From Pelagicoccus enzymogenes (GTDB lineage Bacteria > Verrucomicrobiota > Verrucomicrobiia > Opitutales > Opitutaceae), in contig NZ_JACYFG010000036.1 in the NCBI RefSeq assembly GCF_014803405.1, forward strand, positions 372,001 to 436,000: a stretch of 64,000 nt of DNA. The letters run 5' to 3'. A model generated the notes under the pieces. That model saw nothing but the letters and a program-made list of their open reading frames with translations, was not told the DNA's origin and did no database searches. Both the position numbers and the translations under genes were made by a program. Shown one piece after another: positions 1 to 64,000 of the stretch (the first letter of the stretch is position 1; every line of letters begins with the position of its first letter).

Positions 1-930
1 ATCGGCGGCTTCCTCCACCTCTACATCGGTCAAGAGTCTATCGCCGTCGCCTGCGCCTCCCTCATGGGCGAGCACGACCACATGATCACCGCCTACCGCA
101 ACCACGGGCACGCCCTCGCGGTCGGCATGAACATGAACGAGTGCATGGCCGAGCTGCTCGGCAAGGCCACCGGTTGCTCCAAGGGCAAGGGCGGTTCCAT
201 GCACTTCTTCGCTCCGGACAAGAACTACTGGGGCGGCCACGGCATCGTGGGGGGACAAATCCCGCTGGGAGTTGGTCTCGCCTACGGCGTAAAGTACAAG
301 GAGCAAAAAGGCTCGGCCATGGCCTTCATGGGCGACGGAGCCATCAACCAAGGCGCCGTGCACGAAGCCTACAACCTCGCAGCCCTCTGGGACCTGCCCG
401 CCATCTTCATCATCGAGAACAACGGCTACTCCATGGGCACCTCCCAGGAGCGCTCCTCCTCCCACCCCAAGGAAGGCCTCGCCGCCCGCGCCGAGGGCTA
501 CAACATGGCTTGGGAAAACATCAACGGCGAATCCCTCTTCGCCATCCGCGACGGCGTAGGACGCGCCATCAAGCGGGCCCACGAGGAGTCCAAGCCCACC
601 ATCCTCGAGATCCACACTTACCGCTACCAAGGCCACTCCGTCGCCGACGCGAACGCCAAGAAGTACCGCACCAAGGAAGAGATCGACGACTACCGTAAGA
701 ACCACGACCCGCTCAACGTCTACCGTCTCTACCTCCTCGACGCCAAGATCATGAGCGAGGACGAAATGAAGGAGATCGACGCCGAGGCGAAGGAAGAAGC
801 AGAAGTCGCTGCCCAGTTCGCGGACGAAAGCGAATTTCCGACCGTGGAGTCCATCACCGAGGACGTCTACTGGGAAGCGGACAATCCAGAGCAGCGCACC
901 TCCCAAGGCCGCCTCTTCTTCAACGACTAA
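1..930 (+). CDS. pdhA: Pyruvate dehydrogenase E1 component, alpha subunit (5' partial)
   Basis: Thiamine-diphosphate-dependent E1 alpha subunit that, with the next gene product, decarboxylates pyruvate and passes the acetyl group to E2. The frame is open from base 1 (begins IGGFLHLYIGQE), so the true start lies left of the window; the ATG at 64 is internal. The ThDP/Mg motif is visible as GDGAINQG followed by IENN, and the family signature GKGGSMH is present. The gene is followed 24 nt later by the E1 beta gene, so E1 is the two-subunit type. The family assignment is firm. A branched-chain 2-oxoacid E1 is the main alternative, but the acetyl-specific reading fits the typical pdhA-B-C order. 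Confidence 0.95.
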   Translation: MGGFLHLYIGQESIAVACASLMGEHDHMITAYRNHGHALAVGMNMNECMAELLGKATGCSKGKGGSMHFFAPDKNYWGGHGIVGGQIPLGVGLAYGVKYKEQKGSAMAFMGDGAINQGAVHEAYNLAALWDLPAIFIIENNGYSMGTSQERSSSHPKEGLAARAEGYNMAWENINGESLFAIRDGVGRAIKRAHEESKPTILEIHTYRYQGHSVADANAKKYRTKEEIDDYRKNHDPLNVYRLYLLDAKIMSEDEMKEIDAEAKEEAEVAAQFADESEFPTVESITEDVYWEADNPEQRTSQGRLFFND

Positions 931-954
931 TTTTTACACAGGACACGATTTAAA

Positions 955-1929
955 ATGCCAGAGATCTCCTACAGACAGGCAATCAAGGACGCGCTCGCCG
1001 AAGAAATCGAGCGCGACGAAAACGTCGTCATCATCGGCGAAGAAGTGGCCCAATACAACGGCGCCTACAAGGTCACCGAAGGCCTCCTCGAGCGCTACGG
1101 ACCTAAGCGCATCGTCGACGCACCCATCTCCGAAGCCGGCTTCATCGGCATGGGCATCGGCGCTTCCATGCTGGGCGTTCGCCCCGTCATGGAACTCATG
1201 TTCTGGAGCTTCGCCTACGTGGCTTGGGACCAGATGATCAACAACGCCGGCTGCGTACGCTACATGTCCGGCGGACTCATCAACGTGCCCATCGTCATCC
1301 GCGGTCCCGCTAACGGCGGCACCAACGTGGGAGCCACCCACTCCCACACTCCAGAAAACCTCATCGCCAACATGCCTGGCCTCAAGGTGGTTTGCCCAGC
1401 GACTCCTTACGACGCCAAGGGCCTCATGAAGGCGGCCATCCGCGACAACGACCCCGTCTACGTCATGGAATCCACCCTCCTCTACGGAACCACCGGCGAA
1501 GTGCCTGAGGAAGAATACGTCATCCCGCTCGGCAAGGCCGACATCAAGCGCGAAGGCAAGGACGTCACCATCGTTTGCCACGGTCCCTCCGTTTCCGTCG
1601 CTATGACCGCCGCTCAAGTCCTCAAGGAAGAGCATGACATCGACGCCGAAGTCGTCGACTTGCGCTCAATCCGCCCGCTCGACGAAGACACCATCATAGA
1701 GTCGGTCAAGAAGACCAACCGTGCCGTGCTCGTAGAAGAAAATCGCCCCTTCTGCGGCGTAGACGCCCAAATCGCCTACACCATCCAGAACAAGGCCTTC
1801 GACTACCTCGACGCTCCGATCCAGCGCGTGTCTACGATCGACGCTCCCGCCATGTACAGCCCGGCTCTCGAGCCAGAGCAACTTCCCAAGGCGTCCAACG
1901 TCGTCGAGAAGGTTCTCGCTATCATGTAA
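955..1929 (+). CDS. pdhB: Pyruvate dehydrogenase E1 component, beta subunit
   Basis: 324-residue E1 beta subunit of normal family length. The N-terminal pyrimidine-binding domain begins EISYRQAIKDALAEEIERD and contains the GEEVAQYNGAYKVTEGL region typical of PdhB. The C-terminal transketolase-like domain contains EVVDLRSIRPLD and LVEENRPFCGV. It forms an alpha2beta2 heterotetramer with the preceding gene product. Separated by 24 nt from pdhA and 40 nt from the E2 gene, it is evidently cotranscribed with both. No Shine-Dalgarno sequence is apparent before the ATG. Confidence 0.95.
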   Translation: MPEISYRQAIKDALAEEIERDENVVIIGEEVAQYNGAYKVTEGLLERYGPKRIVDAPISEAGFIGMGIGASMLGVRPVMELMFWSFAYVAWDQMINNAGCVRYMSGGLINVPIVIRGPANGGTNVGATHSHTPENLIANMPGLKVVCPATPYDAKGLMKAAIRDNDPVYVMESTLLYGTTGEVPEEEYVIPLGKADIKREGKDVTIVCHGPSVSVAMTAAQVLKEEHDIDAEVVDLRSIRPLDEDTIIESVKKTNRAVLVEENRPFCGVDAQIAYTIQNKAFDYLDAPIQRVSTIDAPAMYSPALEPEQLPKASNVVEKVLAIM

Positions 1930-1969
1930 TCCAATTTGCCTCTAATCTCACACCAACAAATCTAGACAT

Positions 1970-3259
1970 ATGGCAACATTCATAGACATGCCGAAGCTCT
2001 CCGACACCATGACTGTCGGAACCGTCGCCAACTGGCTCAAAAACGAAGGCGACGCCATCGAGTCCGGCGACGTGATCGCGGAAATCGAAACCGACAAGGC
2101 GACCATGGAGTTGGAAGCCTTCGAGGACGGCATCTTGCTTAAACAAATCGCGAAAGCCGGCGAACAAGTCGCCATCGGAGCCCCTATCGCCGCCATCGGC
2201 GAGGAGGGCGAAGAAGTCGAAGTCCCCGACGCTCCCAAAGCCAAATCGAAGTCAAGCGACGACAAGGACGAAAAAGAAGAAGCCAAGGCCGAAGACAAAA
2301 GCGAAAAGTCGGACGACGCGAAGAGCGAAGCTTCATCCAGCGACGATTCCCGCATCAAAGCCTCTCCCCTAGCCAAGAAATTGGCCAAATCCGAGGGCGT
2401 CGATCTCTCCTCAATCAAAGGCACCGGCCCCAACGGACGCATCGTCAAGCAAGACGTGCTCGACGCCAAGAAGTCCGGCGGTTCGTCAAAGCCAGCCAAG
2501 AGCGATTCGAAGTCCAAGCCATCGGTAACGCTTCCTGGTCTCGCTATCGCGGAAGACGCAGACCTCCCCGTCTCCAGCATGCGCGGCGTTATCGCCAAGC
2601 GCCTGGTCGAATCCAAGGTCAACGCGCCACACTTCTACCTGCAGATCGAAGTCAACGCAGCCAACCTGCTCGCCACTCGCGCCAAGATCAACGCCGACCT
2701 CGCCAACGTTCCCGCCGAACACGGCGGCGGCATCAAGCTCACGGTAAACGACTTCATCCTCAAGGCCTCCGCTGAAGCCCTGCGCCGCGTTCCCACCATG
2801 AATCGCTCGTGGCAAGGCGACACCATTCGCCAAAACGGCGCGGTACACCTCGCTTTCGGCGTAGCCATCGAAGACGGCCTGCTCACGCCCGTTATCCGCA
2901 ACGCGGAGAGCAAGACGCTCAAGCAGATCGCCCTCGAAGCCAAGGAACTCATCGGCAAGGCACGCAATAAGAAGCTCAGCCCAGCCGAAATGTCGGACAG
3001 CACCTTCACGGTGACCAACCTCGGCATGTTCGGGATCTCCAGCTTCTACGGCATCATCAACACGCCCAACGCTGGCATCCTCTCCGTCGGCGCCACCGAG
3101 AACAAGCCGATCGTCAACGAAGCCGGCGAAATCGTTCCTGGCCAGATCATGACCATCGGCGTCAGCTGCGACCACCGAGCAGTGGACGGAGCCGTAGGCG
3201 CCCAGTACCTGCAAGCCCTCAAGACCTTGCTCGAGACGCCTGCCCTCTCCCTCATCTAG
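1970..3259 (+). CDS. pdhC: Dihydrolipoamide acetyltransferase (PDH E2)
   Basis: 429-residue E2 core protein. Domains in order: one lipoyl domain (about 1-80, lipoylated Lys43 in ETDKATMEL), a Lys/Asp/Glu/Ser-rich flexible linker (about 85-127), an E3/E1-binding domain (about 128-165, with KASPLAKKLAKSEGVDL and GPNGRIVKQDV), a second linker, and the catalytic acyltransferase domain (about 200-429) with the active-site motif CDHRAVDG (His402, Asp406). It transfers the acetyl group from E1 to CoA. It is the last gene of the pdh cluster here. The E3 (lpd) gene does not follow, because a terminator and an opposite-strand gene come next. Confidence 0.95.
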   Translation: MATFIDMPKLSDTMTVGTVANWLKNEGDAIESGDVIAEIETDKATMELEAFEDGILLKQIAKAGEQVAIGAPIAAIGEEGEEVEVPDAPKAKSKSSDDKDEKEEAKAEDKSEKSDDAKSEASSSDDSRIKASPLAKKLAKSEGVDLSSIKGTGPNGRIVKQDVLDAKKSGGSSKPAKSDSKSKPSVTLPGLAIAEDADLPVSSMRGVIAKRLVESKVNAPHFYLQIEVNAANLLATRAKINADLANVPAEHGGGIKLTVNDFILKASAEALRRVPTMNRSWQGDTIRQNGAVHLAFGVAIEDGLLTPVIRNAESKTLKQIALEAKELIGKARNKKLSPAEMSDSTFTVTNLGMFGISSFYGIINTPNAGILSVGATENKPIVNEAGEIVPGQIMTIGVSCDHRAVDGAVGAQYLQALKTLLETPALSLI

Positions 3260-3291
3260 GAACGGCAAACTAATTTCCAGTTTCAAAAACA

Positions 3292-3321
3292 AGCCTCACG
3301 CTCCTGCGCGTGGGGCTTTTT
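3292..3321 (+). terminator. Rho-independent terminator of the pdh operon
   Basis: A 10-bp stem (AGCCTCACGC with GCGTGGGGCT, one T-G pair) around a 6-nt loop is followed directly by TTTTT. It lies 33 nt after the E2 stop codon. Confidence 0.85.
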
Positions 3322-3385
3322 CGTGGCCAACAAAAACGAAGCAGGGCGCCGGGTCCGCTCCTGCAGCATCAACACGCGCCAAAGC

Positions 3386-5527
3386 TCAAACGCCAACCCG
3401 CTGGTTCAAGCCCTCTATCGCCAGCTTCAAGTCCGAAATCCCAAACGGCTTCGACAAAAAGCACCCGCAATCGCCCTCGTCTTCGATCAAGCCACTGATC
3501 TCGTCGTTGGAATCACCGCTCATGCGTATGATCGGCAGCTCTTCCGCCGAAGCTCGAATCGAGGCGACAACACCGTGGCCATCGACCTCCGGCATTTGCA
3601 AGTCCACCAGAGCAAGGTCGAACTCTGACTTGCGACGGGCAAACGCATCGATAGCGGCGGCTCCATCTTCCGTAACCTCGACCTCGTAGCCAAGCGATTC
3701 GAGCATGGTGCGTATCGCAAGTCTCAATACACCTTCGTCTTCGGCCAACAAAGCCAAAGGCCTCGACTTGCTGGCGTTGCGCGTGGGCGAACGAGGCAAG
3801 TCGCTATCAAAAACCAATACCAGCTCGGAGTGAACTCCCGCCACGCCAGAGCTCACGCTAACGTTTGGCGTCTTGGAAAGCGCCAGCAACTCCGCACTCC
3901 CCACCGGCTTGCCCGTATAGCTGTAGCGCAATACCGGACAGTGGCTGCCGCTGGCGCTGTTTCCTCGCTCGATCGAAAGGTAGATGCGACTCTTGAAGTC
4001 AGTCGTAACCCTGTCGGCAACACAAACCAGAGCCTCCGTGAGAGCGAAACTCAACGCGCGTGTGGAAAGGCCGAACAAACGCACCTCTTCCAAAGCGTCC
4101 ACTTCCAGCTCCACCCGCGGCGGCAATAAGCTACTCATCGACCCGTAGAGCTCGCGAACTTCGGAGCTCAACTCTATCGCCTCGATGCCATGGTTCCCCT
4201 TGTTCGCGTTCAATTGCAGCACCTCGTTCAGACAAGCGAAACTCGAGGATAGGCGCTCCAATTCTCGGATACGCTCCACAATGGCAGAGTCACCCCGGAA
4301 ATTCTCTCGAATCTGCGAGGCGTTCTTCTCCAGCTCAGCGGCAATCCGCTCCATGCGAATGCTCAACTTTTCACTCAGAGAGTTTTCCAGACCCGCTTTC
4401 CCGTCACCGTGATTGCGATCGGTGATGTCGATATGAGAACCGAAAAGGCTCGAGAGCTTACCCGACTCGTCCGGGAAAATTTCAGCGCGGCAAATCATCC
4501 AACGGTAGCCTCCGTCCCTGTGCTTCATGCGGTACTTCAGCTCCACTTCCGAAATCTCGCCACGCAAAGCTTGCCCGAACACTTCTTCAACGGCAGCGAG
4601 GTCGTCCACGAAAAGATGCGACTTGAACGCCTCCAAGGTGTTGGGGAATTCGCTGCTCGAATAGCCCAACTGCCCTTTCCACCGGTCACTAAAATGCAAC
4701 TGGTTCTTGCGCAGGTCCCAAGACCAAAGCCCTATGTTGGAAGCCTTCAAAGTGAGATCCAACCGACGCTGACTCGCCTTGTAGGCCTCTTCCGCGCGCT
4801 TGCGCTTGGAGATGTTCCGCAGCGTGATCAAAGAGCAATCACGGCCTTTCCATTCCACCGCCACCGATCGCAACTCAGCATTCGGCACCGCCGCACTTTC
4901 AGTTTGAATTTCCAATTCGACAGAGTCCGCCTCTAAAACCGCGTAGTCGAAAAGCCCCCGCACGATGTCACCCGCGCCCTTGGCAAACCAGGTTTCCGCG
5001 ACTTTGTTGATGAACAAGAGCTCGCCCTCCGGCCTCGAGACTAGGAAAAGTGCGACGTCCAAACAATGCAATAGCCCCCGGAAAATGCCCTTACCCTCGG
5101 ACGCAGTGTTTTGCTGAACCGTCTTCAACTCGCTCAGCAGCTCCCTCCTCTCGAAGGCATGATTCACCGCTTCCAGTAGACGATCCTGGTTTAGGTCCTT
5201 GTAGAAAAGGTAGTCATCCGCCGCCGACGCAGACGTATCCAGAATCACTGACTTCTCCTCGTCCTCCAACAAACAAAGCACTAGAGGCTCGTATTCGCTT
5301 TTTCGATATCGGGCCAGTACGTCAACATGGGAAATCCCATCTAAAATCCCCTTTGAAATGACTAAATCAACCCTGACATTCATCAGGGTCCGTTTCGCGT
5401 CGCGAAGGGACTCGGCATGATAGCACAAGAAGTCGTGGCGATCGGACTTCTTGAGCGATTCGAGTACTTGCTCCGCTCTTTGAGGATCAGACTCAACTAC
5501 CAAACTGGTAATCGATGATAATGGCAT
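3386..5527 (-). CDS. PAS/receiver multidomain signalling protein with degenerate kinase region
   Basis: 713 residues, cytoplasmic (no membrane segment). Domains in order: an N-terminal receiver-like fold (about 1-130) in which the usual phospho-acceptor Asp position reads Lys59 (DLVISKG); a weak PAS region (150-240); a clear PAS/PAC domain (255-372); a histidine-kinase-like segment (375-575) with no convincing H-box and no recognisable N, G1 or G2 boxes; and a C-terminal receiver (590-713) with intact acidic residues 596-598, Asp642, Ser670 and Lys693. The hybrid architecture is seen directly; loss of kinase activity is inferred. It stands alone, convergent with the pdh operon, so its partner kinase is unknown. 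Confidence 0.8.
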   Translation of the reverse strand: MPLSSITSLVVESDPQRAEQVLESLKKSDRHDFLCYHAESLRDAKRTLMNVRVDLVISKGILDGISHVDVLARYRKSEYEPLVLCLLEDEEKSVILDTSASAADDYLFYKDLNQDRLLEAVNHAFERRELLSELKTVQQNTASEGKGIFRGLLHCLDVALFLVSRPEGELLFINKVAETWFAKGAGDIVRGLFDYAVLEADSVELEIQTESAAVPNAELRSVAVEWKGRDCSLITLRNISKRKRAEEAYKASQRRLDLTLKASNIGLWSWDLRKNQLHFSDRWKGQLGYSSSEFPNTLEAFKSHLFVDDLAAVEEVFGQALRGEISEVELKYRMKHRDGGYRWMICRAEIFPDESGKLSSLFGSHIDITDRNHGDGKAGLENSLSEKLSIRMERIAAELEKNASQIRENFRGDSAIVERIRELERLSSSFACLNEVLQLNANKGNHGIEAIELSSEVRELYGSMSSLLPPRVELEVDALEEVRLFGLSTRALSFALTEALVCVADRVTTDFKSRIYLSIERGNSASGSHCPVLRYSYTGKPVGSAELLALSKTPNVSVSSGVAGVHSELVLVFDSDLPRSPTRNASKSRPLALLAEDEGVLRLAIRTMLESLGYEVEVTEDGAAAIDAFARRKSEFDLALVDLQMPEVDGHGVVASIRASAEELPIIRMSGDSNDEISGLIEDEGDCGCFLSKPFGISDLKLAIEGLNQRVGV

Positions 5528-5757
5528 TCAGGGGATTGGATAGAGGAATGTAAAATCGGAGACCATCAAGAGTGACGCGATGGCGCAAGCTGAACTACGT
5601 GCATAAGTAGACATACCTAGTACCTCACCTAGACAGACGCAGCAATCCATAGGAAGAGCGCCCGTGAAAAGGTGGGCGGATTGACTCGCCTCCTCGCATG
5701 CCCTTCCCTTCTTCTTTACTCCTCAGTCCTAGTCTCACTCTCCCCTTCTTAAAAGAT

Positions 5758-6990
5758 ATGTCGACCACTTCGCGAGCAGTCCACTCCCCAACCTCTGCTG
5801 TGCACGAAAATTCCCCCATCATCCCGAATGAAGGAACGTGGGCGGGACGAATCTGGCTCCCCGCAAGCCGAGCCGTAAACAAGCTGGCCGGCCCACGCGT
5901 GGTGGCCATCCGCGAGCAAAAGGTTTACGACTTGAGCCACAGGTTCCAGACCTTCGCCTCTCTGGTGAACGCCTCGGATCCAGTCGGCGAAATTCGCGAA
6001 GCGATCGGCACCGAAATCTGCTCCTTGCAAGAGCTTCAAAAATCCCAGATGGGATTCGAGGTCGACGAGAATCGTCAAGAAAAGGAGCAGCCCATCATCC
6101 TCGCCCCGAACGACATTCTCGCCACCAAGGCCTGCGGCGTTACCTTTATTCGCAGCCTGCTTGAACGCGTCATCGAGGAGAAAGCAAAAGGCGACCCCCA
6201 AGCCGCCACACGCGTTCGTCAGACCATTTTGGATACGCTCGGAAACGACCTCTCGCAAGTAAAGCCAGGATCCCCCGAAACCGAGGCCCTGAAAGCCAAA
6301 TTGATAGAGCAAGGTATTTGGTCGCAATACCTGGAAGTCGGGATCGGACCAGACGCAGAAATCTTCACGAAGGCCCAACCCATGTCTTCGGTCGGATACG
6401 GTGCGCAGATCGGAATTCATCCAAAGTCGAAGTGGAACAATCCTGAACCCGAAATCGTGCTCGCCGTATCCAGCCGTGGAAAGATTCTGGGAGCTACCCT
6501 AGGCAACGACGTAAACCTGCGCGACTTCGAGGGTCGCAGCGCATTGCTGCTCGGCGAGGCCAAGGACCAAAACGGATCCTGCGCCATCGGTCCCTTCGTT
6601 CGTTTCTTCGACGAGGAATTCTGCTTGGAAGACGTTGAAAACTGCGAAGTCTCCCTCGAAATCCGCGGAACGGACGGCTTTCACACGATTGGAAGCAATA
6701 AGATGCGAGAGATCAGTCGCAGTCCGGAGGAGCTCGTTAGCCAAGCGATCGGCGACAACCATCAGTATCCCGATGGATTTATGCTCTTTCTTGGAACCAT
6801 GTTCGCCCCCACAGAAGATCGCGACCAGGCAGGCGAAGGCTTCACCCACCATGTGGGAGATCAGGTAACCATAGCGAGCGAACGTCTCGGTCGCCTCGTG
6901 AATTGGGTCAACCACGCCAACGCGATCCCCCGTTGGGAGTTTGGCATCACCCAACTCATAGAATACCTGCAGAGATCCACCCAGCCCTAG
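5758..6990 (+). CDS. Fumarylacetoacetate hydrolase family protein
   Basis: 410-residue member of the FAH superfamily, divalent-metal enzymes that hydrolyse, hydrate or decarboxylate 2-oxo acids. The C-terminal half carries family-type segments (EPEIVLAVSSRGKILGATLGNDVNLRDFEGRSA, given here as residues around 225-260, and the acidic metal-binding pattern E..E about 30 residues before LGNDV). The longer relatives of this kind include sugar-acid dehydratase-like enzymes, so the substrate is open. I chose the ATG at 5758: the upstream ATG at 5698 would add 20 Ser/Pro/Leu-rich residues (PFPSSLLLSPS) that look like translated intergenic sequence. It is a single gene, convergent with the next. Confidence 0.8.
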   Translation: MSTTSRAVHSPTSAVHENSPIIPNEGTWAGRIWLPASRAVNKLAGPRVVAIREQKVYDLSHRFQTFASLVNASDPVGEIREAIGTEICSLQELQKSQMGFEVDENRQEKEQPIILAPNDILATKACGVTFIRSLLERVIEEKAKGDPQAATRVRQTILDTLGNDLSQVKPGSPETEALKAKLIEQGIWSQYLEVGIGPDAEIFTKAQPMSSVGYGAQIGIHPKSKWNNPEPEIVLAVSSRGKILGATLGNDVNLRDFEGRSALLLGEAKDQNGSCAIGPFVRFFDEEFCLEDVENCEVSLEIRGTDGFHTIGSNKMREISRSPEELVSQAIGDNHQYPDGFMLFLGTMFAPTEDRDQAGEGFTHHVGDQVTIASERLGRLVNWVNHANAIPRWEFGITQLIEYLQRSTQP

Positions 6991-7022
6991 TCCGAGTCAC
7001 GACCGCATTCGATTCTAATACG

Positions 7023-7054
7023 AAAAAAAAGAGAGGCCGGTTGAAACCGGCCTC
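7023..7054 (-). terminator. Terminator of the UDP-sugar pyrophosphorylase gene
   Basis: A GAGGCCGGTT/AACCGGCCTC perfect inverted repeat is preceded on the plus strand by eight A residues, which read as a U-run after the hairpin on the minus strand. It lies 24 nt beyond the stop of the minus-strand gene and 33 nt after the stop of the convergent gene, so it may serve both. Confidence 0.85.
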
Positions 7055-7078
7055 AGTAAACAAGAGATACGCGAGTCG

Positions 7079-8485
7079 CTAACCGATGTAGATTTCGTCG
7101 CTGAAATCGAGCTCCTGCGGCTGGCGCTTCCAAGCTTCTAAGAAGGCATCCTTGGTATCTGCATAAAGAGCCGACACTTCGATGGCCTTGTCGTATCCTT
7201 CGGGAATTTCGATACCAGCTGCTGCAAACCACTCGCGGAAAAGCTTGATCTGATCCGCCTTGCAGCTTTCCGGCGAATCCACGCCTTCCGCGTTCTTCAC
7301 CGGGCTGAAATCGTTGAGCCGTGTCGTTTCAATTACGATCGGATTGCTGGCAAATGGAATCGAGTCGAAGACGAACATCTCAAACTTGATGCCGTTAGGC
7401 GTATCCGGTTTTTGGACTTCACCGGATTCGTCAACGAAGGGGATCTTCTTGTCAGCTCGGTGGAAAGGCAAGGAAACCGAACTTCCCGGAGCGACGAGCG
7501 AGCGAGCGAAATTCACGTCGATGACATGGATCGCGATGCTACCCGCGCGGAACGAAAGCTGCCCGTCCGGATCACGCTTTGCGCAAAGCTCGTCCGGCAT
7601 ATCGCTGTATTCAACAACTTGGCTCACCCCATTCAGAACGCAAAAGTGACCGAGCTTTTCCTTTTCATAAGCCTTGGGAAGCATCTTGCTGGAAAGCGTG
7701 GAGCCCGACTTCAAGTGAAAGCCGATGAAGTAAGGGTCGACCGGCTGCACGAGCGGATTGTCGACTTGGAAGTAGCTAAGAATTTCGATCCCGTCATCCG
7801 CCATCGCCTGAAAAGATCCGCTACGGTCCAAGGCCCGCAAAGCGCCGCCGTGCCCATCAGGGCTCATGGCGATACTTCCCTTTGATTCGAGGATGATCTT
7901 TCCGTCGTGATCCACCGCTGGCATGCGGCCTTGACGGAAAAACACCACCGAGCCATCGTCCAAGCCAAAGTTGTCATTCTCTTGAAAGAACGCCACCGTA
8001 GCCGTGTGGTTGATGTCACTCGTCATGATGAACCAGGGCAGCTTGCAAGCGTAACGCACGCGAGCCGCTTGGATTTTCTCCGCGAAGACTTGAAAAAGCG
8101 TTTTATTCTTAACGGGAGTTACTGGATACGTGCCTTTTGGCCCGTCGTAGCCGAGGCGCGTGCCTTGACCGCCCGCGACCGTGAAGGCCGCCACCTTGCC
8201 AGCTTTCAAGGCTTCCTCGCCAAGCTTCTTGGCCTCCTGCCACTCCGCATCCGTATCCACATTTTCAGGAAGCGAAACATAGGGAGCCGGCTCTAGAGCG
8301 CTGAAGTCAACTCCAGCATGGTCGTTGTCGCCCTTCACCAAGGTAGCGACAAGATTGTCGAGTTCGTCGAGATCGATCTCTGCGGCTTGCGACTCCAAGT
8401 TCGCTCGCTCCTCCTCACTCAGTCCATCCCAAAAGCGGAAGACTTGTTCTTGTCCACGGGACTCGAAAAGCTGTTTTTTATCCAT
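7079..8485 (-). CDS. UDPGP-type UTP-sugar-1-phosphate uridylyltransferase (UAP1-like)
   Basis: 468 residues. The nucleotide-binding signature GGQGTRLG is at 105-112, followed by GPKGTYPV, as in the UDPGP family that includes eukaryotic UDP-N-acetylglucosamine pyrophosphorylase. NGVSQVVEYSDMP and the RAGSIAIHVIDV region match the UAP1-type sugar-binding core rather than bacterial GalU or GlmU. It makes UDP-GlcNAc or a related UDP-sugar from UTP and the sugar-1-phosphate in the cytoplasm. Exact sugar specificity cannot be read from the sequence. It has its own terminator and no evident operon partner. Confidence 0.85.
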   Translation of the reverse strand: MDKKQLFESRGQEQVFRFWDGLSEEERANLESQAAEIDLDELDNLVATLVKGDNDHAGVDFSALEPAPYVSLPENVDTDAEWQEAKKLGEEALKAGKVAAFTVAGGQGTRLGYDGPKGTYPVTPVKNKTLFQVFAEKIQAARVRYACKLPWFIMTSDINHTATVAFFQENDNFGLDDGSVVFFRQGRMPAVDHDGKIILESKGSIAMSPDGHGGALRALDRSGSFQAMADDGIEILSYFQVDNPLVQPVDPYFIGFHLKSGSTLSSKMLPKAYEKEKLGHFCVLNGVSQVVEYSDMPDELCAKRDPDGQLSFRAGSIAIHVIDVNFARSLVAPGSSVSLPFHRADKKIPFVDESGEVQKPDTPNGIKFEMFVFDSIPFASNPIVIETTRLNDFSPVKNAEGVDSPESCKADQIKLFREWFAAAGIEIPEGYDKAIEVSALYADTKDAFLEAWKRQPQELDFSDEIYIG

Positions 8486-8582
8486 AGTTCAGTGCGAATG
8501 AGCCTGCATACCTCTCAGCCAGCCGCGTCCAAGGCAACAAACTTCTCCTCACAATCCGGCGACGACCGGCAAAAGACGCAAT

Positions 8583-8864
8583 CTATCGCTCGAAACGGAA
8601 AATCAGTTCACCGTCCTTCGCATAGTTGAGCTTTGTGCGTATCACAGACTCTACATACTCGGGATCGCCTTGCAGGCTCTTCAACTGAGCTTCCCGCTTG
8701 CTAGATTCATCTTCCAGGGCGTCGTGCCGCTTGGAGAGCACAGTGTTCTCCGAACGCAGATTGTCCAAGTGTTGATAATCTCGATACAGGAACGCAGCCG
8801 CAAAAATGCCGGCCCCGATGAAGAGGACAGCAAAAAACAAGTTGGTGAATCGGCGAGCGGTCAT
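8583..8864 (-). CDS. FtsB/DivIC-family septum formation protein
   Basis: 93-residue bitopic protein: short cytoplasmic N-terminus, one membrane helix (about 7-28, LFFAVLFIGAGIFAAAF), then a periplasmic coiled coil with heptad Leu spacing (about 30-65) and a short C-terminal globular tail (DPEYVESVIRTKLNYAKDGELIFRFE). This is the FtsB/DivIC layout; the protein would join FtsL and FtsQ-like partners at the division septum. It reads divergently from the ExeA-like gene across a short AT-rich region. Confidence 0.85.
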   Translation of the reverse strand: MTARRFTNLFFAVLFIGAGIFAAAFLYRDYQHLDNLRSENTVLSKRHDALEDESSKREAQLKSLQGDPEYVESVIRTKLNYAKDGELIFRFER

Positions 8865-8897
8865 GCGAAAAGGATGCTGCTAGAAGAAACAGGTATC

Positions 8898-8920
8898 CAA
8901 TTATTGCAAAAAAATAATTG
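8898..8920. promoter_or_regulatory. AT-rich inverted repeat in divergent intergenic region
   Basis: CAATTATT and AATAATTG form perfect 8-bp arms around a 7-nt A-rich spacer. It sits in the 90-bp gap between the divergent ftsB-like and exeA-like genes, in otherwise GC-rich sequence. It could be an operator or promoter element for either gene. No known regulator can be assigned. Confidence 0.45.
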
Positions 8921-8954
8921 TAAGCCCCCAGCAATTCGCGGACATTTCGGCCCA

Positions 8955-9776
8955 ATGTACCAAAGTTTCTACGGTCTAAGGGAGATGCCGTTCAACATTA
9001 CTCCCGATCCTAACTTTCTGTACCTAAGCCCAACTCACCAAGAAGCGCTTCAACACTTGAAATACGGTGTTGCCGAAAAAAAAGGCTTCATTGTCCTGAC
9101 GGGTGAGGTCGGCTGCGGCAAAACAACTCTCTGCCGCCACTTCATCAACGAGATCGACGAGGACAAATACGAGATCGCCTTGATTCTCAACCCTCGCATT
9201 ACCGAAACCCAGCTCCTGAAGACCATCCTGACAGAGCTCGGAGCCAGCGGCAGCATGAGCCGCAGCCGCGGAGGTCTCGTGCAACAAGTCAACGACTTGC
9301 TCCTCGAAAAGATCCAAGCCGGCAAGGACATCCTACTCATCATCGACGAGGCCCAAAACCTCACATTCGAACTGCTAGAGCAGCTTCGCCTCCTTTCCAA
9401 CCTCGAGACAGACAAGCAAAAGCTCTTGCAGATCATTCTCATGGGACAACCGGAGTTCAAAGAGATCCTCGCAGAGGAACGGCTCCGCCAGCTACGCCAG
9501 CGCATCCTCGTGCACACCGAGCTGCGCCCTCTCAACCGGCTCCAAGTCGAACAGTACATCCACCACCGCATCGCCATGGCCGGCGGCCAAGGCATCCCCT
9601 TCTTCACCAGTTGGGCCGTGCGCTGGATCAGCTGGAAATCAAGAGGCATCCCCAGAATCGTTAACAACATCTGCGACAAGTCGCTGCTTTCTTCCTATAT
9701 TAGAAGCAGCGAAGTGGTTACTTGGAAGGACGTGCGGGCGGCCTTAAAGGAGATCAAAACGCTCGATTTTAAGTAG
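8955..9776 (+). CDS. ExeA/GspA-like AAA ATPase of type II secretion
   Basis: 273 residues from the ATG at 8955. The frame extends further upstream, but the family starts with the MYQSFYGLREMPF-type sequence seen here, so the upstream part is discarded. Walker A GEVGCGKT is at 50-57, Walker B LLIIDEAQN near 130, and a QRI...L.PL sensor region follows. ExeA-type ATPases work with GspB/ExeB to place the secretin in peptidoglycan; the GspB-like gene follows 134 nt downstream, which supports the role. Unlike Aeromonas ExeA, no C-terminal peptidoglycan-binding domain or membrane helix is seen. XrtA/PEP-CTERM-associated ATPases are close relatives and remain an alternative. Confidence 0.85.
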   Translation: MYQSFYGLREMPFNITPDPNFLYLSPTHQEALQHLKYGVAEKKGFIVLTGEVGCGKTTLCRHFINEIDEDKYEIALILNPRITETQLLKTILTELGASGSMSRSRGGLVQQVNDLLLEKIQAGKDILLIIDEAQNLTFELLEQLRLLSNLETDKQKLLQIILMGQPEFKEILAEERLRQLRQRILVHTELRPLNRLQVEQYIHHRIAMAGGQGIPFFTSWAVRWISWKSRGIPRIVNNICDKSLLSSYIRSSEVVTWKDVRAALKEIKTLDFK

Positions 9777-9910
9777 GCCCTCCGCGTCGCCCCCCGAATT
9801 TTAGCCAGCCAAGCCGGCCCCGAGGCTAAATTAAGAGGCCCCGAAGCCGTTTGTTTACTGGAGCTAGCCTTTGCAAAAGGCTCGCGTAACCAACCAGCCA
9901 GCAAACGGAA

Positions 9911-10579
9911 ATGAGCCTCATAAACCAAGCCCTCAAGCTCGAGCAACAGAAACGCCAGACCCAGTCCGGTCCGATTCCGCCCATGGCAGGTCGTGCGCCC
10001 TACCGTGGCTCGAGCAATAAAATGCCGCTACTCCTGTTCGGGTTTACAGGCATGGGAATGCTGCTGGCCGCGTCCGTAACGGCGATTTTCTACTTCGGCT
10101 CAGCCTTCCTCGAAGCTGACAAGCCAGTGGCTGCGAGCCTGTCCACGCCTCCTTCCGTTTCGCAATCCAGCCCTGCCGCAGCCGCTCAAGATACTAACGC
10201 AGAGCCCCAATTAGCAAACCTGCTCGGCAACCTGTCCGAAGACCAGCTCTCCACTGTGCAAAAGATGCTTATCGAAAGGGAAGCGGAATACGGGAAGCAA
10301 GAGCCCTCCACCCTAGATAGCCCCTCCCCCGCTACGACTGTCGCTCCCGAAGCGGAAGTCGACCTGTCCGACATATCTCGCCTGCAAGGAGTCGTGGACT
10401 CCTTCTCAGTGCAAGGAATCCGCAAAGCAGGCACCGATACACGCGTCTTCCTCGACGGAAAGATTCGCAAGATCGGCGACATCGTAGACATAGAGAACCG
10501 TCTACAACTCATCGGCTTCACCGAAAGCACCTTGGTTTTCCGGGACCCCAGCGGTCGTCGCTTCGAAAAAGCCCTCTAG
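9911..10579 (+). CDS. GspB-like general secretion pathway protein
   Basis: 222 residues: a short cytoplasmic start (MSLINQALKLEQQKRQ, typical of GspB/ExeB and related proteins), one membrane helix (about 38-62), a Pro/Ala/Ser-rich periplasmic linker, and a C-terminal domain resembling the GspB/GspC periplasmic fold (VQGIRKAGTDTRVFLDGKIR, then the KIGDIVDIENRLQLIGF region). It would be the inner-membrane partner of the preceding ExeA-type ATPase. The pair is separated from the gspF and gspE genes in this window by about 6.5 kb. Confidence 0.8.
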   Translation: MSLINQALKLEQQKRQTQSGPIPPMAGRAPYRGSSNKMPLLLFGFTGMGMLLAASVTAIFYFGSAFLEADKPVAASLSTPPSVSQSSPAAAAQDTNAEPQLANLLGNLSEDQLSTVQKMLIEREAEYGKQEPSTLDSPSPATTVAPEAEVDLSDISRLQGVVDSFSVQGIRKAGTDTRVFLDGKIRKIGDIVDIENRLQLIGFTESTLVFRDPSGRRFEKAL

Positions 10580-10878
10580 GTCCCGCCTCCGGGCTGATCC
10601 ATCGCAGCTTTGAGCCGGATTCGAGCCGGCTCGATGCGCCGAGGTGGCCCCTCCCCCCCCCGTCATTCCATGAGTTTACGGCGGGCGAAGCCGATTCTAC
10701 TCCCTCGGATCGAGGGATCAGCCCCCCCTTGAGCAATTGATACTACATCGGTAATCAGGCAAAAGATGAGACACCAGTAAGGCGCCCCATGCTCCCATAG
10801 GTAGCGGGCACATTTGCGTTTGCGCTTGTACCTAATCTTGGCGACTCTCATTACGTCTTTTTTACGCTTGATCATCCG
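10580..10878. other. Intergenic region with two palindromes, no gene supported
   Basis: About 300 nt between the GspB-like gene and the glycosyltransferase. It holds a GAGCCGG/CCGGCTC inverted repeat near 10610-10632 and a TCCCTCG-GAT-CGAGGGA hairpin near 10700-10717, plus a C-run near 10653. Short reading frames on the minus strand have unlikely composition and no recognisable start context. It presumably contains the promoter for the downstream gene, but I cannot place it. Confidence 0.4.
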
Positions 10879-12285
10879 ATGCTAAAAAACCGCCAAGAAG
10901 GAATCCTCAATCTGCACGGCCTCTGGCAAGCAGCTTGCCTCCTCATCCTCTTCCTCGTCGTTCGCCACGTTTTCGAACTTTCTGGATACCGTTTGAAGGT
11001 CGAGTACCTGAACCTGTACATGGCTGGCGTGGCGATCGGCTCCTTCGTGAACCTTCGCCTGCTCAAGAGCTACTCTGAGCACTTCGTGAACCTCGGCTGG
11101 TACAAGACCTTCCGACTCACCTTCCAGCAGGTCATCCGCATCATGCTCCTGCAGCTGGCAGTCGTTTTCGCCCTGAAGGACACCGACATCAGCCGCCTCT
11201 TCCTCAGCACCTACTTCGCTTCTTCCTTCGCGGTCTTGTTCGCTATGAACAAGATTCTACCCAAGCACCTCTGCCGTCTCAGCTTCAAGACGCAGGTGAT
11301 CCCCACTCTCATCGTTGGCTCGACCGAATCCCTTGCCAGCCTAGAGGCCTGGATTGCCGACAAGGCTAGCTACGGCATTGAAATCGTCGGATACACCGGG
11401 GAGCAAGACTGTCCCCCTACCAAAGAGCAGCCCATCCCCTGTCTCGGTACCCTCGACGACCTCAGCCGCAACATCGAAGCGCACCAAATTTCGCAGGTCG
11501 TCATCATCGACAAGGCCCTGTCCCCCGAGGGCGCGAAGCGCGCCATGGCCCTCGCACAGAAAGCCGGCTGCCGCGTGCGCATCTACAACAACTGGCAAGC
11601 CGACTTCCAGCAGCGCATCATGGTCGAGCACGAAGGCGACTATACCTTCCTCACCTACGAAAACGAGCCGTTGGAAAACCCCATCAATCGAATGATCAAG
11701 CGCGGCTTCGATGTTGCGGTCTCCCTGCCCATCGTCGCCTTCGTCCTTCCACCGCTCACCCTCCTTGTTTGGGCCTTCCAGCGCAAACAATCTCCCGGTC
11801 CCATATTTTACGCCCAGCCGCGAACCGGCATGACCAAGCGTACTTTCCACATCATAAAGTACCGCACCATGCATATCTCGGAGGCCAACGCTAAGAATGT
11901 GGCCAAGCAAGCGACCAAGGGCGACTCCCGCATCTACGCCTTCGGAGCCTTCCTACGCAAAACCAGCTTGGACGAACTCCCTCAGTTCATAAACGTGCTG
12001 CTGGGAGAAATGAGCGTGTCCGGACCTCGTCCGCACCTCATCGACCACGACCGCGAGTTCTCGGAGAAGCTTCAGGTCTACTACACACGCCACTTCGTGA
12101 AGCCAGGCATCACCGGGCTGGCCCAGTCGCTCGGACTGCGTGGAGAAATTAATGAACCCGAGCATCTCACCAAGCGTATCGCCTACGATATTACCTATAT
12201 CAACACTTGGTCCTTCTGGCTCGACCTCAAGATCATGCTCCGGACCGCCAAGGCCGTCATATTCCCGCCTAAGAGCGCCTACTAG
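10879..12285 (+). CDS. Polyprenyl glycosylphosphotransferase (WcaJ/PglC-like sugar transferase)
   Basis: 468 residues. The N-terminal half has several membrane helices and a nucleotide-fold central region (about 135-250). The C-terminal bacterial sugar transferase domain begins with a hydrophobic re-entrant segment (about 280-305) and shows the family motifs PGPIFYAQPRTG, KYRTM, LRKTSLDELPQ, SGPRPHL and PGITGLAQ. It transfers a sugar-1-phosphate from a UDP-sugar to undecaprenyl phosphate at the inner membrane, the first step of exopolysaccharide or O-antigen assembly. No other polysaccharide genes flank it, so it may act for a cluster elsewhere. Confidence 0.9.
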   Translation: MLKNRQEGILNLHGLWQAACLLILFLVVRHVFELSGYRLKVEYLNLYMAGVAIGSFVNLRLLKSYSEHFVNLGWYKTFRLTFQQVIRIMLLQLAVVFALKDTDISRLFLSTYFASSFAVLFAMNKILPKHLCRLSFKTQVIPTLIVGSTESLASLEAWIADKASYGIEIVGYTGEQDCPPTKEQPIPCLGTLDDLSRNIEAHQISQVVIIDKALSPEGAKRAMALAQKAGCRVRIYNNWQADFQQRIMVEHEGDYTFLTYENEPLENPINRMIKRGFDVAVSLPIVAFVLPPLTLLVWAFQRKQSPGPIFYAQPRTGMTKRTFHIIKYRTMHISEANAKNVAKQATKGDSRIYAFGAFLRKTSLDELPQFINVLLGEMSVSGPRPHLIDHDREFSEKLQVYYTRHFVKPGITGLAQSLGLRGEINEPEHLTKRIAYDITYINTWSFWLDLKIMLRTAKAVIFPPKSAY

Positions 12286-12340
12286 GATAGCAATAGATTG
12301 GGTTGCGCCTTGATACAATCAGGGCGAATATCGCCCCACC

Positions 12341-12820
12341 TTGGAGGAAGCCCCCCTAGATACGCCGATCGGATCCTGCCGCCTGCTCGCTTGCGAAGCA
12401 GGCCTTTGCAGCATCGCCTTCCTGGACGAAGACGAGCCACAATCCCTTTCATCGGGACGCTGCGCCAATCCGCACCTCGAACAAGCGATCGAGCAACTCT
12501 CAGCTTACTTCGCCGGACAGCTCACGAAATTCGAGGTTCAACTCGCGCCGGAGGGAACCGCATTCCAAAAGCGAGTTTGGCAGCGCCTTTCCGCGATACC
12601 TTTCGGCGTAACCAAATCTTACGGACAAATCGCTCGAGAGATCGGGCAACCTAACGCTTCGCGAGCAGTTGGCGGAGCCAACAATCGCAATCCAATCCCT
12701 GTGATCGTACCCTGCCACCGCGTCATCGGATCCGGCAACACCTTGGTTGGATTTGGTTGCGGATTGTGGCGAAAACAGTGGATGCTCGAACACGAAGGCA
12801 TCGCCCTCCCACTCGGTTGA
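12341..12820 (+). CDS. ogt: Methylated-DNA--[protein]-cysteine S-methyltransferase
   Basis: 159-residue suicide alkyltransferase that repairs O6-alkylguanine. The active-site motif IVPCHRV places the acceptor at Cys125, preceded by the Asn hinge region (GGANNRNPIP) and followed by the family-type C-terminus (GFGCGLWRKQWMLEHEG). The start must be TTG at 12341: an in-frame stop lies 30 nt upstream and no ATG or GTG intervenes before the conserved DTPIG segment. The next gene begins 15 nt after the stop, so the two are probably cotranscribed. Confidence 0.92.
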   Translation: MEEAPLDTPIGSCRLLACEAGLCSIAFLDEDEPQSLSSGRCANPHLEQAIEQLSAYFAGQLTKFEVQLAPEGTAFQKRVWQRLSAIPFGVTKSYGQIAREIGQPNASRAVGGANNRNPIPVIVPCHRVIGSGNTLVGFGCGLWRKQWMLEHEGIALPLG

Positions 12821-12835
12821 TTTACTGTTTCCGCT

Positions 12836-14227
12836 ATGGCCCCCAACCTCCTTATCGAAAGCATCCTCCCACACCTGGGAGCCATCCTAGGTCTCGGTCT
12901 TGGGGTAATCCTGATCGCTCGCCTCATGCGAGAAAAACGTCGCCCCAGCAACACCTTCGCATGGCTACTCGTCATCATTCTAGCTCCCTACATCGGAGTT
13001 CCCCTCTTTCTGCTCATCGGAGGCAGAAAAATCAAGAAACTCACGAACGATAAGCGTTCCCTTCGCCTCCATACGGAGGACCACACCCAGGATTACATCG
13101 AAGACTCTCCCTTTGGCTTGCTCGGACACGGAAACAAAACGCGATTCCTGCCTGACGCTTCCGACGCCTACGACGTATTGATCGAGTCCATACAAAACGC
13201 CAAGGAGTCCATAGATATCACGACCTTCATACTCAGCCACGACGCCGTCGGCCGACGCGTCGTCAAAGAACTTTCCAGGAGAGCCAAAGAGGGCGTCAGG
13301 GTCCGACTCCTGCTCGATGCCATTGGCTCCTTCGGCAAAAAGACTTTCTACATGCTGGAGCTCGAGAAAGCAGGAGGGAAAATCGAACGTTTCATGCCTG
13401 TTTTCCCCATTGCGTTCCCTGGGGCCACCAACTTGCGCAACCACCGCAAAATCGCGATATTCGACAAAGACACCGCCATCATCGGCGGACGCAATATCGG
13501 ACGCGAATACATGGGCCCCAACCCGTCGAAAAGCCGTTGGACCGATTTTGGGGTACAAATCGCCGGTCCCGCCGTTTCCGCCCTGAATACAATCTTCGAA
13601 GAAGACTGGGCGTTCGCGTCACGCAAACGTGGATACAAGGCGGTTACCCAAACGGCGGTCAAACCAGTTGAAGGCGGCCGGTCTACCATCGAAATAATGT
13701 CAAGCGGCCCCGACACCCCAGACGATCCTCTCTACGAAAAAGTGCTCGCCAGCATCCAGGACGCCGAGCGCTCGATTACCATAGTAACCCCCTATTTCAT
13801 TCCTGACGAAGTCCTGCAACGCAGCCTCAGCGTCAAAGCCCGTACCGGTAGAGATGTCACCATCATCGTCCCCCAACGCTCGAACCACCGCATTACCGAC
13901 CTCGCTCGGCGACACTTTCTAGAGGAACTACAGGCCGCCGGCGTCAAGGTGCTCGCGTACCAACGCGAAATGATGCACGGGAAAGCCATGCTCATCGACC
14001 AGAAGCTGGCCATGACCGGATCTGCAAACATGGACCTACGCAGCCTTTTCGTAAATTTCGAGGTGGCTGCCTTTTTCTATTCGAAGCCCGACATCCAGGA
14101 AGTAAGCAAATGGATCAGCGACGTCTCCTCTCGCTGCGTGGAACTGCAGCCCCGGGACCTCAAGCGACAACGCTACCTCAAAGGCCTCGTGGAAGACCTC
14201 AGCCGCTTGATCGCTCCCCTGCTCTGA
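12836..14227 (+). CDS. cls: Cardiolipin synthase (phospholipase D family)
   Basis: 463 residues. Two N-terminal membrane helices (about 8-26 and 38-60) precede two phospholipase-D catalytic domains. HKD motif 1 is NHRKIAIFDKDTAIIGGRN (around residue 200) and motif 2 is MHGKAMLIDQKLAMTGSAN (around 380). It condenses phosphatidylglycerol with a second phospholipid to give cardiolipin at the inner membrane. Length and topology match ClsA-type enzymes. It is tightly spaced behind the alkyltransferase gene. Confidence 0.93.
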   Translation: MAPNLLIESILPHLGAILGLGLGVILIARLMREKRRPSNTFAWLLVIILAPYIGVPLFLLIGGRKIKKLTNDKRSLRLHTEDHTQDYIEDSPFGLLGHGNKTRFLPDASDAYDVLIESIQNAKESIDITTFILSHDAVGRRVVKELSRRAKEGVRVRLLLDAIGSFGKKTFYMLELEKAGGKIERFMPVFPIAFPGATNLRNHRKIAIFDKDTAIIGGRNIGREYMGPNPSKSRWTDFGVQIAGPAVSALNTIFEEDWAFASRKRGYKAVTQTAVKPVEGGRSTIEIMSSGPDTPDDPLYEKVLASIQDAERSITIVTPYFIPDEVLQRSLSVKARTGRDVTIIVPQRSNHRITDLARRHFLEELQAAGVKVLAYQREMMHGKAMLIDQKLAMTGSANMDLRSLFVNFEVAAFFYSKPDIQEVSKWISDVSSRCVELQPRDLKRQRYLKGLVEDLSRLIAPLL

Positions 14228-14309
14228 ACGAGCGAGCAACGCGGCAAAAAAAACGTTCGCCATCCCACAACAAGCTCACACCTTCGCACCTTCCGAAAGG
14301 TAAGTAACG

Positions 14310-15104
14310 ATGGATAAACTCACAGAGATCATGAACTGGAAGGCCCAGGAAATCGCGGAACGCATTCGCCCCGTGGCCGATCACGAACTCGCAGCTTTCG
14401 CTCAGGAAGCCCCCATCCGAGGATCCTTCCTGCAAGCCCTCAAGGCCCCGCCTCGGCTCGCCGTCATTTCCGAGATCAAACGCAGATCCCCCTCCGCCGG
14501 CCAAATAAAGGACCTCGGCCCATCGATCGAGCAGGCCGACACCTACCTAGCCGCCGGCGGCGACTGCCTGTCCATTCTTACCGACAACAAGTACTTCGGA
14601 GGCGAACTGAACGACTTGTCTTCCGTCACCGAGAAATTCAAAGCCCAGAAAAACGGCATCCCCTGCCTCCGCAAGGACTTCATGATCCACCCGGTCCAAG
14701 TTCTCGAGGCCGCTCAAGCCGGAGCCTCCGCCATTCTCATCATCGTACGCGCCCTCACAGACCAGCAAATGACCGCCCTCCGCAAGGCAGCCGATCTGGC
14801 TGGACTGGATTCCCTCTACGAAATTCACAGCGAGCACGAACTCGAGAGAGCCGTCGCCCAAGACGCCAAGATCATCGGCGTCAACAATCGCGACCTCGCC
14901 AAGTTCACGACCGACCTCGCCTTTTCCGAGCGTCTCATTCCTCAATTCCCCGAACACGTCGTCGCCGTCTCCGAATCAGGAATCTGGAACAAGGAAGACG
15001 CAGCCCGCGTTCGGGCCTGCGGAGCCAAGGCCATACTCGTGGGCGAAGCGCTGATGAAAGCCCCGGACACCGCTCAACTCATGGCCGACTTCCACAACGC
15101 CTAA
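14310..15104 (+). CDS. trpC: Indole-3-glycerol phosphate synthase
   Basis: 264-residue TIM-barrel enzyme that closes the indole ring in tryptophan synthesis. Family motifs in order: AVISEIKRRSPSAG (catalytic Lys region), CLSILTDNKYFGG, PCLRKDFM(I), EIHSEHELERA, IIGVNNRDL and AVSESGI. It is monofunctional (no TrpF fusion). A weak purine-rich AAAGGT lies before the ATG. The only trp gene here, it is followed 36 nt later by rsmA. Confidence 0.95.
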   Translation: MDKLTEIMNWKAQEIAERIRPVADHELAAFAQEAPIRGSFLQALKAPPRLAVISEIKRRSPSAGQIKDLGPSIEQADTYLAAGGDCLSILTDNKYFGGELNDLSSVTEKFKAQKNGIPCLRKDFMIHPVQVLEAAQAGASAILIIVRALTDQQMTALRKAADLAGLDSLYEIHSEHELERAVAQDAKIIGVNNRDLAKFTTDLAFSERLIPQFPEHVVAVSESGIWNKEDAARVRACGAKAILVGEALMKAPDTAQLMADFHNA

Positions 15105-15140
15105 ACCAGCTTCAAGGCCCACACTTTTCCCTTTCACCCT

Positions 15141-15959
15141 TTGCCGCTCTCGCCCTCACAGACTCGCGACCTGCTCGAACAACTCGGGCACCGCCCTAAA
15201 AAACAATTGGGGCAAAACTTTCTCATAGACGGTAACATCGTCCGCAAGTCCCTGGAGCTCGCGGAGGTAGCAGCTGGCGACCATGTGGTAGAAATAGGCC
15301 CCGGACTCGGCACCCTCACCCGAGCGCTGCTCGACGCAGGCGCCATCGTACACGCCGTCGAAAAAGACCCTGTGCTCGGTACCCATGTCGAATCTATCGC
15401 TACGGAAGAACCACGCCTCCATCTCGTCAAAGGCGATGCCCTCGACTACCCGCTGGGCGACCTTCCCGAGGACCTGCAGGACTACAAAATCGTGGCCAAC
15501 CTCCCCTACGCGATCTCCACTCCCTGGATGGCTGCCGTGCTCGAAAACCGCCTCCCCAGCGTCATGACGCTCATGCTGCAAAAGGAGGCCGCTCAACGCT
15601 ACGCAGCCAAGGCCGGTACCAAACAATTCGGCGCCATCAGCATCTTCCTTCATGCAGCCTTCGACGTACTCCCCGGCCACGACGTGTCCGGCTCCTGCTT
15701 CTATCCTAAGCCCGACGTCGGCTCCACCCTCATGCACCTGCGACGTAAAACTGCCCCCTTTCGCTTCAAGCCAGAAAGCACTCAGCTCATCCGAGAAATC
15801 TTCCAACAACGCCGCAAGCAAATCTCCTCCCTTTTGCGTAAGGCAAAATCGGATACAGCAACGCGTTGGTTAGAAAGCCTAGCATCTGCGGGCATCGACC
15901 CCTCCGCGCGTCCCGAGCAAATCGATACCCAGCAGTGGATCTCGCTGGAAAAAAGCTAG
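15141..15959 (+). CDS. rsmA: 16S rRNA (adenine1518-N6/adenine1519-N6)-dimethyltransferase
   Basis: 272-residue KsgA/RsmA enzyme that dimethylates two adenines in the 3' end loop of 16S rRNA during small-subunit maturation. Seen: RPKKQLGQNFLID N-terminal signature, the SAM site EIGPGLGTLT, the catalytic NLPYAIS (NLPY motif) and the C-terminal QRRKQISSLLR. The start is TTG at 15141: the frame is closed upstream by the trpC stop and no ATG or GTG precedes the conserved N-terminus. Confidence 0.95.
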   Translation: MPLSPSQTRDLLEQLGHRPKKQLGQNFLIDGNIVRKSLELAEVAAGDHVVEIGPGLGTLTRALLDAGAIVHAVEKDPVLGTHVESIATEEPRLHLVKGDALDYPLGDLPEDLQDYKIVANLPYAISTPWMAAVLENRLPSVMTLMLQKEAAQRYAAKAGTKQFGAISIFLHAAFDVLPGHDVSGSCFYPKPDVGSTLMHLRRKTAPFRFKPESTQLIREIFQQRRKQISSLLRKAKSDTATRWLESLASAGIDPSARPEQIDTQQWISLEKS

Positions 15960-16118
15960 AAGCTTCACGAAACCCAGTCCGTTGCCTTCACTAGACAGCC
16001 GCTCGCTCCGAGCAGCATGCGACGTTGACGTCGCTCCCGTATCCACTGAGGAATGACAAGCAATCGACGCATCATATTCTGACTGCGGCTGTCGATCGAG
16101 AGAATGCTACGATCCTGA

Positions 16119-16388
16119 CTACTCATTTCCAGAGATCTCCACGCTGAGGGCTTCAAGGAAACGCACCAACTGCTCACGGTTCGTCGTACCTGCGTTAGTC
16201 GCAACGCCCTCGGAGGGGCTTTGCCGATTCAAAACCTCTCGCGAGGCCATCGCCCAAGCGTTAGGGCGTTCCGTTAAATGCTTGGACGCAACTTCCACAC
16301 TCTCCTCCAGAGTGAATCCGAATTCGTCCTGCAGCCCAAGGTCCCACTTCGGGGTCCACGTTTCTTCGAGTCGATTGATTGAGTTCAT
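16119..16388 (-). CDS. Small hypothetical protein
   Basis: 89-residue reading frame, acidic and without signal peptide or membrane helix (begins MNSINRLEETWTPKWD). I do not recognise the family. Its composition (mixed amphipathic helix-like segments, Trp residues, few low-complexity stretches) looks protein-like, and no better frame covers the interval between rsmA and the DUF192 gene. It reads divergently from the DUF192 gene. It could be spurious. Confidence 0.45.
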   Translation of the reverse strand: MNSINRLEETWTPKWDLGLQDEFGFTLEESVEVASKHLTERPNAWAMASREVLNRQSPSEGVATNAGTTNREQLVRFLEALSVEISGNE

Positions 16389-16465
16389 GCACGTACTCTA
16401 CCAATAGGTATAAGACATCTCCTGTCCTACACCTAAGAACCCCTCGAAATTTCCGAAAAATAAAA

Positions 16466-16573
16466 GGCGCTTGAAAAAGCGAGTCACGCTGGATAGCGTA
16501 GCTCACAGTTTAGAATTTCCCACCCACACACCACCCAGCCAGGTCGTCCCCCTCGACGGCCTGGCAATTTTTT
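16466..16573 (+). ncRNA. Candidate small RNA or leader with stacked hairpins and terminator
   Basis: Three hairpins in a row on the plus strand: CGCTT-GAAA-AAGCG (16468-16481, GNRA-type loop); ACGCT-GGAT-AGCGT (16486-16499, extendable by GAG/CTC outside); and GCCAGG...CCTGGC (16538-16565) with an inner TCG/CGA pairing, followed by AATTTTTTG. The last has the form of an intrinsic terminator. It lies 75 nt before the DUF192 start, with no plus-strand gene for about 500 nt upstream, so it is either a short independent RNA or an attenuator leader. Confidence 0.4.
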
Positions 16574-16647
16574 GTCAGAGCGACAGGCAGGCTACGCCGG
16601 ATTCTCGCTTGCTCCTGAGCAAGGAAAGCAAAGACTTCGCAGCAGCC

Positions 16648-17124
16648 ATGAAGACCGCTCCTTTCAAGATTCTCGCCGGCGTCGCGTTCGCTGCCCTTTC
16701 CCTTCTCGCGGGCTGTACCGAGGAGAATAGTTCCACTTCTGCAGCGCCTGTAAAAATCTCTTTGGGCGATAAAACCCTGACCATGGAGTTCGCCATCACT
16801 TCCAGCGAGCAACGCAAAGGATTGATGGGACGCGAGGGAATCGCCGACGATCACGGGATGCTCTTCGTCTACAAGGAGCCGCAACGCATGTCCTACTGGA
16901 TGAAGAACGTGGACTTCCCCATCGATATCGGCTTCTTCACCGCCGACGGCGTACTGCGCGAGGTCTATCCGATGTACCCTCAAGACACGCTCGCCCGCAA
17001 GTCCATCCGCGATGACATGCTTTACGCGCTGGAAACGCGCCATAGTTGGTACAGCGACAATAAAATCCGCCCTGGGGCCCAATTGGACCTCGAGGCCGTC
17101 CGCAAAGCGATTGCGAATCGGTAG
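16648..17124 (+). CDS. DUF192 family lipoprotein
   Basis: 158 residues from ATG 16648. The N-terminus is a lipoprotein signal (MKTAPFKILAGVAFAALSLL then the lipobox LAGC), so the protein should be lipid-anchored in the envelope. The remainder is a DUF192 domain with the typical GLMGREGIADDHGMLFVY and MSYWMKNVDFPIDIGFF segments. The biochemical role of DUF192 is not established. Longer upstream starts exist in frame but would place the signal peptide internally and run through the hairpin region, so they are rejected. Converges with gspF with only 7 nt between stops. Confidence 0.88.
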   Translation: MKTAPFKILAGVAFAALSLLAGCTEENSSTSAAPVKISLGDKTLTMEFAITSSEQRKGLMGREGIADDHGMLFVYKEPQRMSYWMKNVDFPIDIGFFTADGVLREVYPMYPQDTLARKSIRDDMLYALETRHSWYSDNKIRPGAQLDLEAVRKAIANR

Positions 17125-17131
17125 CCGCAGC

Positions 17132-18397
17132 CTAACCGTTGAAACTTTGCATGATCGAGAGGAACGGCAGGAAGAGAGCCAACACGATCAGCACCACGGC
17201 AATCGCCAGAAACACGATCATCAACGGTTGCACCATGGCAGTGAGGCTGGAGATCGAGTTGTCGACTTCCTCGTCGTAGATGTCCGCGATTTGCCCAAGC
17301 ATCTCAGGCAAGTCGCCCGTTTCCTCCCCTACTTCGACCATGGAAGTCACCATCGTCGGAAAAATCTTGGTGCCCACCAAGGTCGAGGCGATGCCCTCGC
17401 CATCCTTCACTCGGTTTCGGACAGTCTCCACCGCGCTGATCACATGCTTGTTTCCGCAAGCGTCTCGCGTAATGCGAAGCGCGTCGAGAATTGGTACGCT
17501 GCTTTCGATCAAGGTACCCAAGGTCCTCGAAAAGCGGATCACGTATACCTTTGTGTAAAGTTCCCCGATTCCGATGCTCTTTAGTTTCAGCCAATCGTAA
17601 AGGCTGCGCCCGACACTCGTCGCTCCAAACAGGCGCTTGAAAAGGTAGAGACCAAACAAGCCTCCAAAAATGGCATACCAGTATCCCACGATAAACTTGC
17701 TCACCATCAGCACATAAACTGTGAGCAGCGGCATCTTATCCTCCCCGATTTCCTCGATGAAAATCTGTTCGAACTTCGGCACCACGAAGATTAGCAGAAA
17801 CATCACGATGACGAAGGAAATCACCATCACCACCGTCGGATAGGTCATGGCCGAGGCTAATCTGGCTTTCATCCGCTCCGTCTTTTCCAAGTAGGTCGCC
17901 AACCTCGCCAGCGAAACTTCCAGCATGCCGCTCGCCTCTCCAGCACGGGCCATGTTTACGTAGAGAAAGTCAAACTCCTTGGGAAAGCCCGCCAATGCAT
18001 CGGAAAAAGTACTGCCGGATTGGATACTCTCGATCAAGGAGTTCTGTATCCATCGAAAGACGACATTCTTTTCCTGATCCTTCAAGACCTCCAAGGACCG
18101 CACGAGCGTCAGACCCGCTTGGAGCAGGGTTGCCAACTTTCGCGTAAATTCAGCCAAGGCCTTCTTTTTCACCGCCGAACCGATGTACATCGGCTTTTTG
18201 GCAGCCTTAGCCGACTTCTGTCCGGTCGCCGTGGCCGAGGTGTCGTTCGCGCCCGCAGGCTTCACCACAGTAACGCGCGCAGGCGTCAGACCGTAGCTGC
18301 GGATTTGCTTCACCGCCTGTTGACGAGAGGCGCCTTCCACAATCCCTTTGCGCTCCTTCCCTTCCGAGTCTATAGCGATGAACCTGAATTTCGACAT
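17132..18397 (-). CDS. gspF: Type II secretion / type IV pilus inner-membrane platform protein (GspF family)
   Basis: 421 residues. An N-terminal soluble lead (about 1-75) precedes two tandem GspF domains (about 85-205 and 285-410) with membrane helices near 185-210, 235-260 and 385-410. The family signatures VNMARAGEASGML and TSMVEVGEETGDLPEML are both present. It forms the inner-membrane platform on which GspE acts. The gspE gene lies 29 nt upstream on the same strand, so the two form an E-F operon. PilC is the close alternative; without the rest of the cluster the two systems cannot be fully separated. Confidence 0.9.
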   Translation of the reverse strand: MSKFRFIAIDSEGKERKGIVEGASRQQAVKQIRSYGLTPARVTVVKPAGANDTSATATGQKSAKAAKKPMYIGSAVKKKALAEFTRKLATLLQAGLTLVRSLEVLKDQEKNVVFRWIQNSLIESIQSGSTFSDALAGFPKEFDFLYVNMARAGEASGMLEVSLARLATYLEKTERMKARLASAMTYPTVVMVISFVIVMFLLIFVVPKFEQIFIEEIGEDKMPLLTVYVLMVSKFIVGYWYAIFGGLFGLYLFKRLFGATSVGRSLYDWLKLKSIGIGELYTKVYVIRFSRTLGTLIESSVPILDALRITRDACGNKHVISAVETVRNRVKDGEGIASTLVGTKIFPTMVTSMVEVGEETGDLPEMLGQIADIYDEEVDNSISSLTAMVQPLMIVFLAIAVVLIVLALFLPFLSIMQSFNG

Positions 18398-18426
18398 AAC
18401 AATTGCGAACCGCTGTTAAGGAGCGA

Positions 18427-20115
18427 TCAGGAGTAACGTATCACTTCTTCCACCGAGGTGACACCGGTGAAAATGTTGCGTAGGCCATCTTCCCGCAGCG
18501 TTCGCATTCCCTCGTTCAACGCCTGCTCCCGGATAGCCGCAGCAGGACGCCCCTCGCTGATTAGCTCCCGCACCGATTCCGACACCGACAGCATCTCGAA
18601 AATGCCTTGCCGGCCCGTATACCCCGTGTTGGCGCAGGCCACACACCCGCTTCCCTGGAAAAACTCCTTTTGCTGGATGATTGCCGCATCCAGATTCAAC
18701 TGCTGCAGCAGGGTCGCATCCGGTAGATACGAACGACGGCAATTAGGGCAAATCTTGCGCAGGAGTCGCTGGGCTAGCACTGCCTCCAACGACGAGGAAA
18801 TCAGAAACGGCTCGACTCCCATGTCCATCAAACGGGTCACTGCGCCCGCCGCGTCGTTGGTGTGTAAGGTGCTGAGAACCAAGTGCCCCGTCAGCGAAGC
18901 TTGGATCGCGATCTGAGCCGTATCCAAATCACGGATTTCGCCCACCATGATGATGTCAGGATCTTGCCGCAGGAAGGACTTGAGCGTGCTGGCGAAGGTC
19001 AAGCCGATGTGCGGGTTCACGCCCACCTGCATGATACCGTCGATTTCGTACTCAATCGGATCCTCTGCCGTCATCAACTTCGACTCTACCTGGTTCAACC
19101 GTTTCAAGCAGCTGTACAAAGTCGTCGTCTTGCCCGATCCTGTCGGGCCTGTAGAAATGAAAATCCCGTTAGGCCGGGCGATCGACTTCTCCACCGCCAC
19201 GAGCACATCCTCCGGCATCCCCAAAGAATCGAGTTCAAGCTGCGTCGCCCCCTGGTCCAGGACACGCAACACCACGCTTTCGCCAAACTGTGTCGGCAAA
19301 GTGGATACGCGCAAATCCACATGCCTACCAGTCACGACGAGCCGCACCTTCCCGTCCTGCGGCACGCGACGTTCCGCGATATTCAAGTCGCCCAAGACCT
19401 TCACGCGAGAGATGATCGGGACAGCGAGTTCGCGCGGCGGCGGCGACATCTCGTAGAGAGCTCCATCGATTCTATAGCGAATCTTGAACTCCTTTTCGAA
19501 GGGCTCGAAATGGATGTCCGAAGCCTTGTCTTTGATGGCCTGAGCTAGGACGAGATTCACAAAGCGAATGATCGGCGTTTCCCCCGCCATTCCCAACAAG
19601 TCGTCAGGACTAATGTCGTCCTCGTCCGAAACGTCGCTTAGATCCAGCTCCTCGAGAATCCCCGTGTAGTCGACATTCTTGGGCCGGTAGTAGACATCCA
19701 GCAATTCATCCACCACCTGCGGATCGAGCAAAAGCAGCCGCACATCGCGATTGACCGCAAACGCAACATCGTCGACCACGCTCGTATTGAAGGGGTCCGT
19801 CGTCACGATAGTGAGCTGACGCTCGGTGCTTTCGATCGGCACCACCCCGTGCATGCGAGCGAGCGACGGCTCCAGCATCGAAATCAACTCCGGCGCAATG
19901 TCGTAAGGAGCATCCTTCAGACGGCGAATTCCCAAATAGCTCGCTACCGTATCCAAAAACACAGAACGATTCAGCTTCGCATCCTCGACCACCAAAGTGG
20001 CCAACGACCCCTTCCCATCCGCGACTTTTGCGAGCAATTCGTCCAAGGTCGCGCGGTCCAGCAAACCGTGGATTTGGCAGAGGTCGTAAACCGCCTGGTT
20101 GTGTGAGTCGTACAT
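18427..20115 (-). CDS. gspE: Type II secretion / type IV pilus assembly ATPase (GspE/PilB family)
   Basis: 562 residues. A MshEN-type N-terminal domain (about 1-150), an N2 domain, then the hexameric ATPase core with Walker A STGPTGSGKTTT (323-330 region), Asp box MTAEDPIEY, Walker B IIMVGEIRD, His box STLHTNDA and a zinc-binding CPNC...CVAC pair near 460 and 490. It powers pseudopilus assembly from the cytoplasm. Upstream of gspF in the same direction. Full family length with all motifs intact. Confidence 0.93.
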   Translation of the reverse strand: MYDSHNQAVYDLCQIHGLLDRATLDELLAKVADGKGSLATLVVEDAKLNRSVFLDTVASYLGIRRLKDAPYDIAPELISMLEPSLARMHGVVPIESTERQLTIVTTDPFNTSVVDDVAFAVNRDVRLLLLDPQVVDELLDVYYRPKNVDYTGILEELDLSDVSDEDDISPDDLLGMAGETPIIRFVNLVLAQAIKDKASDIHFEPFEKEFKIRYRIDGALYEMSPPPRELAVPIISRVKVLGDLNIAERRVPQDGKVRLVVTGRHVDLRVSTLPTQFGESVVLRVLDQGATQLELDSLGMPEDVLVAVEKSIARPNGIFISTGPTGSGKTTTLYSCLKRLNQVESKLMTAEDPIEYEIDGIMQVGVNPHIGLTFASTLKSFLRQDPDIIMVGEIRDLDTAQIAIQASLTGHLVLSTLHTNDAAGAVTRLMDMGVEPFLISSSLEAVLAQRLLRKICPNCRRSYLPDATLLQQLNLDAAIIQQKEFFQGSGCVACANTGYTGRQGIFEMLSVSESVRELISEGRPAAAIREQALNEGMRTLREDGLRNIFTGVTSVEEVIRYS

Positions 20116-20187
20116 AGAGGAACGAAGTCCAGAAAATCTATCCCTGCTTGTCCCCGCATGTCCAGCGACATTCTTAGGGCGCTTACC

Positions 20188-21066
20188 TCATAACTTCCCT
20201 CTCAAATCCATCACGGCCCGCTTGATCTCTCCCGGGCGGGTCCACGGAATAAAGTGGTTCACCCCTTCCAATATCCGCAATTCAACTACGCCAGCAGGCA
20301 TGACGCGCTCCACGTAGTCCGCGTTTTCCTTGGGCACCAGCTCGTCCTGATCTCCCTGCAGGACGATAGTCGGAACCTGCACCCTCGCCAACTTTGGCTT
20401 CAACTCCTGCAGCTCGCCCCGAAGCGGCCAAATTTCGTCGTTGCTGTTCCGCCACTCGCGCGAGAGTCCCCAGCGAACAAGAGGAAACTTGCCTACCCAG
20501 TTGAACCACTTTCGCTCCTCCAAATCTGGGTCCATCGACGGAGCTACCAGAATCATCCCCGCGACCGATTCCGGATAGTCGACCGCCAGCTCCGCCACCA
20601 CGGGTCCGCCCAGAGAATGTCCCACCCAGATAGCCGGCAAGGCCACGCCGGATGCCACCACCGCGTCGCGAATCCGCTTAGCCTGCATAGATATCGAGGG
20701 CTCCGATCCATTCGGTCGCGTTTCGCCAAAGCCCGGCCGATCCACTGATACCACGGTGAACTGCGAGCTCAATTCCTCGTCGGACAGCAGGTGCGCAAAG
20801 TTGTCCCAACTCCCAGGCGAGCCGTGCACGAAAACTAAGGTCGGGCCCCCGCCCGCACGTGCCAGAAAAACGCTGCCCTGCTCATCCTGATGTTCGAAAT
20901 AGACTGGGGCCGCTTGCCCACGCTCCGCGAAAAGCTCCCGAATTTCCTCCTCCGGCATCCGCAAGGACATACAGCCAGAAAACACCATCGAAACGGCGAA
21001 GCTTCCCGCCAGCAGGAACAGCATGCACCCAAGTGATTTCCCAAGAGTAAAAACGCGGACTGCCAT
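20188..21066 (-). CDS. Alpha/beta hydrolase, probable lipoprotein
   Basis: 292 residues from the start at 21066; a start at 21078 would add MCGV. The signal region ends in VFSGC, a lipobox, so the protein should be lipid-anchored. The alpha/beta hydrolase fold shows HGSPGSWDNF (oxyanion region), nucleophile elbow GHSLGG, acid in QGDQDELVP and His in EGVNHFIPW, so the triad is complete. Substrate unknown. It stands alone between gspE and the metal-efflux operon, transcribed away from the latter. Confidence 0.85.
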   Translation of the reverse strand: MAVRVFTLGKSLGCMLFLLAGSFAVSMVFSGCMSLRMPEEEIRELFAERGQAAPVYFEHQDEQGSVFLARAGGGPTLVFVHGSPGSWDNFAHLLSDEELSSQFTVVSVDRPGFGETRPNGSEPSISMQAKRIRDAVVASGVALPAIWVGHSLGGPVVAELAVDYPESVAGMILVAPSMDPDLEERKWFNWVGKFPLVRWGLSREWRNSNDEIWPLRGELQELKPKLARVQVPTIVLQGDQDELVPKENADYVERVMPAGVVELRILEGVNHFIPWTRPGEIKRAVMDLRGKL

Positions 21067-21200
21067 CACACCACACAACGAATCGCAAACTCATTCGACG
21101 ACAAAAAACAGACATTCGCAAACGCTGCACAAACGTTGTTCCCACTGCACACCGCCCTTTTGACTTCACAAAACGAAAATAAAATACCAAATAGTGTTTA

Positions 21201-21599
21201 GTGAACTGGATCAGAGTAACAGCAGTCCTTCTCATCACAGCGATTTTTAATCCGCTGTGCTGCTGCCTTGATCTCAGCGCGGAACCGCTCGAGCAAGCGA
21301 GCCCAAGCGCCGCAGCACATTCCTGCTGCACCGCTTCCACCGAAGCGAAGTCGGGCCTCGGCAAACACAGCCAAGAAGAATGCCCGCACAGCTCCGAGAA
21401 GGATTCTCAAATCAACGAGGGAGCCTTGGCCCAGGACTCACTGCAAAAGCCCCACCAGCCCCTCGTTTACACTTTGCCCGCGTTGCCAGTTCTTGCCGCG
21501 GCGCCCCAGTCGCAAACGCCACGCGACAACACTCGGATTCGGGCCCTACAGGAACCCAGCTCCCAGCGTTCCTTGGCGTACTGTGTCTACTTGATTTGA
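21201..21599 (+). CDS. Small exported Cys/His-rich protein of the metal locus
   Basis: 132 residues with a GTG start at 21201; an in-frame stop lies 7 nt upstream. The N-terminus is a hydrophobic export segment (NWIRVTAVLLITAIF) followed by CCC, AAAHSCC and EECPHSSE clusters of Cys and His, then a Pro-rich tail ending LAYCVYLI. I do not recognise a named family, though small proteins of this layout occur in front of copper/heavy-metal efflux genes. It is the first gene before the structured element and the TolC-CusB-CusA genes, so a metal-binding or sensing role is inferred. Confidence 0.6.
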   Translation: MNWIRVTAVLLITAIFNPLCCCLDLSAEPLEQASPSAAAHSCCTASTEAKSGLGKHSQEECPHSSEKDSQINEGALAQDSLQKPHQPLVYTLPALPVLAAAPQSQTPRDNTRIRALQEPSSQRSLAYCVYLI

Positions 21600-21600
21600 C

Positions 21601-21745
21601 GCGAGCTAAGAGCTGACCACCTCTAACGTCAGAGGGGCAGCACTACCGAACTAGGAGCCGACACGTATCGGCTCGACTGTACGAAGGCGAGTAACGCCTT
21701 CCGATCTACGTTCAACCGATCCCGCAAGGATCAATCTTCGCTCGC
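21601..21745 (+). ncRNA. Candidate structured RNA element upstream of the efflux operon
   Basis: A nested fold can be drawn by hand. Closing helix: GCGAGCtAAGA (21601-21611) with TCTTcGCTCGC (21735-21745), 10 pairs and one mismatch. Inside: hairpin 21612-21641 (GCTG, CC and CCTCT pairing AGAGG, GG and CAGC, two bulged A); helix GAACTAG (21648-21654) with CTAcGTTC (21706-21713), enclosing two perfect 7-bp hairpins GAGCCGA/TCGGCTC (21655-21674) and GAAGGCG/CGCCTTC (21683-21701); and hairpin GATCC/GGATC (21718-21732) with a GCAA loop. It begins 1 nt after the upstream stop and ends 5 nt before the next ATG. Function unknown; a cis-acting leader of the efflux genes is the simplest reading. Confidence 0.6.
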
Positions 21746-21750
21746 AACAA

Positions 21751-23073
21751 ATGACATCCGTAACTACTCGTTCAACGCTCCGAACACTGCAGACGCTCGT
21801 CCTCGGCTTTTCGATCTGCGGCTCCGTTCCTCCTCTCGCCCTCGCCAACGGCAGCCAAGAGACTGCCGCATATGGGCTCGCCGACCGCGACATCGTCGGC
21901 CCCTACATAGCCGCCGCACTCGAAAACAATCCCGAGCTCCAAGCTGCCGAGAAACGCTACCAAGCAGCCCGCCAAAGCATCGACTACGCCGGAGCGCTCC
22001 CCAACCCCAGGGTCCAGCTCACCCATTTCGTGGAATCCATTCAGACGCGCACTGGACCTCAGCGGCAAGCGATCTCCCTGCAGCAACCGCTTCCATGGTT
22101 CGGAAAACTGGATACGACTCGCCAGATTGCTCGTAGCCAAAGCGAAGCCCTCTGGCACTCCTACGCGTCGCAGCAATTCGAGCTAGCGGACAAAATAGCT
22201 TCGAGCGTTCTGGAAATAGCCTTTCTAGACAAAGCCATCGCCATCACCAAGCAAAACGCCAGCCTCCTGAACCGCCTCGAAGCAATCGTGGAGGACAAGG
22301 TTAAAGCCGGCGGCGACCTCTCAGACCTGCTCAAGATACAGGTAGAGGCGCATCGATTGGAGGACACCTTGGCGTCCCAAGAGACAAAACGGGTCATGAG
22401 CCTCGCGACCTTGCAAAGCCTCCTCGGGAGCGACTCCGAAACCCTGCAACTTCCCAGTGACTGGAACGCTCCCTCACTCGCCTCAACGCAAGAGCAGGAA
22501 TGGCTAGATGCCATTCGGCAAAGATCTCCCAAGCTCGCAATGCTGCGCTCCCTCGCGGAGAACCAAGCCTCAAGAGAGAGACTCGCCCAGTTCGCCGCAA
22601 AACCGGATCTCAGCGTCGGCATAAACTACATCCGCACCGGCCAATCGCTGGGATCAAACGCTCCCGACAACGGCAGGGATCCCTGGGCCATCATGGTCGG
22701 GATAAGCCTTCCCATCTGGGGTAAGGCCAACAACGCCATAGCGCTCCAGGCATCCTTGGAAAAAGAGGCGATGGAAGCGGACATTCGCGGACTGGAGCTG
22801 GAGCTGAACGCGACGGGCAAATCCTTGCTTGCGCGCTTAGCAGACTCGAAAGCACGCATGATACGATATGAGACAAAACTCCTGCCCCTCGCTAGACAAG
22901 CGCAGGAAATCTCCGCTTCTAGCTACCAGACCGGCAAAGCTTCCATCCTCGATCTTATCGATAGCGAGCGAGCACTCTTGAAGTTAGAAACTGAATACTG
23001 GCGGGCGGCCGCCGACGCATGGCAAGCCCGTTGGAAGCTCGCCAGCCTAGCCGGAGGATTCTGGCTGAACTAG
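21751..23073 (+). CDS. TolC-family outer membrane efflux protein (CusC-like)
   Basis: 440 residues. An N-terminal signal peptide (about 1-34, hydrophobic LVLGFSICGSVPPLALA) is followed by the duplicated alpha-helical barrel repeats of the outer membrane efflux family (NNPELQAAEKRYQAARQSID early; SSYQTGKASILDLIDSERAL late). It would form the outer membrane channel for the CusBA pump encoded directly downstream (27-nt gap to the adaptor gene). The start codon is only 5 nt after the closing helix of the structured element. Confidence 0.9.
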   Translation: MTSVTTRSTLRTLQTLVLGFSICGSVPPLALANGSQETAAYGLADRDIVGPYIAAALENNPELQAAEKRYQAARQSIDYAGALPNPRVQLTHFVESIQTRTGPQRQAISLQQPLPWFGKLDTTRQIARSQSEALWHSYASQQFELADKIASSVLEIAFLDKAIAITKQNASLLNRLEAIVEDKVKAGGDLSDLLKIQVEAHRLEDTLASQETKRVMSLATLQSLLGSDSETLQLPSDWNAPSLASTQEQEWLDAIRQRSPKLAMLRSLAENQASRERLAQFAAKPDLSVGINYIRTGQSLGSNAPDNGRDPWAIMVGISLPIWGKANNAIALQASLEKEAMEADIRGLELELNATGKSLLARLADSKARMIRYETKLLPLARQAQEISASSYQTGKASILDLIDSERALLKLETEYWRAAADAWQARWKLASLAGGFWLN

Positions 23074-23100
23074 CACCCAAATTTTCAAAAAGTCGTTCCC

Positions 23101-24993
23101 ATGAAAACGAAAAACCTAATTATTTCCGCAGGCATTGCCCTGCTGATCGCAGCCTTCCTAATCGGACGCTGGACCGCTCCTTCGCCTGCTGTCCATGACC
23201 CGTCCATCGCTGAAAAAGCCGCTCCGACAACAGCCGAACCCGAGGTTTGGACCTGTTCGATGCACCCCCAGATCCAGCAGCCAGAACCAGGCGACTGCCC
23301 GATTTGCGGAATGGACCTCATTCCTCTGGAAAACGATTCAGATGGAGACGAGGGGCCACGAACTCTTAGCATGAGTGAAAGCTCCAGAGCATTGGCCAAC
23401 ATTCAAACTTCCGTTATCAAACGTCGTTTCCCGACCGCGGAGATTCGTCTCGTAGGTAAACTTGAATACGACGAAACGAAAGTGAAGTCGCTCACCGCAC
23501 GCTTTCCCGCTCGCATCGACGAGTTGTTCGTCAACTTCCCAGGCGTCCCCGTGCAAAAGGGTGACCACCTCGCTCGCGTCTACAGCCCCGAGCTCCTGAC
23601 CGCCCAGAGCGAACTCATCACCGCCCATCGCTACGATCCCGACAGCGCCGCAACGCGAGCCGCCAAAGAAAAGCTTCTTCTCTGGGACCTCCTCCCCAAT
23701 CAGGTCGATGCCATCCTAAAAAGCGGCAAAGCGAGTGACACTTTCGAACTGAAAGCTCCAATCGCAGGAATCGTAGTCAATAAAAACATAAACGAAGGCG
23801 ATTACATGAAGACAGGGCAACCGCTCTTTCGTATCGTTGATCTCAATACGCTTTGGCTGCAACTCAACGCCTACGAATCCGATCTCGCTTGGCTCCGCTT
23901 CGGTCAACAAGTCACCTTCTCCGTCGAAGCTTATCCCGGGCAGAACTTCCAAGGACAAATCACATTCATCGAGCCCGAAATCAACCGAGCAACTCGCACA
24001 GTCGCCGTCCGAGTAAACGTCGACAATGCCGCGGGCAAACTGAAACCAGGCATGTTCGCTAAAGCGCGCGCTAAATCTCAGGTAGCCCAGGCCGGCAGCG
24101 TCTTCGAGCCGGAATTTGCCGGAAAGTGGATCAGCCCCATGCACCCCGAAATCGTTAAGGATGGTCCTGGTCACTGTGACATTTGCGGGATGGACCTCGT
24201 GCCCGCAGAAGAATTGGGCTACGTACAAAACCCCGATGCGGAACCGCCACTCGTCATCCCCGCATCCGCCGTGCTACGCACCGGAAAAAGAGCAGTGGTC
24301 TATATCGAAAAACCGAATACAAGCCGTCCTACATTCGAGGGCCGAGAAATTGAATTGGGCCCGCGAGCCGGCGAAGTCTTCGTCGTGAGATCTGGACTGG
24401 CGAAAGGTGATCGCGTTGTGACCAATGGAGCCTTCAAAATCGATTCTGCTCTCCAGATCAAAGCCAAGCCCAGCATGATGAACCCCCAAGGCGATGCCTC
24501 GCCCCCAAGTCACCACCACGGAGACGGTGAAATGGCATCAAGCGCTTCGAAAGCTGCGGCACTCGAGATCGCTCCCGGAAGCGCCTCCCAAATCGTGAAC
24601 CACTACCTCGCGATGCAATCAGCTCTTGCGGGAGACGATCTCGAGGAAGCCAAAAACGCAGCAAACGCCATGATGAAGATCACCGGACACTCTGGAGACC
24701 TGCCAGATCTGCTGCACGACATGCTGGCAGCAGATGATATCGACGCGTTCCGCCGACCGCATTTCGAGAAACTCTCCAATGCCTTCATCGCTGCAGCGAA
24801 AACGGACGCCAACGCCTTTGAGCAGCCGCTGACAATAATGCATTGCCCCATGGTGTATCCAGATCGTGGAGCCGATTGGCTGCAAGGAGACCTTAACCTG
24901 AAAAACCCTTACTTCGGCGCCATGATGCTCACTTGTGGAGAGGTAAAAGGGACGTTGGGCAAGGAACGAGAGTCAAGTGAGGTCGAGCAATGA
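23101..24993 (+). CDS. Heavy-metal RND efflux periplasmic adaptor (CusB-like) with two metal-binding modules and DUF3347
   Basis: 630 residues, longer than the roughly 400 of E. coli CusB. Domains: N-terminal membrane anchor (7-22); heavy-metal-binding domain 1 (about 49-76, CSMHPQI...CPICGMDL); adaptor core with barrel-sandwich hybrid and beta-barrel (about 105-330); heavy-metal-binding domain 2 inserted at 342-372 (SPMHPEI...CDICGMDL); membrane-proximal domain; His-rich linker (SHHHGD, about 470); C-terminal DUF3347 domain (about 495-620) ending NPYFGAMMLTCG. The modules indicate copper/silver-type metal capture and delivery to the pump. It overlaps the pump gene by 4 nt. Confidence 0.92.
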   Translation: MKTKNLIISAGIALLIAAFLIGRWTAPSPAVHDPSIAEKAAPTTAEPEVWTCSMHPQIQQPEPGDCPICGMDLIPLENDSDGDEGPRTLSMSESSRALANIQTSVIKRRFPTAEIRLVGKLEYDETKVKSLTARFPARIDELFVNFPGVPVQKGDHLARVYSPELLTAQSELITAHRYDPDSAATRAAKEKLLLWDLLPNQVDAILKSGKASDTFELKAPIAGIVVNKNINEGDYMKTGQPLFRIVDLNTLWLQLNAYESDLAWLRFGQQVTFSVEAYPGQNFQGQITFIEPEINRATRTVAVRVNVDNAAGKLKPGMFAKARAKSQVAQAGSVFEPEFAGKWISPMHPEIVKDGPGHCDICGMDLVPAEELGYVQNPDAEPPLVIPASAVLRTGKRAVVYIEKPNTSRPTFEGREIELGPRAGEVFVVRSGLAKGDRVVTNGAFKIDSALQIKAKPSMMNPQGDASPPSHHHGDGEMASSASKAAALEIAPGSASQIVNHYLAMQSALAGDDLEEAKNAANAMMKITGHSGDLPDLLHDMLAADDIDAFRRPHFEKLSNAFIAAAKTDANAFEQPLTIMHCPMVYPDRGADWLQGDLNLKNPYFGAMMLTCGEVKGTLGKERESSEVEQ

Positions 24994-27900
24994 GCAAGCA
25001 TTCAGCCCTTTCCCAGCGGCCAACGTCGCTGCTAAACAAACTCATTCGCTTCTGCCTAGAGAACAAACTGGTTGTCGCTCTCTTTACAGCGGGACTCATA
25101 CTCTGGGGCGTAATGGTCGCTCCCTTCGATTGGGAAATCGATTCGCTGCCTCGCGATCCGGTGCCAGTGGATGCCATTCCGGACATAGGCGAGAACCAGC
25201 AAATTGTATTCACCGAATGGATGGGCCGCTCGCCGCAGGACATAGAAGACCAGATCACCTATCCGCTTACCACTGCTCTGCTGGGACTTCCTCAGGTCAA
25301 GACGGTGCGCAGCTACTCCATGTTCGGGTTTTCTTCCATCTATATCATATTCAAGGAGGAAGCCGAATTTTATTGGACCCGCAGCCGCATCCTGGAGAAG
25401 CTCAACAGCCTTCCGAGCGGCACTCTTCCTCAAGGCGTATCCCCCCAACTGGGACCGGATGCCACCGCTCTCGGACAAGTTTTCTGGTATACATTGGAAG
25501 GCATGGACCCAGAAGGGAAGCCCACGGGCGGCTGGGATCTCGACGAGCTCCGCAGCACCCAGGATTGGTACGTACGCTACGCCTTGCAAGGAGTCGAGGG
25601 CGTAGCGGAAGTAGCCTCCATCGGCGGGTACGTCAAGGAGTACCAAATAGACGTCGACCCAGATGCATTGCGCACCTATAACGTCGCATTGCACGAGGTC
25701 TTCGACGCCGTGCGCGGCAGCAACCTCGACGTCGGAGCTCGCACGATCGAGATAAATTCCGCCGAATACGTTATTCGTGGCCTTGGATTCGTTAAGAGCC
25801 TCGACGACTTGCGGCGTACGGTGGTAACCCAACGAAACAACGTCCCCATAACTCTCGACCAATTGGCAGATATCGAGTTTGGCCCAGCTCTACGGCGCGG
25901 AGCCCTCGACAAGGCGGGAGCCGAAGCGGTGGGCGGCGTCGTTGTCACGCGTTATGGCGAGAACCCGCTTGAGGTCATCAAGCGTATCAAAGAAAAGATT
26001 ACGGAAATCTCAGCAGGCATGCCGAGCAAGACGCTGGAAGACGGAACCCTCAGCCAGGTGCAAGTCGTTCCTTTCTACGATCGCACGGGCCTGATCTACG
26101 AAACTCTCGGTACGCTCGAAGAAGCAGTCAGCCTGGAAATCCTAGTTACGATTATCGTAGTCGTACTCTTGGTGATGCACCTGCGCAGCGCGTTGTTGAT
26201 ATCAGGCGTGCTGCCGCTTGCCGTTCTCTTTGCCTTCATTGGCATGTGGTTGCTCGAGGTCGACGCCAACGTTGTTGCCCTTTCCGGCATTGCCATCGCC
26301 ATCGGTACGATCGTGGACATGGGCATTGTCGTGATAGAAAATATTCTCAAGCATTTGGACAAGGCCGACCCCAAGGAGAGCCGACTCGAAGTCGTCTATA
26401 GAGCAAGCGCAGAAGTCGGCAGCGCGGTTCTCACGGCAGTAGCGACTACGGTAATTAGCTTTTTGCCGGTCTTCACCATGCAAGCAGCAGAAGGAAAGCT
26501 CTTTCGTCCTCTCGCCTATACAAAAACTTTCGCCCTGATCGGCTCCATCGTCGTAGCCCTCACCATCATCCCTCCCCTCGCCCACTGGTTCATAGCGGGA
26601 AGGCACGAAAACCGTATCAGCAAAACAATTACATGGGGATCTATCGCGACACTCGGACTCGCCATTCCATTCTTCTGGAACGGTTTTCCTTGGCTACTCA
26701 GCGCATTGCTTATCGGAGTCGCCAGCTTCAACCTCTTTGCGAACCGTTTGCCTGAGTCTCTCCGCCAACGCTGCCACTACGCCTTCAATTTCATAGTCGC
26801 CTTCGTCGTCGCTCTCATACTCGCGCAGGCGTGGAAACCGATGGGCCCCGAACACCCATGGCAGAACGCGCTTTTCGTAATCCTCGCGATCGGTAGCCTG
26901 CTCCTGCCAATGCTCGCCTTCATCTGGATGTATCCGCGAATTCTGACATTCATTTTGAGGACAAAAGCCGCCTTCCTATCACTCAGCCTGTTGGTCGTCG
27001 CCTTCGGATTCAGCGCTTGGCTTGGCTTCTCTACTCTCTTCGGCTGGATGCCAGACTTTGTGAAAAAGTCATCGCCCTATGTCGCGGTCAGCCACGCCCT
27101 CCCTGGCTTGGGAAAGGAGTTCATGCCTCCCCTGGACGAAGGCTCTTACCTGCTCATGCCTACGACCATGCCGCACGCGTCCATCGGCGAAGTGATGGAC
27201 GTATTGAAAAAACAAGACATGGCCATCAACGCCATACCTGAGGTGGAACTGGCTGTCGGAAAGCTTGGACGCGCGGAAAGTCCTCTCGATCCCGCACCCA
27301 TTTCCATGATCGAAACCATAATCAACTACAAACCGGAGTTCGTCGTCGACCAGGATGGACACGTTTTGACCTTCGCCTACGACGAGTCGAAACAGGAATA
27401 CTTGCGCGACGAAATGGGACAGCTCATCAGCGACGAGGACGGACGCCCATTTCGCAACTGGCGAGACGAGATACGAAGTCCAGACGACATCTGGGCAGAG
27501 ATCGTAAAAGCTGCCAGCATTCCGGGCACCACTTCCGCACCGAAGCTACAACCGATCGCAGCTCGCATCGTGATGCTGCAAAGCGGCATGCGCGCCCCCA
27601 TGGGATTGAAGGTTTACGGGCCGGACCTCGAAACCATCGAGTCGCTTGCCTTGCAAATCGAGGGCATCCTGAAGCAAGTCCCCTCCATCAAAGCGGAGGC
27701 CGTGCTGGCGGACCGCATCGTCGGCAAGCCGTACCTTGAGATCGACATCGACCGCGACGCGATCGCCCGCTACGGCATTCGCATCAAGACAGTGCAGGAC
27801 GTGATCGAAGTCGCCATCGGCGGCAAACCCATCACCCAAACCGTCGAAGGTCGCGAGCGCTATCCGGTTCGCGTCCGCTACCAACGCGAATTACGCGACA

Positions 27901-28772
27901 GCATCGAGGACATCGAAAGCATTCTGGTAGCCGCTCCCGACGGTACTCAGATTCCTCTCAAGGAACTGGCTTCCATTCGGTACGTGCGAGGACCGCAAGT
28001 AATCAAAAGCGAGGACACCTTTCTCGTCGGCTACGTAATCTTCGACAAGCGCAACGGATTCGCCGAGGTCGAGGTAGTCGAGCAAGCCCAGCAACTGTTG
28101 CAGGAAAAGATAGCGAGCGGCGAGCTGAGCATCCCCTCGGGGGCCAGCTACCGTTTCACCGGGAGCTACGAAAACCAGCTGCGAGCTGAGAAACGCCTGA
28201 GCATCGTGCTGCCGATCTCCTTGTTCGCCATTTTCCTAATACTCTACTTCCAGTTCAAGAAGGTGCCGGTAACGCTGCTGGTTTTCTCCGGAATCGCTTT
28301 CGCTTGGTCCGGAGGATTCATTCTCCTGTGGCTCTACGGGCAAGATTGGTTCTTCGACCTCTCCCTGTTCGGGCAAAACCTGCGCGACCTTTTCCAGGTC
28401 GAGACGCTGAACTTAAGCGTCGCGGTTTGGGTCGGTTTCCTCGCCCTCTTCGGCATCGCCACTGACGACGGCGTCATAATGGCGACCTACCTCGAACAAC
28501 GATTCCGCGAAGCTCCCCCAAAAGACCGGGAGGAGATCCGTCAACGTGTGGTAGAGGCAGCGCAAAAACGCGTCCGTCCCGCAATGATGACCATCGCAAC
28601 CACGATCCTCGCCCTGCTGCCCGTATTGACATCTTCAGGACGCGGATCAGACGTGATGCTCCCCATGGCAATTCCTACCTTCGGCGGCATGCTGCTCGCC
28701 ACCATCACCATTTTCGTCGTGCCTGTGCTCTATTGCAGTATCGAGGAGCTGAAGGCGAAATCTTCTAACTAA
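24990..28772 (+). CDS. Heavy-metal RND efflux transporter (CusA/CzcA family)
   Basis: 1260-residue inner-membrane proton/metal antiporter of the HME-RND class; E. coli CusA has about 1050. The N-terminal pore sequence DPVPVDAIPDIGENQQIVF, TM4 GTIVDMGIVVIENI and the late DDGVIMATYLEQRF segment are class hallmarks. VMLQSGMRAPMG aligns with the CusA segment that holds a Met relay residue, favouring Cu/Ag. About 120 extra residues with additional hydrophobic helices lie at about 535-660, and an acidic insertion lies near 780-830. Its start overlaps the adaptor gene (ATGA). Confidence 0.93.
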   Translation: MSKHSALSQRPTSLLNKLIRFCLENKLVVALFTAGLILWGVMVAPFDWEIDSLPRDPVPVDAIPDIGENQQIVFTEWMGRSPQDIEDQITYPLTTALLGLPQVKTVRSYSMFGFSSIYIIFKEEAEFYWTRSRILEKLNSLPSGTLPQGVSPQLGPDATALGQVFWYTLEGMDPEGKPTGGWDLDELRSTQDWYVRYALQGVEGVAEVASIGGYVKEYQIDVDPDALRTYNVALHEVFDAVRGSNLDVGARTIEINSAEYVIRGLGFVKSLDDLRRTVVTQRNNVPITLDQLADIEFGPALRRGALDKAGAEAVGGVVVTRYGENPLEVIKRIKEKITEISAGMPSKTLEDGTLSQVQVVPFYDRTGLIYETLGTLEEAVSLEILVTIIVVVLLVMHLRSALLISGVLPLAVLFAFIGMWLLEVDANVVALSGIAIAIGTIVDMGIVVIENILKHLDKADPKESRLEVVYRASAEVGSAVLTAVATTVISFLPVFTMQAAEGKLFRPLAYTKTFALIGSIVVALTIIPPLAHWFIAGRHENRISKTITWGSIATLGLAIPFFWNGFPWLLSALLIGVASFNLFANRLPESLRQRCHYAFNFIVAFVVALILAQAWKPMGPEHPWQNALFVILAIGSLLLPMLAFIWMYPRILTFILRTKAAFLSLSLLVVAFGFSAWLGFSTLFGWMPDFVKKSSPYVAVSHALPGLGKEFMPPLDEGSYLLMPTTMPHASIGEVMDVLKKQDMAINAIPEVELAVGKLGRAESPLDPAPISMIETIINYKPEFVVDQDGHVLTFAYDESKQEYLRDEMGQLISDEDGRPFRNWRDEIRSPDDIWAEIVKAASIPGTTSAPKLQPIAARIVMLQSGMRAPMGLKVYGPDLETIESLALQIEGILKQVPSIKAEAVLADRIVGKPYLEIDIDRDAIARYGIRIKTVQDVIEVAIGGKPITQTVEGRERYPVRVRYQRELRDSIEDIESILVAAPDGTQIPLKELASIRYVRGPQVIKSEDTFLVGYVIFDKRNGFAEVEVVEQAQQLLQEKIASGELSIPSGASYRFTGSYENQLRAEKRLSIVLPISLFAIFLILYFQFKKVPVTLLVFSGIAFAWSGGFILLWLYGQDWFFDLSLFGQNLRDLFQVETLNLSVAVWVGFLALFGIATDDGVIMATYLEQRFREAPPKDREEIRQRVVEAAQKRVRPAMMTIATTILALLPVLTSSGRGSDVMLPMAIPTFGGMLLATITIFVVPVLYCSIEELKAKSSN

Positions 28773-28779
28773 TACCATC

Positions 28780-29370
28780 ATGAAAACCGTATTCATCTTA
28801 GCGCTGTTGGCATGGGCAACGAGCTTGTCCGCCCAACACCACCACCCCACCCAGCTTGTCTCGCCCTTTTCCAAAAGTCTCGAGAAGGCCTACCTGAGCT
28901 TGCAGTCCAGCTTGGCGGCGGACGACTTGAACGGAGCGCATGAGTCCGCCCTCGCTTACATCTCCGCCTTCGAGAAGTCTACCGCGCGGCTTAACGTCGA
29001 AGCCCTCACCCAACACGCCGAAGCAATTGCGCAGGCCAACGATATCGCTGCCGCCCGAGCCTCTTTCAAAACGCTCAGCTCGCAGGCAACGATGCTTTTC
29101 GACTACCTCGCCAGCAGCGATTCCTCTCCCCTCTATCTCGTGCGTTGCAGCATGGCATTCGATGGAGCAGGCGCGGAATGGCTGCAAAACACGCAAACGA
29201 TCTCCAACCCCTACTACGGCAGCAGCATGGCGAATTGCGGTTCCATCGTGAGAAGGATCGGCTCGACCGCCCCCGCCCCCGCCACCGCCAGCAGCTCATG
29301 CTGCGCAAGCCAAGAGAATCACGCGGCAAGTTGCGAGCACCACAATTCACCCTCCTGTTGTTCCCAGTAG
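28780..29370 (+). CDS. Secreted DUF3347 domain protein with Cys/His-rich tail
   Basis: 196 residues. Signal peptide (about 1-18, ending LSA), a HHHH-containing start of the mature protein (QHHHPTQ), a four-helix-type DUF3347 domain (about 30-165) ending CSMAF...WLQ...NPYYGSSMANCG, and a tail rich in Cys and His (SSCCASQENHAASCEHH, then SCCSQ). The domain is the same as the C-terminus of the adaptor. A periplasmic metal-binding chaperone handing ions to the CusCBA-type pump is inferred. Begins 8 nt after the pump gene. Confidence 0.8.
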   Translation: MKTVFILALLAWATSLSAQHHHPTQLVSPFSKSLEKAYLSLQSSLAADDLNGAHESALAYISAFEKSTARLNVEALTQHAEAIAQANDIAAARASFKTLSSQATMLFDYLASSDSSPLYLVRCSMAFDGAGAEWLQNTQTISNPYYGSSMANCGSIVRRIGSTAPAPATASSSCCASQENHAASCEHHNSPSCCSQ

Positions 29371-29440
29371 TCCATCTTCCCGAAACCTTTTTTTCGAAAC
29401 AAGAACCCATAAAATCTAAATCCGAGTACATTACACAGCC

Positions 29441-30001
29441 ATGAAAACACTCATCCTAACACTGATCGCCACAACCTTAGCCGTCGCCAACCTGCAAGCG
29501 CACTGCGGTACCTGCTCCACGAGCGAAGGAGCCCACGAACACCACGCATCGTGCGCCAGCCACCAGCTCGACCCCTACTTCGCAGCGCAAGCTGCTTTGG
29601 CTTCCGACGACCTCGCAGCCGCAAAAAATGCCGCGAAGTCCATGCTGAAGACGGGAGAAGAAAAAGGCTGCTCCCTCGAGGAAGGCGCTTGCTGCGCGAC
29701 CGAACTGACTGCTGCAACACAGATCACTGAAGCATCCGATATCAAAGCGGCCCGCAAAGCCTTCAAGTCCTGGTCCGATACGCTCATTGCCAAACTGGAC
29801 GAGGAAGGCCTCGCCGAAGGCAGCGCCATCAAAATGTACTGCCCGATGGCTTTCAACAACATGGGTGGCGCCTGGCTGCAATCGAGCAAGGACCTCAGGA
29901 ACCCATACTACGGCTCCATGATGCTCACCTGCGGCATGCCGCAAAAAGAGTACGGCAAGGGAGGAACGCAACAACACTCCGGCGAACATCACCATCACTA
30001 G
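29441..30001 (+). CDS. Secreted DUF3347 domain protein, second copy
   Basis: 186 residues. Signal peptide (about 1-20, ending LQA), a metal-ligand-rich N-terminus (HCGTCS, EHHASCASH), the DUF3347 domain (about 45-175) with an internal GCSLEEGACC insertion, the CPMAF...WLQ...NPYYGSMMLTCG signature, and a C-terminal HSGEHHHH. It is paralogous to the preceding gene and to the adaptor C-terminus. The 70-nt gap before it shows no terminator, and a strong terminator follows, so it is taken as the last gene of the operon. Confidence 0.8.
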   Translation: MKTLILTLIATTLAVANLQAHCGTCSTSEGAHEHHASCASHQLDPYFAAQAALASDDLAAAKNAAKSMLKTGEEKGCSLEEGACCATELTAATQITEASDIKAARKAFKSWSDTLIAKLDEEGLAEGSAIKMYCPMAFNNMGGAWLQSSKDLRNPYYGSMMLTCGMPQKEYGKGGTQQHSGEHHHH

Positions 30002-30047
30002 TCGTGCCTCGACGGCAATCGCGCCGCAAGCCAGCCCATCATTCCAG

Positions 30048-30082
30048 CCGACGCTTCCTCCCCAGGAAGCGTCGGTTTCGTT
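30048..30082 (+). terminator. Terminator of the metal-efflux operon
   Basis: A perfect 12-bp stem (CCGACGCTTCCT with AGGAAGCGTCGG) around a CCCC loop is followed by TTTCGTTT. It begins 47 nt after the last DUF3347 gene. Confidence 0.85.
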
Positions 30083-30226
30083 TGTGAGCTGGCGCCTTGC
30101 CAAACCTAGACTCAAAAGGGCCTGTCCCCCTACAAAAACGCCGCACGCGCTTTACTTGCTCGCGTGCCACGACTGATTCCTAGACCCTATGCGGCTCCCA
30201 CTCCCTACCGTATCACCGTCCTCAGA

Positions 30227-32020
30227 ATGGATCCAGAAGCCCCCACTCAGAACCAACAGGCGAAAGACGTCGGAAAAGCGATTCTCAGCGGCTCCGCGTT
30301 TTCGACGATGCATCGCCTCCACTGGCTCATCATTTTCCTCTCCCTCGTAGTCACCATTGCCGCTTGGCGAATCACATCCAGCCAAATTCAAGAAAAAGCT
30401 GCCAACACCTACGAGCGCGAAACGTCCAAGATTCTCGATCTCGTGCTGGAGCGCATGCAGCGCTACGAGGACGCCCTGTGGGCTGGAGCGATCCACATCA
30501 ACGCGATCGGGGGAGACATCCAATACCGGGACTGGAAACGCTACGCCGAAGCAGTCAGCATCGAGAGAAAATACCCTGGCATTAACGGAATCGGCGTAGT
30601 GCATTACGTGGCACCCGATCGCCTCCACTCCTACCTCACCGCCCAAAGGGTCGACCGACCGAGCTACCGCATCCACCCGGATCACGACAAGCAAGGTTTC
30701 TGGCCCATCAGCTACATCATACCTGAAAAGGGAAACGAGAAAGCCGTCGGCCTCGACATGGCTCACGAGAGCAACCGCTACGCTGCAGCGCAACTCGCGC
30801 GCGACACCGGAGAAGCCAGGATCACCGGCCCCATCACTCTGGTGCAGGACGAGCAGCACACGCCCGGCTTCCTCTTCTTCGTGCCCTTCTACCGATCAAG
30901 TACCGCCCCCTTGAACGTCGAGGAGCGCCGTGAAACCTTCGTCGGCCTCATCTACGCTCCTTTCGTCGTAAACAATCTCGTGGACGGGGTGCTCTCCCGC
31001 GAACTGAGAAGCATCACCTTCTCCATCTCCGACGGAAGCGAGGAGATATTCAATGAGGACGCAATCGCCGAGCACGAGTTCGACAACGATCCGCTCTTCC
31101 AATCAAGCTCCGAGATCGAGCTCTACGGCAGGACCTGGACCTTCCGCTTTCGTAGCAGCAAGGAGTTTAGGAGGGACCTATCCAGCGACCAGCCAATGAC
31201 AATCCTCATCGGCGGCATCCTCGTGGACCTGCTGCTCCTGATGCTCTTCGTGCTGATATCGCGAAACAACAGGCGCAACGCACATAACGCTCAAATGCTG
31301 CTACAGGCTCAAAAAAAAGTCGAACGCGCCAACGAGGAACTCAGCCACTTCAATTACCGCACCTCCCACGACCTCGTCGCCCCGCTGAAAACGATTCGCG
31401 GCTACGTCGACCTCGCAAAGTACCAGATCGAGGACAAGGACATCGAAGGGATTTCCGACTGCCTCAGCCGTATCGGCAAGCAAGCGTCCCGTCTAGAGAA
31501 GCTGGTCGAAGACCTGCTCAACCTCTGCCGTATCGAAAATCAGGATTCTCCTCCCGAGGCCATCGACCCCCACGAGATATTCGACTTCGTCAGCTCTACC
31601 TTGCAAAGCCTCTGGGAAGAAAAAGGCGTGCAGGTCACCTTCGAGAACCACTTGCAGGCGCCCTTCTACGCTGAGTCGGTAAGGGTGCGGCAAATCATGG
31701 AAAACCTAGTTTCCAACGGAATCAAATACTCCGACCCCCAAAAATCCGAACGCTGGGTGAAGGTAGGTTTCACGCCTGTAAGAGAAGGTTGGATACGTCT
31801 CGAGGTGGCGGACAACGGCATCGGAATTCCCGACGAAAGCCGCGATAAGGTCTACGAAATGTTCTATCGCGCCGGAAACAATTCCGAATTCGGAAGCGGT
31901 TTAGGCAATTATTTGGTGAAGAAGCACGTATCCTCCCTCAATGGCACAATCGACTACCGCTCCTCTCCTCAGGGAACGACCTTCCACGTGGACATTCCAG
32001 CCAAAATGACTGGGCGCTAA
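30227..32020 (+). CDS. CHASE-domain sensor histidine kinase
   Basis: 597 residues from ATG 30227 (an in-frame ATG at 30164 would add 21 Pro-rich residues). Order: TM1 (about 31-48), periplasmic CHASE ligand-binding domain (about 74-264, with YPGINGIGVVHYV and the GFLFFVPFY segment), TM2 (324-345), short coiled coil, HisKA with phospho-acceptor His381 in TSHDLVAPLKT, and HATPase_c (about 487-592) with N box ENLVSNGIKY, G1 DNGIGI and G2 GSGLGN. It senses an extracellular small molecule and autophosphorylates. No response regulator gene is adjacent. Confidence 0.9.
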   Translation: MDPEAPTQNQQAKDVGKAILSGSAFSTMHRLHWLIIFLSLVVTIAAWRITSSQIQEKAANTYERETSKILDLVLERMQRYEDALWAGAIHINAIGGDIQYRDWKRYAEAVSIERKYPGINGIGVVHYVAPDRLHSYLTAQRVDRPSYRIHPDHDKQGFWPISYIIPEKGNEKAVGLDMAHESNRYAAAQLARDTGEARITGPITLVQDEQHTPGFLFFVPFYRSSTAPLNVEERRETFVGLIYAPFVVNNLVDGVLSRELRSITFSISDGSEEIFNEDAIAEHEFDNDPLFQSSSEIELYGRTWTFRFRSSKEFRRDLSSDQPMTILIGGILVDLLLLMLFVLISRNNRRNAHNAQMLLQAQKKVERANEELSHFNYRTSHDLVAPLKTIRGYVDLAKYQIEDKDIEGISDCLSRIGKQASRLEKLVEDLLNLCRIENQDSPPEAIDPHEIFDFVSSTLQSLWEEKGVQVTFENHLQAPFYAESVRVRQIMENLVSNGIKYSDPQKSERWVKVGFTPVREGWIRLEVADNGIGIPDESRDKVYEMFYRAGNNSEFGSGLGNYLVKKHVSSLNGTIDYRSSPQGTTFHVDIPAKMTGR

Positions 32021-32106
32021 CGCCCCATTTGAATCTGCGACGTTCCTCTCCGACTCTGAGAAGGTGCTAGAGAAATCTGACGTCTAACCCCATGATGCCT
32101 TACCCT

Positions 32107-32129
32107 GCTCCCTTCCCTCAGAAGGGAGC
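32107..32129. terminator. Perfect hairpin between convergent genes
   Basis: GCTCCCTTC and GAAGGGAGC (9 bp) around a CCTCA loop, between the stop of the histidine kinase gene and the stop of the minus-strand antiporter operon. It is followed by AAAAA rather than a T-run on the plus strand, and no T-run follows it on the minus strand, so terminator function is uncertain. Confidence 0.4.
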
Positions 32130-32134
32130 AAAAA

Positions 32135-33859
32135 CTACGAGGCGAGTAACATCACCGAAGCAAAAATCGCCACGAAGACCAGTAGGATAAACGCCAGTCC
32201 GGCGCCCAGCGGCGAACGCTCCACATCGGGATTGAACGCGTCAGCAGACCCTTTGTTCATGCCGAACCAAGCCCGCGGATTTCCGAAATTGGACGCGAGC
32301 AGCGACGCGATTCCGTCGCGCGTTTTCGCTCCGGCCGCGAAGAAGGCATTGACCGGCTTCACAAGCAAAGCGGTGGCCACCGGAGCTCCACGACGGTAGA
32401 ACCAGTCCGTGTCCAAGGCGATGTAAGGCTCGCCGGCCAACTTGGCCCGCAACACCCAAAAGCCGATGAAGGTGAAGGTCAGAATCTGGGTCGCCTCTAC
32501 CAAGTGGTAAGCCGTGTACGGATGGTACTCCGCGTCGAAAGGCAGCAAGACGTAAAGAGCATGCGGATACACGCCGAAAAAGGTGCAACCAAACGCGACC
32601 AATCCCATCGCCACGTACATATTGCGCGGAATCGGCTTCGCCTCCAGCTTCTGATCCTTACCCCAAAAAGTGAATACAGGAATCTTCAGGCCGGTGTGCA
32701 GGAAGGTTCCTACCGAGGCGAGCAACAGGCCTAGCATGATCGCATAGTGGTGAGCCTCACCGGCTGAGGAAACGATCATCGACTTGCTGATGAATCCGTT
32801 GAAGAGCGGGAAGCCGGAAATCGAAAAGGCTCCGATCATGAAAAGCCAAACCACGCCGCGCATCTTCGGAGCCAAGCCCCCCAAGTCGCTCAGCTTGCTC
32901 ACCCCAGTCGCTTGGATCACCGCGCCCGCTCCCATGAACAAGAGAGCCTTGTAGAGGATGTGGCTGAACGCGTGGGCCGCCGTGCCGTTCATCGACAACG
33001 CCGTACCGATGCCCACGCCGGTGACCATGTAGCCAACCTGGCTGATGATATGGTAAGCGAGAATCTGGCGTATGTCGTTCGCCAATACAGCGTAAACCAC
33101 ACCGTAAAGCGCCATGAAGAGTCCCATGTAGATCAAAAGATCCCAGCCGGGAAACAGAACCAGCAGAACGTAAACCGCCGACTTCGTCGTCAGAGCGCTC
33201 ATGAAAATGGCTCCCGTGATCGTCGCCTTTGGATAAGCGTCCGGCAGCCACGGGTGCAGCGGCGGCAGGGCCACGTTCAAGGCGACGCCAGCGAGCACCA
33301 GCCAAGCGGCCAATCCCATGTCGGGCGTCAAGGCCTGCAGGGTCAAGGTGCCGGTCTGGCCATAGAAGAGAATGATCCCGCCGAAAAGCAGGGAGCCACC
33401 CGCCACGTGCACTAGCAGGTAGCGGACACCCGCTCGGAGGGAGCGAGCTTCCTTGCGTGCGAAAACGAGCCAAGCCGAAGCCACCGCCATCAGTTCCCAG
33501 AAAAGCAGCAAGGTCAGAAAATCACCCGCCAGCGTCACTCCCAAGGCCCCGGCCGCGTACGACAGGGCAGCCACTTGCTGCCCGCGGTCGTCCACGTGCC
33601 AAGCGTACACCCCGGCTACCGCCGAGATGAGCAAGAAAATCACCGCGAACACGAAGTTCACCTTCGTCACGGAATAAAGCGTCAGCTCAAATCCCGCCAA
33701 GCTGGCGTTGGCTGACGCGCCCACTCCCATCGTCCACAGCTGCCAAAGTCCTACCAGCGGTACAGCGACGCAGATCGCCGCCCGGAGGCTCTTGCCCGGA
33801 AGTATCGCAGCCAAAGCAGCTGCCCCTAGTAGCCAAAAAGCTGGCGCCAGCTCAAACAT
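32135..33859 (-). CDS. Antiporter-like proton-translocating subunit (NuoL/M/MrpD family), last gene of operon
   Basis: 574 residues, about 14 membrane helices, of the complex-I antiporter-like family. Conserved TM5 Glu is Glu122 (LLFWELMAV). At the TM7 position where the family normally has Lys, the sequence reads GVALNVALPPLHPWLPDAY, i.e. Asn195; a Lys (Lys226 in TTKSAVY) is present in the next helix. A hydrophilic C-terminal extension (about 500-550) precedes a final helix. It is the third such subunit of the Mrp-type operon and overlaps the preceding small gene by 8 nt. Confidence 0.85.
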   Translation of the reverse strand: MFELAPAFWLLGAAALAAILPGKSLRAAICVAVPLVGLWQLWTMGVGASANASLAGFELTLYSVTKVNFVFAVIFLLISAVAGVYAWHVDDRGQQVAALSYAAGALGVTLAGDFLTLLLFWELMAVASAWLVFARKEARSLRAGVRYLLVHVAGGSLLFGGIILFYGQTGTLTLQALTPDMGLAAWLVLAGVALNVALPPLHPWLPDAYPKATITGAIFMSALTTKSAVYVLLVLFPGWDLLIYMGLFMALYGVVYAVLANDIRQILAYHIISQVGYMVTGVGIGTALSMNGTAAHAFSHILYKALLFMGAGAVIQATGVSKLSDLGGLAPKMRGVVWLFMIGAFSISGFPLFNGFISKSMIVSSAGEAHHYAIMLGLLLASVGTFLHTGLKIPVFTFWGKDQKLEAKPIPRNMYVAMGLVAFGCTFFGVYPHALYVLLPFDAEYHPYTAYHLVEATQILTFTFIGFWVLRAKLAGEPYIALDTDWFYRRGAPVATALLVKPVNAFFAAGAKTRDGIASLLASNFGNPRAWFGMNKGSADAFNPDVERSPLGAGLAFILLVFVAIFASVMLLAS

Positions 33860-34079
33860 CTTCGTCCCCCTTGTAGTAGTCTTCCTTCTTTTGCAGCCAA
33901 ACCTTCCCTAGGAATTTGGAAACCACGATGATCAACACGCAGCCGACAAACCCGAAGATGCAGTAGAACAGCGGAATCGCGTCCCACGCGTGCGGATGCG
34001 GATGCGGAGGCCCAAAATACTGCAACGCCAGCGAACCGAGCGTCACCAATCCTAAAAGTATCCAGTGTATCTTCTTCAT
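33852..34079 (-). CDS. Small two-helix membrane protein of the Mrp-type operon
   Basis: 75 residues: TM1 (about 5-22), a His/Pro-rich loop (PPHPHPHAWDAIP), TM2 (about 37-58), and a charged C-terminus (LQKKEDYYKGDEDV). It overlaps both neighbours (4 nt and 8 nt), so translation is coupled and it is very likely a real subunit or assembly factor. I recall similar small proteins beside NuoL-like antiporter genes in other bacteria, but it has no named family that I can assign. Confidence 0.7.
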   Translation of the reverse strand: MKKIHWILLGLVTLGSLALQYFGPPHPHPHAWDAIPLFYCIFGFVGCVLIIVVSKFLGKVWLQKKEDYYKGDEDV

Positions 34080-35620
34080 CGCGCCAATCCGATCTCGTTA
34101 GCGTTCAAGGCTTGCGGTAGTTCGCCCATCACCGACTCTACGACGCGACTTGCGATCTCGAAAAACGGCAGGGGAAAGTCCGGAAAAATGCCAAATATCA
34201 AGGCCAAGGTGGCCGTGATGCAGAGCGGCACCACCATCCACGGCGTAGCCTCCCCTTTCGGAAAGTGGGCGTCCGGCGCTGCGGGACGGAAAAAGCCGCG
34301 AATCACGATGGGGAAGAAATAGCCCGCGTTGAGCAAACCGCTCAGCAGGAACACTCCGAGCACGATTCCCTGCCCCGAGTCCAAGCTCCCCATACTCAGC
34401 CACCATTTGCTCAGGAAGCCGTACACCGGCGGAATCCCCGCCAGTCCCAAGGCTCCGATACCGAAAGCGGCAAAGGTCCACGGCATGCGTCGCCCCAGCC
34501 CGTCGAGCTGCGAAATCTCCGTCTTGTGCGAGTGGACGATAATCGCGCCCGCGCAGAAGAAGAGCGTGATCTTCATCACGGCATGGGCCGAGAGGTGCAT
34601 CAAGCTACCGGTCAATGCGGCCGGCGAAGCGAGCGCGGCGCCCATCACGATGTAGGACAAGTGCCCAACCGTTGAATACGCGAGCCGCTTCTTCAAGTTG
34701 TCCTGACGCAAGGCGATCGTCGACGCGAGGAGGATCGTCGCTCCCGCGAAGATAGCCAGCAGCACGTCAAGGCCATGCTCTCGCATCATCTCGGGACCAA
34801 AAACGAAACCGGTCACGCGCAGCACGCCAAAGGCGCCTGACTTTACCACCGCCACCGCGTGCAGCAAGGCGCTCACCGGCGTCGGAGCCACCATGGCAGC
34901 CGGTAACCAGCTGTGCAGCGGCATCACGCCGGCCTTCACGCCCACGCCTACCATGAAGAGCAGAAAGAGCAGCTTGAGCTCCCCTTCGCCGAAAGCGCCT
35001 TCGGGAATGAAGCCTCCCGCGATGAAACTGACTTCGCCAACCCGGACGTTAATCCAGACCGCTGCTGCCAAGAACAGCAAGCCGGCCGTCAGGGCGTAGC
35101 CGAGGTACATGCGACCGGAACGCAAGGCGTCGGGCGATTCCTTGTGCACCACCAAGGGGTAAGTGGCCAAGGTGAGCAGCTCGTAGAAAATCAGGAAGGT
35201 GATCAGGTTGTCCGAGAACGCGATGCCCAAGGTCGCCGACAAGCTCAGCGCGAAACTGCAGAAAAAGCGGGTCTGCTTCTTCTCGTGATGCCCGCGCATG
35301 TAGCCGAGGGCGTAGGCCGTGGTCACGATCCAGAGCCCCGACGCCACCAAGGCGAAGAGCACGCCCAGCGGATCCGCCACCAAGCTGAAGCTAATGCCAG
35401 GTGCGATCTCGAGCAAAGTGATCCCTACCGACTCCCCTCGCAAGGCGCCAGGCACCAGCGAGAGAACCAAGGCGAACTTGATACCCGCCGCCAAGAAGCT
35501 CCACGATTCGCGGAGGTTCGGCATACGGGAACTGAAGAGGATGGCCGGTATCGCCGCCATGGATACGAGGACGGCGAACAGGGGAACCATTGAAGATTGG
35601 AAAAGTGCGTCAGTCGTCAT
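34076..35620 (-). CDS. Antiporter-like proton-translocating subunit (MrpD/NuoM-like)
   Basis: 514 residues, about 14 membrane helices. It has the TM5 Glu (Glu147 in IFYELLTLA) and the TM7 Lys (Lys229 in GVGVKAGVMPLHSWLP), so the proton-path residues of the family are intact. AYSTVGHLSYIVMG and the GIPPVYGFLSKW segment are typical of MrpD/NuoM/NuoN. Second of three antiporter-like subunits in the operon, 4 nt after the preceding one. Confidence 0.88.
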   Translation of the reverse strand: MTTDALFQSSMVPLFAVLVSMAAIPAILFSSRMPNLRESWSFLAAGIKFALVLSLVPGALRGESVGITLLEIAPGISFSLVADPLGVLFALVASGLWIVTTAYALGYMRGHHEKKQTRFFCSFALSLSATLGIAFSDNLITFLIFYELLTLATYPLVVHKESPDALRSGRMYLGYALTAGLLFLAAAVWINVRVGEVSFIAGGFIPEGAFGEGELKLLFLLFMVGVGVKAGVMPLHSWLPAAMVAPTPVSALLHAVAVVKSGAFGVLRVTGFVFGPEMMREHGLDVLLAIFAGATILLASTIALRQDNLKKRLAYSTVGHLSYIVMGAALASPAALTGSLMHLSAHAVMKITLFFCAGAIIVHSHKTEISQLDGLGRRMPWTFAAFGIGALGLAGIPPVYGFLSKWWLSMGSLDSGQGIVLGVFLLSGLLNAGYFFPIVIRGFFRPAAPDAHFPKGEATPWMVVPLCITATLALIFGIFPDFPLPFFEIASRVVESVMGELPQALNANEIGLAR

Positions 35621-35624
35621 GGGA

Positions 35625-37106
35625 TCAGAATCCGGGCAACATTGGGCTAATGAATTTCGAAACGATGAAGACGTTGCCGAAACCGAGAACGAGGAGGGAC
35701 AAGGCTAGGACCAAAGTCGATAGTCCCATCGCGAATGGCAGACGAGCGCCCTTCGGGGCTTTCTCCTCTCCCTCGTCCTTCCCGAGATAGAGTCGCTCCA
35801 GCACCCGGAAAAAGTAGACCGCATTGAGCAAGCTGCTGACGATGATTACCACCACCAGAATCCAGCTTCCCTGCTCGTAGCTACCGAGCAGCAGATACCA
35901 CTTGCTGAAGAAGCCAGCCGTCGGAGGCAGACCGATCATGGAAATCGCCGCCAGCGCGAAGCAAGCGCAGGTCAAAGGCATCTTCCGGCGCAAAGCGGCG
36001 TTGAAGCCCTTGATGGAAGTTCCCTCCCCTTGTCGCTCGAGATTGGCCGTCACCAGGAAGAGACAGGCCTTCATCACCGCGTGGTTGATCACGTGCAACA
36101 CCGCTCCGATGTAGCCGTTGGGAGTCGCCAAACCGAAACCGACCGCGATGTATCCAATTTGCGCTACGCTACTGTAAGCCAGCATGCGCTTGATGTTGTC
36201 CTGGGCGATCGCCATGATGGAGCCCCAGATGATACCAACCGCGCCGAGAGCGAGAACGATGTCGAAGATCCGCAAGTCTGCCAGCAAAGCTTCGTATGGC
36301 AGCACCTCGTAGCCTAAGCGCAGCACCGCGTAAGCCGCGACTTTCGTTCCTAGGGGCGCGACCAATGCCGTGCTAGTGGCAGGCGCATTGGTGTAGACGT
36401 CCGGCAGCCAATAGTGCAGCGGCAGCAGAGCCATCTTGATACCCAAGCCGGTAAAAATGAACACTACCGCCAGCGTGGTCGCTGGACCGAGCCCCTGCTC
36501 CTGCAGGATCGCAGCGACGTCCACCATGTTCAAGGAACCGGTCTTCGCTAGGAGCAGCCCGATTCCGATCAGGTAGAAAGACGCACCAATGGTGCCGATG
36601 ATCAGATAGCGGAAGGAGGACAGCGCCGCTTTGGCGCTCCCGCAGCCCAGAACGGCGTAGCCCGCCAAGGCGCTGATCTCTAGGAAAACGTAGAGATTGA
36701 ACAAGTCGCCCGTCCCTACGATGCCGCTGAAACCGGCCAGCAAAAGCAACGAGGACGCGTAATAGGTCATGGTGTTGCCCGCGCCGCAGTCTCTTACAAC
36801 CGATTCGCGAGAGTGCAGCAGCACGAAGGCCGAAACCGCTCCGATCGCGAAGGTGAAGAAACAGGACAAAGGATCCGCCACCAGCTCGATGCCGACCGGA
36901 GGCGCCCAGTTGCCCATTGAGTAATGGATCGCCCCAGTGCTGGAAGTCAGCCAAAGCCCATAAGCGCCGAGAGCGGCTACGATCAGGCTGGTCAACCAAG
37001 CCAGCGTCCACGGCAAATCACGCCCCAACTTGCTCGCAAGCGGCATCAAAAGCGCCACGAACAAATACAAAAGAATCGGCAAAGCCGGCAAATGCTCCGC
37101 AATCAT
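35625..37106 (-). CDS. mnhD: Na+/H+ antiporter subunit D (MrpD/MnhD)
   Basis: 493 residues, the length of canonical MrpD. The TM5 Glu143 (YVFLEISALAGYAVLG) and TM7 Lys224 (GLGIKMALLPLHYWLPDVY) are present, followed by NAPATSTALVAP, a MrpD-type sequence. AYSSVAQIGYI and the GLPPTAGFFSKW segment also fit. It overlaps the MrpC gene by 4 nt, the usual C-D order. Confidence 0.92.
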   Translation of the reverse strand: MIAEHLPALPILLYLFVALLMPLASKLGRDLPWTLAWLTSLIVAALGAYGLWLTSSTGAIHYSMGNWAPPVGIELVADPLSCFFTFAIGAVSAFVLLHSRESVVRDCGAGNTMTYYASSLLLLAGFSGIVGTGDLFNLYVFLEISALAGYAVLGCGSAKAALSSFRYLIIGTIGASFYLIGIGLLLAKTGSLNMVDVAAILQEQGLGPATTLAVVFIFTGLGIKMALLPLHYWLPDVYTNAPATSTALVAPLGTKVAAYAVLRLGYEVLPYEALLADLRIFDIVLALGAVGIIWGSIMAIAQDNIKRMLAYSSVAQIGYIAVGFGLATPNGYIGAVLHVINHAVMKACLFLVTANLERQGEGTSIKGFNAALRRKMPLTCACFALAAISMIGLPPTAGFFSKWYLLLGSYEQGSWILVVVIIVSSLLNAVYFFRVLERLYLGKDEGEEKAPKGARLPFAMGLSTLVLALSLLVLGFGNVFIVSKFISPMLPGF

Positions 37107-37474
37107 TTCGAAGCCTCCCTTCGGATATCATCCTCGTCCAAGCTGCCGTAGGCGCCGTAGACACGGATCAAGAGTGAAAGCGCCACGCCCACAGTCGCCA
37201 CGCCCACCACGATCGCCGTCAGCATGAGGGCGTGAGGCAATGGATTGATGTAAGCGTCCGCCTGATCGAGAGGAAGCGCCTCATCCTTCACCGGAACCGT
37301 GCCGCCCGTCTTGTAGGCAGTCTGGATGAAAAACAGGATTATAGCCGCTTGGAAGATGGTCATCCCGATCACCTTCTTCACGTAGTTGCGCTTGAGCAGC
37401 ATCCCGTACAAGCCCACCGTCAAAAGCAGGAAGCACAGGATGTACGCCGAGTAGTTGCTGAAAAAGTCGCTCAT
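37103..37474 (-). CDS. mnhC: Na+/H+ antiporter subunit C (MrpC/MnhC, NuoK-like)
   Basis: 123 residues, three membrane helices, NuoK-like fold (LLTVGLYGMLLKRNYVKKVIG; ALMLTAIVVGVATVGVALSL). The insert between helices 2 and 3 (GGTVPVKDEALPLDQADAYINPLPHA) is typical of MrpC. Overlaps its neighbours by 4 nt on both sides. Confidence 0.92.
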   Translation of the reverse strand: MSDFFSNYSAYILCFLLLTVGLYGMLLKRNYVKKVIGMTIFQAAIILFFIQTAYKTGGTVPVKDEALPLDQADAYINPLPHALMLTAIVVGVATVGVALSLLIRVYGAYGSLDEDDIRREASK

Positions 37475-37914
37475 CCTTCGCTCTTATCGTCCTCCGTCAA
37501 AACGTCGAAAATCGCCACCAGCACCGTCATCACCGCTAAGGCCACGCCCAGCTCGATTACTAGAATTCCCCAATAGTGAAGACTGACCGCGGACAAGCCC
37601 ATGGCCGGCAAGGCGTCGTACTGCAGGAACTTGCCTCCGTTCAAGAGCGCCAAGAGGCCCACCCCGCCGAAAATCCAAGCACCCAGCGAACCGAGTCCCA
37701 TGGTGGCGCCTGAGGCGAGCTCCTTCTGGCTCGCGCTGCGGCCCTCGCCGATACGCAGCAAAATCACTGCCGCCGCCAATAGCGCTCCCCCTTGGAAGCC
37801 TCCGCCCGGGCTGTAGTGCCCGTGGAAGATGACGTACAAGGCAAAAACTTGAATCAAGCGCGACATGTAGCGGCATGCGAGCCGCACGATAGGACTGACG
37901 TCTACCCCCTTCAT
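37471..37914 (-). CDS. mnhB: Na+/H+ antiporter subunit B (MrpB/MnhB)
   Basis: 147 residues from the start at 37914 (MKGVDVSPIVRLACRYM). An earlier in-frame start at 37947 would overlap the upstream gene by 37 nt, whereas 37914 gives the 4-nt ATGA overlap used throughout this operon. MrpB signatures: FALYVIFHGHYSPGGGFQGG and AAAVILLRIGEG. Four membrane helices. Confidence 0.92.
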   Translation of the reverse strand: MKGVDVSPIVRLACRYMSRLIQVFALYVIFHGHYSPGGGFQGGALLAAAVILLRIGEGRSASQKELASGATMGLGSLGAWIFGGVGLLALLNGGKFLQYDALPAMGLSAVSLHYWGILVIELGVALAVMTVLVAIFDVLTEDDKSEG

Positions 37915-38210
37915 GATTCGCGCCTCCCGCGTAGGATGAGCAAGCAAGCGATACCCGCAGCGAAAACGACCACCGTCTCTCCGAAGGTATCGAAGCCACG
38001 ATAGTCGGCGAGCACCACCGTCACGATGTTGTCCGTACCGGCGTCTTTATACGAATTTTGGATGTAGTGCGTTCCGGCCGTCGGGCTTCCCACTTCGCTT
38101 TGCTCGCGGTGCAAGGGCACGTCCAAGTCCCCGCGTGGCGGCAGGTCGCGAACGACCGATACCATGGAGATGAAAAATCCAGCCAAGATTAGAAACTGTA
38201 GCGCTTTCAA
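37911..38210 (-). CDS. MbhE/MrpA C-terminal-like subunit
   Basis: 99 residues, two membrane helices flanking a hydrophilic loop. The sequence GTHYIQNSYKDAGTDNIVTV then VLADYRGFDTFGETVVVF matches the C-terminal end of MrpA and the separate MbhE subunit of membrane-bound hydrogenases. Here it is an independent gene, so MrpA is split. 4-nt overlaps on both sides. Confidence 0.85.
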   Translation of the reverse strand: MKALQFLILAGFFISMVSVVRDLPPRGDLDVPLHREQSEVGSPTAGTHYIQNSYKDAGTDNIVTVVLADYRGFDTFGETVVVFAAGIACLLILRGRRES

Positions 38211-38452
38211 TCCTCGGTCCTCCGTGTGGTTCGCAATATCATCGCAATGAAGTAAACTCCGAGCACGCCCGCTCCCACGACCGCTTCGGTGAAGCCCACG
38301 TCGACAGCTCCCATCTCTATGAAAAGAACCGCGATCACAAAGCTGAATACAGAAGTGGTCACCGCCGCCGCGAGCAGATCCTTCACGTTGATCGCGATCA
38401 AGGCCGCAATCACCAGAAACGAGTACAACAGCAACTCGATATAGTTATTCAT
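38207..38452 (-). CDS. MbhD-like subunit (DUF4040; MrpA C-terminal part)
   Basis: 81 residues, three short membrane helices (FLVIAALIAINVKDLLAAAV; FVIAVLFIEMGAVDVGFTEA; VVGAGVLGVYFIAMI). It corresponds to the MbhD/DUF4040 portion of MrpA, related to NuoJ. Coupled by 4-nt overlaps with the mnhG-like gene before it and the MbhE-like gene after it. Confidence 0.85.
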   Translation of the reverse strand: MNNYIELLLYSFLVIAALIAINVKDLLAAAVTTSVFSFVIAVLFIEMGAVDVGFTEAVVGAGVLGVYFIAMILRTTRRTED

Positions 38453-38787
38453 TCGCTACCCTCCTTACGTTCGGCAGGTGTCTGGTCTTCCGCGCTCCAC
38501 GGCTTCAATCCGCTCTTCCACGCCGCGCGTCCCAAGGCGTGCGCCGCAACGGGATTCGTCAACATGAGGAAAAAGGCGATGAGCAACACCTTGCCCGCAT
38601 CCAGCGTCACACCGCTGATGACGGCGACGCCGATCACAGCAATAATCACGCCCACGGTGTCCACCTTGCTGGCAGCGTGCGTACGGGCGAAAAAGTCCGG
38701 CAGACGAACCAAGCCGATACTACCTACCAACATTCCCAGGAGACCGATAAAAATCAGTACGACCCCGACGATATCGCTCACATCCAT
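38449..38787 (-). CDS. mnhG: Na+/H+ antiporter subunit G (MrpG/MnhG)
   Basis: 112 residues, three membrane helices. MrpG signature: IGLVRLPDFFARTHAASKVDT followed by GVIIAVIGVAV and LMLTNPVAAHALGRAA. The last 20 residues are charged. Shares one nucleotide with the preceding mnhF-like gene. Confidence 0.92.
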   Translation of the reverse strand: MDVSDIVGVVLIFIGLLGMLVGSIGLVRLPDFFARTHAASKVDTVGVIIAVIGVAVISGVTLDAGKVLLIAFFLMLTNPVAAHALGRAAWKSGLKPWSAEDQTPAERKEGSE

Positions 38788-39056
38788 TACTCTTCCTCCT
38801 TCCGCAGGCGAAAGTACTCCGCCATGGCGATGCCGCCGATGAAATTCAAAATTGCGTAGCCCAAGGCGATGTCCACGAACATCGACAAACGGTCGTACAT
38901 GAGCCCCACCAACAAGATGAGCACGATCGCCTTGCCTCCGATCGCTCCAATCGAGAGCAAGCGGTCAAACACCGTCGGCCCCTTGATCAGGCGGTAAAAC
39001 GGGATCGCCGTCGCCACGATGAATAGCAAAATCATCACGTTCGCGATTGAGCTCAT
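38787..39056 (-). CDS. mnhF: Na+/H+ antiporter subunit F (MrpF/MnhF)
   Basis: 89 residues, three membrane helices. RLIKGPTVFDRLLSIGAIGGK and YDRLSMFVDIALGYAILNFIG are the MrpF signature segments. Start overlaps the mnhE stop by 4 nt. Confidence 0.92.
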   Translation of the reverse strand: MSSIANVMILLFIVATAIPFYRLIKGPTVFDRLLSIGAIGGKAIVLILLVGLMYDRLSMFVDIALGYAILNFIGGIAMAEYFRLRKEEE

Positions 39057-39616
39057 TGTCCTGCCTCCTTCTTTTCGAGAGGTATCCTCTCGACTGATAC
39101 ATTGGCCTCGCTCTCGCTCAATCTGGCTACCTTGCGAGCCATTTCTCCGTTGAGCACATCCTGCTCGGTGTTCTCGGTGAGCGCGTGAACCACTAGTTCG
39201 TCGCCTTCCATGTCAACCGTCAGCGTGCCAGGGGTCAGAGTAATCGAATTCGCGAACACCACCGAGTTCACCTGGCTCGGCATCGCGCAACGGACTCGAA
39301 ACATGCGCGGTTGCAAGCCCTCCTGCGGGCCGAGAATCTTTCGAGCCACGTACCAAGCCGACAAGACCATCTGCCACAAGAGCCAAAAGATGTAGATGAA
39401 GGAGGTAACGGGACGCAAGCCTCGCTCCCCTTCCTCGCGGAAGGCTGGCAAGCGGGATTGCAACCAGAACAACAGGGCAACCGTAGCGGCGCCGACGCCA
39501 AGATGGAACGCATCCAACTTACCGCTAAACAGTACCCAAAGTAAAAAGAGTCCCACAACAACGCCCAAAGGCATCTTGCTCCCTCTCGCGGCAGTTTTCT
39601 CAGTCCCTTTACTCAT
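39053..39616 (-). CDS. mnhE: Na+/H+ antiporter subunit E (MrpE/MnhE)
   Basis: 187 residues, the first gene of the operon. Two or three N-terminal membrane helices (about 15-35, 38-52, 65-85) precede a cytoplasmic domain of MrpE type (SITLTPGTLTVDMEGDELVV and HALTE). A basic N-terminal 14-residue stretch precedes the first helix. The upstream region to the divergent CPA2 antiporter is 434 nt and must hold the operon promoter. Confidence 0.9.
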   Translation of the reverse strand: MSKGTEKTAARGSKMPLGVVVGLFLLWVLFSGKLDAFHLGVGAATVALLFWLQSRLPAFREEGERGLRPVTSFIYIFWLLWQMVLSAWYVARKILGPQEGLQPRMFRVRCAMPSQVNSVVFANSITLTPGTLTVDMEGDELVVHALTENTEQDVLNGEMARKVARLSESEANVSVERIPLEKKEAGQ

Positions 39617-40050
39617 GTGGCGAGCGAATGTCTAACAGCGAAGGACCATGCCAGCGCCCTCGCGCCACGCCCTTCACTGCAAACTATCTGATGTCCCCTG
39701 TTCATTGTTTCACTTGGAAACGAGCACGCCTCGCAATGGCAGTGCACCGGTCCGGAAGGACCGCTTTTCTTTACCCCTACGTCTGCTTGTCAACCAAAAC
39801 AGACTCTTTTCGCTTCGAAAGCGTCAGAATAGAGAGAACGAAAGCTCGATAGCATCATACTGGAAAACAGCTTCCAGCCCGTCCTCGAGTGGTCCATCGA
39901 GCGCCCCTTGACCACAGGCGAGCCACCGCTCGAAGCAAGATCGCCCCGCCAACCCTACTTGGCCTCTTTTTTGCTCTATTGTCGCAAGCAAGGGTTTGCG
40001 CCAACATATACTCTCCCTAGGTTAAGCAAGTCGACCCAGACCTCCCATCC
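39617..40050. other. Divergent intergenic region between Mrp operon and CPA2 antiporter
   Basis: 434 nt without a supported gene. Reading frames here have implausible composition. It contains the nested hairpin-terminator element at 39675-39772, a GTCTG/CAGAC hairpin followed by TCTTTT (39781-39810), CGCTT/AAGCG at 39811-39823, TGGAA/TTCCA at 39861-39876, CTCGA/TCGAG near 39885-39902, and an 8-bp TTGtCGCAA/TTGCGcCAA hairpin near 39980-40004. It must include promoters in both directions; I could not place them. Confidence 0.5.
39675..39772 (+). ncRNA. Candidate small structured RNA with terminator
   Basis: On the plus strand CACTGC (39675-39680) pairs with GCAGTG (39739-39744). Directly inside, CATTG (39703-39707) pairs with CAATG (39734-39738), enclosing two abutting hairpins TTTC-acttg-GAAA (39708-39720) and CGAG-cacgc-CTCG (39721-39733). 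A GGAA-loop hairpin CGGTCC/GGACCG (39748-39763) with CTTTTCTTT follows as an intrinsic-terminator form. A 22-nt unpaired stretch (39681-39702) sits between the outer and inner helices. It is 278 nt upstream of the CPA2 antiporter start. It could be an independent sRNA or a terminating riboswitch-like leader. Confidence 0.4.
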
Positions 40051-42405
40051 ATGACACTTATCGAAACCTTCCCTCTCGCCGCCTCCGCCAACGCCTCGCC
40101 CATCCTCGCCGACCTCGCTTGGATCATGCTGGGAGCCGCCGTCGCCGCCTTGATCTGCGCCCGCATCAAGCTGCCTCCACTTCTTGGATACCTCTTCGCA
40201 GGCTTCTTTCTCGGACCAAACCTCGGCCTGTGGCCGCCTCTTGTAACCCTCTCCAACGTGCAGGACCTGAGCGAACTCGGCGTGGTCTTCCTCATGTTCT
40301 ACATCGGGCTCGAGTTTAACCTAGAAAAGGTACGCAAGGTTTTCGCGCCCGCTGGCACCGCCCTCGTGCTGCAAACCTTGTTGATGCTCTTTATCGGGCT
40401 GCAAGCGAGCGAGTGGCTCGGCCTCTCCACCATGGACGGTTGGTTCCTCGGCGGACTTCTCTCCATCAGCTCCTCCATGGTATCCGTAAAGCTGATGCGC
40501 GAGAACGGTTCCTTCAACCGCCAGCATGGCCAACAAGCGGTTGGCATCCTCGTTTTCGAAGATATCCTCGCCATCCTCTTGCTGGTGCTGCTCAACGGTA
40601 TGGCGGCTTCCGGCTCGTTCGACTACGCCAAGCTGGGAAAAACCGCCTTCTTCATCGGACTCTTCATCGTCGCCGTCTTCCTGATCGGGACCCTTGGATC
40701 GAAACGCCTCGTGCGCGTGCTGGAAAAACGCGGCACCACTGAAATGATTACCATGGCCACCCTTGGCCTCATTTTCGGGGTCAGCCTGATCGCCGAACAA
40801 TTCCAATTCTCCTGGGCTCTGGGCGGCTTCCTCGCCGGAGCCATCCTCCCCACCGCAGGCATCGGCCATCGCATCGAAAGCCTGACCGAACCGCTGCGCG
40901 ACTTGTTCTGCGCCCTTTTCTTCGTCACCGTCGGCATGCTCATCGAGCCAGCCGCCCTCTGGGAGAACGCACCCGCCATCCTCATCCTCTCCGCCGTAGT
41001 GGTCGTGGGCAAGTTCGCCGCCTGCTGGCTCGGGCTGTTCATCGCTGGACAACACGCGGACGTCGCCGGACGCGCCGCCATCATCAAGTCTCAAATCGGA
41101 GAATTCAGCTTCGTCATCACCGCGATCGGAGCCAAATACGGCGCGACCAGCCCCGAACTGCAGTCCATCGCTTCCGGCGTCGCCTTCGTCACTATCTTGC
41201 TCACCCCCTTCCTCATCAACAGCGAGGGCCCCATCCTGCGAGCCATCGAGCGGGCTGCTCCCAAGGCGCTAAAGGAGTTTACCCAGCTCTACGCCCAATG
41301 GCAGGACAATCTGGAACTGTCCTTTAACCGCAGCGTCCTGAATCTGGCTCGCGGACCGCTCATGCGGATCGTCCTCCACTTCCTCATCATCAACGCGATC
41401 ATCATCGGGGCCGCCATCGTATCCGCCCACGTAGCGAAACCCGACTTCGTCCCCATCAGCGACGAGCACTTCAGCCAAGCGCTCTTCCTCTCGTCCTTGC
41501 TGTTTAGTCTGCCCTTCTTCGTCGACACTGTCAGAAACTTCAACGTACTCGTCCTGCTCTTCTCCGACGCGGCCCTCAGCCAAAAGCTCTTCCAGCAATT
41601 CTCGAAAGGAGCCTTCCGCAACGTATTCAATGGGTTGATACTTCTGATCCTTCTGTTCGTCTATGGAACGGTATTCCTCATCGTGGCAGCGCCTTTCTTC
41701 CCCACCGGCGCCATCTTCTTCGTATTCGTGGGCGCAGCGCTCATTCTGAGCTTCACTTTTTGGAAACGGCTGGTGCACATGCACAACAACTGGGAAATGG
41801 CCTTCGTGGAATCGATGGAAAACGAAACTCGCAGCCAAATCGAGAAACGCATCGAGCACAACCTAACCCAATTGCAGAAGGAAAACCCATGGCAGGTGCA
41901 AGTCGAAGCGGTCGACATCCTCAAGACCTCCAAATGGACCGGCAAGGAGATCAAGGACATCGATCTGCGCCGCCAGACCGGCACCACCATCGCCGGAATC
42001 GAACGCGGCGGCTTCGATCTCACCGACATCCAGCCCTACTCCCGCATCTTTCCCCACGACAAGCTCTTCCTTCTGGGAGAACCTCAACAAATAGCCGCCG
42101 CTCGCATCTACTTGAACCAAGAGAAGGAAGGCGACGAAACAGCCCAATCCCCTTTCCGTTTCTCTAAGGAAATCGTTCCGCCCATGAGCACTTGGGACGG
42201 TCTGTCCATCAAGGACACTCGGCTCCGCTCCGAACATGGCGTCACCATCGTAGGCATTCAGCGGGCTGGACAACGTATCGTCAGCCCCAGTCCCGACGAG
42301 GTCCTCCACGTGGGCGACCTCCTGCTGATGATGGGCTGCGAAGACCGGCTCGCCAAAGTCAATCAGCTCCTTCTACTGGAGGAGGAAAGAGCGAGCGCTA
42401 GCTGA
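40051..42405 (+). CDS. CPA2-family cation:proton antiporter with two TrkA-C domains
   Basis: 784 residues. The N-terminal Na/H exchanger domain (about 20-400) has the CPA2 pattern LPPLLGYLFAGFFLGPNLG and LSELGVVFLMFYIGLEFN. About four more membrane helices (445-590) follow. The cytoplasmic C-terminus has two TrkA-C/RCK-C domains (about 625-695 and 712-780; WTGKEIKDIDLRRQTGTTI and WDGLSIKDTRLRSEHGVTI). No nucleotide-binding TrkA-N domain is seen. It would exchange K+ or Na+ for H+ at the inner membrane. It is divergent from the Mrp operon, suggesting joint pH or salt homeostasis. Confidence 0.9.
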   Translation: MTLIETFPLAASANASPILADLAWIMLGAAVAALICARIKLPPLLGYLFAGFFLGPNLGLWPPLVTLSNVQDLSELGVVFLMFYIGLEFNLEKVRKVFAPAGTALVLQTLLMLFIGLQASEWLGLSTMDGWFLGGLLSISSSMVSVKLMRENGSFNRQHGQQAVGILVFEDILAILLLVLLNGMAASGSFDYAKLGKTAFFIGLFIVAVFLIGTLGSKRLVRVLEKRGTTEMITMATLGLIFGVSLIAEQFQFSWALGGFLAGAILPTAGIGHRIESLTEPLRDLFCALFFVTVGMLIEPAALWENAPAILILSAVVVVGKFAACWLGLFIAGQHADVAGRAAIIKSQIGEFSFVITAIGAKYGATSPELQSIASGVAFVTILLTPFLINSEGPILRAIERAAPKALKEFTQLYAQWQDNLELSFNRSVLNLARGPLMRIVLHFLIINAIIIGAAIVSAHVAKPDFVPISDEHFSQALFLSSLLFSLPFFVDTVRNFNVLVLLFSDAALSQKLFQQFSKGAFRNVFNGLILLILLFVYGTVFLIVAAPFFPTGAIFFVFVGAALILSFTFWKRLVHMHNNWEMAFVESMENETRSQIEKRIEHNLTQLQKENPWQVQVEAVDILKTSKWTGKEIKDIDLRRQTGTTIAGIERGGFDLTDIQPYSRIFPHDKLFLLGEPQQIAAARIYLNQEKEGDETAQSPFRFSKEIVPPMSTWDGLSIKDTRLRSEHGVTIVGIQRAGQRIVSPSPDEVLHVGDLLLMMGCEDRLAKVNQLLLLEEERASAS

Positions 42406-42408
42406 TGC

Positions 42409-42428
42409 AGCGAGCGAAGCTGCTCGCT
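42409..42428. terminator. Hairpin between convergent genes
   Basis: AGCGAGC and GCTCGCT (7 bp) around a GAAGCT loop in the 23-nt gap between two convergent stop codons. No clear T-run follows in either direction, so bidirectional termination is only suggested. Confidence 0.4.
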
Positions 42429-43586
42429 TCAACTGTCAGAAACCGCGACCAGCTCCAAGATCAAGCCTTTGAGCAACTCCATCTCCACGCCGTTCATGGC
42501 GGTGATTGTCATTTTCTCGGGACCAACGTAAACCGACCCGACTCGCACCACTTGAGCCTCTTCGTCTATCGGCTCCTGCAAATCTTCTTCGCCTTCCAAG
42601 GGCTGTACTGGCGGGCTCGATACAGGCAGCACATGAATGTCGAAGATCGTCTCGCCCAGCGGATCGAAGCCAAATTCCAGCGGATCGACCTCCGAAAAGA
42701 AAGGATGCCGCTTCAATGCCTCAATGGCATTGTGCTTGTCGGCATCCAAATAGAAGCTGGCGCGGCACGGATCCTCCGGAGGCATTCCCGCCTCTTCCCC
42801 GCCGCCTAACTCGCCCACTCCATCGCGCTCGTCCTGGATGGAAGTGCAAAGGTTCCATACCTCGGGCAACGCTCGCTGCAATGCCTCGTTTACCTGATCC
42901 GGCTCCGTATCCAAAAACTCAAGGATCGCATCGATCGCCCCCCCCAAGACATCCGCCGTCCCTACGAAAACGCCCGGTATCACATAAAGGCAATTTTCGT
43001 GAACCAAGAAGCGTCCAAACATGAGAGCTCCACGCTCCAGCGGTTCCTGGTCTCCAAAATCGACATACAAGTACTCTTCGCCCGGCTCGAAAACGTTTCG
43101 TACCGTATAGTATGGTAGCGACGGATTCGCATCGGTCACTTGCACGAACAACGCTTTGCTCCGTGCCAACTTTTCGAATACGAGACGCGCATCGTTCCTG
43201 AGACTCCGTTCCTCCTTGTCCTCCAGCACCTCCTTGACTCTCGGAAACGCCCTGTTGCTAAGAGCTAGATCCAAGATCGTCCACTGCGTTTCGTAGGCAA
43301 TCAGCGGCAAATCGCGTTCCGGAGCGAAGCGCCGGTCCATGGCGTCGAAACGCCTCGCCCATTCGCTCGGCCCCACCGTCTTCTCCAGCCACCGCGAAGC
43401 TGCGGCCAAGCCCTTGCCTACAATCGCGTCAAACGCCTTGGGTGCGTCCGGATTGAAGGGGTTGAAGGGACAGGTCAAAGGGCACATTTGCTCGATCACC
43501 CGCTCCGCGACACAGCGTTGCACAGTAATCGACGAGCCTAGAGCGGGACAAAACCTCCGGTCGGGAGTGGAAATAGGAGAAACCAT
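42429..43586 (-). CDS. Hypothetical protein with N-terminal four-cysteine cluster
   Basis: 385 residues, acidic, no membrane helix or signal peptide. The N-terminus has Cys13, Cys25, Cys35 and Cys39 (ending CPLTCPFNPF), a possible zinc or iron-sulfur site, followed by an all-purpose mixed domain rich in aromatic residues. The C-terminal third has a Pro/Glu-rich linker (PPVQPLEGEEDLQEPIDEE). I recall similar CPxxCPFNPF starts in Opitutae proteins but no function. It is a single gene converging with the CPA2 antiporter. Confidence 0.7.
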   Translation of the reverse strand: MVSPISTPDRRFCPALGSSITVQRCVAERVIEQMCPLTCPFNPFNPDAPKAFDAIVGKGLAAASRWLEKTVGPSEWARRFDAMDRRFAPERDLPLIAYETQWTILDLALSNRAFPRVKEVLEDKEERSLRNDARLVFEKLARSKALFVQVTDANPSLPYYTVRNVFEPGEEYLYVDFGDQEPLERGALMFGRFLVHENCLYVIPGVFVGTADVLGGAIDAILEFLDTEPDQVNEALQRALPEVWNLCTSIQDERDGVGELGGGEEAGMPPEDPCRASFYLDADKHNAIEALKRHPFFSEVDPLEFGFDPLGETIFDIHVLPVSSPPVQPLEGEEDLQEPIDEEAQVVRVGSVYVGPEKMTITAMNGVEMELLKGLILELVAVSDS

Positions 43587-43725
43587 AGCGTTCTCCCAGA
43601 TCTAGACCTCGCGAACCATAAATCCAGCACCAAAAGCGGGCCCTCCCGAATGCCCTTCTGTAAGAGCGTCGAAATGCGTATTTCCCTTCACACGATGCCG
43701 ACATTGCAACATAAGACCCTAACCT

Positions 43726-44502
43726 ATGGACATTGGAAAACTTGCTAAAACCCTCACCCTCGCGGCGGCATTTTCTGCGACCTCGTGCTTCGCCCAGCAG
43801 TTCAAAGCGCTGCTGTTCACCAAAACCGACGGCTGGCACCACGACTCCATAAACGCCGGAGTCACCGCCATCCAGGACCTCTCCAAACTTCATAACTTCG
43901 AAGTCTTCTGGACGGAGGACGCAGGACGCGTGATGAACGACGACTGGCTCAAGAACTACGACGTCGTCATTTTCCTGAACACGACCGGAAACATTCTCAA
44001 CGACGAGCAACAAGCCGCGTTCGAACGCTACATCCAAGCGGGCGGCGGATTCGCGGGTATCCACAGCGCCTCCGACACGGAATACGAGTGGGAATGGTAC
44101 ACCAACATGGTCGGCCATATGTTCCACATCCACCCTGCCGTTCAAACCGCCGTCATGAACGTCGAAGACCCGAACTTCCCCGGGATGGACCGATTCGCGC
44201 CAAGGTTCATCTTCACCGAAGAATGGTACGAATTTGACGCGCCCCGTACCGACGACCTCAACTATCTGCTCAGCGTCGACGAAAAAACCTACAAGCCAGA
44301 GGCCAATTGGGGCGCGAAAAAGGGCAAAGGCATGGGCGATTTCCACCCCGTGAGCTGGTACAAGGAATACGATGGAGGCCGCGCCTTCTACACTGCCCTT
44401 GGACACATGCCCGCCACCTACAAAGATGCGGATTTCATGCACCACGTCTACGGAGGCATCTACTGGGCCGCTACCGGCAACAGCTTCACCGCCGGAGACT
44501 AG
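43726..44502 (+). CDS. ThuA-like domain protein, secreted
   Basis: 258 residues. A signal peptide (about 1-24, LTLAAAFSATSCFA) is followed by a ThuA/class-I glutamine-amidotransferase-like fold: FKALLFTKTDGWHHDSI, DVVIFLNTTGNIL, GGFAGIHSASDTEYEWEWY and GRAFYTALGHMPATY. The protein is expected in the periplasm or outside. ThuA-like domains are linked to sugar metabolism; the catalytic role here is not known. A clear terminator follows. Confidence 0.88.
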   Translation: MDIGKLAKTLTLAAAFSATSCFAQQFKALLFTKTDGWHHDSINAGVTAIQDLSKLHNFEVFWTEDAGRVMNDDWLKNYDVVIFLNTTGNILNDEQQAAFERYIQAGGGFAGIHSASDTEYEWEWYTNMVGHMFHIHPAVQTAVMNVEDPNFPGMDRFAPRFIFTEEWYEFDAPRTDDLNYLLSVDEKTYKPEANWGAKKGKGMGDFHPVSWYKEYDGGRAFYTALGHMPATYKDADFMHHVYGGIYWAATGNSFTAGD

Positions 44503-44888
44503 GATAGTCCCAAGACTTCAAGCATTCAAGGCTGCCTCCTCCGAGGCAGCCTTCTTCTTTTACGCTCTAGCTAACGCAAAAGAGTCCGCATGTCCGTATT
44601 CACCCTACAGATACACGAAGAAGAACATCCGCAATTATGCCAAGATTCCATCCACAAACGATAAGCGTCCACGCCCACTGCAAACGGACGGAAAGCTTGC
44701 CACAGCAAGCCGAAGCCCCGAGTAACGAGTCGCATTTTCGGAGAGCGAGGCGCGCGCAAACCGTTCGGAACAGTAATTGTCACCGCTTTGTCGATACGGA
44801 AAACCTTATTTTTACAGCAACGGATTTCTCATTTTTTGACATATCGCTTCTTGGCAAGCCATCCCAGCTGCGTAGATTACCCCCCTAA
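44503..44888. other. Intergenic region upstream of the PAS-SpoIIE gene
   Basis: 386 nt. It holds the terminator at 44528-44560 and a GCTTGC-CACA-GCAAGC hairpin at 44695-44710. A TTGACA lies at 44836-44841 but no well-spaced -10 element follows, so no promoter is called. No coding frame is supported. Confidence 0.5.
44528..44560 (+). terminator. Terminator of the ThuA-like gene
   Basis: A perfect 11-bp stem (AAGGCTGCCTC with GAGGCAGCCTT) around a CTCC loop is followed by CTTCTTTT, 25 nt after the stop codon. Confidence 0.85.
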
Positions 44889-46664
44889 ATGACTCCGGAT
44901 TCGGACAATCCAACTTTTCCCAAGTCGCTCGCCGCCACTTTTTTAGGGACCTCCCCTTCCGCCCCTCCCGAGCAAGAAGGCAGCTATAGCCCTGCCCAAC
45001 TCAAGGAAGCCCTCGAAGCGGCATTCCAAGCCGGCACCGAACACGGGAAACGCCAGAAGAAGCAAACTGCCGACCCTGACATGCTTTTCTGGCAATTGAT
45101 GGACAATCTGCCCGACAACGTCTATTTCAAGGACACCCGCAGCCGATTCACCTGCGTCAACAGAGCGCAAGCCCGCTTTCTCGGCCTGGAAGACCCTAAC
45201 GACGCCATCGGCATGTCCGATTTCGACTACTTTCCCGAAAATTTGGCCAATGTGCAATTCCAGGAGGAACAGGAGATAATCGCCACCGGCAAGGGCTACA
45301 GCCTGCACGAAGAGAAACACCTCAAGGACGACCGCTTGGAGCGCTTCATCATTTCAAGCAAGCTGCCGCTAAGGGACCCAGACGGCAACATTTGCGGAAC
45401 CTTCGGCATCTCCCGCGACGTCACCAATCGCTATCTCGCCGAACGCGAAGTGAAACGCCAACGCAACCTCCTCAAAGCCATCATCGACATCCTCCCCTGC
45501 CGCATCTTCGTGAGGGACCTAGAGGACCGCTTCGTTCTGGCCAACCAAACCTACAAGACCGCCCTCGGCATCAAGTCCTCCCAAGACCTCATAGGCCATA
45601 CCCTCGCGGAATTCAGCGACGAGGAACGTGTCGCCAAAATCCGAAACGAGGATCGCCGCGTTCGCGAAGAAGGGATCCCCATACTCAACCAGGTCGATTT
45701 CGACCTGAGCGTGTTCAAGAAAGACAGCTGGATCGTTACCTCCAAAGTTCCACTACGCGGGAGAGACGGCGCCATCGAGGGAATCGTAGGCATGACCTAC
45801 GACATCACAGAGCAGAAGAAAGCCGAAGAGGAAGCTCGCTCGCTTTCCGAGGAACTGCGCGGCAAAAACGCGCAATTCGAAGCTGAACTCCTCGTCGCTC
45901 GCCAATTGCAAGAGACCTTGATGTCAATCGGCTTCGACGCCCAGCGCCACTACTCGAAGTCCGGGTCGAAGTGGACGCTCAGCTCCAGCTACTTCTACAA
46001 ACCGAGCCACCACTTGGCGGGCGACTTCTTCGACCTCATTCAAATCTCTGACAGCAAAGTCGGAATCCTCGTCTGCGACGTCATGGGCCACGGCGTGAAG
46101 GCCGCTCTCGTCACCATGCTGCTACGCGGACTTATTTCAGAATTCGCAGATATATTGGACCAGCCGGGTAAAGTCCTAGGGCAGCTCAACAAGCGGCTTT
46201 GCTCCCTCGCCGAAGACCAGGAATTTCCTCGTTTCACCACCGCAGTCTACCTGATCCTCGACCTCGAAACTGGGGAAGCGCGGGTCGCCAACGCAGGACA
46301 CCCCGGCCCACTTTGGAAAACCCAGAACGCATCTGGACAAGAGGTCTTCGAACCGTGCCCCTCCGGTGAAATCGGCCCCGCCCTCGGACTGATCCCTGAA
46401 CAAGAATTCCGCCGCCACGAGTTTACCTGCAGCGCAACCACCGAGTTTCTCCTCTACACCGACGGAATCATCGAGCAGAAGGACGCCATGGGCAACGAGT
46501 TCGGTATCCAAAAGCTCGAAGAAATCCTTCTCAACAACCACGGAGACGACCTCGCCGAACAACTCAAGACCATCCGCTCCGCCTTGCGCCTCACTGCCGG
46601 CACCGAGGAGTTCGACGACGATATCTGCATCGTCGCCGTGAAAATGGAACCGATCATCGCCTAG
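44889..46664 (+). CDS. PAS-PAS-SpoIIE phosphatase (RsbU-like)
   Basis: 591 residues, cytoplasmic. PAS domain 1 (about 75-185, with DNLPDNVYFKDTRSRF and the closing GISRDVTNRY), PAS domain 2 (about 195-315, with DILPCRIFVRDLEDRF and GMTYDITEQ), a coiled-coil linker (315-345), and a PP2C/SpoIIE serine phosphatase domain (about 360-590) with metal-binding motifs AGDFFD, CDVMGHG, NAGHPGP and a C-terminal FDDDICIV. Such proteins dephosphorylate anti-sigma-factor antagonists in partner-switching pathways. No anti-sigma or antagonist gene is adjacent. Confidence 0.9.
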   Translation: MTPDSDNPTFPKSLAATFLGTSPSAPPEQEGSYSPAQLKEALEAAFQAGTEHGKRQKKQTADPDMLFWQLMDNLPDNVYFKDTRSRFTCVNRAQARFLGLEDPNDAIGMSDFDYFPENLANVQFQEEQEIIATGKGYSLHEEKHLKDDRLERFIISSKLPLRDPDGNICGTFGISRDVTNRYLAEREVKRQRNLLKAIIDILPCRIFVRDLEDRFVLANQTYKTALGIKSSQDLIGHTLAEFSDEERVAKIRNEDRRVREEGIPILNQVDFDLSVFKKDSWIVTSKVPLRGRDGAIEGIVGMTYDITEQKKAEEEARSLSEELRGKNAQFEAELLVARQLQETLMSIGFDAQRHYSKSGSKWTLSSSYFYKPSHHLAGDFFDLIQISDSKVGILVCDVMGHGVKAALVTMLLRGLISEFADILDQPGKVLGQLNKRLCSLAEDQEFPRFTTAVYLILDLETGEARVANAGHPGPLWKTQNASGQEVFEPCPSGEIGPALGLIPEQEFRRHEFTCSATTEFLLYTDGIIEQKDAMGNEFGIQKLEEILLNNHGDDLAEQLKTIRSALRLTAGTEEFDDDICIVAVKMEPIIA

Positions 46665-46687
46665 CGAGGACCTGTCGGTCGCATCCC

Positions 46688-47125
46688 TTAACCGAGAACC
46701 TTCTTCACTTCGCTCGAAGCTAGCTTCATGTCCAGCGCCGGACCGATGTCCGCCTTCAGCTTAGCCATGACGGCTCCCATGTCGCGCATGGAAGAAGCGC
46801 CTGTCGCTTCCACCGCATCCGCCACCAGCTTGGGGTAGGCATCCGCGTCAAGCTTCTCAGGAAGCAGAGCCTCCAACAGCTCCGCCCGCTCGTTGATCTC
46901 GGCCGCCTTGTCTTCACGGCCCGCCTTGGCGAAGGCCGCAGCTGACTCTGCGAACTTGCCCGCTTCCTTCTCAACCACAGCCAAGACTTTCGCTTCGGAA
47001 AAGTCTTCGTTGGCTCTCACTTCGCCCTCCTGAATCGCCGCCAGCGCGGCGCCGTAGGCCTCGGTCGCAGCAGCGTCGCGAGCAATACGGGCTTTCTGAT
47101 GAAGTTGCTTGAGCTTGTCTTTCAT
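46688..47125 (-). CDS. GatB/YqeY domain protein
   Basis: 145 residues from the start at 47125 (MKDKLKQLHQK); an in-frame ATG at 47149 would add MGSDNGGE, which is not typical of the family. The helical YqeY fold shows FSEAKVLAVVEKEAGKFAES and the C-terminal SMRDMGAVMAKLKADIGPA, resembling the tail domain of GatB. A tRNA-linked role is suggested for the family but not shown. Convergent with the phosphatase gene. Confidence 0.9.
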   Translation of the reverse strand: MKDKLKQLHQKARIARDAAATEAYGAALAAIQEGEVRANEDFSEAKVLAVVEKEAGKFAESAAAFAKAGREDKAAEINERAELLEALLPEKLDADAYPKLVADAVEATGASSMRDMGAVMAKLKADIGPALDMKLASSEVKKVLG

Positions 47126-47270
47126 TTCGCCGCCATTGTCAGAGCCCAATCCCTCTTGGCAATGGTTATCTTTCGCCTCCTAAATTACCTGTATCAGCCC
47201 AAAAGCGATGGTTTCCCTCGCAACTCAGCCCGCATTACGTTCGTATTTCCCCTAGCAACCTCCTCTCAGC

Positions 47271-47714
47271 ATGCCCGAAAAAAAGACCTCATGGATTAAA
47301 TACGCGATCGTAGCCGCCGTCCTCGTGGCCGCCTACTTCATCTACGTGGAAGTGCAAACCCGCTTGGGCGAGAGGGTGCTCGCAGAGATGCAGCTCCAAC
47401 GGAATAGCCTGCCAGAAGCCTTCGGCAAGGCAAAGGCGGAGAACAAGCTGGTGCTGGCAGACCTGTCCGCCATCTGGTGCCCCACTTGCCGCAGCCTCGA
47501 CAAAAAAATCTTCTCCAACCCCGTCGTACAAAAGAAGATAGAAGAGAAATACGTCTTCGCTCGCATCGAGTACGAGTCGGAAGAAGGAAAGCGCTTTCAG
47601 GAAACCTACGATACCCGCGTCTTCCCCACTTTGCTCGTCCTCGATCCTGACGGCAAGAAGCTGGACGAGCTCCCCGTTACCACCGATCCAGAAACGTTTA
47701 TCCAATTCCTCTAG
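47271..47714 (+). CDS. Membrane-anchored thioredoxin-like protein
   Basis: 147 residues. One N-terminal membrane helix (about 9-26, YAIVAAVLVAAYFIYV) is followed by a thioredoxin fold with the redox motif CPTC at Cys70-Cys73 (LSAIWCPTCRSLDKKIF) and the cis-Pro loop VFPTLLVLDPDG. The domain faces the periplasm. DsbD C-terminal or thiol-disulfide interchange activity is likely. Divergent from the yqeY-like gene. Confidence 0.88.
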   Translation: MPEKKTSWIKYAIVAAVLVAAYFIYVEVQTRLGERVLAEMQLQRNSLPEAFGKAKAENKLVLADLSAIWCPTCRSLDKKIFSNPVVQKKIEEKYVFARIEYESEEGKRFQETYDTRVFPTLLVLDPDGKKLDELPVTTDPETFIQFL

Positions 47715-47781
47715 CCGCCGAGAGAGAACACCCCGGAAAAGCCCCGCCCGCTTCATAACCTCGAATCCTGGCTTGACAGAT

Positions 47782-47807
47782 TTTATTTTCAGTATTTTCT
47801 GAAATTT
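47782..47807. promoter_or_regulatory. Operator-like palindrome before the GbsR/MarR gene
   Basis: Contains TTTCAG-tatttt-CTGAAA (TTTCA-N8-TGAAA core) within a 26-nt T-rich segment, ending 7 nt before the ATG of the regulator. A TTGACA at 47773-47778 lies just upstream. A 26-nt segment at 48516-48541 matches it at 22 of 26 positions with the same half-site spacing. Autoregulation is inferred. Confidence 0.55.
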
Positions 47808-47814
47808 AAATCAA

Positions 47815-48324
47815 ATGAGCGAACTCGCGGAAATAAAGGACAACTTCGTAACCCAGTGGGGAGCGCTGGGCAGCCAATGGGGGATCAACCGCACCATGGC
47901 CATGATCCATGCCCTGCTCCTGGTTTCGCCCAAGCCGCTCACCACTGACGAGATCATGGCCGAGCTTTCGATCAGCCGCGGCAACGCGAACACCAACCTG
48001 CGCGACCTCGTGAGCTGGGGCCTCATCCGCCAAGTCATTCTCAAAGGCGAACGCAAGGATCACTACGAGGCCGAGAAAGACACTTGGAAAATCTTCTGCA
48101 TCGTGGCCCGGGAGCGCAAGCGCCGCGAAACCGAACCTGCTAGCCAAGTGCTCAAAGACTGCATCGACCGGTCCAAAGACTTGAAGTCCGCAGAGGCCAA
48201 GGAACTGCACAAGCAACTCACCTCCCTCAACGACTTCGTCACCCTCGCGAACACCATTATGGAAAAAGTCGCTTCCAGGGAGCAAAGCGCCCTGCTGCCG
48301 AAAATCCTCAAGGTCCTCAGCTAA
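47815..48324 (+). CDS. GbsR/MarR-family transcriptional regulator
   Basis: 169 residues. A winged helix-turn-helix domain (about 20-95) has INRTMAMIHALLLVSPKPLT, the recognition region ELSISRGNANTNLRDL and a wing-like VILKGERKDHYEAE, as in GbsR/OpcR proteins; a dimerising C-terminal helical region follows. Family members often control osmolyte or membrane-linked genes. The matched palindromes before this gene and before the membrane protein gene 247 nt downstream point to autoregulation and a local target. Confidence 0.9.
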   Translation: MSELAEIKDNFVTQWGALGSQWGINRTMAMIHALLLVSPKPLTTDEIMAELSISRGNANTNLRDLVSWGLIRQVILKGERKDHYEAEKDTWKIFCIVARERKRRETEPASQVLKDCIDRSKDLKSAEAKELHKQLTSLNDFVTLANTIMEKVASREQSALLPKILKVLS

Positions 48325-48515
48325 CCCAACAAAATTTCACCATCCCGCAGGCCCGTCCAGACAAGCCCTTGTCGGAGCCTGTGGCACATAGGTCGCCCCT
48401 GCTTCCAAGCGACGGCCCAGAAAACGCAACGTTCCGCGTCAATACATACGAGAAACGCTCCCAGAGCTCTAACTCTCAAGCCGACCGCCCGATACCAGCC
48501 CGATTAACGGCCTCC

Positions 48516-48541
48516 TTTATTTTCATTTTTTCCTGAAACTT
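48516..48541. promoter_or_regulatory. Second copy of the operator-like palindrome
   Basis: TTTCA-N8-TGAAA core in a T-rich 26-nt segment beginning TTTATTTTCA, aligned without gaps to 47782-47807. It ends 30 nt before the start of the membrane protein gene. It probably binds the GbsR-type regulator. Confidence 0.55.
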
Positions 48542-48571
48542 CCAATAGTTTAATCCTAAATCGAAAACGTC

Positions 48572-48952
48572 ATGAACTACACGCTCATCGCCACCCTCGC
48601 CTACCTAACCGCCGCCATCGGCATGACCTACTACGTGGGACGCACTTTGCGCATCCACGGACGTCCCTTCCTGGAAGAAGCGTTCCAAGACAAGCCGGAG
48701 TTAGCCGACGCCATCAACGTCTTGCTGAACACGGGCTTCTACCTGCTCAACTTCGGAATCATCGGAGCCAGCCTCAAGTACGCGCTCGAAGCGAAAACCT
48801 TCGTGGAGGCGATCAACGTGGCAGGCTACCGGCTCGGTCTCGAGCTGCTCACCATCGGAGTCATCCACTTCTTCAACATGCGCATGATCAACAAGGTTCG
48901 CAAAGGAGAACCCAAACATCGCCCTGCGCCAAAAACGGAAGCCCTCGCCTAG
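48572..48952 (+). CDS. Small integral membrane protein, probable GbsR target
   Basis: 126 residues, three or four membrane helices (about 4-22, 45-65, 85-105), with a conserved-looking polar segment TYYVGRTLRIHGRPFLEEAF and a basic C-terminal tail. I recognise no named family. The operator-like palindrome upstream matches that of the preceding regulator gene, so it is probably its target. Confidence 0.75.
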   Translation: MNYTLIATLAYLTAAIGMTYYVGRTLRIHGRPFLEEAFQDKPELADAINVLLNTGFYLLNFGIIGASLKYALEAKTFVEAINVAGYRLGLELLTIGVIHFFNMRMINKVRKGEPKHRPAPKTEALA

Positions 48953-49031
48953 GCATCCTCCCATACCGAACAGACTAGAGCGAGGCAAGCAGCCCCCCGC
49001 TTGCCTCGCGCCACCTCATTCCATAGCCGCC

Positions 49032-50003
49032 ATGAAAAAGCTCGTTATCGCCGGAGGCACTGGCTTTCTCGGACAAGCCCTCGCCCGCCACTTCACACGC
49101 AAGAACTGGGAAGTCGTCATTCTCACGCGAAACACGCAGGCGCCCACGCTTGCAGGACGCCTCGTCGCGTGGGATGGCAAAACGCTTGGACCATGGGTTC
49201 AAGAGCTCGAGAAGGCCCAGGCCCTCGTAAATCTCAGCGGCAAATCTGTCGACTGCCGCTACCACCCGCGAAACCGCCGCGAAATCCGGGAGAGCCGGCT
49301 AGCGCCCACCCGCGTATTGAGCGAAGCACTACAAAACGCCAAGGCTCCGCCCTCCGTTTGGCTCAACGCCGCCAGCGCCACTATCTACCGCCACAGTCTC
49401 GACACCCCAATGGCAGAGGAAGATGGCGAAATCGGAAACGGGTTCTCTGTCGAGGTATGCCAGGCTTGGGAAAAAGCCCTTTTCGAAGCCCCGCTTCCCG
49501 GCATTCGCCGCATCGCCCTGCGCACGAGCATGGTGCTCGGGCACGCTAAAAACAGCGTCTACCCCATTCTCGCTCGCATTGCCCGTTGCGGTCTCGGCGG
49601 AAAGCTTAGCACCGGCGAACAAATGGTGAGCTGGATCCACGTCACCGACTTTGTGCGAGCGATAGAGTTCGCCATCGAGGACGAAGACCTGCAAGGCCCA
49701 CTGAACATCACCGCTCCCGCTCCGGTTCGTAACTGCGTATTCATGAAAACCCTACGTGAAACATTAGGCATACCCTTTGGACTGGACCACTACAAGCCAC
49801 TTCTAGAGGTCGCGGCCTGGATCCTACGCACCGAGACCGAACTCACCCTTAAAAGCCGCTTCGCCGTACCCGCCAAACTCCTGCAACACCGATTCGTTTT
49901 CTACTACCCCTTTGTTGACGAGGCCCTCAGCGACCTGGCGATGCATAGGAATCGAACCGCCTCCCCGTTCGATCCTCACTTGCTGGAGCTGCAAAAGCCC
50001 TGA
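49032..50003 (+). CDS. TIGR01777-family epimerase (extended SDR)
   Basis: 323 residues. The Rossmann motif GGTGFLGQALA is at the N-terminus; other family segments are VNLSGKSVDCRY, TRVLSEAL, LNAASATIYRH, RTSMVLGH and WIHVTDFVRAIEFAI. The C-terminal DUF1731-type region (about 260-310) is present (GIPFGLDHYKPLLEVAAWIL). NAD(P)-dependent; the substrate is unknown. Typical length for the family. Confidence 0.88.
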   Translation: MKKLVIAGGTGFLGQALARHFTRKNWEVVILTRNTQAPTLAGRLVAWDGKTLGPWVQELEKAQALVNLSGKSVDCRYHPRNRREIRESRLAPTRVLSEALQNAKAPPSVWLNAASATIYRHSLDTPMAEEDGEIGNGFSVEVCQAWEKALFEAPLPGIRRIALRTSMVLGHAKNSVYPILARIARCGLGGKLSTGEQMVSWIHVTDFVRAIEFAIEDEDLQGPLNITAPAPVRNCVFMKTLRETLGIPFGLDHYKPLLEVAAWILRTETELTLKSRFAVPAKLLQHRFVFYYPFVDEALSDLAMHRNRTASPFDPHLLELQKP

Positions 50004-50549
50004 ACTGGGCAAAACCACAAGCCCGCAAAGGGCTCGCCTGGATTGCGACCTCGCCCTTGCGAACTTATCGAGTCTCTCCGCAGCGACAGACTCCGCAGAA
50101 ACAGTTCAGCGCTGCAGCGCGCCAACAAACACCCCAAGGCTAAAAATCTACGGGACTTCTCGTATCCGTTCTTTGACGACAAGGGTTGCGCGGACCTCCA
50201 AGCTGTGCGCCAATTTTTGGATACGTAATCGATTTCACCTACAATCAATGTAAACGCACCCTTAGTTTACATTTTTTTATCAATTCAAGTTGACGGTGAC
50301 TAGCTGAGAAACAGCATCGAACTCGAGATTTAGAGAACGCAACCCTTGCGGGTTCCTCCAAATCACCAAGCTCCAATCCACTCTCTTTAAAACAGAAAAG
50401 CTGCCCTCGCTTCCTCACCCCAAACCACTCTTACTCCTTGACCTGCAAAACCTTGGACAAGAAGAAAGAGTTCCGTAACCAAGGAACGGGACGAACGACG
50501 GTCCAGCGCCTCTCCATTCTCCTGCCAGTCAAGTTTTGTAGTGTCATTG
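50004..50549. other. Intergenic leader upstream of the eCIS locus
   Basis: 546 nt without a supported gene. It contains an AGCCC/GGGCT hairpin (50020-50034), the ATGTAAAC/GTTTACAT hairpin with a T-run (50247-50278), and an AACCC/GGGTT hairpin (50341-50354). The stretch from about 50220 on is AT-richer than its surroundings. The eCIS promoter presumably lies after the T-run, but no convincing -35/-10 pair was found. Confidence 0.5.
50247..50278 (+). terminator. AT-rich inverted repeat with T-run
   Basis: AATGTAAAC (50247-50255) and GTTTACATT (50265-50273) form a 9-bp stem around a 9-nt loop, followed by TTTTT. It has terminator form but is 244 nt after the previous stop codon and 272 nt before the eCIS start, so it could instead be an operator. 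Confidence 0.5.
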
Positions 50550-51158
50550 ATGATACACGATTCCCTCCAACTGATCGTCAACGAACTGAATGCTGCTCTC
50601 AAAGGCAACAATTCCGAAGACCCTGTGTTCCTCGGCAATATTGCCCAAGTCGAAAGCGGCACAGCAGAAGCCGAAAAACAAGTTGTCCTCAGCCTCGTGA
50701 ATGTGGAGGAGGAATCCTCGCTCAAGAACGGACCGCATCACCGCATCAAGGACGGAAAAGTCGTCTACGAAAATCGTCCCGTCCACCTCTCCCTCTATCT
50801 GCTCTTCAGCACCAACCACAAAAACTACGCCACCGCCCTCAAGCGCCTGGAGGCGATCATCACCTTTCTCCAAGGCAAGAACGTATTCACCGCCCGGGCC
50901 GCCCCTGACCTGCAAAAGCTCTCTCGCACTCCCGAGGAGCTAGCGGGCTTCCGCATGACCCTGGAACTCTTCTCCCTTTCTTTCGAGCAGATCAACCACC
51001 TCTGGGGTTCGCTCGGCGGCAAACAGGTCCCCTTCATCCTCTATCGCGCTCGCCTCGTCAGCCTCACCGCCGACGAAATCCAACGCAGCGGCCCGCCAAT
51101 CACCCACATCTCCGTCGACGCGGCAGATACCCTCGCGACCTCCGCCCATGCCCTTTGA
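50550..51158 (+). CDS. eCIS cap / tail terminator protein (DUF4255, Pvc16-like)
   Basis: 202 residues from ATG 50550 (MIHDSLQLIVNELNAAL, the usual DUF4255 start); the GTG at 50541 would add three residues. The fold region includes LVNVEEESSLKNG, NRPVHLSLYLLFSTNHKNYATAL and an LSFEQINHLWGSLGGKQVPF segment typical of DUF4255. In contractile systems of the Photorhabdus PVC type this protein caps the distal end of tube and sheath. First gene of the locus, overlapping the next by 11 nt. Confidence 0.85.
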   Translation: MIHDSLQLIVNELNAALKGNNSEDPVFLGNIAQVESGTAEAEKQVVLSLVNVEEESSLKNGPHHRIKDGKVVYENRPVHLSLYLLFSTNHKNYATALKRLEAIITFLQGKNVFTARAAPDLQKLSRTPEELAGFRMTLELFSLSFEQINHLWGSLGGKQVPFILYRARLVSLTADEIQRSGPPITHISVDAADTLATSAHAL

Positions 51159-52521
51159 GATCGCCTACCGCCCTCTGCTCGCAGCGAAAATCGAGCACGA
51201 CTACTTCAGAGACTTGGGAAACAAGGAGTTCGAATCGCTTCCCCTCGACCTGCAAAACCTCCAACGTTCCAAGTATCAGCTATCTGACTACATAAGCATT
51301 CTCCCCACCTCGGAGACCGCCGCTCTCTTGCAGCGCCACCGCTGCCGCATCCATCCCAGTTCCGATCAACTGCTGATCCTTGCTTCAACCACCGAAGAAA
51401 ACGGCAAGCACCGCCCCGAACGCCCCCTGCCCGATCAAGCGACGCTTTACTTCACCGTTCACCTTCGCTCCACCGCCTTCCTTTCCCAAGCCAACGTCCC
51501 CGAAATAGGCCAAGGCCAAGGGCTTTTCTTCAGCAATCGATTCGAGCACGATTCCTCCAGCCGCCTGCATCTCACGCAGCCCCTCGCCGCCTTCGACGCA
51601 GCTGCGAGCTACCAGGCAGGCGACCTCGTCCTGGACAGCGCCAACGCCCCTACTCAACTTTTCGAAGCCAAGACCAAACTCACCCCGGCCGCGAATCCGG
51701 ATGCAGCCAACTGGCTAAGACTCCCTGCCCCGCCTTACCAAAACGGCGCTTCCTACAAAACGGGCGACCGGATTCTCCGCGCCGGTAGATGCTACGAAGC
51801 CAAAAGCGACGGACAGCACCCCGTCCCTCCTGACAACGCTTGGACGGAACTCTACACGCCGACACTAAACGAAGGCGTCAGCGCCGCCGATCGCGTCAAC
51901 TTCCGCCCAAGCCAGTTCACTGTTTCGCTCGCTTCTGCCCCTACATCCACCTTCGCCACCGCAACCCTGAAACATCAGAGCAACGCGGTTGCCTGGGAAA
52001 AATCATTTTTCAACCCGCACGGGGAAGCCCTGCAGACGCTCGCCATCGACGCCAGCGGTCTCGCTCCCGATTTCTACACCCTCGAGGTCAAGCTCGGCGA
52101 CGGCTCCACACTCCCCGGGCATCCACTCTCCTTTTTCCTTCTGCCCGCATCGCTGGCAACCGCCCCCTTCGCCCTCATCGAAATCCAAAACCGCGCCGCC
52201 GGCTCTTCGCACGCCCTCGTCGACGCACAAGGTCACCTGCAAAGCCCCACATTCTACATCCGCTTTCGCAAACGGCACGCCTACTGGCGGTATCTGTTCC
52301 ATGGAGACACCAGCGATTACCCGCCCAGCGACACCGGACCGCTCGTTCAAGAGGATCCGCAAGACGCCACCCGCTTTGTAACCACCGAGCCACTACCGCT
52401 CACCACCGCCCCCTTCTCTCTCGGTTCCTTCGACGACAGCTCGATCACTCTACCCGCCCCCGCTGCCCAGGTCATCCGCGAAGCCGACCGGGTCGTCAGC
52501 CAAACTTTCATTCACGTTTAA
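51148..52521 (+). CDS. eCIS locus protein with two chitin-binding-like modules
   Basis: 457 residues, no signal peptide. I recognise no full-length family. Two short repeats at about 147-192 and 196-235 follow the CBM5/12 carbohydrate-binding pattern: Y.AGDLV...LFEAK...ANWLRL and YKTGDRIL...CYEAK...AWTEL. The N-terminal 140 and C-terminal 220 residues are beta-rich without known motifs. It lies between the cap and sheath genes, translationally coupled to the cap gene. A cap-associated or surface-binding structural component is possible; there is no Photorhabdus PVC counterpart that I can name. Confidence 0.65.
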   Translation: MPFEIAYRPLLAAKIEHDYFRDLGNKEFESLPLDLQNLQRSKYQLSDYISILPTSETAALLQRHRCRIHPSSDQLLILASTTEENGKHRPERPLPDQATLYFTVHLRSTAFLSQANVPEIGQGQGLFFSNRFEHDSSSRLHLTQPLAAFDAAASYQAGDLVLDSANAPTQLFEAKTKLTPAANPDAANWLRLPAPPYQNGASYKTGDRILRAGRCYEAKSDGQHPVPPDNAWTELYTPTLNEGVSAADRVNFRPSQFTVSLASAPTSTFATATLKHQSNAVAWEKSFFNPHGEALQTLAIDASGLAPDFYTLEVKLGDGSTLPGHPLSFFLLPASLATAPFALIEIQNRAAGSSHALVDAQGHLQSPTFYIRFRKRHAYWRYLFHGDTSDYPPSDTGPLVQEDPQDATRFVTTEPLPLTTAPFSLGSFDDSSITLPAPAAQVIREADRVVSQTFIHV

Positions 52522-52544
52522 TCTAACCAAAAACCGCATCGCTC

Positions 52545-54593
52545 ATGGCCTCATCCTATAAAACACCCGGCGTCTACGTTGAAGAGATCTCCCTCTTTCC
52601 ACCCTCTGTCGCTCAAGTAGAAACCGCCGTCCCCGCCTTCATCGGCTACACCGCAGAGCACAAGCGCCGCGGTTCCGACCTCAAACTGGTCCCCACAAAG
52701 ATCCGCTCCCTCGCCGAATACGAAGAGGCCTTCGGCAAAGCCCCGCAAACTTCCGTCACCTCGGTCGACCTCGACAGCGAAAACAACGTCGTCGCCGCCA
52801 AGCTCAACAACGCCTTCATCAACTACGACGCCATCCGCCTCTTCTTCGCCAACGGCGGCTCGAAGTGCTACATCATCTCCATCGGCAAATTTCCCGCTAC
52901 CACCGGCGACGCGAACTCCGCCGACTTCCACAAAGGCCTCGCCGCACTGGAAAAGGAGGACGAGCCCACCCTCATCCTATTCCCCGACGCCATCCACCTC
53001 AGCGCCGACAAGATGATCGGACTCCAGCAAGCCGCCCTCGAGCAAGCCGCCAAGCTGGGCGACCGCTTCTGTATCCTCGACACACGGCCACAAGAACGAG
53101 ACGGCAACGGACAAGTCACCGTCGACTTCATCGAGAAGGTGGAAGCCTTCCGCAATGCCATCGGCGTCAGGAACCTCAAGTACGGCGCCGCTTACGGCCC
53201 CTACCTTAAAACCAACCTCGAGAAGACCTTCAGCTACCGAGACATCAAAGGTAAGATCACCCGCGGCGGCTCAGCCGTCGGCCTCAAGGCACTCTCCGCG
53301 GACTCCACCATTACGAAGTCCATCGAGATTCTCGACCTCGCCGTCAAGGACGTCGACGAGCTCAATACCCTCCTGCCCGGCGGACTCCCCGCCCTCGAAA
53401 CCGCTTATCTCGAAAAGGAAAACGACTTCAAGACCAAGATCAACGATCCCGGCGCCAACATCGGTCCCCAGCAGACCGCTTACAAGAACCTGCTGCTGAA
53501 CGTATTCGACATCCTCAAAACCAAGGCCGAGGTCATCTCCAAAAACACCGGCGGAAAATTCGCGGCTGGTGTCGTCGATGCCAAAGGTAAGCCGATCCGC
53601 ACCATCATCGACGACCTCAAAGCCTCCATCGGTGCCGACGCCCCGGGAGCCTTGTATTCAGCGGCCAATACACTGCTCGCCCTCGCTACCCACGGAGCTC
53701 GCACCGGAGCTGACCTGAGCGGCCTCAAGAAAACCGACCTCGCCACCGATTGGGGAGCCTTCGTCGATGGAGCGGCCGACGACTATTACGCGACCGATCC
53801 CGGCCCGCTCAACGGTGACGACAAAACAAACGCCCTACGTGCCAACATGAAGGAAGGCGCCGCCCTCGCCGCCGCAGCCTTCAAAGGCATCTACGCAGAA
53901 ATGGGCAACCTCCTCGACACCGCGCGCGGCTACGAAAGCACCTACGAAAACGCCCTCGTCGCCATTTTCCCAATACTGAAAAACATCATCGACCGTACCA
54001 AGAACACTGTCACCGAACAGCCTCCATCAGGAGCTATCGCTGGCGTGTACTCCAGCGTCGACGCCACTCGCGGCGTTCACAAAGCGCCCGCCAACGTCAG
54101 CCTCAACAGCGTCGTCGGCGTAGCCATGCAAGTCACCCACGAACAGCAACAAGACCTCAACGTCGACGTGGTCGCGGGCAAATCCATCAACGTCATTCGT
54201 CCCTTCACCGGAAAAGGCATCCTCGTCTGGGGCGCTCGCACCCTCGCCGGCAACGACAACGAATGGCGCTACGTCTCCGTGCGCCGCTTCTTCAACATGG
54301 TCGAGGAATCGACCAAGAAGGCCAGCGAGCAATTCGTCTTCGAACCCAACGACGCCAACACCTGGACCAAGGTCAAGGCCATGATCGAGAACTTCCTCAT
54401 CAACCAATGGCGAGCCGGCGCCCTCGCCGGTTCCACTCCCGAGCAAGCCTTCTTCGTCAACGTCGGCCTCGGCAAAACCATGACCGCCCAAGACGTCCTG
54501 GAAGGAAAGATGATCGTCGAGATCGGCATGGCTGCCGTCCGCCCCGCCGAGTTCATCATCCTCCGCTTCTCCCACAAGATGCAGGAAGCGTAG
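52545..54593 (+). CDS. eCIS contractile sheath protein with large insertion
   Basis: 682 residues. N-terminal sheath hallmark YKTPGVYVEEISLFPPSVAQ and AFIGYTA; C-terminal sheath domain PPSGAIAGVYSSVD..RGVHKAPANVSL (493-520), GARTLAG, WRYVSVRRFFNMVEEST and a final KMIVEIGMAAVRPAEFI. Between about 230 and 492 lies an extra region of about 260 residues, Ala/Leu-rich and probably helical. It is the only sheath gene in the window, whereas Photorhabdus PVC has three. It forms the contracting outer tube. Confidence 0.9.
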   Translation: MASSYKTPGVYVEEISLFPPSVAQVETAVPAFIGYTAEHKRRGSDLKLVPTKIRSLAEYEEAFGKAPQTSVTSVDLDSENNVVAAKLNNAFINYDAIRLFFANGGSKCYIISIGKFPATTGDANSADFHKGLAALEKEDEPTLILFPDAIHLSADKMIGLQQAALEQAAKLGDRFCILDTRPQERDGNGQVTVDFIEKVEAFRNAIGVRNLKYGAAYGPYLKTNLEKTFSYRDIKGKITRGGSAVGLKALSADSTITKSIEILDLAVKDVDELNTLLPGGLPALETAYLEKENDFKTKINDPGANIGPQQTAYKNLLLNVFDILKTKAEVISKNTGGKFAAGVVDAKGKPIRTIIDDLKASIGADAPGALYSAANTLLALATHGARTGADLSGLKKTDLATDWGAFVDGAADDYYATDPGPLNGDDKTNALRANMKEGAALAAAAFKGIYAEMGNLLDTARGYESTYENALVAIFPILKNIIDRTKNTVTEQPPSGAIAGVYSSVDATRGVHKAPANVSLNSVVGVAMQVTHEQQQDLNVDVVAGKSINVIRPFTGKGILVWGARTLAGNDNEWRYVSVRRFFNMVEESTKKASEQFVFEPNDANTWTKVKAMIENFLINQWRAGALAGSTPEQAFFVNVGLGKTMTAQDVLEGKMIVEIGMAAVRPAEFIILRFSHKMQEA

Positions 54594-54624
54594 CGTAACC
54601 AAACCTCAATTACACAAACTAAAC

Positions 54625-54650
54625 TTCGTGTCCCCTTCGTGCCCTTCGTG
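54625..54650. repeat. Triple TTCGTG direct repeat
   Basis: TTCGTG occurs at 54625-54630, 54636-54641 and 54645-54650, separated by C-rich spacers, in the 87-nt gap between the sheath and first tube genes. Similar TTCGTG arrays are, to my recollection, common in Verrucomicrobiota intergenic DNA. No function is assigned. Confidence 0.5.
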
Positions 54651-54680
54651 GGCAAAAAAAACACAACACCACTCACACTC

Positions 54681-55118
54681 ATGACAGAATATCCACTGAC
54701 CAAATTCCACTTCGTCGTCGCCTGGGGCGGCTCTCGCATCGGCTTCACCGAAGTATCCGGACTCGAAGCTGAGACCGAGCTCATCGAATACCGCGAAGGC
54801 TCCAGCGCCGAGTATTCGAAGATCAAGATGCCCGGCATGCAAAAGTACGCCAACATCACCCTCAAGCGCGGAACCTTCCTCGGCGACAACGACTTCTTCG
54901 AATGGTGGAAGACCACTCGTATCCTCGGCAAGCCCGAGCGACGCGACCTCATCATCAGCCTGCTCAACGAAGAGCACGCCCCCGTCATGAACTGGAAAGT
55001 CAAAAACGCCTTCCCCACCAAAGTGCAAGCCACCGACCTCAAAGCGGACGGCAGCGAAGTCGCCATCGAAACCCTCGAGCTCGCCCACGAAGGCATCGAG
55101 ATGGAAGCCATCGCCTAA
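54681..55118 (+). CDS. eCIS inner tube protein (Pvc1-like)
   Basis: 145 residues from ATG 54681; an upstream in-frame start would extend through the repeat region. T4 gp19-type tube fold: PLTKFHFVVAWGGSRIGFTEVSGLEAETELIEYREG, shown as the first 45 residues, then KYANITLKRGTF, NDFFEWW and PVMNWKVKNAFPTKV. It polymerises to the rigid inner tube that the sheath drives out. The second tube gene follows after a REP-like palindrome. Confidence 0.9.
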   Translation: MTEYPLTKFHFVVAWGGSRIGFTEVSGLEAETELIEYREGSSAEYSKIKMPGMQKYANITLKRGTFLGDNDFFEWWKTTRILGKPERRDLIISLLNEEHAPVMNWKVKNAFPTKVQATDLKADGSEVAIETLELAHEGIEMEAIA

Positions 55119-55121
55119 CCT

Positions 55122-55146
55122 TGTAGGAAGCGGCCTTGCGCCGCGA
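55122..55146. repeat. REP-like palindrome after first tube gene
   Basis: Begins TGTAGGAA, then GCGGC-cttgc-GCCGC (55130-55144). It starts 3 nt after the stop codon. TGTAGG heads with GC-rich short palindromes resemble REP elements mobilised by RAYT transposases. A second, related element follows the next tube gene. Confidence 0.55.
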
Positions 55147-55190
55147 TTTTAATCGCCACATCCGCCCTTTCCCCCACCCAAACCTAGCCT

Positions 55191-55634
55191 ATGAATCGCT
55201 TCGGTTTTCTAGGAGCTTTCCACTTCCGCGTTGAATTCCTCGGTCTCGGTGGTGACTCTGTGGATACACGCTTCCAGTCCGTCTCCGGTCTGAGCTCGTC
55301 CATCGAAACAGACTCCCTGCGCGAAGGCGGGGAGAACCGTTTCGAACACGCCCTGCCCAGCCGTACCTCCTACAGCGACCTGGTGCTCAAGCGTGGCTTC
55401 GTCACCTCCTCCGCCCTGCTCGACTGGTTTTCCAGCGCCATGCAAACCCTCGAGATCTACCCCAAGGACTTGAACGTCGTGCTTCTCAACGAAAAGCACG
55501 AGCCCGCCATGACTTGGAAAGTCACGCACGCCTGGCCCAAGAAATGGGCCATCGGCGACCTCGACGCCGAAACCAGCGCCATCGCCATCGAAACCCTAGA
55601 ACTCGGCTACCACGACTTCCGCCTCGAAAAGTAA
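55191..55634 (+). CDS. eCIS second tube protein (Pvc5-like tube initiator)
   Basis: 147 residues, gp19-type fold paralogous to the preceding gene: FHFRVEFLGLGGDSVDTRFQ, VSGLSSSIETDSLREGGENRF, DLVLKRGFV, LLDWF and PAMTWKVTHAWPKKW. In PVC-type particles the second tube paralogue starts the tube on the baseplate. This is inferred from its order after the main tube gene and before the adaptor genes. Confidence 0.88.
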   Translation: MNRFGFLGAFHFRVEFLGLGGDSVDTRFQSVSGLSSSIETDSLREGGENRFEHALPSRTSYSDLVLKRGFVTSSALLDWFSSAMQTLEIYPKDLNVVLLNEKHEPAMTWKVTHAWPKKWAIGDLDAETSAIAIETLELGYHDFRLEK

Positions 55635-55639
55635 CAACC

Positions 55640-55666
55640 TGTAGGGCTGGCGCTCGCGCCACGCCG
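55640..55666. repeat. REP-like palindrome after second tube gene
   Basis: Begins TGTAGGGC, with TGGCGC-tc-GCGCCA (55648-55661). Same TGTAGG head and orientation as the element at 55122, also directly behind a tube gene stop codon (5 nt). Confidence 0.55.
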
Positions 55667-55686
55667 CAAAGCCCCCCCCTCCCTCC

Positions 55687-55869
55687 ATGACCATCGAAAT
55701 CCGCCAGCTCATCATCCGCGCCTCGCTCACCGACGAGCCCAAGGACAAAGGCCCGCAAACCGGTGCCGAGGCCCGCGGCGGCGGCAACAAGAACAATCAA
55801 AAGGCCGAGATTGTTCGCGAAGCCGTCGAGCAAGTCATGCAAATCCTAAGGGAGGAAAAGGAACGCTAA
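55687..55869 (+). CDS. Small eCIS protein (DUF5908, Pvc6-like)
   Basis: 60 residues. N-terminal MTIEIRQLIIRASL strand, a Gly/Asn-rich turn (ARGGGNKNN) and a charged C-terminal helix (EAVEQVMQILREEKER), as in the small DUF5908 proteins of contractile injection loci. Its position between the tube and LysM adaptor genes matches Pvc6. The structural role is not established. Confidence 0.8.
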   Translation: MTIEIRQLIIRASLTDEPKDKGPQTGAEARGGGNKNNQKAEIVREAVEQVMQILREEKER

Positions 55870-55872
55870 GCC

Positions 55873-56577
55873 ATGGGAATGGGCAAACTAGAGAAGATGG
55901 AGATCACCGCGTTCAGCGACGCGGAATTCTCCCAGCCCGTACCGGATGGACGCTTCGTCACCCAGGTCAACCCGGAGAAGGTAAGCCTCAAGTACGAGAT
56001 CGAAATCCCGGAAGACCAAGCCCAAGGCACCTCCGGCTCCGAAGCTCGCTTTGGTAAGATTAAGCCTCAGGAACTGAGCTTCGAATTCATGTTCGATAGC
56101 ACCGGAGCCATTCCCAATCCCGACGGCTCCTCGCCCATCAACGACGACGGCGTCTACGAGAAGGTGAAGCATTTCATGTCGGTGGTTTACGAATACAACG
56201 GCGAGGAACACAAACCCAACAACGTGCAAATCGCCTGGGGCCGCCTCCTCTTCAAGTGCGTCCTCAAAACCGTCAATATCGACTACCGTCTCTTCCGCCC
56301 TGATGGCACTCCCCTGCGAGCCGTCGCCAGCGCCAGTTTCCAAGGCTCCGTCGAGGAACGCCTCCGTACCGCCATCGAAGCCCCCGCTTCGCCTGACATC
56401 ACCCACACTCGCACCGTGCGCGACGGCGAAACGCTCCAGCAGCTCGTCACTGAGGTGTATGGACATCCCAAATACACCGTTGCGGTCGCTCAAGCGAACC
56501 GCCTGCCAAACTTCCGACGACTCGCCACCGGACAAATCCTTCACCTGCCGCCCATCGTAGGCACCAAGAATGCCTAA
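55873..56577 (+). CDS. eCIS tube-baseplate adaptor with LysM domain (Pvc7-like)
   Basis: 234 residues. An N-terminal beta-rich adaptor domain (about 1-175, with VNPEKVSLKYEIEIPEDQAQ and SFEFMFDSTG) is followed by a C-terminal LysM module (about 180-232: TRTVRDGETLQQLVTEVYG, VAVAQANRLPNFRRLATGQ). It joins the tube to the spike, with LysM as in gp53-type proteins. Overlaps the spike gene by 8 nt. Confidence 0.88.
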   Translation: MGMGKLEKMEITAFSDAEFSQPVPDGRFVTQVNPEKVSLKYEIEIPEDQAQGTSGSEARFGKIKPQELSFEFMFDSTGAIPNPDGSSPINDDGVYEKVKHFMSVVYEYNGEEHKPNNVQIAWGRLLFKCVLKTVNIDYRLFRPDGTPLRAVASASFQGSVEERLRTAIEAPASPDITHTRTVRDGETLQQLVTEVYGHPKYTVAVAQANRLPNFRRLATGQILHLPPIVGTKNA

Positions 56578-58321
56578 CCCCCGCATCATCCCTTCTCCCG
56601 CCGCTAAGGACGTTGTCACTTCTACTATCAAGGTGAACGGCAACGCCCTCTCACGCACTTTCGAGGTCGCAGCAATCAGCGTGGTGAAAAACATCGGCCG
56701 CATCCCTTTTGCCCGCATCGAGCTCTACGACGGCGATCCCGCCTCGGAAACCTTCCCCGCATGCGACGACCCTACTCTCGACCCTGGCGGCGAGATCGAA
56801 ATCACCGCCGGCTACCGTTCCAACGAAACCCCTATTTTTAAGGGCATCCTCACCAGCCATTCCATTCGTCTCCGCTCGAGCGGCCGCTCGCTGCTCACCC
56901 TCGTTTGCCGTCACCCGCTCTATCAAGCCAGCCTCACCCGCCGCTCCCGTTCCTTCCAGGACTTCACCGACTCCGACGCCATCTCGGAAATACTCGGCTC
57001 CTACAACGTATCCATAGAAACAGACGCCACCGAAGTCACCCACGAAAGCCTCTTCCAATACCACTGCACCGATTGGGATTTCTGTGTCGCCCGCGCCCAT
57101 GCCAATAGCCGCCTGCTCATTCCCACCGACGAAGGAGCGAGCCTCAAAACTCTCGACGCCGGCCAAGAGCCTTCCCTGCAACTCCAGTACGGCGCCACTC
57201 TCCTGGAACTCGACGTCGAGCTCGATATCCGCAGCCAGCCCACCGAAGCAACCGCTACCTCCTGGGATCCCGCCTCGCAAGAAATCCTGGAGTCCACCGC
57301 TTCCGAGCCGTCCCTGCCGAGCGCCGGAAACCAGAACGCCGACAGCCTTGCCGCACTACACGGTCAATCCCAGCACTTCCACCACGCCGGAGCTGTCACC
57401 CAAGAAGAGCTCGACGCCTTCGCCAGCGGCCAGCTTCTCCTGCAACGCCTCGGAGCCCGCGTGGGACGCGCCCGATGCATGGGCATCGCCGAGCCCCTCC
57501 CCGGCCAACTCGTCGACATCGCCGGCATCTCCGATCGCTTCAGCGGCAGCTACCTCATCTCCGGCGTCCGCCATACTCTCAGCCAAGGAACCTGGTACAC
57601 CGATCTGCAAATCGGAATGCTACCTGAAAAAGCTGCCGCGAACGCCCGCACCGAAGCCGCCGCCCCCTTCGCCTCCTCCATGCTACCCCACGCCTCCGGC
57701 CTGCACATCGGAATCGTGGAAGCCTTGGAAGGCGACCCGCAAAGCGAATTCCGTATCCAAGTAAAACTGCCTACCCAAGGCGAAGACGCCGCTCCCTATT
57801 GGGCTCGCCTCGCTTCCATCGACGCCGGTGAATCCCGCGGCGCATTCCTGTATCCTGAAATTGGCGACGAAGTCGTGGTCGCCTTCTTCGACCACGATCC
57901 TCGTCATCCGCTCGTCCTAGGAAGCCTCTACAGCAGTGCCCGTCCCGCCCCGCTCGAACCTTCCGACGACAACCACGAAAAAGGCTTTTTCTCCCGCTCG
58001 GAAATGAAGCTGCTTTTCAACGACGATCTCGTGTCCGCTACCCTCGAAACACCCAACGGCAACATCCTTCAGCTCAGCGAGGACGAAGGCGCCATCCTCA
58101 TCGAAGACGAAAACGGCAACAAAATCACCCTCAACGCCGACGGCATCGAGCTCTCCAGCGCTGCCGACCTAAACCTCAGCGCCAGCGGCGACATCAACAT
58201 CGAAGGCACCAACGTCACCCTTAAAGCCAACGCCCAATTCACCGCCGAAGGCGCCTCCGCCGCCGAGCTCAAAGCCTCCGGCAACACCACCATCAAAGGC
58301 GCCCTCGTCCAAATCAACTAA
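56570..58321 (+). CDS. eCIS spike hub protein (VgrG/Pvc8-like)
   Basis: 583 residues. gp27-like N-terminal domains (about 1-355; GEIEITAGYRSNETPIFKGI, then YHCTDWDFCVARAHANSRLL), an OB-fold domain (about 380-460; GIVEALEGDPQSEFRIQVKLP, GDEVVVAFFDHDPRHPLVLGS) and a beta-helical C-terminal spike (about 490-583, repeating short D/N/I-rich strands). It forms the trimeric needle hub under the tube. A PAAR tip gene follows after 20 nt. Confidence 0.92.
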   Translation: MPNPRIIPSPAAKDVVTSTIKVNGNALSRTFEVAAISVVKNIGRIPFARIELYDGDPASETFPACDDPTLDPGGEIEITAGYRSNETPIFKGILTSHSIRLRSSGRSLLTLVCRHPLYQASLTRRSRSFQDFTDSDAISEILGSYNVSIETDATEVTHESLFQYHCTDWDFCVARAHANSRLLIPTDEGASLKTLDAGQEPSLQLQYGATLLELDVELDIRSQPTEATATSWDPASQEILESTASEPSLPSAGNQNADSLAALHGQSQHFHHAGAVTQEELDAFASGQLLLQRLGARVGRARCMGIAEPLPGQLVDIAGISDRFSGSYLISGVRHTLSQGTWYTDLQIGMLPEKAAANARTEAAAPFASSMLPHASGLHIGIVEALEGDPQSEFRIQVKLPTQGEDAAPYWARLASIDAGESRGAFLYPEIGDEVVVAFFDHDPRHPLVLGSLYSSARPAPLEPSDDNHEKGFFSRSEMKLLFNDDLVSATLETPNGNILQLSEDEGAILIEDENGNKITLNADGIELSSAADLNLSASGDINIEGTNVTLKANAQFTAEGASAAELKASGNTTIKGALVQIN

Positions 58322-58341
58322 GCCCCTTCAACCCTTCCGCC

Positions 58342-58635
58342 ATGCCTCCTGCCGCCCGTATTACCGACACCCACGTTTGCCCCATGGTTGATCCCTCTTC
58401 CGGCGTTCCCCATGTCGGCGGCCCTATCCTGCCACCCGGCGAAGCCACCGTGCTCATCGCTGGCATGCCCGCCGCCAAGATGGGCGACTCCTGTATTTGC
58501 GTGGGCCCTACCTCCAGCATCATCGCCGGATCTTCCACCGTTATGATTGGCGGATCGCCTGCCGCCCGCATGGGCGACTCCACCGCCCACGGAGGAACCA
58601 TAGTATCCGGAGCCCCGACCGTCATCATTAACTAG
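58342..58635 (+). CDS. PAAR-domain spike tip protein (Pvc10-like)
   Basis: 97 residues, essentially one PAAR domain: AARITDTHVCPMV, HVGGPILPPGEATVLIAGMP, AAKMGDSCICVGP, then ARMGDSTAHGGTIVSGAPTV. Cys and His residues for the metal at the cone tip are present. It sharpens the VgrG-like spike. No effector extension is seen. Confidence 0.92.
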   Translation: MPPAARITDTHVCPMVDPSSGVPHVGGPILPPGEATVLIAGMPAAKMGDSCICVGPTSSIIAGSSTVMIGGSPAARMGDSTAHGGTIVSGAPTVIIN

Positions 58636-58655
58636 CCAAAAATTCTCGAATCGAA

Positions 58656-59072
58656 ATGCCTGACCAAAACTTGCCTGCCTTCATCGGAACCGGCTGGGCC
58701 TTCCCGCCCGACTTCCTCATGGGCAGCCATACCGTTCGTATGAGCGACGGCGTGGAAGACATCGAGCAAAGCCTCCGCATCCTCCTTTCCACCCTTCCCG
58801 GCGAACGCGCCATGCGTCCCGACTACGGCTGCGACCTAACGCCCCTGCTCTTCGAGCCCCTCACCACCACCTTGCGAACCGTCACGGAAGACCGCGTCAA
58901 AACCTCCATCTACCTCCACGAACCCCGCATCGAACCGCTCCGCGTCGCCGTCTCGATGGCCGACGCCAACGCGGGCATGCTGCTTATCAGCGTCGACTAT
59001 CGTATCCGCTCCAACAATACACGGCACAACTACGTCTTCGATTTTTACCAATCGGAAGGCACTGAAACCTGA
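58656..59072 (+). CDS. gp25-like baseplate wedge protein (Pvc9-like)
   Basis: 138 residues. GPW/gp25 family: GTGWAFPPDFLMGSHTVRMS, IEQSLRILLSTLPGERAMRPDYGCDL with the EIRMRPDYG-type motif (GERAMRPDYGCDL), and DRVKTSIYLHEPRIEPLRV. It is part of the baseplate wedge that nucleates sheath assembly. Its stop codon shares a base with the next start (TGATG). Confidence 0.92.
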   Translation: MPDQNLPAFIGTGWAFPPDFLMGSHTVRMSDGVEDIEQSLRILLSTLPGERAMRPDYGCDLTPLLFEPLTTTLRTVTEDRVKTSIYLHEPRIEPLRVAVSMADANAGMLLISVDYRIRSNNTRHNYVFDFYQSEGTET

Positions 59073-62000
59073 TGAGTTCCCTCGACTCTCAAACCATTCC
59101 TGCCTCTTCCGGCACCAGCCAAAGCGAACGCATCATTCCCGCTCTCGATCCTCGCTCCGCTCCGCTCGACGGACGCAGCGAGGCCCAACTCGCTTCATTC
59201 GCCCAAGCATTCGCTTCCCAGCTTGCCTTCTGGACATCCGATAAGACCTTTGCCCCCAACGTCGACTGGGCCCAGTTCTTCCCCGACCTCAGTCCCAGCA
59301 ACTTGCCCGACGCTCTCCAACGCGCCGGCCGCGAACCGCAAGTCGCCCTCTTCCTCGCTTTCCTCAAACTCTACCGCCACGCCCAAAGCGAGCTCAACGC
59401 CCTCACCGCCCGCCACCTCGACTTCCAATATCGCGAAGTTCTCCGCCTAACCCCCAACTCTGCCCAGCCCGACCACGCGCACCTCGTCCTGCAGCCAAAG
59501 AAAAACGCCAACTCCATCGTCGTTCCCGCTGACACCGAATTTTCGGCCAAACCGGACCTTATCTACACTGCCGACATTAACTCGGTCATCCAACCGGTCA
59601 GCCTCAACGCCCTGCGTTCCCTCACGATTTCCCCTTCCAGCCCCGTCCCGCAACACGCAGCCATCGCCGATTCGCTCGACGGGCTCGGCGAACCGCTACC
59701 CGAAGAGCAGCCCAGCTGGCACCCATTCGGATACGAACGCGAGCTTCCCCCCGCCCGCCATGGTTTCGCAATTTCCTCCCCTATGCTCGTCCTCCGCGAG
59801 GGGACTCGAGTCGTGACCCTCACTCTCGACATCCAGTTAACCGATACCACTCCTTCCGAATCCGAAGCGAAAAGCTTCTTCGAAACTCACGTATCCGTCG
59901 AATTCAGCGGCGAGGAGGAATGGCTGCTCGCAAGCGATGTTTCGCTTGAGTCGTATCAACTCACTGGTGACAGCGTTACCCTCGCCCTCAGTTGCACGCT
60001 CGACGCCGACTCCGACCCCGTCGTCCCCTTCGATCCTAATGCTCTAGAAGGCGGCTTCGATACGGTGGCTCCCGTCATGAAGCTCTCCGTCGAAGCCAAT
60101 GCGGACGTCGGAACCGCCACCGCTTTCAGCGAATGCGCCGTGAGCGGCATCAAACTCAAAACCCTCGTCTCTGGCATGCGAGACGTCACCCTGGAAAACG
60201 ACCACGGACGGCTCGATCCCAGCAAGCCCTTCCTTCCCTTCGGACCGACTCCAAAACGCGATTCCTCCTTCTACATCGGCACCGAGGAAGCCCGCCACAA
60301 ACCGGTCACCGACGCCACCTTGAGCATCACCTGGAAAGACGTGCCCTCGTCGCTCTCTGCTCACTACGATGCCTATAAGTCCCGCAGCAGCAAGATCGTA
60401 TCCAACAATCACTACTTCACCGCAAAGCTACAGATCCTTCGCCAAGGCGTATTCAAAAACCTGAGCGACGAAAACGAGAAGCTCTTTGATTCCAGCGACG
60501 CCAGCAAAACCGTCACTATCTCTTCAGCTGACGATCAGCTGCAAGTCGCCGCCTTCGGCTTCAAGCTCTTCACAAACCGCTTCTCCCGCACCGTCCGTCG
60601 CGGTCAAATCAAGCTCCCTTACCGCAACCTCTCCCTCGCCAAACCGCTTAGCCCGCTACGCGTTTCCCCAGCTCTTGCTTTCAAGGCCCAACTCAAAGTC
60701 CCTCGCTTCAAAACCATCCGCGCCCTGCGCCCCAATACGCGAAACGGATTTCTTCGCCTCCAGCTCAACCAAAGCTTCCTCCACAGTCGCTACGCGAACC
60801 TGCTAGCCAATACCCTCATTTTCAACGCCAACGAAAAGGACAGTACCAAGCACAAGGACCTGCCCAATCCTCCCTACACCCCGGAAATCTCCGACTTCTC
60901 CCTCGGTTACACTGCAGAAACCGAATCCGTCGATCCTCGCCAAAGCGACGCTGCCAGCTTCGAAAATCGAGACATTCGCCTTTACCATCTCGGCGCCTTC
61001 GGGCAACGAGAAGCCCACGCCCACCTCGGAGCCGAGCAACCGCTCTCCTTGCTCCCAAGCCGCGACTTCCAAGGCCAGCTCATCATCGGCATCGACAAGT
61101 TGGAAGCCAAACAGAGCATAAGTATCCTCGTGCAAGTCGAAGACGGCAGCGCCCATCCCGACGCCAGCCGCGCTGAAATCCAATGGAGCGCGCTCGCATC
61201 CAATCAATGGATACCCGTTTCCAAGGACGATCTGCTTTTCGATTCCACCCATGGCTTCCAGACCTCCGGTATCGTGCAACTCATCGTACCTGCCGCAGCC
61301 AATACCCAAAACACCTGGCTCGAACCGGGCACCCTTTGGCTCAAAGCCGAGGTCAAAGACAACCGAGACGGCGTTTGTCGCCTGCGCGACGTACAGCTCA
61401 ACGCCATCCCCGTCACTCTCAAGCAGCCCCTTTCAGCTTCGCACCTCAGCACCAGTCTGCCCGCAGAAACCATCGATACCAACGTAACACCCCTCCGCGG
61501 TCTGAAGGAAGTACAGCAACCCTTCGATTCCTTTGGGGGTGCTGGTCCCGAGAGCGATTCCTCCTTCCGCCGCCGCAGCAGCGAACGCCTTCGCCATCGC
61601 GGTCGGGCCGTCACCGCCTGGGACTTCGAACGACTCGTGCTTCAGGCCTTCCCCAAGATCTATCGCGCCCAGTGCCTGCCGCACACCAACACCTCCCTCG
61701 AAAATGAGCCCGGAGCCGTCACCCTGGTCGTGCTTCCCGATACCCGCGGCATGGATGCCGCCGCCTCGTTGCAGCCAAAAGTCGACGCCGCAACCCTCGC
61801 CTCCATCAACGATTTCCTCGAGTCGCTCTCCAGCCCTTTCGCACAAGCCCAAGCCATCAATCCGAGCTACGAAGCGCTATCCCTCAAGTTCAAGGTCGGA
61901 TTCCGCAAAGTGTATCCGTTCCCCACTTACAAACGGTTGCTCAACGAAGCATTGCTCAAACACCTCGCCCCTTGGTCCAGCAATGCAGACACCATACCCG

Positions 62001-62203
62001 ACTTCAGCGGCTTCATCTACCGCAGCGCCCTGATCGCCTTCGTCGACGACCTCGAGTACGTCGACTACGTGAGCGAGTTCCAGCTTCTCCACCCGCTTCT
62101 CAATCCCAACAACTCCCAGAGCAACCAGGCCATCACCGCTTCCAAGCCTGGCGCCCTCCTGACTTCCGTCGCCCAGCACGACATCGAAGACGCCAACTCA
62201 TGA
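59072..62203 (+). CDS. Baseplate J-like protein (Pvc11-like)
   Basis: 1043 residues. The N-terminal 100 residues resemble baseplate wedge proteins (PNVDWAQFFPDLSPSNLPDA, HLDFQYREVLRLTPN). The middle is beta-rich, and the C-terminal third carries the gp6/J-like segment (SFRRRSSERLRHRGRAVTAWDFERLVLQAFP, within about 830-860). It forms the main baseplate wedge ring with the next protein. Large but not unusual for eCIS Pvc11 homologues. Confidence 0.88.
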   Translation: MSSLDSQTIPASSGTSQSERIIPALDPRSAPLDGRSEAQLASFAQAFASQLAFWTSDKTFAPNVDWAQFFPDLSPSNLPDALQRAGREPQVALFLAFLKLYRHAQSELNALTARHLDFQYREVLRLTPNSAQPDHAHLVLQPKKNANSIVVPADTEFSAKPDLIYTADINSVIQPVSLNALRSLTISPSSPVPQHAAIADSLDGLGEPLPEEQPSWHPFGYERELPPARHGFAISSPMLVLREGTRVVTLTLDIQLTDTTPSESEAKSFFETHVSVEFSGEEEWLLASDVSLESYQLTGDSVTLALSCTLDADSDPVVPFDPNALEGGFDTVAPVMKLSVEANADVGTATAFSECAVSGIKLKTLVSGMRDVTLENDHGRLDPSKPFLPFGPTPKRDSSFYIGTEEARHKPVTDATLSITWKDVPSSLSAHYDAYKSRSSKIVSNNHYFTAKLQILRQGVFKNLSDENEKLFDSSDASKTVTISSADDQLQVAAFGFKLFTNRFSRTVRRGQIKLPYRNLSLAKPLSPLRVSPALAFKAQLKVPRFKTIRALRPNTRNGFLRLQLNQSFLHSRYANLLANTLIFNANEKDSTKHKDLPNPPYTPEISDFSLGYTAETESVDPRQSDAASFENRDIRLYHLGAFGQREAHAHLGAEQPLSLLPSRDFQGQLIIGIDKLEAKQSISILVQVEDGSAHPDASRAEIQWSALASNQWIPVSKDDLLFDSTHGFQTSGIVQLIVPAAANTQNTWLEPGTLWLKAEVKDNRDGVCRLRDVQLNAIPVTLKQPLSASHLSTSLPAETIDTNVTPLRGLKEVQQPFDSFGGAGPESDSSFRRRSSERLRHRGRAVTAWDFERLVLQAFPKIYRAQCLPHTNTSLENEPGAVTLVVLPDTRGMDAAASLQPKVDAATLASINDFLESLSSPFAQAQAINPSYEALSLKFKVGFRKVYPFPTYKRLLNEALLKHLAPWSSNADTIPDFSGFIYRSALIAFVDDLEYVDYVSEFQLLHPLLNPNNSQSNQAITASKPGALLTSVAQHDIEDANS

Positions 62204-64000
62204 GCAACGCCACCGCCATCGACAAGAGCCTGTCTCCTCCCACAGCCCTCGACTACGAGCAGCTGCGGGCGGAAGGCATGCGCTACTTGGAGAAGACTAT
62301 CAGCGCCGTCTGGACCGACTTCAATGCCCACGACCCCGGCATCACCCTGCTCGAACTCCTCTGCTTCGGCATCACCGATATCGCCTACCGCACCAGCTTC
62401 GAGGACAAGGATCTCTTCGCCCCAAATCCTCAGGGTCCAAGCGACGAAGCGCCCTTCTTTACCGCTCGCGAGGTGCTCACCTGCGGCCCCGTCACCGCCA
62501 ACGACTACCGCCGTCTTATCCTCGACCGTTTTGTAGGCAAGATTCGCAACGCTTGGGTCGAACCCGTCAGCCAAACCCTCTACGCCGACACCGCCAAGCG
62601 CATCCTTTCGCAAAAGCAGAACGCTGACACCATCGCCTTTCCCATTCGCGGCTTGCACCGGATCCGGCTACAATTCGACAACGCCCTCGCCGGCGACGAC
62701 AAAAAGAGCGAACGCGACGCCGTCACCGCTGAAGTCGAACGACTCTACCACCAACACCGCAATCTTGGGGAGGATCTCGCAAGTATTTCCTCAACGGATA
62801 CGACTCCGATCCGCGTCTGCGCCGATATAAAACTCGCCCCAGATGCCGACATCGAACTCGTCCACGCCACACTCGTCCACGCCCTGCAAGCCTTCCTCAA
62901 TCCCCGCATCCCACGCTACCGACTAAACGAGCTAGTGGAAAAAGGCCTCGCCTCCGAGGAGATTTTCAATGGTCCTGCCCTACAGCACGGCTTCATCCTC
63001 GAAGACGATCTCGAACGCAGCACCTCCGTATCCAAAGTCCGGGCATCCGATTTGATCGCCGTCATGCTCCGCGTCCCGGGAGTCATCGCCATTCCGAAGT
63101 TGCTGCTCAACTACGCTGGCCTCTCCGAAGACTCCAACGAGTGGGAGCTCGCCATACCTGAAAATCGCGAACCCGTTCTCCAATTCGAGGAAGCCCGGCT
63201 CCGCTTCTACAAAGACCTTATCCCTTTCCGTCCCAATAAGGAGCGCAGCCTCAACCTGCTCGCAAAACTCGACCAAGCAGACGCCGACGCGATTTCCAGC
63301 CTGCAAGCAGAAGATTTCGAAATCCCCGCTGGCCAATGGCGTGACCTCTCGGAATTCACCACCTTGCAGGAAAGCTTACCCGCCACCTACGGCGTCGGCT
63401 CACGTGGCACCGGACGCGATCCCGCACCGCAAAGCATCGCCCGGGCTCGCCAGCTCAAAGCCTACTTACTGGTATTCGACCAAATCCTCTCCAACACGCT
63501 CGGCCAACTCACCCACCTGCAAGAGCTCTTCTCCCACAACCGCACCGTTCGCCAATCGCTTTTCTCCAATCCCGTCAGCGATCTTCCGGACCTCGAGCGA
63601 CTCCTCCAACCCACCGCTGGCCAAAGCGACCTCTCCGCCCAAGAAATTAAGGACGCCTATACCGCAATCATGCAGGGCAGCCTGCAGGAAGAAGCCTTCG
63701 AAACCTCCCAGCGTTCCAAGTTGCTCGATCACCTGCTCGCCCGATTTGGCGAAGCCTTTTCCGACCACGTGCTCATGCGCTACAGCGCTGTTGGCCCACA
63801 ATCTCTCCAAGAGGTGCTCACTGGAAAAGCGCAATTCCTCAGCGAGCTTCCCCGCATCGCCTCGCGCCGCGGCGCTGGCCACGACATCCGGAACGCGGAC
63901 GAAGTTTGGGACACGGCAAACGTATCCGGATTTAAACAACGGCTGGAGCGCATCCTCGGCTTCCCCAGCTTCAAGCGCCGTTCCCTTTCTGACGTCACCT
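62200..64000 (+). CDS. eCIS baseplate protein (Pvc12-like), 3' partial
   Basis: At least 600 residues, open to the right edge; ATG at 62200 overlaps the J-like gene stop by 4 nt (ATGA). The N-terminus YLEKTISAVWTDFNAHDPG then ITLLELLCFGITDIAYRTSF is the gp7/Pvc12-type baseplate signature. GVIAIPKLLLNYAG and RARQLKAYLLVFDQIL follow. The frame stays open to the last base with no stop. Expected downstream genes (tail fibre, tape measure, AAA ATPase, effectors) are outside the window. Confidence 0.85.
   Translation, partial: MSNATAIDKSLSPPTALDYEQLRAEGMRYLEKTISAVWTDFNAHDPGITLLELLCFGITDIAYRTSFEDKDLFAPNPQGPSDEAPFFTAREVLTCGPVTANDYRRLILDRFVGKIRNAWVEPVSQTLYADTAKRILSQKQNADTIAFPIRGLHRIRLQFDNALAGDDKKSERDAVTAEVERLYHQHRNLGEDLASISSTDTTPIRVCADIKLAPDADIELVHATLVHALQAFLNPRIPRYRLNELVEKGLASEEIFNGPALQHGFILEDDLERSTSVSKVRASDLIAVMLRVPGVIAIPKLLLNYAGLSEDSNEWELAIPENREPVLQFEEARLRFYKDLIPFRPNKERSLNLLAKLDQADADAISSLQAEDFEIPAGQWRDLSEFTTLQESLPATYGVGSRGTGRDPAPQSIARARQLKAYLLVFDQILSNTLGQLTHLQELFSHNRTVRQSLFSNPVSDLPDLERLLQPTAGQSDLSAQEIKDAYTAIMQGSLQEEAFETSQRSKLLDHLLARFGEAFSDHVLMRYSAVGPQSLQEVLTGKAQFLSELPRIASRRGAGHDIRNADEVWDTANVSGFKQRLERILGFPSFKRRSLSDVT

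Follow-up and report, generated by a model that had tools for sequence, protein, structure and literature searches.

The locus described here raises the question of how translation of a metal-efflux operon may be governed by what lies directly before it, a small cysteine-rich ORF and a strongly folded intergenic RNA. The window, by which we mean the whole stretch of 64,000 nt of Pelagicoccus enzymogenes that was analysed (GCF_014803405.1, contig NZ_JACYFG010000036.1, positions 372,001-436,000, forward strand; positions below are numbered within it), contains these coding features at the locus:

21201..21599, + strand: upstream ORF of 132 aa with a GTG start and a UGA stop, from the ORF list; putative nascent metal sensor
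21579..21599, + strand: conserved C-terminal codons YCVYLI and UGA, compared over 41 distinct loci; putative arrest or slow-termination site
21751..23073, + strand: cusC-like outer membrane efflux protein (PF02321, E 4.3e-38); putative target of the clamp described below
23101..24993, + strand: cusB-like adaptor with two heavy-metal-binding (HMBD) stretches (PF16576, PF19335)
24990..28772, + strand: cusA-like RND pump (TIGR00914 above cut-off; aligned to E. coli CusA)
28780..29370, + strand: DUF3347 protein in the same cluster as cusCBA (PF11827)
29441..30001, + strand: second DUF3347 protein (PF11827)

The closest solved structures to the window pump are E. coli CusA chains, and in an alignment to E. 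coli CusA, read by eye, the window pump carries Met at all three positions of the site formed by M573, M623 and M672, which we take to be the Cu(I)/Ag(I) site of that protein. Because these three methionines are matched by Met, the pump probably transports copper or silver; the combination of a CusA/CzcA-family pump with a three-methionine site is that of a CusCBA Cu/Ag efflux operon. A simple scan of 21050-21800, whose terminator part covered intrinsic sites only, found neither an intrinsic terminator nor a sigma-70 promoter. The two DUF3347 proteins form an adjacent pair 3' of cusA (28780-30001), and the CusB-like protein carries this domain too, in its C-terminal portion.

Folding confirmed that the RNA structure between the upstream ORF and cusC is real. 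The minimum free energy (MFE) of 21590-21755 on the + strand is -67.0 kcal/mol vs -41.3 +/- 3.8 kcal/mol in 200 dinucleotide shuffles (z -6.79), none of which was as stable; the opposite strand is also more stable than all 200 of its shuffles (z -5.15). A preliminary description had drawn a nest of helices from the letters alone, and the MFE fold contains every one of them, with small corrections: a closing helix of 10 pairs (21601-21606/21740-21745 and 21608-21611/21735-21738, with one mismatch), a bulged hairpin of 11 pairs (4+2+5) at 21612-21641, a 7-pair helix with one base bulged (21648-21651/21710-21713 and 21652-21654/21706-21708) and two 7-bp hairpins (21655-21661/21668-21674 and 21683-21689/21695-21701). 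The hairpin at 21718-21732 forms as well (21718-21722/21728-21732, 5 bp), but its loop is the 5-nt CGCAA and not the strict GCAA tetraloop that had been supposed. The helices placed inside the gap were right and the extent given to the element was not: the outermost helix had been overlooked, so the element spans from the stop codon of the ORF into the start codon of cusC. This outer helix (21594-21598/21748-21752), which we call the clamp, has 5 bp with pair probabilities of 0.95-1.0. The RNA features, taken from the MFE fold, are as follows:

21594..21598, + strand: 5' arm of the outer clamp helix, holding the U and G of the stop codon 21597-21599; pairs with 21748-21752
21748..21752, + strand: 3' arm of the outer clamp helix, holding the A and U of the cusC AUG 21751-21753; pairs with 21594-21598
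21601..21611, + strand: 5' arm of the inner closing helix, 10 pairs with 21735-21745
21735..21745, + strand: 3' arm of the inner closing helix
21612..21641, + strand: interior bulged hairpin, 11 pairs, unrecognisable in relatives
21648..21713, + strand: interior branched arm, a 4+3 pair stem with two 7-bp hairpins, unrecognisable in relatives
21718..21732, + strand: interior hairpin, 5 bp, CGCAA loop

At the window locus 151 nt of branched RNA separate stop from start, and the start region pairs best with the 16-nt stop window, which none of the 283 other windows matches. An Rfam search gave no match to the element; the preliminary description had been unable to match it to a riboswitch consensus (NiCo, Mn, cobalamin, lysine). 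The mobile repeat that had been considered was dismissed, the element being present as a single copy: a search of the genome at E <= 0.001 returned one match, the element itself. Among 115 related genomes a full-length match to the element DNA was found only in the window, with all other rows at <= 42 nt, and a 21-nt core had no match in viral contigs.

The upstream ORF, whose 132 aa lie within the CutF-like limit of <150 aa, has an N-terminus that is hydrophobic by reading, the motifs PLCCC, HSCC and CPH, and the C-terminus AYCVYLI-UGA. It had no match in Pfam or NCBIfam at E <= 0.001; DUF6350 matched only weakly (E 0.036), and scattered weak matches were all that appeared at E <= 1. It belongs to a family without an existing name that is marked by PxCCC, HxCC and CPH and by a C-terminus that is mostly [YHD]CVYx[LI]-UGA; the family profile matches the window ORF with E 9.8e-44, the window ORF being itself a row of that profile. 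In 32 aligned members P18, C20-C22, C42-C43 and C61 (window ORF numbering) are invariant, and the cysteine motifs are followed by a variable linker and then by the conserved C-terminal end.

That end was compared over 41 distinct C-terminal sequences, for which G461, G736a and G767b were left out of the 45 loci of the order; in G461, which lies near a contig end, the conserved end is missing. Cys stands at -5 in 39 of 41 distinct loci, encoded by TGC and TGT alike, and Val or Ile at -4 in 37 of 41; position -3 is Tyr, Phe or Trp in 32 and Arg in 8, and position -1 is Leu, Ile or Val in all 41. At -5, -4 and -3 the third codon positions are freer than the first two, and because they vary most the peptide at these positions seems to be under selection, as judged from the codons; base pairing, rather than peptide, could in part hold the last codons. 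All 45 loci of the order (41 of 41 distinct) stop at UGA; among ORFs of >= 200 aa its share is 13 of 33 for the window and 15 of 50 for the loci. Outside the order the stop is UGA in 9 of 10 cases and TAA in one. One branch of the family (f8: L098, L101, L102, L103, L106, L108, L109) has ORFs that end DCVR-x-L-UGA, and the three of them scanned (L098, L103, L108) precede cusB-type genes.

The cusC protein had 24 matches in 19 of 115 related genomes, the window's own counted. Within 600 nt upstream of nine of the 24 lay an ORF with the C-terminal codon pattern, and a tenth (L043) was found by eye. A profile of these ten upstream ORFs (A2) detected the family in at least 36 of 372 genomes of the order, at 39 places, and a profile of 32 family members (A5), run across the phylum, in at least 15 of 387 genomes, of which six belong to the order and nine, with 11 places, do not. 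One A5 match outside the order, G238, is no family member by reading. Searching the phylum for the C-terminal pattern gave 5 of 387 genomes, among which G000 and G376 hold true members; in G177 (L059) the ORF is unlike the family, and in G216 and G220 (L055, L056) no 60-aa ORF ends in the pattern. The pattern overlooked a related ORF in G593, which is included in no count.

Scanning 17 next genes in the relatives gave three of cusC type (G104, G048, G633), five of cusB type (G004, G655, G079, G103, G301) and three multicopper oxidases (G394, G343, G269a); one of the rest had a weak YHS match only and five had no match. The ORF family is found before cusC or cusB and, outside the order, before a multicopper oxidase. 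That one family precedes different copper genes, with several of the clamps rebuilt from other letters, argues for the putative sensor ORF and the clamp as a regulatory module.

The feature that recurs among relatives is the pairing of stop to start by differing sequences. Folding of related elements gave z < -2 in 25 of 30 (mean z -3.6), with a gap of 64-189 nt in the 30 loci and a varying number of hairpins; no more than 8 of 197 columns of the RNA interiors were invariant in 11 sequences, and three of these were the UGA. Within the order the arms read, for example, TTTGATGC/GCATCAAA, TGATTGA/TCAATCA and TGAGATCC/GGATCTCA, and TTTGATCCCA/TGGGATCAAA at a locus where the pair is located 46 nt 5' of its start; outside the order they read TGATGAAGTGG/CCACTTCATCA, AAGCGATGC/GCATCGCTT and TAATTTTATTT/AAATAAAATTA. 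MAFFT alignments of whole elements (A3, A4) failed to align the interiors usefully, and covariation was therefore judged by permuting arms, each 5' arm being paired with the start region of every other locus and no structure being fitted. With starts assigned by hand in 30 of 45 loci, the true pairings summed to -423.4 kcal/mol vs -325.7 +/- 13.9 kcal/mol when permuted, and none of 5000 permutations was as good. Left out of this set were G736a and G461 (near contig ends), the duplicate G767b, and the loci in which no start could be assigned (G092, G588, G590, G792, G704, G670, G680, G645, G836, G644, G102 and G736b). Ten lineage representatives picked by hand gave 13 of 20000 permutations as good, and drawing one locus per lineage at random 300 times gave a mean z of -4.55 and a median p of 0.002.

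The hand starts were chosen after the pairing had been seen in several loci, so the test was rerun with an automatic start rule. This drops G736a and G461 (no next ORF) and G089, G107 and G773 (no ATG within 400 nt), and departs from the hand choice in G048 and G015; over 39 distinct loci the true arms gave -361.7 vs -271.9 +/- 15.2, and again none of 5000 permutations was as good. A second set, found afterwards through the protein profile alone, comprises nine of the 11 places outside the order, G238 being no family member and the start string of G329 not being located; with hand starts that were chosen after the sequences had been seen, it gave -114.6 vs -72.0 +/- 9.8, with 0 of 20000 permutations as good. 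Compensatory changes, on whose presence in relatives the preliminary description had made its element depend, are found in both sets, between the arms of the clamp. Together with the weaker folding of the shuffles and the single copy, the other two refuting conditions named there, they speak for a functional element. Bases 2-7 after the stop were each seen in all four Watson-Crick pairs across the 29 of 39 loci whose pairing was strong enough for a tally, a count in which the pairs were fitted and only the variety is informative. As a partner of the start region, the 16-nt stop window ranked in the best 1% in 15 of 30 loci and in the best 5% in 17 of 30. In 19 of 30 loci the helix ends, on its 3' side, at -3 to +5 nt relative to the AUG; G655, one of the 19, is too weak to count. 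One relative that ends in TAA still has a stop-to-start helix.

Arm covariation is found in most, not all, of the lineages tested. With automatic starts, the clamp left no signal in the 12 loci outside the hand-start set, 911 of 5000 permutations being as good; in these loci the starts may be wrong, the leaders may be longer or the clamp may be absent. In the four f8 loci tested the start region does not pair with the stop window. In G655 a helix just 3' of the stop (CATAGATC/GATCTATG) takes in the AUG instead, and in G376, G002 and G633 the 3' arm lies 37-46 nt 5' of the assigned AUG. Just three of the nine loci of the second set reached the best 5% in the within-locus test (18-nt window). 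A mild excess was also seen in control windows placed 25, 40 and 60 nt further upstream (76, 284 and 74 of 2000), and none in those placed 25 and 40 nt further downstream (1172 and 941 of 2000). A looser duplex scan, in which a 30-nt arm could pair anywhere in the intergenic region, gave weak and mixed z; it tolerates large internal loops and was superseded by the arm-limited tests.

We propose, at a probability of roughly two in three, that the locus is a two-part translational switch, in which an ORF that senses copper or silver as a nascent chain is joined to an RNA clamp running from its stop to the start of cusC. The upstream ORF would make a small exported Cys/His protein that senses either metal while still bound to the ribosome. 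The outer helix, by pairing the stop region of the ORF with the start bases of cusC, would keep cusC closed. Metal on the emerging protein would slow its export, and the ribosome would linger with YCVYLI in the tunnel and UGA next. A ribosome with UGA in its A site covers about a dozen nt downstream. Since that footprint spans most of the 5' arm, a pause at the UGA would cover this arm and free the 3' arm and the AUG; cusC would then be translated, and cusBA along with it, until normal termination allowed the clamp to re-form. The hairpins within the clamp may have the sole role of bringing its two ends together. The fold with its reach from stop to start, the covarying arms in most lineages, the conserved peptide and UGA, and the copper genes nearby come from computation; export, the pause or arrest, metal sensing and the direction of the response are inferred.

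The preliminary description had envisaged a leader through which metal governs translation of the pump genes. The control of translation agrees with the computed fold and the arm tests; the RNA as the metal sensor finds no support, given an interior with almost no conserved positions and a gap that ranges over 64-189 nt. Because the Cys-rich protein and its C-terminal residues are conserved and the RNA interior is not, the comparison of sequences points to sensing by the nascent peptide rather than by the RNA.

It is also possible, if unlikely, that the arrangement is plain translational coupling with no sensing, the clamp being opened by each passage of a ribosome through the ORF and metal control residing at the promoter. 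In a variant of this idea, which we include in the same judgement, the terminating ribosome re-initiates at an AUG brought close by the fold, so that the two products are made in fixed stoichiometry. The helix alone would suffice for either; the clamp sets stop and start codons adjacent, and a strong Shine-Dalgarno match is absent before 29 of 30 starts. The last of these is not special to cusC, because the 33 window ORFs >= 200 aa show no Shine-Dalgarno signal above background. Plain coupling leaves unexplained the conserved cysteine clusters and C-terminal residues, as well as the occurrence of the same ORF family before multicopper oxidases.

Control might otherwise be transcriptional, with the upstream ORF and leader governing Rho-dependent termination between the genes, and this we hold to be distinctly improbable. 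Bordetella CruR operates in this way in the accessible text of its description (PMC9426467), and the CruR intergenic region is 162 nt long in that of the CutF study (PMC9973294); a clamp ending at the AUG fits the predicted masking of a start instead. A riboswitch, with the multi-branch RNA refolding as it binds a metal ion directly, is very improbable: a strong branched fold does lie 5' of a metal pump, but hardly any interior position is conserved in relatives, Rfam had no match, and conservation sits in the peptide and the clamp. A NiCo, Mn or new metal riboswitch was dismissed on this ground, the relatives having no conserved aptamer core and interiors that are unalike. That the UGA encodes selenocysteine, with the fold directly after it in a Cys-rich protein acting as a SECIS element, is next to impossible and was dismissed, since the codons after the UGA are variable, the TAA-ending relative keeps its helix, and no SelB scored above cut-off in the 96%-complete genome (8 partial matches fell below it).

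The system that the locus most invites comparison with is CutF of Rhodobacter capsulatus. There, according to the accessible text of the study (PMC9973294), a stalling-like pause lasts longer when the exported protein binds copper as a nascent chain, and a stem-loop that covers the next start is unfolded. The same logic seems to apply at the window locus, where the C-terminus is another and the RNA clamps stop to start; this analogy draws on several likenesses. As in cutF-cutO, a putatively exported small Cys protein with a conserved C-terminus lies just 5' of a copper-handling gene; an intergenic RNA shielding the next start and action in cis, both given for CutF in that text (PMC9973294), are predicted for the window; and members of the ORF family outside the order likewise stand before a multicopper oxidase. 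The window ORF has 132 aa, an N-terminus that reads as hydrophobic, and the CCC and CC invariant in 32 members; its export and metal binding are putative. The shielding of the next start is borne out by the fold and the arm permutations, and was not seen in f8 or in the 12 further loci. A further CutF-like or DUF2946 feature is absent from the window ORF and present in 17 of 45 family loci. The differences are as clear. The CutF survey, in its accessible text, required Pro-Pro in the last 15 residues (PMC9973294), whereas the window ORF has none and ends YCVYLI-UGA. The cutF-cutO gap is 40 bp in the portion of the 2021 CutO paper that we could consult, and that of the window is 151 nt. The cutF-cutO stem-loop is described as covering a Shine-Dalgarno sequence (PMC9973294, accessible text), whereas the window has a stop-to-start clamp and no Shine-Dalgarno; because the window ORFs show no such signal, the masked target is less clear than in CutF.

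In CruR of Bordetella pertussis, likewise an upstream ORF, the cysteines and the C-terminus are conserved, and it senses copper in the available part of its description (PMC9426467). The same text assigns it to DUF2946 with a RAPP motif, whereas DUF2946 (PF11162) was missing from the matches of the 32 members at E <= 1 and had no match in the window's genome; in CruR, again on that text (PMC9426467), copper relieves the arrest and lowers expression via Rho. CzcI of Cupriavidus metallidurans, compared here by its description in the accessible text of PMC9973294, is also a small protein 5' of an RND efflux operon, and is there called CutF-like without a C-terminal proline motif. In SecM, VemP, MifM and TnaC the nascent chain pauses the ribosome and alters downstream RNA structure or termination, as summarised in the part of PMC9973294 at hand; these sense export, insertion or tryptophan, whereas metal is proposed for the window ORF.

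Metal sensing by a nascent chain is known for few upstream ORFs, and the tested examples that we found are CutF and CruR. The main text of the CutF survey (PMC9973294) and the CruR paper (PMC9426467), as far as their text is accessible, name neither Verrucomicrobia nor Opitutae, and a literature search for such a system in Verrucomicrobia or Pelagicoccus, with subscription journals thinly covered, found nothing relevant. If our main proposal is true, nascent-chain metal sensing extends to a phylum for which we found no report of it, through a C-terminus that resembles neither RAPP nor Pro-Pro and a simple RNA geometry in which a stop codon is clamped to a start codon. A helix linking the stop of one ORF to the start of the next is itself a search rule that may reveal more systems.

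Arrest by YCVYxL-UGA has, to our knowledge, not been reported. It is tempting to speculate that there is a class of metal-gated arrest peptides acting at termination, in which exported Cys proteins, most of them with [YHD]CV[YR]x[LI]-UGA as their end, stall the ribosome at the stop, and this ribosome opens the clamp, the clamp being transferable, with its sequence fully changed, before different copper genes of Verrucomicrobiota; this broader idea is tentative, and our doubts about it slightly outweigh our confidence. In three loci outside the order that lie before multicopper oxidases (L124, L125, L126) the ORFs end GPPxxRLxxLQRFLI-UGA. By their sequences these ORFs are nearer to published CutF than the window ORF is, and may form an evolutionary bridge.

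Some cusC paralogues without the ORF pattern (L029, L030, L031, L033, L035, L036, L040, L041, L042, L044) share, by reading, (T)GAGGGTTTtC-N-TGCGTTtAAG just 5' of the ATG, and a gene resembling the end of an ECF sigma factor lies, also by reading, 5' of L030, L034, L036 and L042. Paralogues lacking the ORF pattern perhaps use an alternative control at the promoter level.

Two loci or groups of loci show further pairing possibilities. In f11 (L083, L086, L089, L094) the stop region can form its own hairpin around the UGA, GGATC-TGATT-GATCC, which would compete with the clamp. In L115 (G107) the 3' arm is present as the tandem copies CCAAACCTTCACAA and CAAACCTCATG, each able to pair with the stop region; the second copy extends to the AUG, and the arrangement looks like a built-in either/or switch.
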